Origin: Pelagibacteraceae bacterium AG-345-F21
GTDB taxonomy: Bacteria > Pseudomonadota > Alphaproteobacteria > Pelagibacterales > Pelagibacteraceae
Reading direction: 5' to 3'
Length of the DNA: 64,000 bases
Assembly: GCA_003281795.1 (NCBI GenBank)
Contig: QCAW01000004.1
Span: 1 to 64,000 of the forward strand
Shown in pieces: positions 1-64,000 of the stretch (position 1 is its first letter; each line of letters begins with the position of its first letter). The position numbers and the translations under genes are program-made. The notes beneath the pieces are model-generated. The model saw only the letters and a program-made list of their open reading frames with translations, made no database searches and was not told where the DNA came from.

Positions 1-742
1 GCATTCTTATTTTCAACAAAAAAATATTCCTTTTGGATCAGTTATGAGCAAAGTTTGGAATAAAAAAATATTTAAAAATATTCAAGAAAAAGTAGATTTA
101 GCCTCAAAATCTCTCGCAGAAGAAAGAGGAGCATGTCCCGATGCTGAGGAATATGGCATTAAAGAAAGATTTTCTAATAAAACTGCGATAGCGCCTACAG
201 CTTCAATCTCAATAATTTGTGGTGGTTCTTCGCCAGGTATTGAGCCTATTGCAGCTAACAGCTTTACTCATAAAACTTTATCTGGATCTTTCAATGTAAG
301 AAATAAATATCTTAAAAAAGTTCTACAAAAACACAATAAAGATACTGATGAAATATGGTCAACGATTACAACCAATCAAGGCTCAGTTTCCCATCTAGAT
401 TTTTTAACACCTGATGAGAAAGATACTTTTAAAACTGCATTTGAAATAGATCAAAGATGGATCGTTGAATTAGGAGCAGATAGAACCCCACATATCTCTC
501 AAGCACAATCAATAAATGTTTTTGTGCCAGCAGATATTCATAAAAGAGAACTTCACGATATTCATTTTCAAGCATGGAAAAAAGGTTTAAAAAGCCTTTA
601 CTATTGCAGATCTAAATCTATTCAAAGAGCGGAAAATGTAACAGCAGGATCATCAACAGATGTGACGAAAAATGTTTATTCGAAATCGAATGAATCAAAT
701 AATAAAGATAATAACTATGAGGAGTGTCTATCATGTCAGTAG
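1..742 (+). CDS. nrdA: Ribonucleoside-diphosphate reductase alpha subunit, C-terminal part (truncated by window edge)
   Basis: Frame open from the window start; class I RNR alpha motifs (TAIAPTASISIICGGSSPGIEP) and C-terminal CLSCQ cysteine tail; followed by nrdB. Confidence 0.93.
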   Translation, partial: HSYFQQKNIPFGSVMSKVWNKKIFKNIQEKVDLASKSLAEERGACPDAEEYGIKERFSNKTAIAPTASISIICGGSSPGIEPIAANSFTHKTLSGSFNVRNKYLKKVLQKHNKDTDEIWSTITTNQGSVSHLDFLTPDEKDTFKTAFEIDQRWIVELGADRTPHISQAQSINVFVPADIHKRELHDIHFQAWKKGLKSLYYCRSKSIQRAENVTAGSSTDVTKNVYSKSNESNNKDNNYEECLSCQ

Positions 743-1740
743 CAGAAAAAGTTAAGCCAGGAATAATTCAACCAAAAAAAATGGGTTTGCTTGTTGAGAA
801 CCCAGTTTATAAACCTTTTAGATATCCATGGTGTTATGATGCGTGGTTAACTCAACAAAGAATTCATTGGTTACCAGAAGAAGTTCCTTTAGGTGATGAT
901 GTTAGAGACTGGCAAAAAAATTTAACAAAAGAGGAAAAAAACTTATTAACTCATATATTTAGATTTTTTACTCAAGCTGATGTGGAAGTTAACAACTGTT
1001 ACTTAAGGCATTACACTACTGTATTTAAACCAACAGAAGTTTTAATGATGATGACTGCTTTTGCTGCGATGGAAACTGTTCATATTGCTGCTTATTCACA
1101 TCTTTTAGATACAATTGGAATGCCTGAAACTGAATACTCAGCTTTTTTACAGTACAAGGAAATGAAAGATAAGTATGATTACATGCAGGGTTTCGATGTT
1201 AAATCAAAACATAATATAGCAATGACAATGGCTGTATTTTCTGCATTTACAGAAGGTCTTCAGTTATTTGCGAGTTTTGCAATACTCTTAAACTTTCCTA
1301 GATTTAATAAAATGAAAGGGATGGGCCAAATTGTTACTTGGTCGGTCAGAGACGAAACGTTGCATTGTAATTCTATGATTAGATTGTTTAGAGATTTTAT
1401 TAAAGAAGAACCTCAAATCTGGAACGATAAGCTTAAAAAAGAGATAGTTGATGCTTGCAAAACTATTGTAACTCACGAAGATGCATTTATTGATTTAGCT
1501 TTTCAAATGGGTCCTTTAGAAGGTTTAACTGCAAATGAAATTAAGCAATACATTAGATTTATTGGAAACAGAAGGCTGGAACAGTTGGGCCTTGATCCAA
1601 TTTATGATGTTAAAAAGAACCCTTTAACATGGCTAGACACAATGCTTAATGGTGTTGAACACATGAATTTCTTTGAAGGTAGAGCTACAGAATATTCTAA
1701 AGCTTCTACACGAGGAACTTGGGGTGAAGTTTTTGCTTAA
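733..1740 (+). CDS. nrdB: Ribonucleoside-diphosphate reductase beta subunit
   Basis: R2 diiron protein signature (ETVHIAAYSHLLDT, VRDETLHCNSM); ATG at 733 preferred to the GTG at 724; overlaps nrdA end. Confidence 0.95.
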   Translation: MSVAEKVKPGIIQPKKMGLLVENPVYKPFRYPWCYDAWLTQQRIHWLPEEVPLGDDVRDWQKNLTKEEKNLLTHIFRFFTQADVEVNNCYLRHYTTVFKPTEVLMMMTAFAAMETVHIAAYSHLLDTIGMPETEYSAFLQYKEMKDKYDYMQGFDVKSKHNIAMTMAVFSAFTEGLQLFASFAILLNFPRFNKMKGMGQIVTWSVRDETLHCNSMIRLFRDFIKEEPQIWNDKLKKEIVDACKTIVTHEDAFIDLAFQMGPLEGLTANEIKQYIRFIGNRRLEQLGLDPIYDVKKNPLTWLDTMLNGVEHMNFFEGRATEYSKASTRGTWGEVFA

Positions 1741-1824
1741 AATTACATAAAAAACCTAGATTTTATTAACATTTTAAAGATTCACCTTTTAGTTGAGTCA
1801 CGGTTACATAATTCTTTTATACAT

Positions 1825-1840
1825 GTTAGCTTTAGCTAAC
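1825..1840. other. Perfect 6-bp stem / 4-nt loop hairpin in the nrdB-proX intergenic region
   Basis: GTTAGC-TTTA-GCTAAC read directly; no U-tract follows, so not called a terminator. Confidence 0.4.
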
Positions 1841-1867
1841 TATTAATTAATAATCATAGGGGGGAAA

Positions 1868-2809
1868 ATGAAACTATTTAAATTATTAGTTGCGTTGTTT
1901 ACCGCAACAGCTATCTCGAGTGCAGCTAATGCCGCAGAAGTTAAAATGGCAAAAGCAAACTGGGATACTGGTTATTTTCAAGCTGAAATATATAAACAAG
2001 CTTTGGAAAAAATGGGACACACTGTAACTGAGCCTAAAGCAATCAAACCTTCAGTGTTTTATGTTGCAGCAGCAGCAGGAGATTTAGACTTATGGGTTAA
2101 CGGTTGGTTTGGAACACACGATAGTTATATCAAAGAAGCCAAAGGAAAAGTTAAGGCCGTTGGTTATGTGATGAAAAAAGGTGGATTACAAGGTTATCTA
2201 GTTGATAAAAAATCAGCTGATAAGTATGGAATCAAAAGTGTAATGGATATTAAAGCAAACGCTAAAGCATGGGACTCTAATGGCGATGGTAAAGCAGACA
2301 TGGTAGCTTGCCCTCCAGGCTGGGGTTGTGAAAAGCAAATTACAAAACACTTTGCTGAACTAGGTTTAGGCGATTTTATCAACCCAGTGCAAGCAGACTA
2401 CTCTGCTTCTATGGCGGACGTTGTTGCTAAATATAAAAATGGAAAACCTGTATTATTTTATACATGGACACCTAATTGGACTGTTGGTGCTTTAAAACTT
2501 GGTTCTGACGTTGTATGGATTGAAGTTCCTTACAGCCAAACTAAAAAAGTTAGTGTACCGAATGCAACAAAATCTAAAATAAATATGGGTTTTGGAGCTG
2601 ACGATATACGACCAGCTGCTAATGCTGATTTCCTTAAAGCGAATAAAGATATTGCGAAAATGCTTAAAAAGGCATCAATTCCTTTATCTGATATTGCTGC
2701 CCAAAACATGAAAATGAACGCGGGTGAAAAAAGTGAAAGAGCTATTAGAAAACACGCTGCTGCTTGGATAAAAGCAAATCAGAGTACTTTCGATAGTTGG
2801 TTGAAGTAA
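1868..2809 (+). CDS. proX: Glycine betaine/proline ABC transporter substrate-binding protein (ProX/OpuAC family)
   Basis: Signal peptide, OpuAC-type sequence (ACPPGWGCEKQI, VLFYTWTPNWTV); strong purine-rich SD (aggggggaaa). Confidence 0.9.
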   Translation: MKLFKLLVALFTATAISSAANAAEVKMAKANWDTGYFQAEIYKQALEKMGHTVTEPKAIKPSVFYVAAAAGDLDLWVNGWFGTHDSYIKEAKGKVKAVGYVMKKGGLQGYLVDKKSADKYGIKSVMDIKANAKAWDSNGDGKADMVACPPGWGCEKQITKHFAELGLGDFINPVQADYSASMADVVAKYKNGKPVLFYTWTPNWTVGALKLGSDVVWIEVPYSQTKKVSVPNATKSKINMGFGADDIRPAANADFLKANKDIAKMLKKASIPLSDIAAQNMKMNAGEKSERAIRKHAAAWIKANQSTFDSWLK

Positions 2810-2822
2810 CAACTAAGTTTAA

Positions 2823-3689
2823 GTGAACTTAAAAGTTGCACCATCTGACTACGAAATTTACATTCCGATAGCAGAGTGGATTGAAAGAAATATTAAAGAG
2901 TGGTTGTTTATGCAACGACCACTCTTTAAAAAACTTTCAGCACCAATTGATGCTGTTTTAAACGGATTAGATAGTCTTTTTAATTTTATTCCTTTTCCAA
3001 TCGTAATTTTAATATTTGCGTATTTTGCTTTTAAAACAAATGGAATTAAATTTGCAATAGTTTCATCTCTAGCTTTGATTTCAATAGATCTGGTTGACTT
3101 ATGGCAAGAGGCAATGACGACTTTGGCAATGATTTTTACCGCTGTAATTTTTTGTATGATTATTGGTATTCCCTTAGGCATTGCAGCGTCGAGAAGTATC
3201 GTATTCGAAACTATTTTAAGACCTATTTTAGATGTTATGCAAACCATACCAAGTTTTGTTTATTTAATTCCAGTTGTAATGTTGTTTGGTGTAGGTTTGG
3301 TACCTGGCGTTGTAGCAACAATTATTTTTGCCCTACCTCCTATTGTTCGTTTAACTAATCTTGGAATAAGACAAGTAGGAAAAGGGTTTAAAGAAGCAGG
3401 AGCCAGTTTAGGATTAAACAGGTTTTTAATATTACGAAAAATTGAAATACCCTTAGCACTCAAAACAATAATGGCAGGAGTAAATCAAACTCTTATGTTA
3501 GCTTTATCAATGGTTGTAATAGCTGCTTTAATTGGAGCTGGAGGGCTAGGATTAACTGTATATGTTGCTTTAGGAAGACTTGATATTGGGGCGGCAGTAA
3601 TAGGTGGAACCGGCATTGTAATATTAGCGATTGTTTTGGACAGAATAACCCAAAAAATTATCCCTCAAGAAGATATTAAAGGAAGATAA
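2823..3689 (+). CDS. proW: Glycine betaine/proline ABC transporter permease
   Basis: BPD_transp_1 permease with EAA-like loop (EAGASLGLNRFLILRKIEIPLAL); GTG start. Confidence 0.88.
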   Translation: MNLKVAPSDYEIYIPIAEWIERNIKEWLFMQRPLFKKLSAPIDAVLNGLDSLFNFIPFPIVILIFAYFAFKTNGIKFAIVSSLALISIDLVDLWQEAMTTLAMIFTAVIFCMIIGIPLGIAASRSIVFETILRPILDVMQTIPSFVYLIPVVMLFGVGLVPGVVATIIFALPPIVRLTNLGIRQVGKGFKEAGASLGLNRFLILRKIEIPLALKTIMAGVNQTLMLALSMVVIAALIGAGGLGLTVYVALGRLDIGAAVIGGTGIVILAIVLDRITQKIIPQEDIKGR

Positions 3690-3691
3690 AG

Positions 3692-3715
3692 TTTAGTTTA
3701 ATTAATCAAACTAAA
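3692..3715. other. Inverted repeat at the proW / small membrane protein convergent junction
   Basis: TTTAGTTT-AATTAATC-AAACTAAA perfect 8-bp arms; no clear U-tract on either strand. Confidence 0.35.
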
Positions 3716-3880
3716 AAATTTCAATAAAACTAATACTATTCCAAATATTATTGCCCAAACTAACCACGGCCCGTATAGTTTTAAACCAGACTCTTTACCA
3801 ATACCTTTCCAAGGCATAAAAGTATAAGTTGCTAATGTAACTAAAATTAAAAACAGAAGAACGTTGGTTAGAGAGACCAT
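3698..3880 (-). CDS. Small two-TM membrane protein
   Basis: 60-aa hydrophobic ORF abutting prpC start; compact operon-like arrangement. Confidence 0.6.
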   Translation of the reverse strand: MVSLTNVLLFLILVTLATYTFMPWKGIGKESGLKLYGPWLVWAIIFGIVLVLLKFFSLIN

Positions 3881-5004
3881 TATCTTTGATTTAAAAGCAT
3901 TACTTCTCTTACTTCCTCACCTTTATATTTTGAAAGTGGTCTAATTAATTTATTAGAATTATGTTGTTCCATTATGTGAGCTGACCAGCCAGTTATTCTA
4001 GACATTACAAAAATGGGCGTATAAAAATCAATATCTATACCCATCATGTAATAAGTAGGCCCACAGGGAAAATCTACATTAGGGTGAATATTTTTTCTCT
4101 CTAACATAACTTTTTCTAAAATTTCATACATTTTTGTGTATTTTTCTTTTTTAAGAAGTTTGGCGACTTTAAACATGTAATGCTTCATTGTTGGAACTCT
4201 TGAGTCTCCAGTTCTGTACACTCTGTGCCCAAATCCCATTACTACTTTTTTTTTGGACAAAGCATTTTCAATCCATTTTTTTGCTTTTTCAGGTTTTCCT
4301 ATTTCTTTCATCATATGCATTACAGCTTCGTTTGCACCACCGTGAAGCGGCCCTTTTAACGATGCAATTGCTCCAGTTATAGCTCCGTGGAGGTCAGATA
4401 AACTGCTTGTAATAGTTCTAGCAGTGAAAGTAGATACATTAAAACTATGTTCTGCATAAAGAATTAAAGAAATATCAAATGCTCTTACTATTTCTTTGTC
4501 TGGAACTTTATCAAACATCATTTTAAAAAAATTTTCTGCAAATGAGAGCTTTTTACTTGGTGCTATTATCTTTTTACCTTTTCTAGATCTAAAGTAAGCA
4601 GCTATAGCAGTAGGAGTTTTGGCAAAAATTCTCATAGCTTTTCTCATATTAGCTTTAGGGGAATTATCTCTAGTGTCTTTATCCTCTAAACTCATAAGAC
4701 TTACACACGTTCTAATCACATCCATTGGGTGAGCATTTTTTGGCATTTTCTTAATATCGTTTAAAATTTGTTTAGAGAGCTTTCTTTCTGCTTTTTCATC
4801 TTTAATAAATTTTTTAAGCTGTTTTTTATTTGGAAGTTCACCATGTAAAACTAAGTATGCGACTTCCTCAAAATCACATTTGTCGCATAATTCTTGAACA
4901 GTATAACCCCTATATGTGAGCGTGCTTAGTTCTGGAACAACATGAGAAATTGTTGTTTCATCTACTACAATACCTAATAACCCTTTTTTAATTTCTTCGT
5001 TCAT
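3880..5004 (-). CDS. prpC: 2-methylcitrate synthase / citrate synthase family
   Basis: Citrate synthase fold motifs (LHGGANEAVMHMM, GFGHRVYRTGDSR); abuts prpB. Confidence 0.85.
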   Translation of the reverse strand: MNEEIKKGLLGIVVDETTISHVVPELSTLTYRGYTVQELCDKCDFEEVAYLVLHGELPNKKQLKKFIKDEKAERKLSKQILNDIKKMPKNAHPMDVIRTCVSLMSLEDKDTRDNSPKANMRKAMRIFAKTPTAIAAYFRSRKGKKIIAPSKKLSFAENFFKMMFDKVPDKEIVRAFDISLILYAEHSFNVSTFTARTITSSLSDLHGAITGAIASLKGPLHGGANEAVMHMMKEIGKPEKAKKWIENALSKKKVVMGFGHRVYRTGDSRVPTMKHYMFKVAKLLKKEKYTKMYEILEKVMLERKNIHPNVDFPCGPTYYMMGIDIDFYTPIFVMSRITGWSAHIMEQHNSNKLIRPLSKYKGEEVREVMLLNQR

Positions 5005-5900
5005 TATTCGTGTCCTTCTGTAGAAAAATCTGTAATTTTTTTTCCTGGCGTATTGTACTTCTCATATTCTACTAACTCATACAACCTTTTTCTAGTTTGC
5101 ATTTTGTCTATAATATTATTTTGGTGCCCATCGTTAAATATTATTTTTAAACCATTTTCTACATTTTTCATGGCTAACCTTTGTGAAGTAACAGGATAAA
5201 TAACCAAATTATATCCTAAATTTTCTAATTCAGTTTTATCCAATAATTTTGATTTACCAAATTCGGTCATATTAGCTAATAAAAAACCCTTGGAAACTTT
5301 TCTAACTTTTTCAAACTCACTTTCATCTTTCATGGCTTCAGGAAAAATCATATCTGCTCCAGCGTTTTCATAAGCTTTGATACGTTCAAGCGTTTTATTA
5401 ATACCTTCAACCGTATTCGCGTCAGTTCTGACAATAATTAAAAAATTATTATCTTTCCTAGCTTTGACACTTTCTTTAATTTTACTCACCATTTCTTCTT
5501 GAGAAATAAGTTCTTTATTATCTAAATGACCACATCTTTTTTCAGCTATTTGATCTTCAATATGACAGCCAGCTAAACCTTTATCTTCAAAAGTTTTAAT
5601 TGTTTTTGCACAGTTTTTAAAGCCAGTGTCAGCATCAACTATAGTTGGTAGATCAGTAACTCTAGAAATTTGGCCTGATCTATAACTAACTTGTTCTAAA
5701 GTTGTTAGACCTATATCAGGTAGACCTAAGTCATTCGACATAACACCTCCAGATATATAAACACCATCAAATCCGATTTCAGCAATTAATTTTGCACATA
5801 ATGGATTGTAAGCACCTGGAAATCTCAGAAGTTTTTTTGATTGTAATTTTTTTACAAAATCTAATCTTTTTTCAGAACTATTCTTTTTAGTAAAATGCAT
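5004..5900 (-). CDS. prpB: Methylisocitrate lyase
   Basis: ICL/PEP mutase family (VYISGGVMSNDLGLPDIGLTT, DADTGF, EKRCGH motif). Confidence 0.88.
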   Translation of the reverse strand: MHFTKKNSSEKRLDFVKKLQSKKLLRFPGAYNPLCAKLIAEIGFDGVYISGGVMSNDLGLPDIGLTTLEQVSYRSGQISRVTDLPTIVDADTGFKNCAKTIKTFEDKGLAGCHIEDQIAEKRCGHLDNKELISQEEMVSKIKESVKARKDNNFLIIVRTDANTVEGINKTLERIKAYENAGADMIFPEAMKDESEFEKVRKVSKGFLLANMTEFGKSKLLDKTELENLGYNLVIYPVTSQRLAMKNVENGLKIIFNDGHQNNIIDKMQTRKRLYELVEYEKYNTPGKKITDFSTEGHE

Positions 5901-5943
5901 GTGAAAAGTTTATATTAAAGTGGTAGGCAAAAATCAAAGGCTA

Positions 5944-6543
5944 TTATTTAAATAGAATAAATATCCCTGTTAAAACCAATAAAAAGGCTAGCAAGTATTC
6001 GACTATTTTTTTTGTTTTAACATTTCCTACAAATTTTCTTAATCCACTTCCAAATAGAGCCCAAAGACAAATTGTTGGAAAACAAATTACTGCTGCAGTA
6101 ATAGTAACAAAAGCAACTCCAATAAAAATATTTTCTTCACTTGGAAAAAAACCCGAAGCAACTGTTATAGCTATTGACCAAGCTTTCGGATTTATAAATT
6201 GAAACAATGAAGCTTCATAAAATCTTAAAGGTCTTCCAGTTTCTTTTTGCGTCATGCTAAATGAACCTATCATTTTCCAACCTAAGTAAATCAAATACAA
6301 GAAGCATAAAATTTTCATATAAAATTGAATTCCAGGATAAAGAAGAAATAGATTTGCCAGCCCAAAACAAGTCAGCCCTATTTGCACAATGTGACCCAAA
6401 GGTATTCCTAAGGCGTGAGGTAAAGTTCTTATAAAACCAAACTTCATCCCCGAAGCTGTTAGCATGGCGTTATTAGGACCTGGTGTAAAAAACATTGTAA
6501 AATAAAAAGTTGCTAATGCAGAAAAAAGAGCAAAATTTATCAT
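5944..6543 (-). CDS. LysE/RhtB family amino-acid exporter
   Basis: TM profile and N-terminal FFTPGPNNAMLTASG motif. Confidence 0.85.
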   Translation of the reverse strand: MINFALFSALATFYFTMFFTPGPNNAMLTASGMKFGFIRTLPHALGIPLGHIVQIGLTCFGLANLFLLYPGIQFYMKILCFLYLIYLGWKMIGSFSMTQKETGRPLRFYEASLFQFINPKAWSIAITVASGFFPSEENIFIGVAFVTITAAVICFPTICLWALFGSGLRKFVGNVKTKKIVEYLLAFLLVLTGIFILFK

Positions 6544-7202
6544 AGATATTTTTCTATTATTTTTTCAAATCCTTCAAAGTCTGAAATTAGTTCATCATGT
6601 TTAATTTCTTTTTCAGTTTTTTCTGTGTATCCGTCTTTTACTAAAATAAATGGTAATTTGGCATTATAAGCTGACATCGCATCAACTTCGCTATCTCCCA
6701 CCATTATTGTTTTTTTTAAATTTCCATTAATTATTTCAACAACGTCCGTTAAATGTCTTGGATCTGGTTTGTTAAAAGCAAAAGTATCTGAACCTGCAAC
6801 ATATTCAAAATATTCATACATTTTTAGTTTCTTTAATAAATCAATAGCTAATTTTTCTTGTTTGTTAGTACAAACCGCCATTGATATATCTTTACTTTTT
6901 GCCCATTCTAAAAATTTCAAAACTCCTTTTAAGGGTTCACTCATATTAGAAATATTCTTAGCGTAAAAATCAATAAATTCTTTTGTCATTTCTTTTTTAG
7001 TTTTTTCGTCTTTAATTTCCTCTTTAAAAGATCTTTGCATCATGATCCATGCTCCTTTACCTGCTAAAGACTTAATATCAGCTAATTTTTTTTCAGTATG
7101 CCCAAACTTTCTCATAACATGATTGTGTGCAGCCATTAAATCTGGTGCAGTATTGACCAAGGTTCCATCTAAATCGAAAAGAATTGTGTAAATTTGAGTC
7201 AT
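6540..7202 (-). CDS. gph: HAD-family phosphatase, phosphoglycolate phosphatase-like
   Basis: [17 protein letters not shown] motif I and [12 protein letters not shown] motif IV. Confidence 0.83.
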
Positions 7203-7272
7203 TTTTAAAAGTATTAAAAAGAAATATTTTGTGACTTATTTCAGTTACAATATTAATGTAAAGAAAATTTCT

Positions 7273-7929
7273 ATGAATACAAATAATAAATTAAATAAAG
7301 CTAATTCTTATAGACTTTCTCAAGAGCACTTAAGAAATAAAGCATTAAAGAATGGGGTGAATTTGATAGCTCCAGAAACAATTTTTTTATCAAAAGACAC
7401 TTCTTTCGGAAAAAACGTTACGGTTGAACCTTACGTTGTGTTTGGACCAAAAGTAAAAATAGGAGATAATTCCTATATTAAATCCTTTACTCATATTGAA
7501 GGATCTAAAATTGAAAAAAATGTAGTTGTTGGCCCATATTCTAGGTTAAGACCTGGAACTATTTTAAAGAATAATTCCAAAGTAGGAAACTTTGTAGAAA
7601 CAAAAAAAGCAAATATAAATATTAATTCAAAGGTGAATCATCTGTCATATATCGGTGACACCTCAATAGGAAAAAACTCAAATATTGGAGCTGGAACAAT
7701 TACTTGCAACTATGATGGTTTTAAAAAATCAAAAACTAAAATTTCTGATAATGTTTTTGTTGGATCTAACTCCTCAATAGTTGCCCCGGTAAAATTAGAC
7801 TCAGGAAGCATAATTGGGGCTGGATCAGTAATTACTAAAAATGTTAAAAAAAAATCTTTAGCTTTAACTAGATCATCACAAATAGAGGTAAAAAATTACA
7901 AACGATCCAAAAGAAAAGGTAAAAAATAA
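7273..7929 (+). CDS. glmU: GlmU-like left-handed beta-helix acetyltransferase domain only
   Basis: Hexapeptide repeats plus GlmU C-terminal motifs ([36 protein letters not shown]); no N-terminal uridylyltransferase domain; ATG 7273 preferred to the GTG at 7231. Confidence 0.8.
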
Positions 7930-9746
7930 TGTGTGGTATTATCGGAATAGCAAGCAATAAACCGGTTTCAATAAATATTATAAACTCCTTAAAAAAATTA
8001 GAGTACAGAGGTTATGACTCTGCAGGTTTAGCTACTCTGCATCAAAATACTATAATCGAAAAAAAATGCTCTGGTAGAGTAGAGGAATTGGAAAAAATTT
8101 TATTTAACAGTCCTTCGAATGGAAATTTAGGAATTGGACATGTTAGGTGGGCCACACATGGCATTCCTAACGAAACAAACGCTCATCCTCATTCATCAGA
8201 CATTGTTTCAGTTGTACATAATGGGATAATTGAAAATTCTGATGAATTAAAAAAAAAATTGGAATTAAAAGGGTCAAAATTTAAGTCTCAAACAGATACT
8301 GAAGTAATAACATTAATGATAACAGATTTGTTAAAAAATAATGATCCACTTGAGTCCGTCATTAAAACTCTCAAACAGTTAAAAGGTAGTTTTGCTTTAG
8401 GAATAATTTTTAAAAATTTTGAAAATTATATTATCGGTGCACGTAGGGGAAGTCCTTTAGCTGTAGGTTATGCAAACAACGAAAATTTTCTTGGTTCAGA
8501 CTCTTATGCTCTTAAGAGTATGACAAATAAAATATCATATCTAGATGATGGAGATATTTGTTTATTAACTAAAGATAAAATTGATTTTTATGATGCAAAC
8601 AAAAAAAGAATTAATAAAAAAATTCATCTTTTATCAGATGACGAGAATATTAGCAGTAAAGGGGATTATAAAAATTTTATGTCTAAGGAAATATTTGAAC
8701 AGCCTATAACTGCACAAAATTGTATAAAAGAATACATTGATAATTTAAAACAGGATATAAATATTTACAATTTTCCCATTGAACCAAATAAAATCAATAA
8801 AATTATATTAATAGGTTGCGGAACAGCTTACCATTCGTGTTTAGTTGCCAAATATTGGATTGAAGAGCTGACAACAATAGAAGTAGAAGTAGATATTGCC
8901 TCTGAGTTTAGGTATAGAAAATTGAAATTTAATAAAAATAATCTTTATATTTTTATTTCTCAATCTGGAGAGACTGCAGATACTGCTGCCGCTCTTGATA
9001 TTTGTAAAAAAAATAATGTTAAAACTTGCTCCATTGTAAATGCCGTAGAAAGTACTATAGCCCGAAATTCAGACTGGGTTTTACCAATTCACGCTGGTCC
9101 AGAGATAGGAGTAGCTTCAACGAAGGCTTTTCTAGGTCAAATGCTAGTTCTTTATATTCTTAGCTTAAAGTTGGGGCATACTAGAAAAGATATTGATGAC
9201 AAATCTTATCAACATAATCTTAAAAATTTAAAGCTAATTCCCAATGCAATAAAGGAAAGTTTAAAAATAGAAAGCAACATACAACTAATGGCAAAAGAAT
9301 TTCTTGATGCAAAAGGATCTATGTTTTTAGGAAGAGGTTTATCGTTTCCTATCGCACTAGAAGGAGCATTAAAATTAAAAGAGTTATCGTATTTACATGC
9401 TGAAGGATATCCAGCCGGAGAAATGAAACATGGACCCCTAGCTTTGATCGAAGAGGGATTGCCAGTGATCGTAATCGCACCTGAAGATAAGTATTTTGAA
9501 AAGACTCTTTCAAACATGCAAGAAGTAATAGCAAGAGGTGGCAAAATTTTATTTATAACTAACCAAAAAAAAGTATTAGTAAATGAAAATATTAGATTTA
9601 GTATTAAAGTACCTTTATTAGATAATATGCTTTCACCAATACTATTAACTATACCTATACAATTATTGGCTTATCATGTGGCCTTATTAAAAGGATGCGA
9701 TATAGATAAACCAAGAAATTTAGCAAAATCGGTAACTGTAGAATAA
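7929..9746 (+). CDS. glmS: Glucosamine-fructose-6-phosphate aminotransferase (isomerizing)
   Basis: [10 protein letters not shown]-terminal nucleophile, SIS domains, C-terminal KSVTVE. Confidence 0.96.
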   Translation: MCGIIGIASNKPVSINIINSLKKLEYRGYDSAGLATLHQNTIIEKKCSGRVEELEKILFNSPSNGNLGIGHVRWATHGIPNETNAHPHSSDIVSVVHNGIIENSDELKKKLELKGSKFKSQTDTEVITLMITDLLKNNDPLESVIKTLKQLKGSFALGIIFKNFENYIIGARRGSPLAVGYANNENFLGSDSYALKSMTNKISYLDDGDICLLTKDKIDFYDANKKRINKKIHLLSDDENISSKGDYKNFMSKEIFEQPITAQNCIKEYIDNLKQDINIYNFPIEPNKINKIILIGCGTAYHSCLVAKYWIEELTTIEVEVDIASEFRYRKLKFNKNNLYIFISQSGETADTAAALDICKKNNVKTCSIVNAVESTIARNSDWVLPIHAGPEIGVASTKAFLGQMLVLYILSLKLGHTRKDIDDKSYQHNLKNLKLIPNAIKESLKIESNIQLMAKEFLDAKGSMFLGRGLSFPIALEGALKLKELSYLHAEGYPAGEMKHGPLALIEEGLPVIVIAPEDKYFEKTLSNMQEVIARGGKILFITNQKKVLVNENIRFSIKVPLLDNMLSPILLTIPIQLLAYHVALLKGCDIDKPRNLAKSVTVE

Positions 9747-9806
9747 TTTTTTTTTTAAAGTCTTTAAAAAATCAGTTTTATAACTTATATATATCATAGG
9801 TTGAAT

Positions 9807-11183
9807 ATGAAAAAATGGAATTTAAATAGTTGGACAAAATTTCCAGCTAAACACTTGCCTGTATATCAGGACAACAAAGAATTGGAGTTGGTATTAAGTA
9901 AAGTTAAAAAATACCCGCCTCTTGTTTTTGCTGGTGAAACAAGATCATTAAAAAAATCTTTAGCAGATGTTGTTAAAGGTAAGGCTTTCTTATTACAAGG
10001 CGGAGACTGCGCAGAAAGCTTCGCAGAATTTCATCCGGACAACATAAGAGATACTTTAAAAGTAATTTTACAAATGTCTTTAGTCATGACAGCCTCCGCG
10101 TCAGTACCTGTAGTAAAAGTTGGAAGAATTGCTGGACAATTTTCAAAACCTAGAAGCTCACCAATGGAAAAAAAAGATGGTATAGAACTACCAAGTTATT
10201 TAGGTGATAATATAAATGGAATGGAATTTTCAGAAAAAGCTAGAATTCCAGATGCAAAAAGATTGTTTAGAGCTTATTCTCAATCTGCTTCAACTTTAAA
10301 TTTACTTAGAGCATTTTCTCAAGGAGGATTTGCTGATTTAAGGCAAGTTCATTTATGGAACTTAGGTTTTATTAAAGAAAAAACTAAAGGAAAGTATAAA
10401 GAAATTGAAGATAAAATTAGTGATGCTCTAGCTTTTATGGAAGCTTGCGGTATTAATTCGGACAATAACAGAAGGCTAAGAACAGTAAATTTTTATACTT
10501 CACATGAAGCTCTGCTTTTACCTTTTGAGGAAGCAATGACAAGAGTGGACTCAACAACTGGTGAATATCACGATACATCGGCTCATTTTGTTTGGATTGG
10601 AGATAGAACTAGACAATCAGATGGAGCGCATGTTGAGTTTTGCAGAGGAATTAAAAATCCGTTAGGTCTAAAATGTGGACCAACTTTAAAGACTGATGAT
10701 TTGATAAAACTTTGCAATATTTTAAATCCAGAAAATGAACCTGGTAGAATGACATTAATTTCTAGGTTTGGAGCAGACAATGTAGAAAAATATCTTCCTA
10801 CATTAATTAAAGCAGTAGAAAAAGAAGGATTAAATGTTGTATGGTCTTGTGACCCCATGCATGGAAATACTATAAAAGCAGCTACTGGTTTTAAAACAAG
10901 ACCTTTCGATAGTGTTCTAAAAGAAGTAAAAAACTTTTTTGCAGTTCATCAAGCAGAAGGAACGTATGCTGGGGGATTGCATATTGAAATGACTGGCCAG
11001 GATGTGACAGAGTGCACTGGTGGAGCCCAAAAAATATCAGAAAATGACTTATCTAATAGATATAGAACTCATTGTGATCCAAGACTAAATGCCGATCAAG
11101 CTTTAGAGCTAGCTTTCTTAATTTCTGAAGAAATCAAGAAAAACTCTAAATATTCAAAAAAAATTATTCAAGCCGCGTCTTAA
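9807..11183 (+). CDS. aroG: Class II (AroA-II) 3-deoxy-7-phosphoheptulonate synthase
   Basis: Plant-type DAHPS motifs ([36 protein letters not shown]). Confidence 0.93.
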
Positions 11184-11201
11184 TAATTATTGTAATTATT
11201 A
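11181..11201. other. AT-only 9-bp perfect inverted repeat overlapping the aroG stop
   Basis: TAATAATTA-TTG-TAATTATTA. Confidence 0.35.
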
Positions 11202-11235
11202 AGACTAAACCTTAAAAAGGAGGTTGGTATTAATT

Positions 11236-11973
11236 ATGGACGTAAAAAAAAGAGCAAATATAATAACTGATTGGATTAGCAATTATTGTGATTCGGCCTC
11301 TTATAAACCCGAGTCACTAATTGTTGGTATTTCAGGTGGTATAGACTCATCCGTAGTTAGTACATTATGTGCAAACACTGGACGTAAAACAATTGTGTTA
11401 ACGATGCCAATTAACCAAATCAAATCTCAACACGATCTAAGCTTAATTCATGCTAAATGGTTAAAAGATAAATACAAAAATGTGCAACATCACATTTTAG
11501 AGATGGATAAAATCTTTAATTCATTTTCTCAAGTTTTAAATAATTTTGATAATGAGCATGGATATGCAAACTCAAGAGCTAGATTAAGAATGGCAACTTT
11601 ATATCAAGTTGCTGCCGCTAATTCTGGAATTGTAGTTGGGACTGGGAATAAAGTTGAAGATTTTGGTGTCGGATTTTATACTAAATATGGGGATGGAGGA
11701 GTTGATATTTCACCCATAGCTGATTGTACTAAGACACAAGTTTGGGAACTCGGAAGACATCTAGGTGTATCTGAAAAGATTATCAATACACCACCAACTG
11801 ATGGTTTATGGGATGATGGAAGAAATGATGTTGAACAACTTGGTATGACTTACGAAGATCTTGAAAAAGCTATGGAAAATAAAAACGATCCTAATTATAA
11901 AAAATATTTGGAGATAAGAGAAAAAAATTTACACAAAATGAATCCTATTCCAGTTTGTACATTTAATGAATAA
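11236..11973 (+). CDS. nadE: Ammonia-dependent NAD synthetase
   Basis: SGGIDSSVVSTL P-loop and GTGNKVEDFGVGFYTKYGDGGVD; AGGAGG SD upstream; no glutaminase domain. Confidence 0.92.
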   Translation: MDVKKRANIITDWISNYCDSASYKPESLIVGISGGIDSSVVSTLCANTGRKTIVLTMPINQIKSQHDLSLIHAKWLKDKYKNVQHHILEMDKIFNSFSQVLNNFDNEHGYANSRARLRMATLYQVAAANSGIVVGTGNKVEDFGVGFYTKYGDGGVDISPIADCTKTQVWELGRHLGVSEKIINTPPTDGLWDDGRNDVEQLGMTYEDLEKAMENKNDPNYKKYLEIREKNLHKMNPIPVCTFNE

Positions 11974-13315
11974 CCTACAACTAACAAATTCCTTAACAAG
12001 AAAAAAAGAAATATTTAAGCCAATTAATGCAAGTAAAATTTCTTTATATGCATGTGGACCAACTGTTTATGATAATCCCCACGTAGGTAATGCTAGAAGT
12101 CTTGTTGTATTTGATGTTTTGTTCAGAGTCCTAAGAGCTATCTATGGCTTAAATGTAAATTATGTAAGAAACATTACAGATGTAGATGATAAAATAATTG
12201 AAGCATCTAAAAAAAATAATAAAGGTATCAATGAAATTACAAAAGAAGTTACAAAAGTTTTTCATGAAAACTGTAAAAGTTTAAATTGTTTAAAACCTAC
12301 AATTGAACCTAAAGCAACTGAACATATTAAAGAAATGATTGAAATGTCTTCATCTTTAATAAAAAAAGGTTTTGCTTATGAAAATAAAGGGCATGTTTAT
12401 TTTGCAATCAATTCCTTTAAACATTACGGAAAATTGTCAAATAAAAATTTAGAAGAATTGAAAGCTGGAAGCAGGGTAGAAATTTCCGATCTTAAAAAAA
12501 ATCCAATGGATTTTGTTTTATGGAAACCTTCAGAAAATAATGATCCGGGTTGGGAGTCGCCATGGGGACGAGGTAGACCAGGTTGGCATTTAGAGTGTTC
12601 GGTAATGAGTGAAAAGTATTTAGGAAAAAGTTTTGATATTCACGGTGGAGGGTTAGACTTAATTTTTCCTCATCATGAAAATGAAATAGCTCAGTCTTGT
12701 AGTAATAATTCGACAGAAAATTTTGCTAATTATTGGGTTCATAATGGTTTTGTTACATTCAATAAAGAAAAAATGTCTAAATCCTTAGGAAATATCATCA
12801 CAATTTCAGACGCTGTAAAACAATACTCCGGACAAGTCGTGAGATTAGCTTTATTGAGCTCACATTATAGTCAGCCATTAGATTGGAATGATGAACTGTT
12901 ACAAAATCAAAAAAACACTATTGATAAATGGTACAAACTTTATGAAGAAACTAAAAATATAAATATTTTAGACATTTCAGAAACTCTACTAGATGATTTA
13001 AACACGCCTGGCTTTATTGCTAAAATACATGAATTATATAATGCCGCCAATGAAGGAGATAAAAAAAGCAAATCATTATTTAATAATGCTTGCAGGTTAA
13101 TAGGCTTGTTTAATATTAGTAAAGAAGATTGGGAAAATCAAAAAAAATCTAATATTAAAGTTTCAGAGGATTATATTTTAAAGCAAATAGCTGAGAGATC
13201 TAGAGCAAAAAAAGATAGAAATTTTACTCTAGCAGATCAAATAAGAAAGGATTTATTAGAAGAAGGTATTGTAATTGAAGATCAACAAGATAAAACAATT
13301 TGGAAATTGAAATGA
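11966..13315 (+). CDS. cysS: Cysteinyl-tRNA synthetase
   Basis: ACGPTVYDNPHVGNARS (HIGH region) and KMSKSLGN (KMSKS). Confidence 0.95.
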   Translation: MNNLQLTNSLTRKKEIFKPINASKISLYACGPTVYDNPHVGNARSLVVFDVLFRVLRAIYGLNVNYVRNITDVDDKIIEASKKNNKGINEITKEVTKVFHENCKSLNCLKPTIEPKATEHIKEMIEMSSSLIKKGFAYENKGHVYFAINSFKHYGKLSNKNLEELKAGSRVEISDLKKNPMDFVLWKPSENNDPGWESPWGRGRPGWHLECSVMSEKYLGKSFDIHGGGLDLIFPHHENEIAQSCSNNSTENFANYWVHNGFVTFNKEKMSKSLGNIITISDAVKQYSGQVVRLALLSSHYSQPLDWNDELLQNQKNTIDKWYKLYEETKNINILDISETLLDDLNTPGFIAKIHELYNAANEGDKKSKSLFNNACRLIGLFNISKEDWENQKKSNIKVSEDYILKQIAERSRAKKDRNFTLADQIRKDLLEEGIVIEDQQDKTIWKLK

Positions 13316-14916
13316 GCAAAGATAAAATTTATATATTTGATACCACCCTTAGAGATGGCGCTCAAACTGAAGGTGTTGATTTTTCAATCGAGGATAAAAA
13401 TAAAATTGCAACTGTTTTATCAGATATCGGAATAGATTATATTGAAGGAGGTTGGCCAGGGGCAAACCCAAATGATACTAAGTTTTTTTCAAATCCACCA
13501 AAATTAAAAAAAAGTATTTTTACTGCTTTTGGCATGACTAAGAAGACAGGTAGAAGTGCTGATAACGATCCAGGATTAGCATCTTTAATGAACGCGAACT
13601 CACCTGCTGTTTGTGTTGTAGGCAAAGCATGGGATTTTCATGTGAAAGTAGCTTTAGGTATTAAAAATGAGGAAAATTTAGAAAATATAAAAGAGACTAC
13701 GAAACACTTTGTTAAAAATAAAAAAGAATTTTTGTTCGACGCAGAACATTTTTTTGATGGCTATAAAGCAAATCCAAGTTATGCATTAGACTGTCTTAAA
13801 CAAGCTTATGACTCGGGTGCTAGATGGGTAGTGTTGTGTGATACGAATGGAGGAACTTTACCGCACGAAATAAGCGAAATAGTTTCTAAAGTGTCCAAAA
13901 ATGTTCCAGGAAAAAATCTTGGAATTCATGCTCATAATGATACGGAAAATGCAGTAGCTAATTCTTTAGCAGCAGTAGAAGCTGGCGCAAGACAAATCCA
14001 AGGCACAATTAATGGGTTAGGTGAAAGATGTGGTAATGCTAATTTGATGTCAATAATACCTACACTTTTTCTAAAAAAAACATTTAGTGATAAATATGAA
14101 ATTAGTATTCAAAAAGATAAATTGCCTTCCTTAACAGAATGCTCAAGGCTATTAGACGAAATTTTAAACAGGAAACCCAATAAGAATATGGCTTACGTAG
14201 GAGCATCTGCATTTTCTCATAAAGGTGGTCTACATGTATCTGCTGTGCAAAAGGATCCAAAAACCTACGAACATGTTGATCCAAAGTTGGTTGGAAACCA
14301 TAGAAATATAATTGTTTCTAATCAAGCTGGTAGATCAAACATTCTATCTCGATTAGAAAAATACGGTGTTAAAATCGACTCAAAAGATCCAAAAGTTAAA
14401 AAAATCTTAGATGAAGTTAAAGATAGAGAATTTAGTGGATATTCCTATGATGGAGCAGATGCTTCCTTTGAATTATTGGCTAACAGACTTTTAGGAAAAG
14501 TCCCTGAATATTTAAAAGTTAAAAGCTACAATGTAAGTGTAGCTAAGTCAGATATAATAAAAACAAAGGCAAATGTTGTTTTTTTAATTGATGGAAAAAA
14601 TATTGAATGCAATGGGGAAGGGAATGGTCCTGTCAATGCATTAGATAATGCCATTAGATCAAATTTTAAAAAAGTTGAAAAATATTATAATTTTTTTTCA
14701 GATTTAAAATTATTAGATTATAAAGTAAGAATTTTAAATACAGGTACCGAAGCAACCACTCGAGTTTTAATTGAAAGCACTGATAAGACAGGAATAAGTT
14801 GGTTTACTGTTGGAGTTTCTCCAAACATTATTGAAGCCTCATTTAAAGCTTTAATAGACAGCTTGGATTACAAACTATACAAAGAAAAAGCTCCTGCTAA
14901 CTTAAATGAAAAATAA
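13312..14916 (+). CDS. cimA: Citramalate synthase
   Basis: HMGL-like TLRDGAQTEGVDFS, C-terminal LeuA-dimer region; overlaps cysS stop (ATGA). Confidence 0.88.
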   Translation: MSKDKIYIFDTTLRDGAQTEGVDFSIEDKNKIATVLSDIGIDYIEGGWPGANPNDTKFFSNPPKLKKSIFTAFGMTKKTGRSADNDPGLASLMNANSPAVCVVGKAWDFHVKVALGIKNEENLENIKETTKHFVKNKKEFLFDAEHFFDGYKANPSYALDCLKQAYDSGARWVVLCDTNGGTLPHEISEIVSKVSKNVPGKNLGIHAHNDTENAVANSLAAVEAGARQIQGTINGLGERCGNANLMSIIPTLFLKKTFSDKYEISIQKDKLPSLTECSRLLDEILNRKPNKNMAYVGASAFSHKGGLHVSAVQKDPKTYEHVDPKLVGNHRNIIVSNQAGRSNILSRLEKYGVKIDSKDPKVKKILDEVKDREFSGYSYDGADASFELLANRLLGKVPEYLKVKSYNVSVAKSDIIKTKANVVFLIDGKNIECNGEGNGPVNALDNAIRSNFKKVEKYYNFFSDLKLLDYKVRILNTGTEATTRVLIESTDKTGISWFTVGVSPNIIEASFKALIDSLDYKLYKEKAPANLNEK

Positions 14917-15634
14917 GTTTGGTTTCATTCTAATCAAACCGCAACTTGGCGAAAATATAGGTGCCTGTGCTAGATCTTTAAAAAATTTTGGATTTTCAAA
15001 GTTACATATAGTTTCGCCAAAACAATCTTGGCCTAATAACAAAGCAAAAGCCACCTCTGTAGGAGCATATGATATAATTAAAAAAGCTAAAATTTATAAA
15101 AATACCCAAGATGCAATCAAAGATTTTAATATTGTTTTTTCATTGAGTGCAAGAAAACGAGATATTAACAAAAAACATATTTCAATTAATCAATTTTTAA
15201 AGATAATAAAATCAAAAAAAAATGAAAAATTTGGTTTCATGTTTGGACCCGAAGCATCTGGTTTGTCAAATGACGATTTATCATTATCAAATTTTGTTTT
15301 ACAGATTCCAACATCAAAAAAATTTAAGTCATTAAATTTATCCCATTCTTTAACTTTAATATGTTATGAAATTTTTAAGTTAGCAAATTTTAATAAGTTT
15401 GAAAGAGATGTAAAAAAAATAAAAATTTCCTCAAAAAGCAGAATATCATCTCTAGTTTTGCACCTTAAAAAACTGCTTGAAAAAAAAGGTTTTTTTATTC
15501 CATCCGAAAAAAAACACTCAATGTTAATGAATATCAACAATCTAATTTACAGAATGGAGCCTAATGATAAAGAAGTAAGGATTTTAGCCAGTATTATTAG
15601 CTCTTTAAGTAAAAAAAATATTTACCATAATTGA
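14906..15634 (+). CDS. trmJ: SpoU/TrmH-family RNA methyltransferase (TrmJ-like)
   Basis: N-terminal IKPQLGENIGACARSLKNFGF, GPEASGLSNDDL, SLNLSHSLTLICYEI. Confidence 0.82.
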   Translation: MKNKFGFILIKPQLGENIGACARSLKNFGFSKLHIVSPKQSWPNNKAKATSVGAYDIIKKAKIYKNTQDAIKDFNIVFSLSARKRDINKKHISINQFLKIIKSKKNEKFGFMFGPEASGLSNDDLSLSNFVLQIPTSKKFKSLNLSHSLTLICYEIFKLANFNKFERDVKKIKISSKSRISSLVLHLKKLLEKKGFFIPSEKKHSMLMNINNLIYRMEPNDKEVRILASIISSLSKKNIYHN

Positions 15635-15658
15635 CAATTACACCTGAAGCCTTATAAA
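15631..15658 (+). promoter_or_regulatory. Predicted sigma70-type promoter for rpsD
   Basis: TTGACA (15631-15636), 16-bp spacer, TATAAA (15653-15658), about 16 bp before the rpsD ATG. Confidence 0.65.
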
Positions 15659-15674
15659 CACTCAACAATTAAAT

Positions 15675-16292
15675 ATGACAAAAAGACTAAAATCTAAACA
15701 CAAAGTTGATCGAAGGTTAAAAGCTAATTTATGGGGTCGTCCAAAAAGTCCCTTTAACTCAAGAGCATACCCTCCAGGACAACATGGTCAAAATAAAAAA
15801 GGCAAGCCCACAGATTATGGTATCCAATTACAAGCGAAACAAAAACTCAAAGCTTATTATGGAAATATAAATGAAAGACAATTTAGAAATACATATAGAA
15901 AAGCGTTAGCTAAAAAAGGTGATACTACAGAAAATTTAATTGCATTGCTTGAAAGCAGGTTAGATACAGTTATTTATAGAGCAAAGTTTGCTCCAACTGT
16001 TTTTTCAGCGAGACAAATGATAAATCACGGTCATATTAAAGTTAATAAAAAAAGAGTTAATATCTCAAGTTACTTAGTAAAAGACACAGATTTAATTGAA
16101 GTTCGGGAAAAATCAAAAAAACTTACAATTATAGATGGAGCTTTACAAAGCAAGGAAAGAGATGTCCCAGAATATATACAACTTGATGATAAAAATAAAA
16201 CAGCTAAACTTGTAAGACTACCAAAATTTTCAGAGGTTCCTTATCCAGTTGTTATGGAGCCAAGCTTAGTAATTGAATACTACTCAAGATAA
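15675..16292 (+). CDS. rpsD: 30S ribosomal protein S4
   Basis: S4 signature ([33 protein letters not shown]). Confidence 0.97.
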
Positions 16293-16302
16293 TAAATAAA
16301 TT

Positions 16303-16620
16303 TTAAATAATATCTTTTTTTTCTAGAAAAGTTTTCAATTCACCTTTTTCAAACATTTCTTTAACTATATCGCAACCGCCAACGAATTCACCTTTTACAT
16401 ATAACTGTGGAATAGTAGGCCAATCACTAAAATCTTTTATGCCTTGTCGTAACTTTTCATCTTCCAAAACATTGATGCCATTAAAATTTATCTTTAAATG
16501 TTTTAGAACGTTTGTAACAGCCATCGAAAAACCACATTGTGGAGCATCAGGGGTTCCTTTCATAAACAAACAAACATCATTTTTGCTAATTAAATCTTTT
16601 ATTTTTTCATTTATTTCCAT
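16303..16620 (-). CDS. grxD: Monothiol glutaredoxin (Grx4 family)
   Basis: MKGTPDAPQCGFS active site, WPTIPQLYVKGEFVGGCDI. Confidence 0.94.
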   Translation of the reverse strand: MEINEKIKDLISKNDVCLFMKGTPDAPQCGFSMAVTNVLKHLKINFNGINVLEDEKLRQGIKDFSDWPTIPQLYVKGEFVGGCDIVKEMFEKGELKTFLEKKDII

Positions 16621-16850
16621 TATTTTTCCTCTGTTGTTATAGATAGAGCATGAAGTTCGTTACCCATTTTACCTTTTAAGGATTTATAAACTAATTTATG
16701 CTGCTCAATTTTACTTAATCCATTAAACATTTTAGATTTAATAATTGCTGCATAATGGTTGTTGTCACCCATTAAATCTTTTATTTCTATAGACGCATCT
16801 GGTATAGAAGTAATTATTAATTCTTTAATTTCGTTTATTGGTAGTGCCAT
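16620..16850 (-). CDS. bolA: BolA family protein
   Basis: Small BolA domain adjacent to grxD (FNGLSKIEQHKLVYKSL). Confidence 0.88.
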   Translation of the reverse strand: MALPINEIKELIITSIPDASIEIKDLMGDNNHYAAIIKSKMFNGLSKIEQHKLVYKSLKGKMGNELHALSITTEEK

Positions 16851-19030
16851 TAATAGTTAGTATACCATTGGTTGTTTGCTTTATACAGTTCTTTAACGCT
16901 TATTTTTATTTCTTTTTTGATTTCAAAAAAGGTCTTTTGGGTCGCACCTATATTCTCATAAAATACATTGCTTTCTTTAAGTATTTTTTCAACATTCTTT
17001 AAATTATTTTGATCTACTTCAAGTACATATCTGCTTTGATCTTCTCCAAAAAAATATTCAAATTGATTAGTTAGCTTTTTAGGTTTATTTATTAAAACAC
17101 CAATATTGGACTCCATGGACATTTCAGCCAAAGCCACTAAAATCCCTCCACTTGAAATATCATGCACAGAATTAACTAATTCTGAGTTAATAATATTTAA
17201 AACAGCTTCACCATTATTTTTTTCATTTATTAAATTTACTTCAGGTGGCCGGCCATCTGAAATTGAATAAACTTCTTCATATAAGGCGCTTTGCTCCAAG
17301 TGTCCGAAGGTTTTGCCTACGGTAATAATTATACTATTTTCCTTTTTAAAATGATGGTTCATTGGCTTTTTAAATTGACGTATTAAACCAACACCACCAA
17401 TTACAGGTGTTGGAGAAATATTCTTTTTATTTGTACCATTGTAGAAAGAAACATTTCCTGAAACTACAGGATAATCTAAATATTCGCATGACTCTTTAAT
17501 ACCCATCAAACATTCAGCAAATTCTCCCATAATTTCTGGATTTTCAGGATTTCCAAAATTTAAACAATTTGTAATAGCTAAAGGTTTAGCCCCAACAGAA
17601 ATTAAGTTTCTCCAGTTTTCACAAACTATTTGTTTGCCTCCTGTTATCGGGTGGGACTTACAGTAATTTGCGGAAGAATCTACCGCTACAGCTATAGCCT
17701 TTTCTCTACCGTGTATTCTAATTATTGCAGCATCAGAACCAGATTTTTGAACAGTATCGCACATCACCATTTGATCAAATTGATTGGTAATCCATTTTTT
17801 ATTAGAATGATTAGGGGACGATAAAATTTTTATTAAAGAGTCTAATATTTTGATTTTTTTTAAATTTTTAATTTTTATCCTCTTATTTGATATTTTTTTC
17901 TTGTTCCATTTTCTATCATAAATTGGAGCTTTTGACGCTAACGCGTCTATAGGAATTTCACCTACAGTCTCAGAATTAAACTTTAATGTTAATTTATTTG
18001 TATTAGTTGTTTTTCCAATAACAACAAAATCTAAATCCCATTTTTCAAATATGCTTTTAGCATATTTTTCTTTACCATCTTCAAGAATGATCAGCATCCT
18101 TTCTTGACTTTCTGAAAGCATCATTTCGTAAGGTGTCATATTTTCTTCTCTACACGGAACCTTCTCTAAATTTAGTTCTATACCTAAATCTCCTTTAGAG
18201 GCCATTTCGACGCTGGAAGATGTAAGACCGGCTGCTCCCATATCTTGAATAGATATAATTGAATTGTCTTTCATGAGTTCTAAACAAGCTTCCATAAGTA
18301 ACTTTTCGGTAAATGGATCACCAACTTGAACAGTTGGTTTCTTATCTTCAGAATTTTCATCAAATTCTGCTGAAGCCATTGACGCTCCATGAATACCGTC
18401 TCTGCCTGTTTTAGAACCAACATAAACAACAGATTTATTATTTCCTTTTGCCTTTGAATAAAAAATTTTATTTTTTTTAGCATGACCTACCGCCATAGCG
18501 TTAACTAAAATATTTTCATTGTAAGTATCATTGAATTTAGTTTCTCCTGCCACGGTTGGAATTCCAATACAATTTCCGTAACCACCAATCCCCGATACTA
18601 CTCCATTAAGTAAACTCTTAGTTTTGAAATGATTAGGTGAGCCAAAATGAATTGAATTTAAAAGTGCAATTGGCCTTGCTCCCATTGTAAATACATCTCG
18701 TAGAATTCCTCCAACACCAGTAGCTGCACCTTGATAAGGCTCTATATAAGATGGATGATTATGACTTTCAATTTTAAAAATAATTGCATCATCATCTCCT
18801 ATATCTATTACACCAGCGTTTTCACCTGGTCCTTGAATTACTTGTTTTCCTTTAGTGGGTAATTTTTTCAGATGTTTTCTTGATGATTTATATGAACAAT
18901 GTTCATTCCACATTGCAGAAAAAATTCCTAGTTCTAATAAATTTGGTTCTCTTTTTAATATTTTTTTAATATTTGTATATTCTTCTGATTTTAAACCGTG
19001 CTTATCGATTATTTTTTGGGTTATTTTCAT
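16850..19030 (-). CDS. purL: Phosphoribosylformylglycinamidine synthase, large subunit (small PurL type)
   Basis: FGAM synthase motifs ([26 protein letters not shown]); neighbours purQ/purS. Confidence 0.96.
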
Positions 19031-19035
19031 TGATT

Positions 19036-19713
19036 TTAATTAAGTAAACTTGAAAATAAGTTAACACCATCAGTATTAGAAATTAATTTATCAACCATTC
19101 TTTCTGGATGAGGCATCATACCTAAAATATTTTTCTTTGAATTATAAATTCCAGCAATATTTTCTAAAGATCCATTTGGATTGTATTTTTCATTCACATC
19201 TCCCTCATCATTACAATATTTAAATGCAATCAAATTTTTTTCATTTAATTCGTTAAGATGTTCCTTATTGGTAAAATAGTTTCCTTCGTTATGTGCAATA
19301 TTTATTTTTAAAATTTCGTTTTTCTTATATTTTTTTGAAAAATTTGTCTCATTGTTCATAACTTTAATATTAATATCTTTATTTATAAATTTGAGATTTT
19401 CATTACGTAATAAAACACCTTTTAATAAACCTGTCTCTGTTAATATTTGAAATCCGTTACATATTCCTAACACTAAACATCCATCATTAGCAGCTTTTAT
19501 AACTTCATTAATAATTATTGATTTACCTGCAATCGCACCAGAACGTAGATAGTCTCCATAAGAAAATCCTCCTGGCACAACTATTAAGTCTGATTTTGGT
19601 AGCTTTGACTCTTTATGCCACACCATTTGATTTTTAAATTGCATTTTTTCTAAAGCAACTGAGATGTCCCTATCACAATTAGATCCGGGGAATACTATTA
19701 CAGATGATTTCAT
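19036..19713 (-). CDS. purQ: FGAM synthase glutaminase subunit
   Basis: Class I amidotransferase [20 protein letters not shown]. Confidence 0.95.
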
Positions 19714-19952
19714 TAAATTTTTTCTACTTTATAGTCTTCTATAATTAAATTTGCTAAAAGTTTTTTACACATATCATCAACTTTCTTTTTAGCCTCATTT
19801 TGATCATTATCGTCTAAATCAATTTCAAAATATTTCCCCTGTCTTATATTTTTCAAATTATCCATCCCAAGATTTTGCAATGTATTTTGAACCACTTTTC
19901 CCTGTGGATCTAACACATCTTTCTTTAGTGTAATTGTGACTGAAAATTTCAA
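19713..19952 (-). CDS. purS: FGAM synthase PurS subunit
   Basis: VLDPQGKVVQNTLQNLG PurS motif; the tracked ORF starts at 20003 but overlaps purC, so a start near 19952 (TTG) is more likely. Confidence 0.85.
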   Translation of the reverse strand: MKFSVTITLKKDVLDPQGKVVQNTLQNLGMDNLKNIRQGKYFEIDLDDNDQNEAKKKVDDMCKKLLANLIIEDYKVEKI

Positions 19953-19953
19953 T

Positions 19954-20745
19954 TTATTTTTTCTTAAAATTAATAGAGGTTGTTTTTCCGAAATTAACTT
20001 CACTTATATTAGTTTCTTCCGGCATAATTCCTAATCTTCTAGCTACTTCCTGGTAGGCTTGGATAACGTTACCTAAATCTTTTCTAAATCTATCTTTATC
20101 TAGTTTTTTTTCTGTTTTAACATCCCACAATCTACAAGTGTCTGGACTTATTTCATCAGCCAGAACAATTTCTTTTTTTTCAGTATCTTTGTTCCATGCT
20201 TTTCCATATTCAATTTTAAAATCAACTAATTTAATTCCTATACCTCTAAAAATACCCAACAATAAATCATTAATTCTGTAAGTGATTTTGTCAATTTCTT
20301 CTATTTCACTCTCATTTGCCCACCCAAAAGAAAAAATATGTTCTTTAGAAACTAATGGATCTTCAAGTTCATCTTTTTTATAGCAATATTCTAATAAAGG
20401 CTTCTCTAACACCGTGCCTTCGGGGATTCCTAATCTTTTTGTTAAAGATCCAGTCGCTATATTTCGAACAATAAACTCAATAGGAAAAATCTCGGCTTTT
20501 CTAATTAATTGCTCTCTCATATTAAGTCTTTTGACAAAATGGTTTTTTATTCCACATTGAGCTAGATTTGTTAGCAAATATTCAGATATTCTGTTATTCA
20601 AGACTCCTTTTCCTTCAACTTTTGCTTTTTTTAAATTATTAAAAGCAGTAGCATCATCCTTGAAGTGTTGAATAACTAAATTTTTATCTTTCGTTTCATA
20701 GATAATTTTAGCTTTACCTTCGTATAATTTATTTCCTTTATTCAT
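19954..20745 (-). CDS. purC: SAICAR synthetase
   Basis: LYEGKAKIIYET, VDFKIEYG, LADEISPDTCRLWD. Confidence 0.95.
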   Translation of the reverse strand: MNKGNKLYEGKAKIIYETKDKNLVIQHFKDDATAFNNLKKAKVEGKGVLNNRISEYLLTNLAQCGIKNHFVKRLNMREQLIRKAEIFPIEFIVRNIATGSLTKRLGIPEGTVLEKPLLEYCYKKDELEDPLVSKEHIFSFGWANESEIEEIDKITYRINDLLLGIFRGIGIKLVDFKIEYGKAWNKDTEKKEIVLADEISPDTCRLWDVKTEKKLDKDRFRKDLGNVIQAYQEVARRLGIMPEETNISEVNFGKTTSINFKKK

Positions 20746-20746
20746 T

Positions 20747-22045
20747 TTAATTCTTCTTTAAACTTCTATTAAAAATTATATTAATTCTTTTAGTATGATA
20801 ACTAAAATCAAATAGCTTTTTAAGTTTATTAACAGGTATTTTACTTGTAATTTTTTTATCTGAAACAATATTCTTTAAAAAAGAGGAATTTTCTTTCCAA
20901 GACTTCATTGCATTACTTTGAACTATTTTATAAGACTCTTCCCTTGTAAATCCAACACTAGTCAATTCAAGTAAAATTCTTTGAGAAAAAAATATTCCAT
21001 TTGTAATATTTAAATTTTTTTGCATGTTTTTTGGATAAATATTTAAGTTTTTTACAACGAAATTTAATCTAGCTAGGGCAAAATCCAATGCTATTGTTGC
21101 ATCCGGCCCTATATTTCTCTCAACAGCAGAATGTGAAATATCTCTCTCATGCCAGAGAGCAACATTTTCTAGTGCAGGAACTACGCTGGATCTTATTAAT
21201 CTAGACAGTCCAGTCAAATTTTCACTTAAAATTGGATTTCTCTTGTGTGGCATAGCAGAGGAACCTTTTTGTTTTTTTCCAAAAAATTCTTCAACTTCTA
21301 AAACTTCAGTTCTTTGTAAATGTCTCACTTCTGTTGCTAATCTCTCAATAGAACTTGCAATAATTCCAAGTGTTGAAAAAAATTGAGCATGTCTATCTCT
21401 CGGTATAACTTGAGTAGATATTGGTTCCACATTAAGTTTAAGTTTTTTTGCAACATATTTTTCCACTCTTGGATCAATATTCGCAAAAGTTCCAACTGCA
21501 CCAGAAATTGCACATGTAGAAATTTCTTTAATAGAATCTTCTAGTCTTTTTTTATTTCTTAAAAATTCTTGGTAAAAGCTTAACATTTTAAGACCAAAAG
21601 TAATGGGTTCCGCATGGATTCCATGACTCCTGCCGATACATAAAGTATATTTATGTTTTTTTGCTTGATATTTAATTGAGACTAATAATTGATTGATGTC
21701 TTTCAATAAGATTTCACCTGATTGCTTTAGCTGAAGATTAAAACAAGTATCCAAGACATCAGATGAAGTCATTCCTTTGTGAAGATACCTAGCTTCTTTA
21801 CCAGCCTTTTCAGTGATAGAAGTTAAAAAGGCTATAATATCGTGTTTAACCCTATCTTCAATTTGTAAAATCCTTTTTACATTTATTCTTGCTTTCGATT
21901 TTACTTTTTTGACAACACCTTTTGGAATAATTTTTAGTTTTTCCATAGCTTCTGCTGCTGCTATCTCTATATCTAACCAAATATTATATTTGTTATAGTC
22001 TTCCCAAATACTTTTTATTTGTTTTCTTGAATATCTTTCTATCAT
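20747..22045 (-). CDS. purB: Adenylosuccinate lyase
   Basis: Fumarase/ASL superfamily signature GSSAMPHKRNP. Confidence 0.95.
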   Translation of the reverse strand: MIERYSRKQIKSIWEDYNKYNIWLDIEIAAAEAMEKLKIIPKGVVKKVKSKARINVKRILQIEDRVKHDIIAFLTSITEKAGKEARYLHKGMTSSDVLDTCFNLQLKQSGEILLKDINQLLVSIKYQAKKHKYTLCIGRSHGIHAEPITFGLKMLSFYQEFLRNKKRLEDSIKEISTCAISGAVGTFANIDPRVEKYVAKKLKLNVEPISTQVIPRDRHAQFFSTLGIIASSIERLATEVRHLQRTEVLEVEEFFGKKQKGSSAMPHKRNPILSENLTGLSRLIRSSVVPALENVALWHERDISHSAVERNIGPDATIALDFALARLNFVVKNLNIYPKNMQKNLNITNGIFFSQRILLELTSVGFTREESYKIVQSNAMKSWKENSSFLKNIVSDKKITSKIPVNKLKKLFDFSYHTKRINIIFNRSLKKN

Positions 22046-22052
22046 CTAACTT

Positions 22053-22808
22053 CTATTTTTTATTTTTTGATAATGTAAAAATTTCACAACCTTCTTTAGT
22101 TACTCCAATAGTATGTTCAAATTGTGCTGATAAAGATTTATCTTTTGTTACTGCTGTCCAACCATCTTGAAGTATTTTTGTCTCATAATTTCCAAAGTTT
22201 ATCATAGGTTCAATAGTAAAAATCATTCCAGCTTTTATTTTATCTCCTTCACCTTCTTTGCCATAGTGTAACACATTAGGTTCTTTATGAAATATTTGTC
22301 CAATGCCGTGACCGCAAAAATCCTGTACTACAGAAAATCCTTCAGCCTCAACATGATTTTGAATAGCAGCTCCAATGTCTCCTAAATTAATATCCTCTTT
22401 TACAATTTGTATTGCTTTCATCATAGCTTCATAAGTTGTTTTGACTAATTTCTTTGCTTTTATAGACACTTCACCTATTTCAAAAGTTCTGCTTGTATCA
22501 CCATGCCATCCATCTTTTAAAGCTGTAACATCAACATTAATTATATCACCTTCTTTTAAAGTCTTATCAGAGGGAATGCCATGACAAACCACATGGTTTA
22601 CTGAAGTGCAACATGACTTAGGGAAACCTCGATAAAATAAAGGAGCTGAGTAGGCTCCGTGGTCATTTATATACTCATAACAAAGTTTATCAATTTTATC
22701 TGTACGTGTTCCGGGGCTAACTATTTTAGCAATTTCATCAAGAGCTCCAGCTGCAATAATTCCCGCTTGTCTTGTTTTATCAAATGCTTCTTTATAATTT
22801 TCTTTCAT
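22053..22808 (-). CDS. map: Methionine aminopeptidase
   Basis: VNHVVCHGIPSD, NVDVTALKDGWHGDTSRTF, GHGIGQIFHKEP. Confidence 0.95.
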   Translation of the reverse strand: MKENYKEAFDKTRQAGIIAAGALDEIAKIVSPGTRTDKIDKLCYEYINDHGAYSAPLFYRGFPKSCCTSVNHVVCHGIPSDKTLKEGDIINVDVTALKDGWHGDTSRTFEIGEVSIKAKKLVKTTYEAMMKAIQIVKEDINLGDIGAAIQNHVEAEGFSVVQDFCGHGIGQIFHKEPNVLHYGKEGEGDKIKAGMIFTIEPMINFGNYETKILQDGWTAVTKDKSLSAQFEHTIGVTKEGCEIFTLSKNKK

Positions 22809-23500
22809 TAAATTTTGAATTTTATTTTTCGATTTAGTTTTATTCCTTTTGGTGAAAATTTACAATCATAGCAAAGCACTTTTAATTTTTTTTTAACAGC
22901 TTTTTCTAACAATTGGTAATATTCAGGATCTAAATCTTTTGCAATTTCAAAAACTTTACAATCTTCTCTTTGAACTACGTATAAAAGATAAATTTCATAG
23001 CCTTGTTTACTTGCTTTTAATAATTCTTCAATATGTTTAAGACCCCTGGAAGTCACAGCATCAGGAAATTCACCTATACCTTTTCTTCTTAAGAGCGTAA
23101 CATTTTTTACTTCTATAAAAGATTTTTGTTTTTTATTTGAAATCAAAAAGTCAAATCTAGTATTTTTACCAAACTTGACCTCTGATTTAATGGAAACATT
23201 TTTAAATTCCTTTATATAGTTGTTAGTTAAAGCATTATAAACAATTTTATTAGTTAAATGAGTATTTACTCCTACCTTAGAAGAACTTGTTTCTATAATT
23301 TGGAGAGTGTACTTTAACTTTCTTTTGGGATTATTAGTTTCACTCAACCAGACTTTATTGCCTTTTTCTAAAAGACCGAACATTGATCCAGTATTAGGAC
23401 AATGAGCAACTACTATTTTATTATTTATTTCAATATCTACAAAAAATCGTTTATATCTTTTAATAAATACACCTGATATTAATTTATTCTCAAAGATCAT
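22808..23500 (-). CDS. sfsA: SfsA family protein
   Basis: AHCPNTGSM, SFIEVKNVTL, FPDAVTSRGLKH. Confidence 0.92.
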   Translation of the reverse strand: MIFENKLISGVFIKRYKRFFVDIEINNKIVVAHCPNTGSMFGLLEKGNKVWLSETNNPKRKLKYTLQIIETSSSKVGVNTHLTNKIVYNALTNNYIKEFKNVSIKSEVKFGKNTRFDFLISNKKQKSFIEVKNVTLLRRKGIGEFPDAVTSRGLKHIEELLKASKQGYEIYLLYVVQREDCKVFEIAKDLDPEYYQLLEKAVKKKLKVLCYDCKFSPKGIKLNRKIKFKI

Positions 23501-23516
23501 ATATAATTTTTAATCT

Positions 23517-24275
23517 ATGAAGAAAAAAAACAAAAAAGTAAATGCAGCAATTTTAATTATTGGTAATGAAATTTTATCAGGTAGAACACAGGATAAAAAT
23601 ATCGCTTTTATAAGTAATTGGTTAAACTCTAACTGTGGAATAACAGTACGTGAGGTAAGAATTATACCTGACGTTGAAAAAACTATTATTGAAAATATCA
23701 GAGTTTTATCTAAAAAATTTAATTATGTATTTACCACTGGTGGCATAGGGCCTACACACGACGACATCACATCCCAATCTATCGCTAAAGCTTTTAAACT
23801 AAATTATGGATTTCATAAAGAAGCTTTTAGAATATTAGAAAGTTATTACGGAAAAAAAAAATTTAATGATGGAAGAAGAAAAATGGCCAAGATGCCAAGT
23901 GGAGCTAAACTAATATACAATCCATCTAGTGCAGCACCGGGCTTTATGACAAAAAATATCTTATCATTACCTGGTGTACCCTCAATCTTAAATTCTATGA
24001 TAGACAATTGTAAAAGATATTTAGTTAAAGGATTAAAGGTTCATAGCAAAACTTTAAATCTTTTTACTGTAGAGAGTAACATTTCAAAAAAATTAGAAAT
24101 TATACAAAAAAAATATATTAAATCCGTTGACATAGGCAGCTATCCTTTTTTTAGATTAGGGAAAATAGGAGTTTCAATCGTTTCAAGATCAACTTCAAAA
24201 ATAAAAATAAATCAAGTGCACAAAGAATTATTAATTCTTGCTAAATCTAAAAAAATAAAAATTTTAAAAATTTAA
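23517..24275 (+). CDS. CinA-like / MoaB-type molybdopterin-binding domain protein
   Basis: IGNEILSGRTQDKN and FTTGGIGPTHDDIT motifs. Confidence 0.85.
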   Translation: MKKKNKKVNAAILIIGNEILSGRTQDKNIAFISNWLNSNCGITVREVRIIPDVEKTIIENIRVLSKKFNYVFTTGGIGPTHDDITSQSIAKAFKLNYGFHKEAFRILESYYGKKKFNDGRRKMAKMPSGAKLIYNPSSAAPGFMTKNILSLPGVPSILNSMIDNCKRYLVKGLKVHSKTLNLFTVESNISKKLEIIQKKYIKSVDIGSYPFFRLGKIGVSIVSRSTSKIKINQVHKELLILAKSKKIKILKI

Positions 24276-25225
24276 ATTAAACTTAAAACTTCATCAACTT
24301 CTATTGAATTAATATCATTAGTTCCATGCAATTTTTTACTGTCTAAAATTCTTGTGTATCTATTTTTTGGTGCAAATTTTTCAGGATTTGTTGGACCAAA
24401 TAAAACTATCATTGGTACGTTCGCTAAAGACATCATATGCATTATACCATTATCAATTGAAACAGCAGTTTCTAACCTAGAAGATAAAGCTGTAACTAAA
24501 GCAGGACAAGATAGCTTAGAGTTAGCTTCAGGGAAAATTGCAGTGGGAACTTGGCTTTTAATTTTTTCGATTAAATTAATCTTATCTTTTTCTATAAAAA
24601 ATACTGGAACTTTATTTTTGGAAATAACTTTATTAGCCAAAGATGTAAATTTAAAAATCGACCAACTTTTTTTCCTATATTCGTTTCCTTGAGTAATTGA
24701 AAAACCAACGTAGTTAGAATTAGGAAGCAATCTTTTTGCTTCAGTCAAAATTTCCTTTGGCAGGGTATTAGTTTTGAAGTCCAATTTAATAATATCTTCG
24801 TCTAGAAATAAGCTTAAATTTTTTAGATTATCATAAGAATTAGTATTTATTTTTTTTGAAGAAAAAAAACCATTAAAAGTTCTAGAGTAAAAAGAAGAAT
24901 GAGGCACTCTCTTCAAAATTAAAGAATTTCTAATTTTGGTCTGTAAATCGATTATAAGATCAAAATTACCAAAACTCTTTTTTGAAGCTCTTTTTTTTGC
25001 TAACAAAAGGTGCCACCATCTAAAGCCAAAATATTTTAAACCCAAGTCAACTGTTTCTAACTTGATATTATACTCTCTTAATTTTCCATTAAAATGGTTT
25101 GTATGGGCACCTAAATAAAAAAACTTGGCTTTCTTAAAATGACTTTTTAAACTTAGTAAAAAAGGAAATAGTTGTATTGAATCACCCAATCCACCACCAG
25201 AATTATAAATTAGTATTTTTTTCAT
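24272..25225 (-). CDS. Glycosyltransferase family 9 (heptosyltransferase-like)
   Basis: N-terminal GGGLGDSIQLFPFL, C-terminal DNGIMHMMSLANVPMIVLFGPTNPEKF. Confidence 0.8.
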   Translation of the reverse strand: MKKILIYNSGGGLGDSIQLFPFLLSLKSHFKKAKFFYLGAHTNHFNGKLREYNIKLETVDLGLKYFGFRWWHLLLAKKRASKKSFGNFDLIIDLQTKIRNSLILKRVPHSSFYSRTFNGFFSSKKINTNSYDNLKNLSLFLDEDIIKLDFKTNTLPKEILTEAKRLLPNSNYVGFSITQGNEYRKKSWSIFKFTSLANKVISKNKVPVFFIEKDKINLIEKIKSQVPTAIFPEANSKLSCPALVTALSSRLETAVSIDNGIMHMMSLANVPMIVLFGPTNPEKFAPKNRYTRILDSKKLHGTNDINSIEVDEVLSLI

Positions 25226-25294
25226 GTAATTAATATACTTTATAAGAATTAAATAATAATATAAATTTCATATACATATTACAAAAATTAATGT

Positions 25295-25333
25295 GCCCTC
25301 GTTGTGAAATTGGTAGACACAAAGGACTTAAAA
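25295..25333 (+). repeat. tRNA-Leu(UAA) 5'-half fragment, copy 1 (attL-like)
   Basis: 39 nt gccctcgttgtgaaattggtagacacaaaggacttaaaa, one mismatch to the intact gene at 32007; no 3' half follows. Confidence 0.92.
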
Positions 25334-25372
25334 CACCAGGGATTCACAAACTTCATTGTCTCAGACGGTATC

Positions 25373-25390
25373 AGGTAGTCTCAAAACATT
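25373..25390 (+). promoter_or_regulatory. Shared downstream motif, copy 1 (aggtagtctcaaaacatt)
   Basis: Begins exactly 40 bp after the tRNA-fragment end, as does the copy-2 match. Confidence 0.6.
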
Positions 25391-25452
25391 ATTAATCCAA
25401 ACTTTCTTATTTAACCCTTCAATTAATAATGGAATTCAAGAAAAATTAATAT

Positions 25453-25502
25453 GTGCAGACTAGGTGCATACTGGGAGATAATTAGGAGACAGAGAGGGAA
25501 AA
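25453..25502 (+). repeat. 11-bp iteron block R1 (P'-arm-like)
   Basis: actaggtgcat (25459) actgggagata (25470) attaggagaca (25481), strict 11-bp period; first iteron 126 bp after the tRNA fragment end. Confidence 0.8.
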
Positions 25503-25519
25503 TTTGGTAAGATGATTTA

Positions 25520-26464
25520 ATGAACAAAATTTTACTTTTTCTTCTAATGATTTTAATTTTTTTTAATAATAAATCATTTGCTGAACCTGAAATAATTAAG
25601 ATTAATAATAAAAATATAGAAGTAATTAAATTTCAAGTACCTGATCAAATGTTTCCAGATAAAAAAGATGTTTTAGCTCAAATTCATTTTCCAAAAAATA
25701 ATAATAAAAAATTATCTTTAATCATTCACCAACACGGAAGTACTAGGGATGGTTTAAAATTTGAGAAATGGGGAGGTAGGACAGATGAATGGGGTAAAAG
25801 ATTAGTTAAAAAAGCTTTAGAAAGAGGTTACGCAGTAGCTCTGCTTGATTCTTTTTATAAAAGAAAATTAAAACCCACAGATAAACAAAAGTTTCCGAAC
25901 GCTGTCTTGATTAGCGAAGAACTTAACTTAATATTATCAAAGGATGAAAGATTGGATAAATCAAAATTTTTTTATACTGGTTTTAGCTATGGGGCAGGTC
26001 AAGTACTAAAACTTCAAGACAAAAGGTCTAGAAACAATTCATTTAAAGCAGCTGTGGCAGCAGAGCCTGGATGTAACATTGTATCTTTACCGCACAAATC
26101 AAATATCAAAACTTTAATAATTAAAGGTGAGGAAAGCCATTATCATCCCATTGCATGTCAGTATTATTATAATCTTATTAAAGAAATGGGTAATGAAATT
26201 GAATATGTATCTATACCGAAGGCAAATCATTTTTTTAGTTTAAACGGATCAATTGGAAAAGGAATGGCGGTTAATGGATGTTCAGACAATATAATTATAC
26301 GTTATCCTGATCGGACATATAAACTTGCAGATGGAACATCAATAAATAAGAAAGAAGCTTCAAGAAGGTGTTTAACAAAAGAATCTGGTATTGGTAAAAC
26401 AAGAGAGAAATTGGATGAAGCTATAAATATATCACTAAATTTTATTGATAATTATAATAGATAA
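25520..26464 (+). CDS. Secreted alpha/beta hydrolase, dienelactone hydrolase-like
   Basis: Signal peptide; LIIHQHGSTRDG oxyanion region, GFSYGAG nucleophile elbow, KANHFF histidine region. Confidence 0.75.
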   Translation: MNKILLFLLMILIFFNNKSFAEPEIIKINNKNIEVIKFQVPDQMFPDKKDVLAQIHFPKNNNKKLSLIIHQHGSTRDGLKFEKWGGRTDEWGKRLVKKALERGYAVALLDSFYKRKLKPTDKQKFPNAVLISEELNLILSKDERLDKSKFFYTGFSYGAGQVLKLQDKRSRNNSFKAAVAAEPGCNIVSLPHKSNIKTLIIKGEESHYHPIACQYYYNLIKEMGNEIEYVSIPKANHFFSLNGSIGKGMAVNGCSDNIIIRYPDRTYKLADGTSINKKEASRRCLTKESGIGKTREKLDEAINISLNFIDNYNR

Positions 26465-26496
26465 ATAGCTTATATTGATTTAATTGATATTACTTT

Positions 26497-26540
26497 GTGC
26501 AAACTAGTAGACAAACTGGAAGATAAAGAGGTAAAATTTT
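26497..26540 (+). repeat. Orphan iteron block R1b, no tRNA fragment nearby
   Basis: gtgcaaactagtagacaaactggaagataaagaggtaaaa resembles R1 and R3 (gctcaaactagagca...); degenerate 12-bp spacing. Confidence 0.6.
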
Positions 26541-26543
26541 AAT

Positions 26544-26618
26544 ATGAAAAAAATATTAGCCGTCATAATTTTAGGTTTTATTTGCTCTAATACAGTATGT
26601 CTATTGGATGAAAAATAA
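26544..26618 (+). pseudogene. Signal-peptide stub (24 aa MKKILAVIILGFICSNTVCLLDEK)
   Basis: Secretory-leader-like ORF ending right after the leader, immediately after R1b. Confidence 0.5.
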
Positions 26619-26635
26619 AGCATGGAAATGATTAT

Positions 26636-27409
26636 ATGTTAAAAAAACTTATAGCTATTTTATTTTTAAATATTTTATTTGTTAGCAATGTTAACGCTGG
26701 CTATGGATCAGGGGAACTCAAACTTTCAGATAATGCAGTTTATGCATTTCAAAAATATATTGAGGGCAAAAAAGGAAAACCTGAAAAATTTTTTATCTCA
26801 ATGGATGGCAAAACATCTCATTGGTGGTATTGTCCTTACCCAAAATGCACTCCGATGGGCGATACTCAAGAAGCAAAAAAATGTTCTAAAAGAGCAGGAG
26901 GTGTGGAATGCAAAACATTTGCAGTAAGAAGATCAATCAAATGGAATAATGGCGTTGATAAAAAAGCTTTAAAAATAAAATTTACCTCAAAAGACTCTAT
27001 CCAAGATATAAAAGATAAATTAACACAACTAGGTTTTTATGGAACAAGCAATGTAAAAGAGAAGAGCAAACCAAAAACATCAAATTATATTAAAAAAAAA
27101 TACAGCCTAAAAGATGAAAGACCTATTGCATTACAATGGGAAGGTTATAGCGATTTAATTGCAGGCACAATTAAGTTTGATGAAAAAAACTATCAAGGAA
27201 CATTAAAATTACCTTTACCAAACAATGATGGAACTTGTAATGGATCATACACACTTCAAGAAGGGGGTAATGGTGTATGGCAAATGACATGTACAAATAA
27301 TAAGGGAGCATCAGGAACACTTAAATGGGATGGTAGTGGCGGCGTTACTGGAATTGGTAGAGATTATAAAAATAAAAAACTTAAGTTTACCGTATCAAAA
27401 AAAAGTTAA
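26636..27409 (+). CDS. Secreted protein of unknown function
   Basis: Cleavable signal peptide (..FVSNVNAGYGSG), cysteine-containing WWYCPYPKC segment and Gly-rich C-terminus. Confidence 0.7.
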   Translation: MLKKLIAILFLNILFVSNVNAGYGSGELKLSDNAVYAFQKYIEGKKGKPEKFFISMDGKTSHWWYCPYPKCTPMGDTQEAKKCSKRAGGVECKTFAVRRSIKWNNGVDKKALKIKFTSKDSIQDIKDKLTQLGFYGTSNVKEKSKPKTSNYIKKKYSLKDERPIALQWEGYSDLIAGTIKFDEKNYQGTLKLPLPNNDGTCNGSYTLQEGGNGVWQMTCTNNKGASGTLKWDGSGGVTGIGRDYKNKKLKFTVSKKS

Positions 27410-27422
27410 TTAGAAGTCTTAA

Positions 27423-27896
27423 ATGAAAGCCTTCACTCTAATAGAACTCTTAGTCGTTGTAGCCATCATCGGTATTCTTGCAGCTGTAGGGGTTACAACA
27501 TTTAACGGGTTTCAGGAGAAGGCAAAAAAGAGAGCAACAGAGGCTAATCACAAAATAATTGCGAAGTATATTCAAAGTGAATGGATGAAGTGTCAAATTG
27601 GTGATGCAGCGATTATGTCTTTAAACGGAGTTAATCAATACGCATGCAATCAAAATATTTATGATCCATGGCTTGCGCTTGCATCTGTTAAAGTTTTAAA
27701 TACAAAAATTAAAAACGTTCATAAAGACGGTAATGCGCTTGTAAATCGAACATTTTATAAGTGCTATGCAAGTGGAACCTATGGTACAGAAGAACAAGGT
27801 CTTCACGGCGTTACTCAAGGAAATGCTAAAATTTATATTCAAAGCTGTATCGAGTCGAGCGGGAAACCAATCGAGACAATTATAAACTTATTATAA
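27423..27896 (+). CDS. Type IV pilin-like protein 1
   Basis: MKAFTLIELLVVVAIIGILAAVGVTTFNGFQEKAK prepilin N-terminus. Confidence 0.88.
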   Translation: MKAFTLIELLVVVAIIGILAAVGVTTFNGFQEKAKKRATEANHKIIAKYIQSEWMKCQIGDAAIMSLNGVNQYACNQNIYDPWLALASVKVLNTKIKNVHKDGNALVNRTFYKCYASGTYGTEEQGLHGVTQGNAKIYIQSCIESSGKPIETIINLL

Positions 27897-28430
27897 GTGA
27901 AAGCCTTCACCCTCATAGAACTCTTAGTCGTTGTAGCCATCATCGGTATTCTTGCAGCAGTAGGGGTAACAACGTTTAATGGGTTCCAACAGAAAGCAAA
28001 AATTAATACAACAAAACAAGCATTCACAACTGCAAAAAAAAATTTATCCATAGCTCTTTCAGCTTGTAGAAACGAAATAGGTTACAAATGGCAAAAAAAT
28101 GGAAATGATTGTTTATCAGGACCTGTTAACGGAGACACAATTGCTTGGGGGATTTATAATGATATGAAATCTGTACTTTATAAATCTAATGCTTACGACT
28201 CATCAGTAAAAGCAGTAGAGTGGAACCAAACATATGGATTTGCTTTTTGCCCAATATCTAGATCTGCTAAAATTCCTAAAGGACAAGTAGTCGTAGGATA
28301 TGGAAATAATGGTTCAAAAAACCATTGTAATATTGGAGGAGGGAATATGTCTTGTATTCGAGCAAATATAGGAGACAAAGATGGAAATGATTATTATCTA
28401 GATGCAGAATTTAATATCTGTGATTTTTAA
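27897..28430 (+). CDS. Type IV pilin-like protein 2
   Basis: GTG start directly after the pilin 1 stop; same prepilin block; Cys-rich divergent C-terminus. Confidence 0.88.
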   Translation: MKAFTLIELLVVVAIIGILAAVGVTTFNGFQQKAKINTTKQAFTTAKKNLSIALSACRNEIGYKWQKNGNDCLSGPVNGDTIAWGIYNDMKSVLYKSNAYDSSVKAVEWNQTYGFAFCPISRSAKIPKGQVVVGYGNNGSKNHCNIGGGNMSCIRANIGDKDGNDYYLDAEFNICDF

Positions 28431-28453
28431 CAAACATCAAGTAAGATTTATAC

Positions 28454-28999
28454 GTGAGATCAAAAGCATTTACCCTAATAGAACTCCTAGTCGTTGTAGC
28501 CATCATAGGTATTCTTGCAGCTGTGGGAGTCACCACGTTCGGTGGGTTTCAGGAGAAGGCTAAAGTGGCTGCAGTTAAACAAAACCATAAAGAAGTTACC
28601 AAATATCTACAAACTGAATTGCTTAAATGTGACATTGGTGGGGAACTTTCAATTCACACTAATGGCGGTGGTTACAAATATTATATTAACTGGCTTACTT
28701 GCGCTAGAAGAGGAGACGGTACAGTATTTCAAAAACAATTATTTGATAATATGGCTAACTACTTTCATTATGGAAAGAACTGGAAGAATCCATTTGGAAA
28801 TGAAGTTTGTATGAATTGTAATAATAAAGATGATGCTTTCGAATATTTTGGTGGAGCTCCAAACACAAATCAAGTTGGTAAAATGCACTGCTGGTGGACA
28901 GGGGGCGGCAGAGGAGGAGGCACAGGATACTGTGTTTCAAGATTTGGATCAGGATCGAACGATATATTACAGACAACTTTTGATGCCAATGGATATTAA
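28454..28999 (+). CDS. Type IV pilin-like protein 3
   Basis: GTG start; SKAFTLIELLVVVAIIGILAAVGVTTFGGFQEKAK; Gly/Cys-rich C-terminus. Confidence 0.87.
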   Translation: MRSKAFTLIELLVVVAIIGILAAVGVTTFGGFQEKAKVAAVKQNHKEVTKYLQTELLKCDIGGELSIHTNGGGYKYYINWLTCARRGDGTVFQKQLFDNMANYFHYGKNWKNPFGNEVCMNCNNKDDAFEYFGGAPNTNQVGKMHCWWTGGGRGGGTGYCVSRFGSGSNDILQTTFDANGY

Positions 29000-29528
29000 A
29001 ACTAATCGAGCTTTTACTCTAATAGAACTCCTCGTCGTAGTAGCCATCATTGGCATTCTTGCAGCTATTGGTGTTAATACGTTTAGTGGGTTTCAGGAGA
29101 AAGCGAAGAAATCTAGCTGTAGCAGTTCTCATAAACAATTGGTTAAATTTATTCAATTGGGTTGTGCTAACTGTTACGTAGGTAATAAATTTCTTTTAAA
29201 ATTAAGTTCTGGTGGTTTGAGTTACACAGAAATTGATAGATGTAATTTAGTAGATAGTGGAGATGGAGAAAATCTTAAAAATAGAATCCAACATCATTTT
29301 AAAGTTGAAACATATTTTAATAATTGGTGTAAAATTGATGGCAAACCTGATGGAGCTGGTAATTGTCAGGAGGCAGTTGCAAATGGTGGAAGATATGGAA
29401 ATGGATCAACAATATACGAACACGAATTACATTCTTGCGATAATTCTAATATATCAGATTGCAAAACTATAGTTGTAGAAACGAATTGTACCGATAGTAC
29501 TTTTATTAGAGATATAATAAAATTTTAA
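28989..29528 (+). CDS. Type IV pilin-like protein 4
   Basis: MDIKTNRAFTLIELLVVVAIIGILAAIGVNTFSGFQEKAK; in-frame ATG 28989 chosen over the longer tracked ORF (28830); 11-nt overlap with pilin 3. Confidence 0.86.
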   Translation: MDIKTNRAFTLIELLVVVAIIGILAAIGVNTFSGFQEKAKKSSCSSSHKQLVKFIQLGCANCYVGNKFLLKLSSGGLSYTEIDRCNLVDSGDGENLKNRIQHHFKVETYFNNWCKIDGKPDGAGNCQEAVANGGRYGNGSTIYEHELHSCDNSNISDCKTIVVETNCTDSTFIRDIIKF

Positions 29529-29530
29529 AT

Positions 29531-30016
29531 ATGATTAACAAAAAAGCCTTCACCCTTATAGAACTCCTCGTCGTTGTAGCTATCATCGGTATTCTTGCAG
29601 CTGTGGGAGTAACGACGTTCGGTGGATATCAAGAAAAGGCAAAGATCGCAGTTGTAAAATCCAATCATACCTTAGCTGTAAAAACTTTAAACATTCAGCT
29701 CCTTAGTGCGGAAATAGATAATGAAATTGAGGCCTGGAACTATACTACAAAAAAATGTGAAAAGAGAACAGCGCATGTAAATTATGATTCAAATGTAAGT
29801 TACGCCTTTAGCTGTTTAAACGAAGATCCCCAATATAAAAATCCATTTAATGAAGCAGATAACGAAGGAGCTTTTTGGCAAAATTGGGCTATTCCTACTG
29901 CAGATCAAAGAGGTAGAACAGCCTGCAATTATCGATCTGATAAGGACAGAATAGATTGTAATTCAAGATGGGGATCAGGAGCAAATGACTACCTTACAAC
30001 AATTATTAAGAGATAG
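29531..30016 (+). CDS. Type IV pilin-like protein 5
   Basis: MINKKAFTLIELLVVVAIIGILAAVGVTTFGGYQEKAK. Confidence 0.88.
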   Translation: MINKKAFTLIELLVVVAIIGILAAVGVTTFGGYQEKAKIAVVKSNHTLAVKTLNIQLLSAEIDNEIEAWNYTTKKCEKRTAHVNYDSNVSYAFSCLNEDPQYKNPFNEADNEGAFWQNWAIPTADQRGRTACNYRSDKDRIDCNSRWGSGANDYLTTIIKR

Positions 30017-30053
30017 GTTTAATCTCGATTAAAAAATTAATAGATATACTTAA

Positions 30054-30509
30054 ATGAAAATCAAAGCCTTCACTTTAATAGAACTCCTCGTCGTTGTAGC
30101 CATCATCGGTATTCTTGCAGCTGTGGGTGTTACGACGTTTAATGGGTTTCAAGAGAAGGCTAAAGTTTCTACCGTAAAAGCAAATCATGCTGCTCTTAGA
30201 ATTTATATTATAGGCGAATTACAAAAATGTAATCTTGGTGAAACAAAAGTTATGAGTGGTTATTTGACATGTTCAGAGAGATTTACTGCGCTTAAAGTGA
30301 CACTAGCAACAAGAGACTCTTTAAGTGGAAACTTTAAAAATCCTTACGATCAAATTACTGATGTAGCAGTTAAAATGAGCAGCAAGAATTATTGTAGATC
30401 AGATGAGGAGGGAAATAATATGCTTAATGATGATGGTTATTTACTAACAATAAGATCATGCACAAAAAGAGACACAACGTTAATTGAAGATAAAATTTAT
30501 ATAGAGTAA
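30054..30509 (+). CDS. Type IV pilin-like protein 6
   Basis: MKIKAFTLIELLVVVAIIGILAAVGVTTFNGFQEKAK. Confidence 0.88.
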   Translation: MKIKAFTLIELLVVVAIIGILAAVGVTTFNGFQEKAKVSTVKANHAALRIYIIGELQKCNLGETKVMSGYLTCSERFTALKVTLATRDSLSGNFKNPYDQITDVAVKMSSKNYCRSDEEGNNMLNDDGYLLTIRSCTKRDTTLIEDKIYIE

Positions 30510-30513
30510 CTAA

Positions 30514-30565
30514 TAGGATAATCTGGGAGGACTAGGAGCAAACTAGGAGATAGAGACGGAAAATA
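30514..30565 (+). repeat. Iteron block R2 (P-arm-like)
   Basis: taggataatctgggagg actaggagcaa (30531) actaggagata (30542) gagacggaaaat; first iteron 103 bp before tRNA copy 2. Confidence 0.8.
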
Positions 30566-30633
30566 AATTATTTTTACTTATTTAAAACACTTGTGTATTA
30601 ATATATTAACAATAATAACAAAAAGAACACAGT

Positions 30634-30672
30634 GCCCTCGTGGTGAAATTGGTAGACACAAAGGACTTAAAA
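30634..30672 (+). repeat. tRNA-Leu(UAA) 5'-half fragment, copy 2 (attP-like junction)
   Basis: 39 nt identical to the 5' end of the intact tRNA at 32007; flanked on both sides by iterons. Confidence 0.93.
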
Positions 30673-30711
30673 GCCGAGGGATAGAAGTTAAAGTCAGTCC
30701 ATAGTTGTCCA

Positions 30712-30727
30712 AGGTAGTCTAAAACAT
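30712..30727 (+). promoter_or_regulatory. Shared downstream motif, copy 2 (aggtagtctaaaacat)
   Basis: Begins exactly 40 bp after the copy-2 tRNA-fragment end. Confidence 0.6.
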
Positions 30728-30792
30728 CCCATAAAATTACAGAACTTCAATTTAGCTTTAAATTAATATTAAAAAATAAGGTTTATTATTTT

Positions 30793-30831
30793 GCTCAAAC
30801 TAGAGCAAGACTAGAGCATAGAGAGATAATA
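30793..30831 (+). repeat. Iteron block R3 (P'-arm-like)
   Basis: gctcaa actagagcaag (30799) actagagcata (30810) gagagataata; 127 bp after the copy-2 fragment end. Confidence 0.8.
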
Positions 30832-30847
30832 ATATATGGTTTTAATA

Positions 30848-31846
30848 ATGAAAAAACTTTTATGGATTATAGTTCTGGGTTTGTTGTTGAGCAGTAATGT
30901 TTATTCTAAAACAATAGTGGTAAAAGCTAATCCAGAAAAAGGTTTTCATTTTCCTTATTTATTAAAAACTTCAAAAAAAACTGTTGATGCTAATTATATA
31001 GTAGTAGAGTCAAATAACACTGGTGGTCATAATAAATCAATAAAAGGCATGACCAGTAAAGCTAAAAAATCTTTAGGTTGGGTTTTAGGTTCAAGCATTT
31101 CAAAAAAACTGAATTATCCAATGTTAATGCCTGTATTTCCAATGGCTACTAAAGAAATTGAAAAAGTACTAACTGATAAAAATAAATGGAAATATTATTT
31201 TCCTCAATTAGACAGCGATGTATTAAAAATAAATATCGATAAATATAAAAGGATTGATTTGCAATTAATTGCAATGATTGATGATGCTAGAGAAAGATTG
31301 TTAAAAGAAAATAATCAAAAAATTAATGAAAAAGTGATTATGGTAGGATTTTCATCATCATCTTTATTCTCTGCAAGATTTACTTTTTTACATCCCGAAA
31401 GAGTCTCTGTAGCTATTGGTGGAGGAATAGGAGGTTTACTACCTGTTCCAGCTGACAAAATTAATGGAATTGATGCAATATATCCAATCGGAACATACGA
31501 TTTTGAAAAAATTACTGGAAAAAAATTTGATTTGGAAGAATTTAAAAAAACTCCTCAATTTTATTATCAAGGCACAAAAGATAAATCAAATCCTTTTAGG
31601 AGAGGGGCTGAAGATTTAACAGATGAAGAATACGAAATAGTAAAAAAACTTTTTGTGGATGGTTTGCCTTTTGAAGACAAGCCTGTCTCCTTAAAAGTAA
31701 GTACCGCGATGTGGAATAATTCTCAAAAATATATTAATCAAATAGTAGATAATGTTAAATTTGAAAGTCCAAAAAATTTAAATCACGAAATAACTCCTAA
31801 AATGACAAGTAAAAGTACAGAATTTATTAAAGAAAATTTAAATTAA
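30848..31846 (+). CDS. Secreted alpha/beta hydrolase-like protein
   Basis: Signal peptide MKKLLWIIVLGLLLSSNVYS; GFSSSSLFSARFTFLHPERVS nucleophile-elbow-like motif; ATG 30848 preferred to 30836 for the signal peptide. Confidence 0.6.
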   Translation: MKKLLWIIVLGLLLSSNVYSKTIVVKANPEKGFHFPYLLKTSKKTVDANYIVVESNNTGGHNKSIKGMTSKAKKSLGWVLGSSISKKLNYPMLMPVFPMATKEIEKVLTDKNKWKYYFPQLDSDVLKINIDKYKRIDLQLIAMIDDARERLLKENNQKINEKVIMVGFSSSSLFSARFTFLHPERVSVAIGGGIGGLLPVPADKINGIDAIYPIGTYDFEKITGKKFDLEEFKKTPQFYYQGTKDKSNPFRRGAEDLTDEEYEIVKKLFVDGLPFEDKPVSLKVSTAMWNNSQKYINQIVDNVKFESPKNLNHEITPKMTSKSTEFIKENLN

Positions 31847-31894
31847 GTGAAAAAAATTTTATCAGTCATAGTTCACAGTTTAATTATAGGATAA
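31847..31894 (+). pseudogene. Second signal-peptide-like stub (VKKILSVIVHSLIIG)
   Basis: gtg start directly after the hydrolase stop, runs into iteron block R4; resembles the stub at 26544. Confidence 0.35.
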
Positions 31895-31935
31895 TATGGG
31901 AGAACTAGAGCATGACTAGAGCATTGGTAGATAAA
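31887..31935 (+). repeat. Iteron block R4 (P-arm-like)
   Basis: taggataatatgggaga actagagcatg (31904) actagagcatt (31915); first iteron 103 bp before tRNA copy 3. Confidence 0.8.
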
Positions 31936-32006
31936 TTAAAAAAATTTTACTTATTCCACTTGTTCAATTATAAATATTAGCATAAATACTCATGATATTC
32001 ACAAAT

Positions 32007-32092
32007 GCCCTCGTGGTGAAATTGGTAGACACAAAGGACTTAAAATCCTTGCCCTTTTGGGAGTGCCAGTTCGAGTCTGGCCGAGGGCACCA
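32007..32092 (+). tRNA. tRNA-Leu(UAA), intact, CCA encoded
   Basis: Class II tRNA with variable arm; anticodon loop CTTAAAA; acceptor GCCCTCG/CGAGGGC. Confidence 0.95.
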
Positions 32093-32100
32093 CTAAAACT

Positions 32101-32868
32101 ATGAACAAAATACATATTATTTCAGACACTAACAACAAATCAGTAAAAATTAAAAAATTTTTAATGAAGAAAATAAAAAATATTGAAATAAAAAAATCAA
32201 ACTTAGTTATTGTTATCGGTGGTGATGGATTTATGCTTCAAACTTTGAAAAAAAGTAAAAAAAAATCTTATTTATATTACGGAATTAATTCAGGAAATTA
32301 TGGATTTTTAATGAATAAATTTTCGAAGAAAAAAACTTTAAACAATATAACTAAAGCTAAAGTTGTTAAAATTTCACCTATAGAAATGAAAGTAAAAAGT
32401 AAAAATAAAATTAAAAAATGTTTAGCTATTAATGAAGTTTCTATTCTTAGGCAAAGTAGGCAGGCTGCATTTCTTTCTATTAAAAATGGGTATAAATATA
32501 TTATTAGAAAGTTGATTGCCGACGGTGTGTTAATTTCTACTCCGGCAGGAAGCACAGCATACAATATGTCAGTTCATGGTCCTATTTTAAATTTAAATTC
32601 AAAGAATATATCTATTGCGCCGATAAGTCCTTTTAGACCGAGAAGATGGAAGGGTAAAATAATGAGCGATAAGATAAAATTAATTATTAAAAATTTAAAC
32701 TCATCTAAAAGGCCAATTAGTGCTGTAGCTGATAATATTGAAGTAAGGAACGCTAAATCTATAGAAATTAAAATGAACCATCTTATCAAATTTAATTTGT
32801 TGTATGACACCAATAACAGTCTACAAAAAAAAATTAAGCTCGAACAATTAAGAAGGGAAATAAATTAA
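32101..32868 (+). CDS. nadK: NAD kinase
   Basis: IVIGGDGFMLQTL GGDG motif, YGINSGNYGFLMN, PAGSTAYNMS. Confidence 0.88.
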   Translation: MNKIHIISDTNNKSVKIKKFLMKKIKNIEIKKSNLVIVIGGDGFMLQTLKKSKKKSYLYYGINSGNYGFLMNKFSKKKTLNNITKAKVVKISPIEMKVKSKNKIKKCLAINEVSILRQSRQAAFLSIKNGYKYIIRKLIADGVLISTPAGSTAYNMSVHGPILNLNSKNISIAPISPFRPRRWKGKIMSDKIKLIIKNLNSSKRPISAVADNIEVRNAKSIEIKMNHLIKFNLLYDTNNSLQKKIKLEQLRREIN

Positions 32869-32870
32869 TC

Positions 32871-32946
32871 TGGTGCCCTCACACGGACTCGAACCGCGAA
32901 CCTATTGATTACAAATCAATTGCTCTACCAATTGAGCTATGAGGGC
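32871..32946 (-). tRNA. tRNA-Thr(UGU)
   Basis: Reverse complement gccctcatagctcaattggtagagcaattgatttgtaatcaat...gagggcacca; loop TTTGTAA. Confidence 0.94.
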
Positions 32947-33030
32947 TTCAAGAAGCTATTAAAATAGTTTTAATAATAATTCAAGTTATATCTAAATATT
33001 TTTTCCCTTTTATATTATTTAGTTATCATC

Positions 33031-34344
33031 TTATAAAATTTTAAAATAATAAACATTTGCGATAATAAGAAAAACTGACAAATACAAGATCAAAAATAAA
33101 GAATTTTGATTAGTTAGTTTTAATTTGGTTCTAAATAACAACAAAGCACAGATTGTTATAACTAAATCAAAATGCTCTTGCATCAGCGGCCAGTTAAATA
33201 ACGATAGAATAAAGAAAAAAGATAAAATTAAAAGATCTCTTATTTTTAATTCAATAAACAAAAAAATCACTAACCAAGAAAGAACAATCATCACATAAGT
33301 AAAAAATTCTTGTATCTTAAGATTATCGAAAAGAGTTATTGCCAATTTGTGCACAATGCCAAGACCCACCCAGTATTCATCTACAGTGTAAAATTTGTAG
33401 TCAACAGTATTGTATAAATATAATATGTAGATTAATGGAATTAGCAAAATAAAATAAGAAGTTTTATTTTTTATAAAATTTTTAATCGTCTTAAATAAGT
33501 TATTTTCTTTAAAAAATAATAATGGAAAGAGATAAAAACCAATAATAGTTGATGCATATCCCAAATGATAAAAATAAAAATCGTAAAGCAGCCTGTCTAT
33601 ATTTGTAATGGTATTAGGATTGGCATCTTGTGTTTTGCTAGGGACTACACCACCCCAAATATCGATTAAATAAACGTATGGTATAGCTAAAAATGAATAA
33701 GATAAAATAGTGTAAATTTTAAACCCTAAGTTTAGCTTTGAAACTATAATTTTTAAAAAAACTAATGCAGGTAAAAACAAGAACTTTTGGTCAAAATAAA
33801 TAGTAAGAGAACTAAAAAAAATTAATAAAAAAATATTTTTAAAATTTTTATTTCTTTCATCAAATTTTGTGACTATAAAGTAATAACAACTGATTAACAT
33901 AGTTATTATTGCATAATTAATTTCCATACCCCAGTAAGCCGTTGTTCTATAATAAGGACTAAGTAAAATAATTGATGATATTAAAAATAGGATTTCTTTG
34001 TTTGTGTTTTTAAATTTAACTTCTAGACATTTGTAAAGTATTATTGGCCCAATTAATGAGAAAATAAATATACTAAACCTATAGCTTTCATAATTATCCA
34101 TAAAAGGATTTAAATAAATATTTAATATGTATATTAAGGGAGTTCTATTACCAAAAAAATCTTCATCTTTAATAGCTTCTAAAAGATTTTTGTTTTGAAA
34201 AAGTTCAAAATTTTTCCATATCCAAGAAATATCTCCGTTATACCCTCCTGAACCAATTGAATTTTCATTTAAATAAAACCCGAAAAAGTAAGAGACGTAA
34301 ATTAGGAATGACAGTGAAATAAAAAAATTTTTTTGATTTATCAT
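33031..34344 (-). CDS. Polytopic membrane protein, unknown function (possibly surface-glycan related)
   Basis: 437 aa, many TM segments. Confidence 0.6.
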   Translation of the reverse strand: MINQKNFFISLSFLIYVSYFFGFYLNENSIGSGGYNGDISWIWKNFELFQNKNLLEAIKDEDFFGNRTPLIYILNIYLNPFMDNYESYRFSIFIFSLIGPIILYKCLEVKFKNTNKEILFLISSIILLSPYYRTTAYWGMEINYAIITMLISCYYFIVTKFDERNKNFKNIFLLIFFSSLTIYFDQKFLFLPALVFLKIIVSKLNLGFKIYTILSYSFLAIPYVYLIDIWGGVVPSKTQDANPNTITNIDRLLYDFYFYHLGYASTIIGFYLFPLLFFKENNLFKTIKNFIKNKTSYFILLIPLIYILYLYNTVDYKFYTVDEYWVGLGIVHKLAITLFDNLKIQEFFTYVMIVLSWLVIFLFIELKIRDLLILSFFFILSLFNWPLMQEHFDLVITICALLLFRTKLKLTNQNSLFLILYLSVFLIIANVYYFKIL

Positions 34345-34421
34345 TAGAATTTAGATATTTAATAATTCATATATAACAAATTAAAGCTATACTTAATTCA
34401 ATAAAAATTCTATAAGTAAAA

Positions 34422-35132
34422 ATGGATGAAATTCAAAAAAACCCTTTGATGAATTACTTAGAAATTAAAAAAATTTCTACCATTTATGATCCTAATGAAG
34501 TAATTATTAATTTAATTCTCTCTTTTATTTTAGGTTTAGTCATAAGCACTGTTTATAAAAAAACTCATAAGGGTCTTAGTTACTCTCAATCCTTCATGTT
34601 AACAAATGTATTTGTGACCGTAATTGTTTGCATGGTAATCATGATTATAGGGAACAATCTTGCTAGAGCCTTTGCTTTAGTTGGAGCTTTATCAATAATA
34701 AGATTTAGAACTGTGGTTAAAGATACAAAAGATACCGCATATATTTTTTGGTCATTAGCGTCTGGAATGGCCGCCGGTACTGGTAGCTATTTTTTAGCAA
34801 TAGCAGGAAATGTTATTTTAACAATTATTGCATTCATTTTATTTAAAACAAATTTTGGATCTATTGTAAAAAGCGAATTTATTTTGCAATTTAGAATAAA
34901 AAAAGCTGATCAAATTTTAACTAAGAAATACACATCCGTAATATCTAAATTCACAAAGTCTTCGACACTATTGAATTCAGAAACTTCAGCAGACAATGAG
35001 TCAATTAAAATTACTCTGGATATTTTGATGAAGGATGAAATGGATCAAAATATACTTATTTCGGAGATATCTGCAATAAAAGGCATTAGTGAGGTCATTA
35101 TAATAGCTGCAAAAACAGATGTTGATTATTAA
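34422..35132 (+). CDS. DUF4956-like membrane protein
   Basis: NLARAFALVGALSIIRFRTVVKDTKDTAYIFWSLASGMAAGTGSY. Confidence 0.75.
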   Translation: MDEIQKNPLMNYLEIKKISTIYDPNEVIINLILSFILGLVISTVYKKTHKGLSYSQSFMLTNVFVTVIVCMVIMIIGNNLARAFALVGALSIIRFRTVVKDTKDTAYIFWSLASGMAAGTGSYFLAIAGNVILTIIAFILFKTNFGSIVKSEFILQFRIKKADQILTKKYTSVISKFTKSSTLLNSETSADNESIKITLDILMKDEMDQNILISEISAIKGISEVIIIAAKTDVDY

Positions 35133-35143
35133 GAATTAAAAAA

Positions 35144-36166
35144 ATGGCTAAAAAAATTGCAAAGTATTTTTTAATATTTTTTACACTTTCTATTTTCTTT
35201 TTTATAATTTTTGTTTCTTTTAATTCAGAATTTAGAAGAAATATTTTATCTTATTCAATTGGTGGATATAAATTTTATCAAAAAATAATGATAAAAAATT
35301 CATTACCAGATGTTAAAAAAGCAAGCGATCAGTTAATTAAATATATTAATTTTACAAATTATCTCTCTTCTGAAGGAAAGAATAATTTTTTATTAAGCAC
35401 TTATCAAAATGCAGAATTAATTGAAGAGAAAATTTCAAACAAAAAAGATTATTTGTACTTTTCAAAAATAGTAAAAATTTTAAATGAAAAAGACCCAAAT
35501 TTATATCTTTCTAAAATTTGGAGCATAAAGATAGCTTTATTAAACAATAGACCAGATGAGGAAGTTAAGAAATTAATAAATTTAGCTATTAAATTAGCTC
35601 CAGCTCGTGAAGAAGCCTATAGAATAGGATTAAATTATTTTTCTAATAAAAATGATAATTTATATTTTAGAGGCTTGTGTAAGAAATATCATACCTTAAA
35701 TTTAGGAGGTACCACATCACAGTATATTCAACCTAACTTTTATGGCTTTACATTATCTAAATTTGCTATTGAACCTTTTTTTGAAAATCTTGAAGCTAAA
35801 TATTATATAAAAGAAGGAATTATTTTAGATGAGTTACAAAATTATATTTTTACTTTAGATATCCCAACGACAATTAAAGGAATTAATATACACACGAGTT
35901 TTTTGCCAGGGTCGAAAATTGAAATAGATAGTATAAATTTTACAAATAAAAATAATAATATTATTACTCTTCCCTTAAATTCTAGTTATATTAAAACTCA
36001 AAAGTCTTACCTCGAAACTCAAGGTAATAGTGTTTCGGTAATTGGAACTAACAACACAAATGAAGTAATATCAATAAATTTTGAAAAAACTTATAACTTT
36101 ATAAGCAAAATTAATATGAGACTAAAATTTTCTAGAATGCAATTGACCAATAAAACTGAGTGTTAA
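35144..36166 (+). CDS. Membrane-anchored protein of unknown function
   Basis: N-terminal TM, helical-repeat-like middle; in-line between DUF4956 and CotH-like genes. Confidence 0.6.
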   Translation: MAKKIAKYFLIFFTLSIFFFIIFVSFNSEFRRNILSYSIGGYKFYQKIMIKNSLPDVKKASDQLIKYINFTNYLSSEGKNNFLLSTYQNAELIEEKISNKKDYLYFSKIVKILNEKDPNLYLSKIWSIKIALLNNRPDEEVKKLINLAIKLAPAREEAYRIGLNYFSNKNDNLYFRGLCKKYHTLNLGGTTSQYIQPNFYGFTLSKFAIEPFFENLEAKYYIKEGIILDELQNYIFTLDIPTTIKGINIHTSFLPGSKIEIDSINFTNKNNNIITLPLNSSYIKTQKSYLETQGNSVSVIGTNNTNEVISINFEKTYNFISKINMRLKFSRMQLTNKTEC

Positions 36167-36167
36167 C

Positions 36168-38798
36168 ATGAAAAAAATTTTAAAAGTATCATTTATTTGG
36201 TTTTTGCCCTTCTTCTTTTTAGTTTTGATAATGTTTTTTTTAAATATTGTTAAAAAAGATTTTAAATATGCTCATACATCTCACATGGTTTGGAAACCTG
36301 CTTACAATTGGATACCGTATTTCTCATCTCAAAAGTTAAAGATTTTTCTTAACAGCTTTGGTGAAAATAAAAAAGTTCATCTTCCTCAAATTAATTTGTA
36401 TATAAGTGAAAGAGTAGAAAAAAATTTACTTTCAAATCCTCCACATTCTACAAAAAAGTGGCAGCAAGCTAAAATTATTTATGATAGTGAGACTCAATTA
36501 AAAGATATTCAGTTTAGATATAGAGGAGATAACCCTAATAACTGGTCATTCCAAAAAAAATCGATACGATTTAAGTTGAGAAAAAACGGAATGAATAATC
36601 GACAAAGATATTATGAATACTGGCCATTTAGTCCTGAAACTTACTTATCAACCAAATTAGCCGCTGAATCCGATTTATTCGTTTCTTCTGTAAGACTAGT
36701 AGAAATTCTTATTAATAATCAAGTAAATGGTGTTTTTATGGAATTAGAAAAACTTGATGAGAATTTCCTTAGAAGAAATAATTTTATGCCAGTCAATTTA
36801 TACAAGGGAGAAAATTATAACGCTGAACAAAAAATTGGGTTAGATGAGAACTTATATAATAATCCCGGGTTATGGACTAAAACTTCTTATTTTAATCAGA
36901 AGAAAAGAAATAATTATGAAGACTTGCAAGAATTTCTTAAACTTTTGCAAAATGCTTTTAATAGTAATGAAGCGTATACTAATTTCTTATCTTTTATTGA
37001 TACAGATTATTGGGCTAGTTACAGCGCATATTTAATTCTTGCTCAAAATGATCACCATACTTCATGGCATAATGCTAGGTTAATTTTTGATCCTTGGAAT
37101 GGAAAAGTTTTTCCTTTAATTACCGACCCAGATATTAATAGATATGCAAACAAAGAGGAAAAAGTTTCAAAGTTAGATTATTCAGCAAACGATATGATAA
37201 AGTTATTGAATTTAAATTCATCGTTTCTAGATAAAAAATATTATTATTTAAATCAATTTTTAAAAGATAAAAATTTAATAAACAAAATTTTGAAAGACTT
37301 TAATATTGAAAAAAAAATACTTATCAGTTCGTTAAAAAGGGATCCCGGGCTTATTGACCCTTACTTCTTATACTCTATTACTGACGAAGCATTTATTGAA
37401 TATATAGAGGAACTAGAAAATAGACTTTTAATGATTAATAATACATTAACTAAAAGCATGAATATTAAACCTAATCTCAAGTATAAAAAAAACGATGCAC
37501 TTCTAAGTCTTAATTTGCAAGGTGAGATACCAGCTTCTAATCTAAAGTTTTATTTTAAGGAAGAAGCTCCAGAATGGTTAGCATTTGATGAAAATTATAA
37601 TGGTAAAATCGATGAGGGTGAAATAAAATATTATAGCAACGGACAAAAAGCAATTGAGTCAAAAGTGGACTTGTATTCGAATAGAATTATCTATTCTAAA
37701 AATAAAAAATTTAGATCTTCTCAAGCAAATGCCTCTCTCACAAAATTTGATATAATATTATCTAACAGTTCTAATATTAAAAAGATTGAGTTTTTAAATA
37801 AATTTTCTAACAATAAGTATTTTGCTGAAAAAAAATTAATTGAAGGGTCTCAAACAACTTTACATAACAAAATTATCCATAAAGATTTAAAAAAAGATCA
37901 AAAAATAAATGTGTTTTCACAAGAGATCATAGTTGATGGCACCAAGATCATTGAAGAAGCTACTACTATACTTCCTGGAACTATTTTTAAAATGAAGAAA
38001 AACTCTAGTTTAATATTTAAAAACAAAGTTACCGCCAGAGGTAAAAAAGAAAAAAAAATTAAATTTATTAATTATAATCCAGATAAAACCGATAAGTGGG
38101 GTACAATCGCGTTAGTTGGACCAGCTACCTCAGGAAGTCAATTTAGCAACACCGAATTTGATGGCGGTACTGGAACACGGACAAAACAATTTTCTTTTAC
38201 ATCCATGCTCTCTTTGCATAATACTAAAAATATAATTATTCAAAATTCGTCATTTACGAACAATAGTTTGTATGATGATGTTTTGCATTTAGTTTATTGT
38301 GACGGTGTTTTATTAAAAAATTTAACTTTTGAAAAAGCATTTGGAGATGCAATAGATATTGATATTTCCAAAAACATAAAGGTAGTTGGTTCCAAATTTA
38401 ATAATTCGGCAAATGATTCAATAGACTTGATGCAGTCTACAGCATCAGTAGAAAATAATTATATAAATTTATCTGGTGACAAAGGTATTTCAATCGGGGA
38501 AGGTTCAATTGCAAAAATAAGCAATAATATTTTTGTTAAAAATGATTTAGCAGTTGCTGTAAAAGATGGATCTAGTGTTGAAATTTATAATTCTAAATTT
38601 TTGTATAATAATAAAGAAATTCATGCTTATAAAAAAAATTGGCAGTATGGATCTGGAGGATTTGCTAGCATTGAAAATTCATATTTTGAAGGTAATTCAA
38701 TAAATATTAATTCAAATAATAGATCAATAATCAATTTAAAAAATAATGAATTTAATGGTAAAAAAAATTTTAAAGGTAAAAACATTAATCTAAATTAA
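36168..38798 (+). CDS. CotH kinase-like protein with C-terminal parallel beta-helix
   Basis: N-terminal TM; FRYRGDNPNNWSFQKKSIRFKLRK and ILAQNDHHTSWHNARLIFDPWNGKVFPLITDPD; C-terminal N/S-rich beta-helix repeats. Confidence 0.75.
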   Translation: MKKILKVSFIWFLPFFFLVLIMFFLNIVKKDFKYAHTSHMVWKPAYNWIPYFSSQKLKIFLNSFGENKKVHLPQINLYISERVEKNLLSNPPHSTKKWQQAKIIYDSETQLKDIQFRYRGDNPNNWSFQKKSIRFKLRKNGMNNRQRYYEYWPFSPETYLSTKLAAESDLFVSSVRLVEILINNQVNGVFMELEKLDENFLRRNNFMPVNLYKGENYNAEQKIGLDENLYNNPGLWTKTSYFNQKKRNNYEDLQEFLKLLQNAFNSNEAYTNFLSFIDTDYWASYSAYLILAQNDHHTSWHNARLIFDPWNGKVFPLITDPDINRYANKEEKVSKLDYSANDMIKLLNLNSSFLDKKYYYLNQFLKDKNLINKILKDFNIEKKILISSLKRDPGLIDPYFLYSITDEAFIEYIEELENRLLMINNTLTKSMNIKPNLKYKKNDALLSLNLQGEIPASNLKFYFKEEAPEWLAFDENYNGKIDEGEIKYYSNGQKAIESKVDLYSNRIIYSKNKKFRSSQANASLTKFDIILSNSSNIKKIEFLNKFSNNKYFAEKKLIEGSQTTLHNKIIHKDLKKDQKINVFSQEIIVDGTKIIEEATTILPGTIFKMKKNSSLIFKNKVTARGKKEKKIKFINYNPDKTDKWGTIALVGPATSGSQFSNTEFDGGTGTRTKQFSFTSMLSLHNTKNIIIQNSSFTNNSLYDDVLHLVYCDGVLLKNLTFEKAFGDAIDIDISKNIKVVGSKFNNSANDSIDLMQSTASVENNYINLSGDKGISIGEGSIAKISNNIFVKNDLAVAVKDGSSVEIYNSKFLYNNKEIHAYKKNWQYGSGGFASIENSYFEGNSININSNNRSIINLKNNEFNGKKNFKGKNINLN

Positions 38799-39536
38799 AT
38801 GAAAGAAAATATTGCTTTAGAAAGATATGAATTTAAATATTTGCTCCCTAACACAATAGCTCAACAAATAGAGGGAGAGATTAAAAATTTTATGGTTATA
38901 GATGACTTTGCTAAAAAAAAATCAAATAAGAAATATTTCGTAAATTCAATTTATTTTGAAGATAATTTCAATACAAACTTTAATGAGAAAGTAGATGGAT
39001 TTAGAATAAGAAAAAAATACAGAGTTAGAACATATTCCGATGATACAAAAAAAAGTATAATTTTTTTAGAAATCAAAGGAAGGAATCTCGAACGAACTTA
39101 TAAAAAAAGAGTATCTATACCAGAAAAATATTTTAATTTACTCTACTCAAATCATGTAATCAAATTGCTAAAAGTCTTTCCCAATAACAAGATCATAACA
39201 AGTTTTGTGTTTGATGTAATTAAAAAACAATTAAAACCTATAATAAAGATTGATTATTTAAGGAGACCTTATATCGGAACTCATGGATTATATTTTAGAT
39301 TAACATTTGACAATGAATTAAAGTCCTCAAAAATTTCAAACCTTAATTTTTCTAACCGTGATGAATTTTCTCTTCTTTGTAAAGCAGGGTATACTATTCT
39401 TGAGGTAAAATTCGAAAGAAGTATTCCAGCTTGGTTTCACAGAATTATTCAGTCGTACAACCTAAAAAGAATGTCTATTTCTAAATATGTTTTAGGTATG
39501 TGCTCAAGTAAATTAGGCTATGAAACTTCTGAATAG
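38799..39536 (+). CDS. VTC-domain protein (polyphosphate polymerase-like)
   Basis: LERYEFKYLLP, VNSIYFEDNFNTNF, FRIRKKYRVRTY, IFLEIKGR, TILEVKFERSIPAWF. Confidence 0.8.
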   Translation: MKENIALERYEFKYLLPNTIAQQIEGEIKNFMVIDDFAKKKSNKKYFVNSIYFEDNFNTNFNEKVDGFRIRKKYRVRTYSDDTKKSIIFLEIKGRNLERTYKKRVSIPEKYFNLLYSNHVIKLLKVFPNNKIITSFVFDVIKKQLKPIIKIDYLRRPYIGTHGLYFRLTFDNELKSSKISNLNFSNRDEFSLLCKAGYTILEVKFERSIPAWFHRIIQSYNLKRMSISKYVLGMCSSKLGYETSE

Positions 39537-39539
39537 TGC

Positions 39540-40310
39540 TTAATTTTTACTTAAGGATTTATTTATGTAATGGCATACTATTGACACAGAATTTGAAATA
39601 TTAAGACTTTCTATATTTGCGTTTATTCCAATTTTAAATTGAAAATCAGTTTGATCTAAAGTTTTTTCTTTTAAACCATAGCCTTCAGAACCAAAAAGTA
39701 AAACATTTTTACCTTTCCAATTATTTTCTGTAAAATCTTTTGTAGCAGAAGCATCAAAAGCACTTATCCAAAAATCTTTTGTTTTTAAAAATTTTAAAGA
39801 TGTTTTTATGTTTGCAACTTTGAAGATTTTTATATGTTCAGTTCCTCCACTTGCACTTTTATATAAAAGCTTACTTTTTAGAGGAAAAGATCTATCTTTA
39901 ACAATAATACCATTGATATTAAATGAAGCAGCGCTTCTAATAATTGAGCCTATATTTCTTGGATCCGTAACATCCTCTAAAGCTATAAAATTAATATTTT
40001 CTCTCTTAATATCATAAAGATAATCTTTTAAAGTTTGCTCCTCGAGATGCTCTACTTCAGCTATTAATCCTTGATGAGAAATTTCATCTTTTCCACATAA
40101 ATTGTTTAATTCTCGTCTACTTTTGTAAAACACATGTATGTTTTTCAATAAGTTTTTAGATTGATTTTCTCTATTTAAATTTTTCTGAGCATCTTCCGTC
40201 AAAAAAATCCTCTCAATTTTTCTTTGAGGGTTTTTAAGCGCTTCTATCACTGGATGCTTGCCAACTATGAGAAATGTAGATTTTTTCATAAAATTATCGA
40301 TATTTTTCAA
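39540..40310 (-). CDS. rlmB: 23S rRNA 2'-O-methyltransferase RlmB/TrmH family
   Basis: GKHPVIEALKNP, EDVTDPRNIGSIIRSAASF, LLFGSEGYGL. Confidence 0.9.
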   Translation of the reverse strand: MKNIDNFMKKSTFLIVGKHPVIEALKNPQRKIERIFLTEDAQKNLNRENQSKNLLKNIHVFYKSRRELNNLCGKDEISHQGLIAEVEHLEEQTLKDYLYDIKRENINFIALEDVTDPRNIGSIIRSAASFNINGIIVKDRSFPLKSKLLYKSASGGTEHIKIFKVANIKTSLKFLKTKDFWISAFDASATKDFTENNWKGKNVLLFGSEGYGLKEKTLDQTDFQFKIGINANIESLNISNSVSIVCHYINKSLSKN

Positions 40311-40423
40311 ATAAATAGCATATTTTAATGCAAAATGATTTATTGCATTTTCTCATAAGATGCTTATAAAACGCTTGTTGTTGAATGCTTTTTAAGTTAG
40401 TGGGTATCCCCATGATTAAAATA

Positions 40424-40509
40424 GGAGGGGTACCAAAGCGGTCAAATGGGGCGGGCTGTAAACCCGTTGACTTCGGTCTTCGAAAGTTCGAATCTTTCCC
40501 CCTCCACCA
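40424..40509 (+). tRNA. tRNA-Tyr(GUA)
   Basis: Class II tRNA, anticodon context CTGTAAA, CCA encoded. Confidence 0.95.
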
Positions 40510-40552
40510 AACTTAAAAGCTTTAATAATAAAGAGCGATGAGTTTGGATATT

Positions 40553-40626
40553 GCGGGTGTAGTTCAATGGTAGAACGCTAGCCTTCCAAGCTGGATGTAA
40601 GGGTTCGATTCCCTTTACCCGCTCCA
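40553..40626 (+). tRNA. tRNA-Gly(UCC)
   Basis: GCGGGTG acceptor, loop CTTCCAA, CCA encoded. Confidence 0.95.
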
Positions 40627-40668
40627 AAATTAAAAGTTAAACAATTTACAAAGTGAGGATAGAACAAA

Positions 40669-41868
40669 ATGTCAAAAGAGAAGTTTCAGCGGAACAAACC
40701 GCACTGTAATATAGGAACAATTGGCCATGTCGACCATGGAAAAACAACATTAACTGCTGCAATTACAAAAGTTTTGTCTGAAGCAGGTGGATCATCAAGC
40801 GCAAATTTTGTTGCGTATGATCAAATTGATAAAGCACCAGAAGAAAAAGAGCGAGGTATTACTATTTCTACTGCACACGTTGAGTACGAAACAGAAAAAA
40901 GACATTACGCACACGTAGATTGTCCAGGACATGCTGACTATGTGAAAAATATGATTACAGGAGCAGCTCAAATGGATGGAGCAATTTTAGTTGTTAACGC
41001 AGCAGATGGACCAATGCCCCAAACAAGAGAACACATTCTTTTAGCTCGTCAAGTTGGAGTTCCGGCAATTGTAGTATTTTTAAATAAAATTGATACCGTA
41101 AAAGATAAAGAATTAGTTGATCTTGTAGAAGAAGAAATTAGAGAACTTTTAACTTCATATAAATTTCCAGGCGATAAGATTCCTATTGTAAAAGGATCCG
41201 CATTAAACGCTGTTGAAGGAAAAGATGAAGCAACAGGTAAAAACGCAATCATGGAATTAATGAAAGCAGTTGATGAAACAATCCCTCAACCGAATAGACC
41301 AAAAGACAAACCTTTCTTAATGCCAGTAGAGGATGTTTTCTCAATTTCTGGTAGAGGTACAGTTGTAACAGGAAGAGTTGAGTCAGGGGTAATTAAAGTC
41401 GGAGAAGAAATAGAAATAGTTGGTATTACAGATACGAAAAAATCTGTTTGTACGGGCGTTGAAATGTTTCGAAAACTTTTAGACACTGGTGAAGCTGGTG
41501 ATAATATTGGAGCATTATTAAGAGGAGTTGAAAGAGATGACGTGCAAAGAGGTCAAGTCCTATGTAAACCTGGTTCAATAACACCACACACAGAATTTGA
41601 ATGTCAGGCTTACATTTTGAAGAAAGAAGAAGGTGGAAGACATACTCCTTTCTTTACAAAATATAGACCTCAGTTTTATTTCAGAACTACTGATGTAACT
41701 GGTGAAGTTACTTTACCATCTGGCACAGAAATGGTTATGCCTGGCGATGATGGAAAATTTTCTGTGAAATTAATTACACCAATTGCAATGAGTGAAAAAT
41801 TAAACTTTGCTATTAGAGAAGGTGGTAAAACAGTTGGAGCTGGGGTAGTAACTAAGATTGTTAAATAA
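40669..41868 (+). CDS. tuf: Elongation factor Tu
   Basis: [37 protein letters not shown]. Confidence 0.98.
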
Positions 41869-41874
41869 AAGCTT

Positions 41875-41950
41875 AGGAGCGTAGTTCAATTGGTAGAGCG
41901 CCGGTCTCCAAAACCGGAGGTTGTGGGTTCGAGTCCCTCCGCTCCTGCCA
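41875..41950 (+). tRNA. tRNA-Trp(CCA)
   Basis: aggagcgtagttcaattggtagagcgccggtctccaaaaccgg...gctcctgcca; loop CTCCAAA. Confidence 0.95.
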
Positions 41951-41959
41951 AAAAACTTT

Positions 41960-42157
41960 ATGAAAAATCCACTTAAATTTATCCAAGAAGTAAAACAAGA
42001 AGCTTTTAGAATTACTTGGCCGACAAAAAAAGACACTATGATGGGAGCTTTAATGGTATTTGCTTTAGCTTCTGTTGCAGCGATTTTTTTTCTTATTCTT
42101 GATCAAATATTGAGATTTTTATTAAATTTAATCTTAACTATTAATTTTAGTTTATGA
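41960..42157 (+). CDS. secE: Preprotein translocase subunit SecE
   Basis: EVKQEAFRITWPTKKDT motif; ATG at 41960, not 41921, which lies inside tRNA-Trp. Confidence 0.92.
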   Translation: MKNPLKFIQEVKQEAFRITWPTKKDTMMGALMVFALASVAAIFFLILDQILRFLLNLILTINFSL

Positions 42158-42678
42158 ACTGGTACATAGTGCAAGCATACTCTGGTTTTGAAAAAAAAGT
42201 AGTTGATACTATTAAAGATGAATTAAAAAAGCACAAATTACAAGATAATTTAGGAGAAATTTTAGTACCCACTCACCAAGTAACGGAAGTAAAAAAGGGA
42301 AAACGAACGAAGAAAGAAAAAAAATATTTTCCTGGCTACGTTTTAGTGAAAGTAGAATTAACTAAACAAATTTATCATTTAATAAAAAATCTTCAAAAAG
42401 TTAGTGGATTTCTAGGATCTGCAGATAAGCCCACCCCAATATCTGATAACGAAATTAAACGTATTTTAGGTCAGGTTTCAGAAAGCGCAGTTAATCAAAA
42501 AAGTGGAATTAGTTTTGAGATAGGAGAAAAAGTCAAAGTGTGTGATGGGCCTTTTGCTTCATTTAATGGTCTAATTGAAGAAATTGATGAAGAAAAATCT
42601 AGACTTAAGGTATCAGTTTCTATATTTGGTAGGGCAACTCCTGTAGATTTAGAGTTTAATCAAGTGGAGAAAAATTAG
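42154..42678 (+). CDS. nusG: Transcription antitermination protein NusG
   Basis: MNWYIVQAYSGFEKKV, NGN + KOW domains. Confidence 0.96.
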   Translation: MNWYIVQAYSGFEKKVVDTIKDELKKHKLQDNLGEILVPTHQVTEVKKGKRTKKEKKYFPGYVLVKVELTKQIYHLIKNLQKVSGFLGSADKPTPISDNEIKRILGQVSESAVNQKSGISFEIGEKVKVCDGPFASFNGLIEEIDEEKSRLKVSVSIFGRATPVDLEFNQVEKN

Positions 42679-43104
42679 ATGGCAAAAGAAATAACAGGTT
42701 ACGTGAAATTACAAATCAAAGGTGGTCAAGCAAACCCAGCTCCACCTGTAGGTCCAGCTTTAGGTCAAAGAGGAATAAATATAATGGAATTTTGTAAAGC
42801 ATTTAATGAAAAAACAAAATCATTTATGGGTAAACCAGTTCCGGTAGTAATCACTGTTTATAAAGATAAAAAATTTGATTTTATTATTAAATCTCCTCCT
42901 GCGTCACATTTTATTAGAGAGGCGGCCAAGTTAAAAAGTGGATCTAGTGAGCCAGGAAGAGTAGTTGCAGGTTCAATAACAATGAAACAGGCAGAAGCAA
43001 TTGCAAAAGAAAAAATGAAAGATTTAAATGCCTTTGATATAAAAGAAGCGACTAAAATTATTTGTGGATCAGCAAGGTCAATGGGTATTGAGGTGAAAGA
43101 TTAA
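42679..43104 (+). CDS. rplK: 50S ribosomal protein L11
   Basis: [26 protein letters not shown]. Confidence 0.97.
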
Positions 43105-43790
43105 TGAAAAAAAAATCAAAAAGATATAAAAATTTAATTAAATCCGTAAATAAAGAAAAAAAATTAGAACTAAAAGAAATTATTGATTTAGTTAAAAAAA
43201 ATTCAACTACTAAATTTGATGAGTCTATAGATGTGTCATTACGAATAAACTTGAAACAATCTAAAGGTGGTGACTTAAGCTTAAGAACAACTGTTAAGTT
43301 ACCAAATGGATCTGGCAAAAAAAATAAAATTGCTGTTCTTTGTGAATCTGATAAAATTGAAGAATCAAAAAAAAGTGGTGCTGATATAGTAGGCTCTGAC
43401 GATTTGTTAGAAAAAATAAGCTCTGGTAAATTTGATTTTTCAAAATTAATATGCACCCCAGGAATGATGTCTAAAATTGGTAAACATGGTAAAGTTTTAG
43501 GGCCCAAAGGCCTTATGCCAAATCCTAAATTAGGTACTGTAACCAAGGATGTTGCTAAAACAGTTAATGATATTAAAACGGGTTTAGTTGAAATAAGGAA
43601 CGATAAAGATGGTAATTTAGCATCTACAATTGGAAGAAAAAGTTTTTCTAGTGAAAAAATATTAGAAAATTACAAACATTTTATAGACTCAATTAAAAAA
43701 GAAAAACCGGATACAATTAAAGGAGAATTTATAAAAAATATTTTTATTACCTCTACAATGGGGATTTCTTATAAAGTAGGAGCTAAATAA
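43104..43790 (+). CDS. rplA: 50S ribosomal protein L1
   Basis: GKHGKVLGPKGLMPNPKLGTVT. Confidence 0.97.
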   Translation: MKKKSKRYKNLIKSVNKEKKLELKEIIDLVKKNSTTKFDESIDVSLRINLKQSKGGDLSLRTTVKLPNGSGKKNKIAVLCESDKIEESKKSGADIVGSDDLLEKISSGKFDFSKLICTPGMMSKIGKHGKVLGPKGLMPNPKLGTVTKDVAKTVNDIKTGLVEIRNDKDGNLASTIGRKSFSSEKILENYKHFIDSIKKEKPDTIKGEFIKNIFITSTMGISYKVGAK

Positions 43791-43795
43791 TTATG

Positions 43796-44305
43796 ATGAA
43801 CAAAGAATCCAAAAAAAACTATGTGGAAGAAATGAAAAAAAATTTTTCTACTTACGAGTCGGTTATGATTGCTCAATATCAAGGTCTTAACGTCAATGAA
43901 TTAGACGAGCTTAGAAAAGAATTAAGAGATAAAGGTATACTTTTTAAGATAACAAAAAATAGAATTACAAAAATTGCAATTAAAGAAACCCCAGTCAAAG
44001 AATTAGAAAAATTTTTTACTGGACCTACGGCCACAGCTCTTTCATCGGATCCTATTTCTACAGCTAAAATTTTAACAAAATTTGCAAAGACTCATGATAA
44101 ATTGAAAATTATTGCAGGATTTATGGATGGCAAGGTTTTGGACCAAAAAGAAGTGGCTATAATCGCCACACTACCGTCACTTGAGGAGGCAAGGGCTAAA
44201 ATTGTGGGAATTTTAGCAACTCCAGCTCAAAAATTAGTAAGTATTTTACTTGCACCTGGCTCAAAAATTGCTAATTTAGCGCGCGCAAAGAGTTTAAAAA
44301 AATAA
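43796..44305 (+). CDS. rplJ: 50S ribosomal protein L10
   Basis: L10 family, between rplA and rplL. Confidence 0.95.
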   Translation: MNKESKKNYVEEMKKNFSTYESVMIAQYQGLNVNELDELRKELRDKGILFKITKNRITKIAIKETPVKELEKFFTGPTATALSSDPISTAKILTKFAKTHDKLKIIAGFMDGKVLDQKEVAIIATLPSLEEARAKIVGILATPAQKLVSILLAPGSKIANLARAKSLKK

Positions 44306-44320
44306 TTCATAGGATTCAAA

Positions 44321-44692
44321 ATGGCAGACTTAAATAAAATTATAGATGAACTATCAACTTTAACAGTAGTTGAAGCAGCAGAACTATCAAAACAATTAGA
44401 AGAAAAGTGGGGTGTTACAGCAGCAGCACCAGCAGCAGCAGCACCAGCAGCAGGCGGAGCAGCACCAGCAGGGGAAGAAAAATCTGAGTTTTCACTTTTC
44501 TTAGCTGCAGCAGGAGATAAAAAAATTAATGTGATTAAAGAAGTAAGAGCTATTACAGGCTTAGGATTAAAAGAAGCTAAAGATTTAGTAGAAGCAGCAC
44601 CAAAAGAAATCAAAGGTGGTGTAGCTAAAAAAGATGCTGAAGAATTCAAGAAAAAACTTGAAGCAGCTGGAGCTAAAGTAGAATTAAAGTAA
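44321..44692 (+). CDS. rplL: 50S ribosomal protein L7/L12
   Basis: Ala/Pro hinge, [16 protein letters not shown]. Confidence 0.97.
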
Positions 44693-44710
44693 ACAAAATT
44701 TAAGACTAAG

Positions 44711-44746
44711 TTTTACTGCAATATAAAAAATGCAGTAAAATTTTTT
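44711..44746 (+). terminator. Intrinsic terminator/attenuator between rplL and rpoB
   Basis: TTTTACTGCA-atataaaaaa-TGCAGTAAAA perfect 10-bp stem followed by TTTTTT. Confidence 0.85.
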
Positions 44747-44753
44747 ATTATTA

Positions 44754-47700
44754 ATGCAATTATCTTTTACTCAAAAAAAAAATATCAGAAAAAATTTCGG
44801 CAAATTAGTCGAAGGATTATCAATACCTAATCTAATTGAAGTACAAAAAAATTCTTATAATGAATTTTTAAACTCTAGAACTTTAGAACAACAACTAAAC
44901 GATTTATCAAAAGGTATAGATAAAGTTTTTAAAAGTATTTTTCCTATTGAGGATGGTTCAGATAAATCAACATTAGAATATATTTCTTATAAATTAGAAA
45001 AACCAAAATTTGATGTTATCGAATGTAAACAGAGAAGCTTGTCATATTCAGCAGCGTTAAAGGCAAATTTAAGACTAGTTGTTTATGATATTGACCCCGA
45101 AAATAATACTAAACAAATTCTTTCAGCTAAAGAACAAGAGGTTTTTATTGGCGATTTACCGTTAATGACTCCTAGCGCAACTTTTATCACAAATGGAGTT
45201 GAACGTGTTGTTGTTAATCAGATGCACAGAAGTCCGGGTGTTTTTTTTGATCATGATAAAGGAAAAACACATGCAAGTGGAAAACTTTTATTTAGCTGTA
45301 GAATTATTCCAGGTAGAGGCTCTTGGTTAGATTTTGAATTTGACCCAAAAGATATTTTGTATTTTAGAATTGACAGAAAAAAGAAATTACCAATTACTTC
45401 TATATTATTTGCATTAGGTTTTACTAAAGAAAAAATTATTAATACTTTTTACACTACTAATAAATATAAGTTTAACACTGATAACAAAAAATGGATTACC
45501 GATTTTGTACCAGATAACTATAAAAGACCCATAAAATTATCTTATGATTTAATTGACTCCAACACTAATAAAAAAGTTTTATCTAAAGGTGAAAAACTTA
45601 ATTTCATAATTGCAAAAAAACTTCAAGAAAAAGGTTTGAAGTCTATTTTGGCTTCACAAAATGAGATTATTGGAAAATATACTGCCAAAGATATCAAAGA
45701 CAAAAGTGGAGAAATTATAATAAGCTCAGGTTTTGACATAACAGAGGAACAACTAGAAAAGATTATTAGTCAAGAGGAGAAAACTCTCGAAGTTGTCAAT
45801 ATAGATCCAATTAATAAAGGTCCTTATCTTTTAGAGACTTTAAAAATAGACAAAAATTTAAATAAATCTGAAGCATTAAATGATATTTACAAAGTACTTA
45901 GACCAGGCGAAGCTCCATCTTTAGAAGTGGCAGAAGAAATTTTTAATAATTTATATTTTAAAAAAGAACGTTATGATTTATCAGAAGTAGGTAGAGTAAA
46001 ATTAAATTCTAAATTAAATTTAAAAATTAGTGATAAAAAAACAGTTTTAAGTACTGAAGACATTGTTGCTATAATTAAGTTTATGCTCGATTTAAGAGAT
46101 GGCAAAGGCGATGTCGACGATATTGATCACCTTGGCAACAGAAGGGTTCGATCTGTAGGAGAGTTAGTTGAGAATCAATTTAGAATAGGTTTGTTGAGAA
46201 TGGAAAGAACTGTCAAAGAAAAAATGTCTACTTTTCTAGAAATTGAAGCAGCAATGCCTCAAGATCTAATAAATGCTAAACCAATTACAACTTCTCTAAA
46301 AGATTTTTTTGCCACTTCACAGCTGTCTCAATTTATGGATCAAACTAATCCTCTATCTGAGATAACTCATAAAAGAAGGGTATCTGCTTTAGGCCCAGGT
46401 GGCTTAACAAGAGAGAGAGCAGGTTTTGAAGTAAGAGACGTTCATCCCACTCACTATGGTAGAATATGTCCTATAGAAACACCGGAAGGACCAAATATTG
46501 GTTTAATAAATAGTTTAGCTACATATTGTAGAGTTAATAAATTTGGATACATAGAAAGTCCTTATAAAAAAGTGATTAATGGAAAAGTAACTTCTGAAAT
46601 TAAATACCTATCAGCCATAGAAGAAGAAAAACATACAATTGCGCAAGCAAATTCACCAATTAAAAAAGATGGATCCTTCGAAGAGGAGCTAGTTGCATGC
46701 AGAAAAAATTTAAACTTCGAATTATCAAGTAGAGAAAATATAGAATATATTGATGTTTCTCCTAAGCAACTTGTTTCAGTTGCTGCTGCTTTAATTCCTT
46801 TTTTAGAAAATGACGATGCTAATAGAGCATTAATGGGATCAAATATGATGAGACAAGCTGTTCCTTTATTAAAACCAGAGTCACCACTTGTCGGAACAGG
46901 CATAGAGTCAGATGTTGCTTTAGACTCAGGGGTGACCATTGTAGCCAAAAGAAATGGACTAGTTGATAAAATAGATGGAAAAAGAATTGTTGTAAAAGCT
47001 ACAGATGTTACAGATTTATCTCAGTCGGCAGTAGATATATACAATCTTTCAAAATTTCAAAGATCTAATCAAAATACCTGCATAAACCAAAAACCTCTTG
47101 TAAAAGTTGGCGATCAAATAAAAAAAGGAGATATAATAGCTGATGGTCCAGCTACAAAACTTGGTGAGTTAGCTTTAGGCAAAAATGTTACTGTAGCTTT
47201 CATGCCGTGGCAAGGATACAATTTTGAAGACTCTATATTGATTTCTGAAAGATGTGTGACCGATGATGTTTTTACCTCAGTTCATATTGAGGAATACGAA
47301 TCAATGGCGAGAGACACAAAATTAGGAGCAGAAGAAATTACAAGAGATATCCCAAATGTAAGCGAGGAAAGTTTAAGAAATTTAGACGAATCTGGTATTG
47401 TTTATGTTGGCGCAGAAGTTAAACCAGGAGATATCTTAGTAGGAAAAGTTACTCCTAAGAGTGAAACTTCTTCAAGCCCAGAAGAAAAACTATTAAGATC
47501 AATTTTCGGGGAGAAAGCGACTGATGTTCGAGACTCATCTTTAAAACTCCCATCAGGAAGCACAGGAGTCGTAATTGACGTAAGAGTATTTAATAGACAT
47601 GGTATTGAAAAAGATGAGAGGTCTATCGCAATTGAAAGAGCTGAAATTGAGTCAGTTCAAGAAGATAAAAAAGTAGAAGAAGAGATTTTAAATAGAAATA

Positions 47701-48845
47701 TTAAATTAAGAGCAATAGATTTATTGAATAATAAAAGTATAGATAAACAATATAAAGATCTCAAACCAGGAACTACTTTAAATAATAATGATTTTGAAAA
47801 TTTAACATTAAAAGACTTATGGAAAATGTCTTTTGAAAAACAAGAGATAAATCAAAATTTAGAAAAACTTAAAATACAATTTGATAACGCTTACGAGGAT
47901 ATTAAAGTACGATTTGAAGATAAAGTAACCAAAATACAAGCTGGAGATGATCTATTACCAACAGTAATGAAAGTTGTTAAAGTATTTGTAGCTGTAAAAA
48001 GACGTTTAATGCCAGGTGATAAAATGGCAGGAAGACATGGTAATAAGGGTGTAGTAAGTAAAATCGTCCCAGTTGAAGACATGCCCTATCAAGCTAATGG
48101 TAAACCAGTAGATATAGTATTAAATCCTTTGGGTGTTCCAAGTCGTATGAATGTTGGTCAAATTTTAGAAACCCACCTTGGATGGTCCTGCTCAGAACTA
48201 GGGGAACAAATAAAAGATTATTTAAAAGATTTTGATAAAAAAATAGACAAGTTAAAAGACAAATTAAAAGAAATTTATGGCAAAGATTATTTTGATCAAA
48301 CTATTTCGAAATTATCTAAGAGAGAAATCGCAGAATTAGTTCAAAATATTTCTAACGGTATCCCTATCTCTACACCAGTTTTTGATGGAGCTAGCACAAA
48401 CGATATCTCTAAAATGTTAGATTTAGCTAAATTACCAAATTCTGGACAAACTCAATTATGGAATGGCCAAACTGGCGAAAAATTTGACAGACCTGTAACC
48501 GTTGGAATTATCTACATGCTAAAATTAAATCACTTAGTAGAAGACAAAATTCATGCAAGGTCTACTGGACCTTATAGTTTGGTTACGCAACAACCGTTAG
48601 GTGGAAAAGCTCAATTGGGAGGACAAAGATTTGGAGAAATGGAAGTATGGGCTCTAGAAGCTTACGGAGCTTCTTACACGCTTCAAGAAATTTTAACAGT
48701 TAAATCAGATGATGTAGCCGGAAGAACAAAAGTATATGAAACAATTGTTAAAGGTAATAATAACTTTGAGTCAGGAGTTCCTGAGTCATTTAATGTTTTG
48801 GTTAAAGAAATTAGGGCACTTGGGTTAAATATTGAATTAAATTAA
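44754..48845 (+). CDS. rpoB: RNA polymerase beta subunit
   Basis: Full-length RpoB motifs ([37 protein letters not shown]). Confidence 0.98.
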
Positions 48846-48846
48846 T

Positions 48847-51800
48847 ATGGAAAAAAACTTAACAAAAAACTTTGAAAATCAAAATATCGTACCAGAAAAT
48901 AATTTTGATAGCATTAAGATAACTTTAGCAAGTCCTGAGAAAATTAAGTCATGGTCCTATGGAGAAATTAAGAAACCTGAAACAATTAATTACAGAACTT
49001 TTAGACCAGAAAAAGATGGATTATTTTGTTCGAGAATATTTGGCCCAGTTAAAGATTACGAATGTCTATGCGGCAAGTATAAACGAATGAAATTCAGAGG
49101 AATAATCTGTGAGAAGTGTGGTGTGGAAGTTACAAAGTCTAATGTGAGAAGAGAAAGAATGGGTCACATTGATTTGGCGTGTCCAGTAGCTCATATTTGG
49201 TTTTTAAAATCCCTCCCAAGTAGAATTTCACTAGCTATAGACATGAAATTAAAAGAAGTTGAAAAAGTTTTGTATTTTGAAAGTTTTATTGTAGTTGAAC
49301 CTGGTTTAACAACTCTCAAAAAAGGTCAATTGTTATCAGAAGAAGAACTTATAAAAGCTCAAGATGAATTTGGTGAGGACGCATTCACTTCTGGTATCGG
49401 GGCTGAAGCTGTTAGAGAAATTTTGGTCAATCTTGATCTTAAAGCGGAACAAAAAAAGTTAAGAGAGTCATTATCTGAAATAAAATCAAAAGTAACAGAA
49501 GAAAGAACTATTAAAAGATTAAAATTAATTGAGTCATTTATTTCATCTGGAAATAAACCTGAGTGGATGATTTTAACTTCTGTACCTGTAATTCCACCAG
49601 AGTTAAGACCTTTAGTTCCTTTAGATGGAGGTAGATTTGCAACTTCTGACTTAAATGACCTTTATAGAAGAGTGATAAATAGGAACAATCGTTTAACTAG
49701 ACTTTTAGATTTAAAAGCACCAGATATTATAGTTAGAAATGAAAAAAGAATGCTTCAAGAATCGGTTGATGCACTTTTTGATAACGGTCGAAGAGGTAGA
49801 GTTATTACAGGCACAGGAAAAAGACCACTTAAATCTTTAGCTGAAATGTTAAAAGGGAAACAAGGTAGATTTAGACAAAATTTATTAGGTAAAAGAGTTG
49901 ACTATTCAGGCAGGTCAGTAATTGTAGTAGGCCCTGAACTCAAACTTCATCAATGTGGCTTACCAAAAAAAATGGCTTTAGAATTATTTAAACCATTTTT
50001 ATACGCTAGATTAGATAAATTAGGTTTAGCAACAACTATTAAACAAGCTAAAAGACTCGTTGAAAAAGAAAAAAGCGAAGTATGGGATTCTTTAGAACAT
50101 ATCATTAGAGAACATCCAATACTTTTAAACAGAGCTCCCACTTTACATAGGTTGGGCGTTCAAGCTTTTGAAGCAAAATTAATAGAAGGAAATGCAATAG
50201 AGTTACATCCATTGGTTTGCGCTGCATTTAATGCAGATTTTGATGGAGATCAAATGGCAGTTCACATTCCGTTAAGTTTAGAGGCTCAGTTAGAAGCAAG
50301 AGTTTTAATGATGTCTACTAACAATATATTAAGTCCTTCTAATGGAAAACCAATAATTGTTCCAAGTCAAGATATAGTCTTAGGAATTTACTATTTATCT
50401 CAAGCTGAGGAAAATGATAAAAAACCTAAAGGAATATTCTCAGGAATAAATGAAATTGAACAAGCTTTAGAGAGCAAATCAATAAGTTTGCACTCTAAAA
50501 TAATTTCGACTTTTAATACAGTTGACAATAAAGGTGTTAAAAAAGTAGAAAAATATACTAGCACCGCAGGGAGATTCTTGCTGGCAAATGTTTTGCCATT
50601 AAATCATAATATTAAATTCAGTTTAGTAAATAGGTTATTGACTAAAAAAAATGTCTCAGAAGTTATTGATACAATTTTTAGGTTTTGTGGACAAAAAGAA
50701 ACTGTCATTTTTTGTGATAGAATTAAATCTCTAGGTTTCAAACATGCATTTAAAGCAGGAATATCTTTTGGTAAAGATGATTTATTAATACCAAAGACTA
50801 AGGAAAATTTAATAGGTAATACTAAAAAACAAATCGAAGAATATGAAAAACAATATTCTGACGGGTTAATAACAAGAGGTGAAAAATACAATAAAGTCGT
50901 AGATATTTGGTCAAAATGCACTGATACGGTAGCTAATGAAATGATGAAAGAAATTTCTTCTGCGGAAAAAATATACGATGATGATAGAATTGAAACTAAT
51001 TCAGTTTATATGATGGCCGATTCAGGTGCTAGGGGATCTCAAGCACAAATGAAACAATTAGCTGGAATGAGAGGACTAATTGCTAAACCTTCAGGTGAAA
51101 TAATAGAGACACCTATAATTTCTAATTTTAAAGAGGGATTATCAGTTTTGGAATATTTCAATTCGACCCATGGAGCGCGAAAAGGATTAGCAGATACGGC
51201 ATTAAAAACTGCAAACTCAGGTTATTTAACCAGAAGATTATGTGATGTAGCTCAAGATGTTCAAATAACTAAAGCAGAGTGTGATCCAAAAAAAAGATCA
51301 TCAGTAACAATTTCAGAAATTATTGAAGGAGGAAATATTTTAGTGAGCTTGTCCGAAAGAGTTCTTGGTAGAGTTATTGCTGAAGATATTAAAAATCCTG
51401 TTACAGGAGAAGTAATAATTAAAAAAGATAAGTTAATAGATGAGGCTGACTGTGAAAAAATTGATGCTGCAGGCGTAAAATCTGTAAATGTATATTCTGT
51501 TATTACTTGTGCTTCTACAAAAGGAGTTTGCCAAGTTTGTTATGGAAGAGATTTAGCAAGAGGAAAATTAGTAAGCATCGGCGAGGCAGTAGGAATGATT
51601 GCTGCACAATCAATTGGTGAACCGGGTACTCAATTAACCATGAGAACATTTCACGTCGGTGGGACAGCCCAAATTAAGGAAGAGTCTCAAATTATCTCTC
51701 AAACAAAAGGTAAATTAAATATTATTAACAAAAATCTGATTGAAGACTCTAAAAAGAATATAATTGTTATGGGTAGAAACACTCAATTGAGCATAGAAGA

Positions 51801-53034
51801 TGATACAGGACGTCAACTTGCTATATATAAAGTTAATTATGGCTCTAAACTGTTCTTTAAAGATGGCGATGTAATTGATAAGGGAAAAAAAATAGCAGAA
51901 TGGGATCCATATACTTTACCGGTAATAGCGGAAACCAGTGGTATCGTTAATTACATGGACTTGACAGAAGGTACTTCTTTAACAGAAACTCTCGATGATG
52001 CGACTGGATTATCCTCAAAATCTGTTACTGATTGGAAATCATTGTCAAAAAATTCTGAATTAAAACCTCGTATCACTTTAAGAGACTCAAAAGGTGAAAT
52101 TATTAAAAAAGCTGACGGGAATGAAGCTAGATATTATTTGGTTCCAGACACAATATTATCAGTTAAAGATGGACAAAAAATATCAGCTGGTGACGTTTTA
52201 GCAAGACTTCCAAAGGAAACTTCCAAAACTAAAGATATTACCGGAGGCTTACCGAGAGTGGCCGAATTATTCGAAGCACGAAAACCAAAAGATAGCGCAA
52301 TTATAGCTGAAAATGATGGAGTAATAGAATTTGGAAAAGAAGTAAGAGGGAAACAAAAAATTTCAATAGTTGCAACAAATGGTGAAACTTCAAATTATCT
52401 AATTCCAAAAGGTAAACATGTTAACTTTAATCAAGGAGAGAAGATTAAAAAAGGTGAGTACTTATTAGATGGAGCTCCTTTACCACATGATATTTTAAGA
52501 GTTTTAGGAGTTGAAAAACTTACTGAATACTTTGTGTCTGAAGTTCAGGAAGTTTACAGATTACAAGGAGTTGTAATAAATGACAAACATATTGAAACTA
52601 TTGTGAGACAAATGCTTAAAAGAGTAGAAATAAAAAACCCAGGTGATTCAGATCTTTTATTAGGGGAAGTAATTGATTTATTAGATATAACTAAGATAAA
52701 TGATGAATTAAGAAAAAATAAAAAAAAACCTGCAGTTTTTGAAAGAGTTTTATTAGGGATCACTAAAGCCTCTTTACAAACAAATTCATTTATCTCAGCT
52801 GCTTCATTTCAAGAAACAACAAGAGTTCTTACAGATGCTTCTATCAAGGGAAAAACAGATACTTTAGAGGGATTAAAGGAAAACGTGATTGTAGGTAGAT
52901 TAGTTCCAGCAGGAACTGGGTTAACCAAAATTGACTGGGATAAACAAGCAAGAACTTTGGATAAGGCTAGATTAGAAGAATTAAAAAAACAAGAGCTAGA
53001 AAGCGCGTCAACTGCACCCGAACAGGCAACCTAA
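48847..53034 (+). CDS. rpoC: RNA polymerase beta' subunit
   Basis: [16 protein letters not shown] catalytic motif, zinc-binding [23 protein letters not shown]. Confidence 0.98.
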
Positions 53035-53058
53035 GTTAGAGAAAACAATCAATAAACG

Positions 53059-53087
53059 TTGACTTTTTTGATTTCAATGTTAGTTTA
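53059..53087 (+). promoter_or_regulatory. Candidate promoter for the rpsL-rpsG-fusA operon
   Basis: TTGACT (53059-53064) then 17-bp spacer and weak AGTTTA; 150-bp intergenic gap is unusually long for this region. Confidence 0.35.
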
Positions 53088-53183
53088 CGGCACATTTTGA
53101 ATGTTAGAAGTAAGGCGCTTTGTAACCTTAAACACTAACTAAAATTATAAAAGGTTTCTTTATTTCTATTTCAAAATTTTATT

Positions 53184-53555
53184 ATGCCGACAATTAATCA
53201 GTTGATTAAAAAGAGTAGAGTTAAACCAATTGCACGAAACAAAGTTCCTGCTTTAGAGCGTCAACCATTAAAACGCGGAGTATGTGTAAAAGTTTATACT
53301 ACTACACCAAAAAAACCGAACTCAGCCCTCAGGAAAGTTGCCAGAGTTAGATTATCCAATGGTTTTGAAGTTACAGCATATATTCCTGGAGAAGGACATA
53401 ATTTACAGGAGCATTCTGTTGTTTTATTAAGAGGTGGAAGGGTTAAAGATTTGCCAGGAGTTCGTTATCATATTTTAAGAGGTAATTTAGATACCCAAGG
53501 CGTTGCCAACCGAAAAAAAAGAAGATCTCTCTACGGAACAAAAAAACCTAAATAA
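53184..53555 (+). CDS. rpsL: 30S ribosomal protein S12
   Basis: [27 protein letters not shown]. Confidence 0.98.
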
Positions 53556-53559
53556 AATC

Positions 53560-54030
53560 ATGTCTAGAAAAAGAAAAGCTCCTGTTAGAAAAGTTTATCC
53601 TGATCCAAAGTTTCATTCAGAGGTAATATCTAAGTTTATTAACTCTATAATGTATGACGGAAAAAGGTCCACAGCAGAAAAAATTTTATATGATGCATTA
53701 GATAAAATTAAATCAAAAAACAACGAAGATCCTTTAAAAATTTTTAATTCGGCAATCAGCAATGTAAAACCAAATTTAGAATGTAGATCAAGAAGAGTAG
53801 GTGGAGCAACATATCAAGTGCCAGTTGAAGTAAAATCCAAAAGAGCCCAAGCCTTAGCATTAAGATGGCTAATGGACGCTACAAGAAAAAGAAAAAATAA
53901 AACTATGGCAGATAAGTTATATGCGGAAATTTTAGATGCATCTCAAAACAAAGGATCAGCAATTAAAAAAAGAGAAGATACACACAAAATGGCTGAAGCT
54001 AATAAAGCTTTTGCACATTTTAGATGGTAA
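53560..54030 (+). CDS. rpsG: 30S ribosomal protein S7
   Basis: [18 protein letters not shown]; tracked ORF start 53503 overlaps rpsL, ATG 53560 used. Confidence 0.97.
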
Positions 54031-54036
54031 AAATTT

Positions 54037-56109
54037 ATGGCTAAATATTCATTAGATAAATACAGAAATATTGGGATCATGGCCCATATAGATGCTGGAA
54101 AAACGACTACTACAGAAAGAATTTTATATTACACGGGTAAGAGTCATAAAATAGGCGAGGTTCATGACGGTGCAGCAACTATGGATTGGATGGAGCAAGA
54201 ACAAGAAAGAGGAATTACAATTACTTCAGCAGCAACAACTTGTTTTTGGAATGATCATAGAATTAATATTATAGATACCCCAGGACATGTTGACTTTACC
54301 ATTGAAGTTGAAAGATCCTTAAAAGTTTTAGATGGAGCTGTCTGTGTTTTTGACGGAGTTGCAGGTGTTGAACCTCAGTCAGAAACTGTTTGGAGACAAG
54401 CTGATAAGTACAAAGTACCTAGAATATGCTTTGTAAATAAATTAGATAGAACAGGTGCAGATTTTTATAGATGTGTTGATATGATAAAAGACAGGCTGGG
54501 TTGTAAACCTTTAGTACTTCAGTTGCCCGTTGGTTCAGAAGCCGACTTAAAAGGTGTAGTCGATTTAGTAAAAATGAAAGCAATTATTTGGCAGAATGAG
54601 GATCTGGGTGCTAAGTTTGACATGGTTGATATCCCTGAAGAATTAAAGTCTAAAGCAGATCAATACAGAAAAGAATTAGTAGAAGCAGCTGTAGAAGAAG
54701 ATGAAAAATTAATGGAAGCTTATTTAGAAGGAAAAGAACCGTCTGAAAATGATTTAATCAAATGTATTAGAAAAGGCACACTAGCTTTTAGTTTTGTCCC
54801 AATAACAACTGGATCAGCTTTTAAAAATAAAGGTGTTCAACCATTGCTTGACGCTGTAATTGATTACCTGCCTAGCCCTCTTGATATTGGATCAATTGAA
54901 GCGACAAAACTGGGTTCAGAAGATAAGTTAGAAATGAAATTTGATGACAAGGAACCATTTTCTGCTTTAGCATTTAAAGTAGCTAACGATCCATTTGTTG
55001 GATCTCTAACATTTATTCGAATTTATTCAGGAACAATTAAAGCAGGAACTTCAGTATATAATTCATCAAAAGAAAAAACAGAAAGAGTTGGTCGAATGCT
55101 ACTAATGCACGCCAATAGCAGGGAAGATATCAAAGAAGCAACTACAGGTGACATTGTTGCGTTAGCAGGACTTAAATTTACTATAACTGGACATACTTTG
55201 TGCGAGGAAGATAAACCAATTCTATTAGAACCAATGGAGTTTCCTGATCCAGTTATTGAAATAGCTGTAGAACCAAAAACTAAGGCGGACCAAGAAAAAA
55301 TGGGTGAAGCTCTAGGAAGATTAGCTAAAGAAGATCCATCTTTTAGAGTTACATCAGACGAAGAATCTGGACAGACTATTATCAAAGGAATGGGCGAATT
55401 ACATCTTGATATCATTGTTGACAGAATGAAAAGAGAATTCAAAGTAGAAGCAAATATTGGAGCTCCGCAAGTTGCTTACAGAGAAACTATATTAGGGTCT
55501 ACAGAAGTAACTTATATACATAAAAAACAAAGTGGAGGTTCAGGACAATTTGCGAAGGTAACTCTAAACGTAGAACCATTAGAACCTGGTAAAGGACGAG
55601 AAGTAGAAAATAAAATTAAAGGCGGATCTATACCTAAAGAATTTATTCCAGGAGTGGAAAAAGGAGTTTTAAGCGTAGCAGATAGTGGAATCTTAGCTGG
55701 ATTTCCAGTTATTGACTATAAAGTTACGATTTTAGATGGATTACATCACGACGTTGACTCAAGCGTTTTAGCTTTCGAAATAGCTAGTAGATTTTGTTTT
55801 AGAGAAGCTTGTCAAAAAGCAACTTTAAAACTTTTGGAACCTATTATGAAGGTTGAAGTTGTGACACCAGAAGATTTTATGGGAGATGTAATAGGTGATT
55901 TAAACAGTAGAAGAGGTCAAGTAGCGTCAACTGAAGCTAGAGGTAATGCAACAGCTATAAATGCTACAGTGCCGTTGGCAAACATGTTTGGTTATATTAA
56001 TAATTTAAGATCTTCTACTCAAGGCAGAGCTCAGTATACAATGCAATTCAGTCATTACGACAAAGTGCCTCAAAATGTTCAAGATGAAGTAACAAAGAAA
56101 TTAGCTTAA
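54037..56109 (+). CDS. fusA: Elongation factor G
   Basis: [35 protein letters not shown]. Confidence 0.98.
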
Positions 56110-56111
56110 TT

Positions 56112-56420
56112 ATGGAAAATCAAAATATAAGAATACATTTAAAAGCATACGATAATAAAATACTTGATCTTTCTACAGAAGAAATAGTTAATACAGCTAA
56201 AAGAACTGGGGCTCAAGTTAAAGGACCAATTCCATTACCTACAAGAATTGAAAGATACACTGTTCTTAGATCTCCACATATAGATAAAAAAAGTAGAGAA
56301 CAGTTTGAGTCAAGAACACATAAAAGATTAATTGATATAATAGAACCAACACCACAAACAGTTGAAGCTTTGATGAAATTAGATTTAGCTTCAGGTGTCG
56401 ATATAGAAATAAAGATATAA
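56112..56420 (+). CDS. rpsJ: 30S ribosomal protein S10
   Basis: S10 signature [38 protein letters not shown]. Confidence 0.97.
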
Positions 56421-56426
56421 AATTTT

Positions 56427-57131
56427 ATGAGCATTGGATTAATAGGAACAAAAATTGGAATGACTAGAGAATTCTTGGAAACAGGACAGTCAGTTCCTGT
56501 AACAGTTATCAAAGTTGAAAAAGGTAGAGTCCTTGATGTAATTACTAAAGAGAAAAGGGGATATAACGCTGTTAAATTAGGTTTTTTTAAAATAAAAAAT
56601 TCTAAACTTAAAAACCAAATGAAAGGATATTTTACAAAAAAAAATACTGAAGCTAAGAAAATTTTAAAAGAATATAGAGTCGAAAATAGCTCAGATTACA
56701 AAGAGGGTAATGAATTAGGGTTAGAAATATTTAAAGACAAAAAATTTATGGATGTTAGGTCAAAAACAATAGGAAAAGGATTTGCTGGAGTAATGAAAAG
56801 ATGGAATTTTGGTGGTTTACGGGCATCTCACGGTGTTTCAGTTTCTCATAGATCACACGGATCTACAGGACAAAGACAAGATCCAGGTAAAGTTTTTAAA
56901 GGAAAAAAAATGGCTGGCCACATGGGCGATAAATTAAGAACAATGTTAAATTTGGAAGTAGTAAAATCAGATATAGAAAATAATTTATTATATTTAAGAG
57001 GTTCTATACCTGGATCAAAAAATGCCACTGTATTCATAAGAGAATCAATCAAAAAAGTCACAAGAAAAACGATAGGTGAAAAATACCAAGAAAAACTAAA
57101 AAAAGCTCAAACTGCAAAAGGTAAAAAATAA
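56427..57131 (+). CDS. rplC: 50S ribosomal protein L3
   Basis: [33 protein letters not shown]. Confidence 0.97.
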
Positions 57132-57767
57132 ATGAAACTTCCTTTACTTAATATAGATGGAAATAAGTCTGATTCAATTGAAGTTTCTGACAAATTAATA
57201 AAGATTAAAATAAATTATAAATTGATAAAATTTGTTATCGATTGGCAATTAAACCACGCCAAACCAAGAACAGCTAAAACTAAACAAAGAAATGAAATCA
57301 AAGGATCAACCAAAAAAATTGTTGCTCAAAAAGGAAGTGGCGGAGCCCGTCATGCTAGTAGAAAAGCACCTTTGTTTGTTGGAGGCGGTGTTGCTCATGG
57401 TCCCAAAGGTTCAGTTTATAAAATTAAAAAGATTAATAAAAAAGTAAGAAAATTAGCTTTGGCACAAACTTTATCTAAGAAAAATTTAGATAAAAATTTA
57501 CATATTTTATCAGATGTAAAAAAAGAAATAAAAAAAACAAAAGAGTTTAATAAATTTTTAGAAAAAAATAAGTTAGAAAATGTTTTAATAATATCTGACG
57601 AAGACTCTATGAAAAATATTAATAAATCTGCAAGAAATATTAAAAATGTAAAATTAATTAATGAAACAGGCGCAAATATTTATGATTTATTTAAATATAA
57701 AAATGTAATAATTACCTCAAGTTCAGTAAAAAAAATACAAAATAGGATTTTAAATGAAAAAAATTAA
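57132..57767 (+). CDS. rplD: 50S ribosomal protein L4
   Basis: KGSGGARHASRKAPLFVGGGVAHGP. Confidence 0.96.
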   Translation: MKLPLLNIDGNKSDSIEVSDKLIKIKINYKLIKFVIDWQLNHAKPRTAKTKQRNEIKGSTKKIVAQKGSGGARHASRKAPLFVGGGVAHGPKGSVYKIKKINKKVRKLALAQTLSKKNLDKNLHILSDVKKEIKKTKEFNKFLEKNKLENVLIISDEDSMKNINKSARNIKNVKLINETGANIYDLFKYKNVIITSSSVKKIQNRILNEKN

Positions 57768-58047
57768 TCACATAGACTCAATTAGAAGCCCTATTATTAC
57801 TGAAAAAGCTACCATTCTTTCTGAACAAAATAAGACAGTTTTCAAAGTTCATAAAAAAGCTAATAAAAAAACAATTAAAAAAAATATAGAAAAACTATTT
57901 AAGGTGAATGTTGTTAAAGTAAATATTATAAATCAAAAAAGCAAACTTAAGCTTAAACAAGGGCGGAAGTCTGTAAAAAGTGGATACAAAAAGGCAATAA
58001 TTACTCTAAAAAAAGGTCAAAGTATTGATCTAACTACCGGTATATAA
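57754..58047 (+). CDS. rplW: 50S ribosomal protein L23
   Basis: RSPIITEKATILSE; overlaps rplD end. Confidence 0.95.
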   Translation: MKKINHIDSIRSPIITEKATILSEQNKTVFKVHKKANKKTIKKNIEKLFKVNVVKVNIINQKSKLKLKQGRKSVKSGYKKAIITLKKGQSIDLTTGI

Positions 58048-58049
58048 AC

Positions 58050-58880
58050 ATGACACTTAAAACATTTAAACCCTACACCAAATCATCAAGAGGAACTGTT
58101 GTTGTAGACAAAAGCTCTCTTTGGAAGGGGTCTTCGTACAAGCCATTAACAAGAGGTCAAAAAATAACTGGTGGTAGAAACAATGCAGGACGTATTACCT
58201 CAAGACATATGGGCGGCGGATCTAAACACAAATTTAGAATTATAGATTTTTTTAGAAAAAAGAAAAATATGCCAGCTACTGTTGAAAGAATAGAATATGA
58301 TCCTAATCGAACTGCTTATATCGCTTTAATTACGTATGAAGATAAGGAGAAAAAATATATTATATGTCCCCAAGGTTTAAAAGTAGGTGAAAAAATTGAG
58401 TCTGGAAAAAACATTGAAATTAAAACAGGTAATTCTTTAGAGTTAAGAGATATTCCTCCGGGTACATCCATACATAATGTTGAGTTGATCCCCGGTAATG
58501 GAGGTAAGCTAGCTCGATCAGCTGGATCATCTATTACTTTATCAGGATATGATGGAGATTACGCAATTTTGAAATTGTCTTCGGGTGAAACAAGAAAGGT
58601 AAATAGTAGTTGTATAGGCACAATCGGTGTCGTTTCAAATCCAGATCAAAAAAATATTAAAATAGGTAAAGCTGGTAGAAATAGATGGAGAGGCAAAAGA
58701 CCTCAAACAAGAGGTGTTGCGATGAATCCTGTCGATCATCCACATGGAGGTGGTGAAGGTAAAACCTCTGGTGGGAGAAGTCCAGTTTCACCTTGGGGTC
58801 AATCTGCTAAAGGTTTGAAAACTAGAAGACCTAAAAGAAGTGATAATCTAATAATTACTAGAAGAAAGAAGAGAAAATAA
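58050..58880 (+). CDS. rplB: 50S ribosomal protein L2
   Basis: [29 protein letters not shown]. Confidence 0.98.
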
Positions 58881-59209
58881 TGGCAAGATCTGTTTGGAAA
58901 GGACCATTTGTGCACCCTAGCTTACTAAAGAAAATTGATAAGTTAAAAGACTCTCCAAGTAAGAAACCAATAAAAACTTGGTCAAGACATTCAACTATTA
59001 TACCAGATTTTGTAGGTCATAGTTTCATGATTCATAACGGGAAAACTTTCATCCCTATTACAATTTCAGAGGAAATGGTTGGACATAAACTTGGTGAATT
59101 TGCTCCAACTAGAACTTTTAAAGGTCATACACCTGCAGATAAAAAAGCAGCTGCTACTGCTGGAACAAGTACTGAAGCCAAACCTGCTACTTCAGGAGAT
59201 AAAAAATAA
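58880..59209 (+). CDS. rpsS: 30S ribosomal protein S19 with Ala/Thr-rich C-terminal extension
   Basis: [28 protein letters not shown] followed by an [24 protein letters not shown] tail. Confidence 0.96.
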
Positions 59210-59568
59210 TGGAAAAGAACAATAATATTATTAAAGCGATAAACAAAAATGTGAGAACAAGTCCAAGAAAACTTGCTTTAGTTTGTAATTTTATAAAAGG
59301 AAAAAAAGCAGATATAGCTTTAAGAGACTTAGAATTTTCAAGAAAGAGAATTTCTAAAGATGTTAGTAAAACTGTTAAGTCTGCAATTTCTAATGCTGAA
59401 AACAACTATCAGTATGATATTGACAATTTATTTGTAAAAGAAGCTTATGTTGGTAAATCTTTAGTGATGAAAAGATACAGACCTCGTGCCAAAGGACGAG
59501 CTAGTCCAATTAAAAAACCATTTAGCAGAATAACTATAGTGCTAGAAGAAAAAAAAGGTAGCAAATAA
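59209..59568 (+). CDS. rplV: 50S ribosomal protein L22
   Basis: [36 protein letters not shown]. Confidence 0.96.
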
Positions 59569-60254
59569 TGGGACAAAAAATAAATCCAATAGGTTTTAGA
59601 CTTGGTATTAATAGAGGTTGGGACTCAACATGGTTTGCAAAGAAAAAAGACTTTGGAAAGTATCTAATTGAAGACTTTAAAATAAGAAATTATATTAAAA
59701 AAAATATAGTTAACTCTGGTGTTTCAGAAATTATAATTGAAAGATCTTCAAAAAAATGCACCGTATCTATCCATACATCAAGACCTGGGTTTGTTATTGG
59801 AAAGAAAGGTGCAGATATAGAAAAAATTAAAAAAAACATTATGAAAATTACAGAAAATGACGTTATAGTAAATATTAAAGAAATTAAAAAGCCGGAGTTG
59901 AATGCAAATTTAGTTGCGGAAAATATTGCTCAACAATTGGTTAAAAGAATAGCTTATCGAAGAGCAATGAAAAGAGCTATGCAGTCAGCCATGAGATTAA
60001 ATGCAAAGGGAATCAAAGTCATGTTGAGCGGGAGATTAGCTGGAAATGAAATAGCTAGGACAGAATGGCTGAGAGAAGGAAGTATTCCGTCTCACACTTT
60101 AAGAGCTGACATCGACTACGGTTTTGGGGAAGCGTTAACAACTTATGGAATAATCGGTGTTAAGGTATGGATTTATAAAGGTGAACTAATGGCAAAAGAT
60201 GTTGAAAAAGAAAAAAAAGAAAGGGTAAAAAATGCTACAGCCAGTAAGAACTAA
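59568..60254 (+). CDS. rpsC: 30S ribosomal protein S3
   Basis: [16 protein letters not shown] domain [14 protein letters not shown]. Confidence 0.97.
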
Positions 60255-60636
60255 ATATAGAAAAGCATTTAAAGGCAGAATACATGGAAAAGCATCGAGA
60301 GCTATTAAATTAAATTATGGTCAATTTGGCTTAAAGGCTATGGAACCAGAAAGAGTTATTGGTAAACAAATAGAGGCTGCTAGAGTTGCTTTGACAAGAT
60401 ATATGAAGAGAACCGGAAAAGTATGGACTAGAATATTTCCAAACATACCTGTATCTAAGAAGCCAACTGAAGTTCGAATGGGTAAAGGGAAAGGTTCACC
60501 AGAGTATTACGCTTGTAGAGTAAAACCTGGAAGGATTATTTTTGAAGTCGATGGTGTAACAGAAGAAGTAGCAAAAATTGCTCTCTATAAGGCTTCAGCA
60601 AAGCTACCAATCAAAACAAAATTTATTAAAAGGTAG
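60232..60636 (+). CDS. rplP: 50S ribosomal protein L16
   Basis: [40 protein letters not shown]. Confidence 0.97.
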
Positions 60637-60639
60637 ATT

Positions 60640-60828
60640 ATGGCAAATAAAAAAGAAGATAAAAAATTAACAAAAGATCAAGCTGAAAAAAAAATTCAGG
60701 TTTTGAAAAAGGACTTATTTAACATTAGATTCAGGAAAATTAATAATCAGGTAGAAAATCCAGCTCAATACAATGAAATAAAAAAGAATATAGCTAGGCT
60801 TTATACAACAATTAAAAATACAAAATGA
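60640..60828 (+). CDS. rpmC: 50S ribosomal protein L29
   Basis: Size, position and L29-like helical sequence. Confidence 0.88.
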
Positions 60829-61052
60829 CAAAAAAAATATTAAAGGGTGTAGTTATCAGCGCTAAAAATAACAAAACTATAGTTGTTGAAGTTACCAGAA
60901 AATTTAAACATCCATTTTATGAAAAAGTAATCAAAAGAACAAAAAAATATCACGCTCATGATGAAGCAAATAAATTTAAAGAAGGTGAAAAGGTTTCCAT
61001 AATAGAGTGCAAACCAATTTCAAAGAAAAAAACATGGCAGGTAATTAAATAA
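60825..61052 (+). CDS. rpsQ: 30S ribosomal protein S17
   Basis: [28 protein letters not shown]. Confidence 0.95.
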
Positions 61053-61420
61053 TGATTCAGGTACAAACAGAATTAATGGTAGCAGATAATACTGGAGCAA
61101 AAAGAGTTGAATGTATTAAAGTTCTTGGAGGATCAAAAAGAAGATATGCTGCTGTAGGAGATTTAATAGTGATAAGTGTAAAAGACGCTATACCTAAGGG
61201 GAAAGTTAAAAAAGGCGCAGTTCATAAAGCAGTTGTGGTAAGAACAAGAAAAGAAATTTATAGAGATGATGGCTCTAAAGTTCAATTTGATACTAATGCT
61301 GTTGTTTTAACAGATGAAAAAGGTGAACCAATAGGAACAAGAATATTCGGCCCTGTTACAAGAGAGCTAAGAACAAAAGGCCATACAAAAATTATTTCAC
61401 TAGCTCCGGAGGTTCTTTAA
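61052..61420 (+). CDS. rplN: 50S ribosomal protein L14
   Basis: [33 protein letters not shown]. Confidence 0.98.
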
Positions 61421-61660
61421 ATGAATTATAAAAAAGGCTTACAGGTTAAAATAATGACGGGCAAAGATAAGGGGAAAACTGGGGAGATATTAGAAATAGA
61501 TAGAAAATTAAACAGGATTAAAGTTAAAACAATTAATATGATAAAAAAGCATTTAAAACCCACAAAAGATAATAAAGGGGGAATTATCTCAAAAGAAAAT
61601 TTTATTAATTGGTCTAATGTTAAAAACTTAGATGTAGATAAAAAAGAAAAAAAAAAGTAG
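61421..61660 (+). CDS. rplX: 50S ribosomal protein L24
   Basis: KOW motif VKIMTGKDKGKTGEIL. Confidence 0.94.
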   Translation: MNYKKGLQVKIMTGKDKGKTGEILEIDRKLNRIKVKTINMIKKHLKPTKDNKGGIISKENFINWSNVKNLDVDKKEKKK

Positions 61661-61666
61661 GTAAAA

Positions 61667-62218
61667 ATGACTCCAAGGCTTAAAGCAACATACGATAAAG
61701 AAATTGTAACCAAATTAATGAGCAAACTTAATGTGAAGAATAAACATGAAGTTCCAAAAATAAAAAAGATAATTTTAAATATGGGTTTAGGTGAAGAGGG
61801 GTCAGACAATAAAAAACTAAAATCATGCGTTGATGATCTATCACTAATAGCTGGACAAAAGCCAATAATTACAAAATTTAAAAAATCAATCTCAAATTTT
61901 AAAACTAGAAAAGGTGCAAATGCTGGAGCAAAAGTTACTTTAAGAGCAACAAAAATGTACGAATTTATAGATAGGTTAGTTAATATAGCTTTACCACGTA
62001 TTAAGGATTTTAGAGGATTGCCTTTAAAAGGTATTGATAGTTCTTTTAATTATTCATTCGGTATTAGGGAGCACATCATTTTTCCTGAAGTAAATTTTGA
62101 CAAAGTTGATAAAATAAGAGGTTTAGACATAAGTATTGTTACATCAAGTAATTCCAAGGAAGGGACTTTTGAATTACTTAAAGAATTTAATTTCCCAATA
62201 ATAAATAAAAAAAACTGA
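61667..62218 (+). CDS. rplE: 50S ribosomal protein L5
   Basis: [28 protein letters not shown]. Confidence 0.96.
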
Positions 62219-62225
62219 GGTAAAA

Positions 62226-62531
62226 ATGGCAAAAAAAAGTGCAATACAAAAAAATTTAAAAAGAATGAAGCTTGTTAAAAAATATGAAAAAAAAAGAGCA
62301 GCTTTAAAAAAAATTATTAAAAATAAAAAATTAGAACTTTCAGAAAGATTTGAAGCTCAATTGAAACTAAACAAACTTCCAAAAAATTCTGCAAAAGCGA
62401 GAATAAGAAATCGTTGTGAGGTATCAGGTAGGCCTCATGGTGTATATAGAAAATTAAAAATATCCAGAATTGCCCTAAGAGATATGGCATCTGCTGGAAA
62501 AATACCTGGAATGACAAAATCAAGTTGGTAG
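62226..62531 (+). CDS. rpsN: 30S ribosomal protein S14 (zinc-free type)
   Basis: [43 protein letters not shown]. Confidence 0.97.
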
Positions 62532-62538
62532 GAGAATT

Positions 62539-62937
62539 ATGACATTAACAGATCCTGTAGGAGATATGTTTTCAAGAATAAGGAATGGTCAAATGAGATC
62601 ATTGGAGTCAATTAATATTCCTTCTTCTAATTTTAGAAAAAATATTTTAGAGATACTAAAAATTGAAGGTTTTATAAAAGATTATTTTATTGAAAAGAAA
62701 GAGAACAATAAGATTACGTTAAGAATAAACCTTAAATATTTTGAGGGAAATCCAGTTATAAAAGAAATAAAAAGGATTTCTAAACCCGGAAGAAGAGTTT
62801 ATTCAAGAGCTACAAGTATACCAAGAGTTATGAATGGCTTAGGCTTAGCCATTCTTTCAACACCTAAGGGTGTTATGACGGACACAGAAGCAAGAAAAAA
62901 CAATCTGGGTGGCGAAATAATATGTAGGATATTTTAA
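62539..62937 (+). CDS. rpsH: 30S ribosomal protein S8
   Basis: DPVGDMFSRIRNGQ; LGLAILSTPKGVMTDTEARKNNLGGEIICRIF. Confidence 0.97.
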   Translation: MTLTDPVGDMFSRIRNGQMRSLESINIPSSNFRKNILEILKIEGFIKDYFIEKKENNKITLRINLKYFEGNPVIKEIKRISKPGRRVYSRATSIPRVMNGLGLAILSTPKGVMTDTEARKNNLGGEIICRIF

Positions 62938-63482
62938 TGTCAAAAATAGGAAAAAAAAATATAATTGTACCGAAAGAGTCAAGCATCAAGATTGATGGCG
63001 GGAACTTGACTATAACTGGACCGAAGGGGACTAAAACACTATCAATTAATGATAAAATCTTTTCTTCAAAACTAAATGAAAAAAATGAATTTCAAATTTT
63101 GCCTCTTGATAAAAAAATTGATAAAAAAACTTCAGTTATGTGGGGTACTTATAGGAGCTTAATTAATAATGCAGTAGCAGGAGTTTCTAGCGGGCATGAA
63201 AAAATTTTAAATTTAAACGGTGTTGGATTTAGAGCTAACATGAAAGGAGATGCCTTAAACTTACAAATAGGTTTTAGCCACGATGTTAACTTTAAAATTC
63301 CTAAAGAAATAAAGATTACTGTAGAAAAGCAGACGACTATAAAAATAGTTGGTGTAGATAAAGATTTAGTTTCAAAAGTTGCAGCGGATATTAAAAATTT
63401 AAAGCCTGTTGAGCCATATAAGGCTAAAGGTATAACCGAAAAAGGCCAATTTGTTTTAAGAAAAGAAGGTAAAAAGAAATAA
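62937..63482 (+). CDS. rplF: 50S ribosomal protein L6
   Basis: [35 protein letters not shown]. Confidence 0.96.
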
Positions 63483-63483
63483 A

Positions 63484-63837
63484 ATGAAAAAGATCAACAA
63501 TAAAATAAAGCGAAGATTAAGAAATAGAAAAAAACTTAAAAAGGTAAGTAATAGTAGATATAGAATTTCAATTTCTAAATCTTTAAATAATCTTTTCGCC
63601 CAAATAATTGATGACAAAGAAAAAAAAACATTAGTTTCTGCTACATCAATTGAAAAAGAAATCAAAAAAAATAAAATTAAAAAAATGGAAAAATCAACTT
63701 TGATTGGTGAAATCTTAGCAAAAAGAGCTAAAGAAAAAAAAATAGTCGAAGTCTATTTTGATAGAGGTGAATACAAATATCATGGTAGAATAAAAGCTTT
63801 TGCTGAAACCTTAAGAAAAAACGGATTAAAATTTTAA
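63484..63837 (+). CDS. rplR: 50S ribosomal protein L18
   Basis: [39 protein letters not shown]. Confidence 0.95.
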
Positions 63838-63838
63838 T

Positions 63839-64000
63839 ATGCCTGAATATAAAAAACCAGAAAGCGATATAAAAGAAAAACTAGTTGCAATTAATAGAAT
63901 TACAAAAGTTGTAAAAGGTGGTCGTAGATTCGGATTTGCAGCTTTGGTTGTTGTAGGCAACCAAAAAGGATCTGTTGGAATAGGTCAAGGTAAATCTAAG
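63839..64000 (+). CDS. rpsE: 30S ribosomal protein S5, N-terminal part (truncated by window edge)
   Basis: [54 protein letters not shown]. Confidence 0.95.

Follow-up and report, generated by a model that had tools for sequence, protein, structure and literature searches.

Cis-mobilizable elements (CIMEs) have been described at the tRNA-Lys gene and related sites of Streptococcus, where they keep their att sites, have lost their integration genes and accrete in tandem at a tRNA gene alongside an element that bears an integrase (PMC5704250). The available text on the ssrA islands of Dehalococcoides describes tandem, tmRNA-repeat-bounded islands, 15 of which have no integration module and were proposed to be cis-mobilizable (PMC3146451). 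Additive flexible islands with tRNA-fragment repeats appear in the available portions of reports on Actinomarinales (PMC7771536) and Methylophilaceae (PMC10872708), and the latter portion also presents tycheposons as elements of 4–200 kb with their own recombinase. Temperate pelagiphages including HTVC105P infect the SAR11 host group and use tRNA-Leu, the same or a related target (PMC3861242, PMC6811365), and a 2007 analysis of hypervariable regions found no attC sites and noted tRNA flanks together with pilins in one region (PMC2217521).

Here we describe a tandem array at the tRNA-Leu(UAA) gene of a SAR11 bacterium that is best read as a novel variety of CIME-like elements. Like CIMEs, cassettes of this kind retain att sites, lack integration genes and in one genome (SAG-MED01) stand in tandem with an integrase-bearing element at the tRNA gene; they differ in that they mostly hold one to a few genes without relics of a parent element, their host elements are satellite-like rather than ICEs, and their iteron pairs are cassette-specific. 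The Dehalococcoides islands differ in their serine recombinase and 3′-end repeats, and the available account does not describe arm iterons. Additive islands are likewise small cassettes with partial-tRNA repeats in streamlined aquatic bacteria, but a helper enzyme, arm sites and an autonomous element do not figure in the available portions of the two reports. Tycheposons, as presented there, are also tRNA-bordered cargo elements of marine bacteria with a tyrosine recombinase, whereas the cassettes here measure 1–8 kb without a recombinase of their own, and the satellites that have one reach only 7.7–10 kb. These putative helper elements, 7.7–10 kb in size, share with P4-like and PICI-like satellites an AEP-type primase, a tRNA site and a tyrosine integrase of the arm-binding kind, but no capsid-remodelling or packaging gene was recognised in them. 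Temperate pelagiphages differ as whole phages with a different integrase and arms. Integron cassettes are similarly tandem, same-strand and promoter-near, with one or few genes each and an enzyme acting in trans, as proposed here, but that system relies on IntI and attC, whereas here double-strand lambda-like att sites lie in a tRNA gene with a tRNA core and direct-repeat arms.

Results

The window, a stretch of 64,000 nucleotides of contig QCAW01000004.1 from Pelagibacteraceae bacterium AG-345-F21 (GCA_003281795.1), contains the array between two conserved neighbours: a glycosyltransferase-family-9-like (GT9) ORF on the − strand (24272..25225), which also precedes the tRNA at 16 empty sites, and the nadK ORF (32101..32868), identified as the right neighbour by empty-site comparison. 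All features other than the GT9 gene lie on the + strand. The target, an intact attR-like (P-B′) tRNA-Leu(UAA) gene (32007..32092), is the only match in the assembly possessing the tRNA 3′ half, and two 39-nt 5′ halves lie upstream of it. Copy 1 (25295..25333), attL-like (B-P′), lies behind the native tRNA promoter region, starts 70 bp past the GT9 stop in agreement with empty-site spacing and has a single mismatch, at position 25303; copy 2 (30634..30672), attP-like (P-P′), is exact. Iterons occur only downstream of copy 1, on both sides of copy 2 and only upstream of copy 3, which lies inside the intact gene. A preliminary description had reported the halves, this arm pattern, modules of 5339 and 1373 bp and the absence of an integrase from both, all of which hold; we refine its account in that two iteron sets exist and the larger module is a fusion of cassettes. 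No further half copies were found in the genome at ≤3 mismatches (reversed control, 0), and an Rfam search for structured RNA at the halves returned only tRNAs within the window.

Module 1 (5.3 kb) is a fusion of several cassettes. It has set-I iterons of the AGTCTC type at 10-bp pitch, forming the P′ arm (25357..25382), and left-end set-II iterons (25459..25490), followed by an ORF for a 314-aa secreted hydrolase-like protein (25520..26464) that has no match in Pfam or NCBIfam searches and whose homologue is the only cargo of the L052 cassette. A fusion scar is marked by internal set-II iterons that belong to a different cassette type (actagtagacaaactggaagat; 26500..26530) and match cassette L048_1424 at 87% in its 5′ region; a vestigial signal-peptide leader ORF of a leader family (26544..26618) sits at this scar. 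Beyond the scar lie a 257-aa secreted protein (26636..27409) that groups with proteins encoded by cassettes L048_1424 and L065, and six type-IV-pilin-like genes in tandem whose products are near-identical at the N-terminus (27423..30509; individual genes 27423–27896, 27897–28430, 28454–28999, 28989–29528, 29531–30016 and 30054–30509). PF07963 was found in all four of the six that were tested, and L145 has a pilin-like array resembling this one at the same locus. Right-end set-II iterons (30531..30552) and a promoter-like TTTACT-N17-TATTAA of left arm type A (30573..30601), assigned by consensus match only, follow the pilin genes. Module 2 has set-I iterons of an AGTCC variant (30696..30720), left-end set-II iterons (AACTAGAGCAAGACTAGAGCAT; 30797..30819), a single cargo ORF for a 336-aa secreted protein (30836..31846) again without Pfam or NCBIfam match, right-end set-II iterons (AACTAGAGCATGACTAGAGCAT; 31903..31924) that match the left end at 21/22 positions, and a promoter-like TTTACT-N17-TATAAA of left arm type B (31946..31974), also a consensus match only, which now lies upstream of the functional tRNA.

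Comparison with draft MAGs and SAGs revealed the array in 36 of the 110 same-genus genomes having the site, with two to four copies each. Relatives hold different cargo between the same junctions, and 16 loci are empty with a GT9-to-tRNA gap of 64–73 bp, so that the arrangement is not fixed across the group; the window flanks, once joined, reproduce the empty-site sequence with 80–91% identity across the junction. The set-I triple AGTCTCN4AGTCTCN4AGTCTC occurs 26 times in 169 genomes, and its reversed pattern 0 times. We inspected 25 of these 26 occurrences, all but that in G159: 24 of the 26 adjoin a listed tRNA-Leu 5′ half or, in one case read directly, a 12-nt core remnant, and the 25th, also read directly, is adjacent as well, an association far exceeding chance. 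Units of 6.9 kb in L049, L054 and L062 that encode an ABC sugar transporter have the tRNA half and neither iteron set, and the iteron statistics exclude them.

Across relatives, cassettes are mostly single-gene to few-gene units of 1–8 kb that encode no recombinase, none being present in the window modules or recognised among the cassette proteins scanned, and their cargo includes restriction systems, pilins, transporters and secreted enzymes. Each follows one order: tRNA half, three AGTCTC iterons, a variable 11-bp iteron pair, cargo, a repeat of that pair and, for the tRNA, a promoter-like sequence. Of 96 cargo ORFs, 95 share one strand. The set-II pair lies at fixed distances, 124 nt in at the left and 103 nt before the next half at the right, and differs among cassettes while matching within one (18.44 versus 15.56 ± 0.30; 0 of 20,000 permutations). 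Both attL and attR are kept, with a tRNA half and arms at each cassette end, and the core with arm-type repeats on both sides is as in lambda-type tyrosine-recombinase att systems.

Cassettes have moved between species, and the transferred segments end precisely at att sites. Three genomes with 79% identity between their flanking genes share a 5026-bp cassette at 99.94–99.98% identity, and this high similarity is lost abruptly at the tRNA half and at the 3′ end of the tRNA; in L067 the same near-identical cassette sits behind a different cassette. This cassette has passed from species to species recently and with almost no change. Two further cassette pairs share 99.2–99.5% identity against 72–79% in the flanks. 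These data support the earlier proposal of tandem integration by a tyrosine-recombinase-type system. Matches in the viral collection were confined to satellites, phages and a small number of B-arm contigs, with no circle of a non-autonomous cassette, and no relative of the MFS cargo protein of the 5026-bp cassette was found among viral contigs.

A tyrosine recombinase adjoining the same iterons, which the preliminary description had suggested seeking, is present on circular and integrated satellite-like elements. Circular contigs of 7.7–8.9 kb, placed in the viral collection by that collection's own criteria, share the tRNA core and arm layout and encode a 545-aa tyrosine recombinase. In the single-cell genome AG-903-K07 a satellite has inserted at the same tRNA gene and lies between nadK and the cinA side, and in the single-cell genome SAG-MED01 an integrase-bearing satellite occupies this tRNA in tandem with a cassette. 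The elements bearing the enzyme are rare and small, and carry an integrase, replication module and tRNA site as phage satellites do. The fold of this recombinase matches those of the lambda and Tn1549 integrases, and the catalytic R, K, R, H and Y are invariant across 11 relatives. The enzyme has arm-binding and catalytic domains, the N-terminal match to P4-like arm-binding domains being weak by E-value (0.3) at probability 0.99 and TM 0.67–0.68. Cassette arms are homologous to satellite arms: most cassette P′ arms score 35–57 against satellites (shuffle maxima 24–34) versus 16–32 against pelagiphage attPs, although for module 2, whose arms are of the B type (AGTCC), the score against satellites is just 25 (shuffle maximum 27). 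No helper with the exact set-II sequence of the window was found, and none is present in its own assembly. That assembly, 85% complete, contains one Phage_integrase gene (304 aa, contig 11), which we rejected as the helper as it is Xer-like, unrelated and beside glycosyltransferases. The helper has no match to the integron-integrase family, and the Xer-like gene falls far below the cut-off.

Discussion

The array is probably a pair of non-autonomous CIME-like cassettes in the anticodon loop of tRNA-Leu(UAA), moved in trans by a satellite integrase. In a circular cassette the attP would have its core in the tRNA 5′ half, flanked by a P′ arm with set-I iterons in three copies and set-II iterons in two, and by a P arm in which two set-II iterons are accompanied by a promoter. 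A satellite tyrosine recombinase of the L113/AG-903-K07 type, with its N-terminal arm-binding domain, would act in trans to join this attP with the tRNA, leaving the old 5′ half and promoter upstream as a relic while the incoming cassette supplies the tRNA with a new half and promoter; we propose that the essential tRNA thereby stays expressed. Repeated events would stack cassettes, and set-II iterons would serve as arm-type binding sites whose sequence decides which integrase lineage can move a cassette. The role of each iteron set, the promoter function and the vehicle between cells are likewise inferred. The preliminary description left the cargo as either mobilised in trans or decayed; we infer trans mobilisation with good support, and decay or fusion is also apparent in the window copies, where half 1 is mutated and module 1 composite, so that unit 1 of this array may be fixed.

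Were the cassettes decayed satellite or prophage remnants, immobile fixed CIMEs in a fossil tandem structure, the missing integrase, the mutated half, the fused module with its vestigial leader and the arm scars without an upstream half in several relatives (L082, L084) would be explained. This reading is nonetheless quite improbable, as near-identical cassettes with exact att boundaries occur in species with 79% flanks, no leftover satellite genes were seen in cassette cargo, and both arms are retained in fixed geometry with matching end iterons. Operators for a regulator are a somewhat less improbable, though still unlikely, identity for the set-II iterons, which precede both the first ORF and the tRNA promoter-like sequence by a short distance; yet set II varies by cassette while matching at both ends, where a single regulator would favour constancy, in L113, L132 and L144 it falls within the coding sequence of the integrase, and no regulator is evident among the genes of cassettes.

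HTVC105P and MedDCM-OCT-S35-C6 have an identical 39-nt half beside their integrase, and HTVC109P a near match, so temperate pelagiphage integrases of the HTVC105P type could be thought to move cassettes through the same tRNA half. We rejected these enzymes because the arms differ: phage arms have neither iteron set and mostly give shuffle-like scores against cassette arms, and a search of 50,697 phage records with the L113-type integrase gave no match, making phage-driven movement very unlikely. Marginally less credible still is exchange of cargo by homologous recombination between the conserved flanks, on the GT9 and tRNA-nadK sides, instead of site-specific integration. Homologous exchange does happen inside cassettes, as the shared blocks and leader repeats of composite ones indicate, but we rejected replacement of the whole locus because identity ends at the att sites between 79% flanks, and the cassette shared with L067 comes there after a different one.

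SAR11 are the commonest ocean bacteria and are streamlined, with very few prophages and transposons. How they gain and lose flexible genes has been a question since their hypervariable regions were mapped, and cassettes integrated at tRNA-Leu provide a concrete, testable route in which insertion site, ends and cargo, including anti-phage restriction systems, are defined and a candidate enzyme is at hand. The end-matching iterons also constitute a natural data set on arm-site choice by tyrosine recombinases. More tentatively, and with the odds slightly against so broad a reading, SAR11 may have an integron-like cassette economy without integrons, in which rare satellite integrases mobilise recombinase-free cassettes that travel between species and accumulate in tandem at tRNA-Leu, with arrays of the same kind at tmRNA and perhaps also at tRNA-Met; matching end iterons would act as compatibility tags, and each cassette would bring the promoter that keeps an essential tRNA alive.

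Tandem tRNA-Leu(UAA) junctions and empty sites

The preliminary description placed two 39-nt 5′ halves of tRNA-Leu(UAA) ahead of the intact gene, and we recovered all three copies with the proposed arrangement of iteron-bearing arms: on the downstream side of copy 1 (25295), on both sides of copy 2 (30634) and on the upstream side of copy 3, the intact tRNA (32007). No further half copies matched in the 975-kb assembly. The tRNA-Leu site was present in 110 of 151 same-genus genomes searched (own included), and 36 of these 110 carry two to four copies, spaced 1.0–8.3 kb wherever they sit on one contig. Among 80 loci fetched from same-genus genomes, a sample in which multi-copy loci are over-represented, we found 16 empty sites, which had been suggested as a check, with 64–73 bp between the stop codon of the glycosyltransferase-family-9-like gene (GT9) and the tRNA; the window has 70 bp between GT9 and the first half. 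Window flanks joined over both modules reproduce the continuous sequence, aligning unbroken to all 16 empty sites at 80–91%.

Genomes G006, G023 and G150 share a 5026-bp cassette that is 99.94–99.98% identical, versus 79% for their cinA–GT9 genes. Traced outwards, this identity ends on the left where the tRNA half begins and on the right at the tRNA 3′ end, and in G150 the cassette is preceded by another cassette instead of the native promoter. Cassettes of 5378 bp (99.5% versus 78.5%) and 1887 bp (99.2% versus 72–78%) behave in the same way. Sequence comparison shows site-specific gain and loss of cassettes, exact cassette ends and transfer between species.

Cassette anatomy

Directly 3′ of the half lies a conserved ggattcac-like stretch followed by three set-I iterons (AGTCTC at 10-bp pitch, with AGTCC variants). 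The left set-II iteron pair (11-bp pitch) sits a median of 124 nt past the half (range 123–140) and the right pair a median of 103 nt ahead of the next half (range 91–105), with a promoter-like arm, either type A or type B, between the right pair and that half; 95 of 96 cargo ORFs of at least 100 aa between the set-II pairs share one strand. The set-II sequence varies by cassette (ctagaag, ctaggtgc, ctggtacc, cttgtaca, ccagcaca and others), and comparison shows a match between the left and right ends of a cassette, with a mean best 22-mer of 18.44 versus 15.56 ± 0.30 when ends were permuted, a value reached in 0 of 20,000 permutations (25 non-redundant units). Two exceptions, L043 and L056, look like recombinants joining ends of different cassettes. 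Across 169 genomes the strict set-I triple matched 26 times, and the reversed pattern, searched alongside as a control, gave 0 matches; 23 of the 26 adjoin a listed tRNA-Leu half (25 checked), one in G043 lies beside a 12-nt core remnant and one in G152 beside a tRNA-Leu half. At loci L049, L054 and L062, 6.9-kb ABC sugar-transporter units with neither iteron set adjoin the tRNA, the half ending in GGATTTAAAA, and possibly form an older or different class.

Cargo and composite modules

Cassettes of relatives carry a type ISP/IIG restriction-methylation enzyme (L042), a type III-like pair (L040), a helicase-methyltransferase cluster (L056), a Mokosh-like helicase (L037), a polysaccharide lyase (L047), a dehydroquinate-synthase-like protein (L036), a peptidase-like protein (L060) and, by inspection, an apparent MFS-type transporter (L033), along with many short secreted proteins without family. 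Of the window's secreted cargo proteins, two are hydrolase-like and one is unknown; six pilin-like proteins make up the rest of the cargo. Tandem pilin-like genes with near-identical N-termini and divergent remainders occur at this locus in two genera (window 27423–30509 and L145:1419–5075).

The bounding tRNA junctions of the first module stand as described, but its reading as one unit does not. Its first 1.16 kb is common to the single-gene cassette of L052 (70%); next come an internal stretch with set-II iterons and leader that matches the 5′ end of cassette L048_1424 at 87% identity, a gene clustering with the cargo of that cassette, and a pilin array resembling that of single-cell genome SAG-MED01. 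Module 1 is therefore a fusion of several cassettes that has lost the tRNA halves between them. A signal-peptide-coding leader (ATGAAAAAACTTTTAGSGATCGTGGTTCTGGG...) is conserved across many cassettes and common to unrelated cargo genes, with vestigial copies at 26544–26618 and 31847–31882 in the window, and homologous recombination at this DNA may help to assemble composite cassettes.

Satellite-like elements encoding a tyrosine recombinase

Scanning viral contigs with the tRNA half revealed three circular elements of 7.7–8.9 kb (L113, L128 and L132; terminal repeats of 99 or 123 bp) that share the core and arms of the cassettes. The 545-aa tyrosine recombinase that they encode starts just past the P′ arm; their other products are a primase with AEP and DUF5906 domains, a RusA-like protein and unknown proteins of small size. 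Relatives sit integrated at tRNA-Leu(UAA) in single-cell genomes: in AG-903-K07 (L144/L159) between nadK and the cinA side, and in SAG-MED01 (L145/L160) as an integrase-bearing element in tandem with integrase-less cassettes. A tyrosine recombinase near the same iterons, which had been suggested as a search target, lies on both circular and tRNA-integrated satellite-like elements; a helper with the window's own iteron sequence was searched for and not found. Few genomes carry a satellite-type integrase: 1 of 169 in the genus and 3 of 397 in the order. For most cassettes, the P′ arm scores far higher against satellite arms than shuffled sequences do, with no such match to pelagiphage attPs; AGTCC-type arms, window module 2 among them, align less well to satellite arms. 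By comparison, satellites use the same site and arms as cassettes.

Lambda and Tn1549 integrases are structural matches (E about 1e-5) to an AlphaFold2 model of the integrase (pLDDT 75, pTM 0.44). At the N-terminus of the model, a strand-strand-strand-helix unit resembles the arm-binding domains known from P4-like integrases (3rmp, 3jtz; probability 0.99, TM 0.67–0.68, E 0.3). Catalytic R373, K400, R485, H508 and Y518 are unchanged in 11 relatives. Related circular or contig-borne elements (L139/L162, L163, L164) encode integrases 29–33% identical and have different, 10-bp iterons (acttcacact acctcacact). The sole Phage_integrase-family gene of the assembly itself (G000:C11:16499-17014) is Xer-like, adjoins glycosyltransferases and may be the integrase in HVR2 that PMC2217521 mentions.

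Other possible target sites

Other contigs of relatives (L150, L151, L153, L154, L156) hold a second kind of tandem array with repeats of AGGGGCGTTCTGTTGCCAGGTGCCCC, which in L150, L153 and L154 sit where the permuted gene for tmRNA (ssrA) ends; the cargo has the same leader DNA as tRNA-Leu cassettes. Relics of the tmRNA-site repeat (gcgttctgttgccagttgcc) occur inside tRNA-Leu cassettes, near their 3′ ends (L033, L041, L053, L060, L061, L064, L066), which suggests that modules pass between the two array types. Tandem tRNA-Met copies (51-bp exact repeat) flank a gene with the same leader at L155:5150-6860, a possible third target site.

Proposed mechanism and relation to known systems

Our search of open papers brought up no earlier description, for SAR11, of an array of this kind, of its helper or of its arm sites. 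The array is not an integron. The satellite integrase would act on cassettes in trans, with set II as an arm-type site that sets compatibility and the arm promoter keeping the essential tRNA expressed; the route of cassette travel between cells we infer likewise. The tRNA-Leu cassettes would work like CIME accretion (PMC5704250) and like the integrase-less ssrA islands of Dehalococcoides (PMC3146451), and they resemble the tRNA-repeat cassettes of Actinomarinales (PMC7771536) and Methylophilaceae (PMC10872708).
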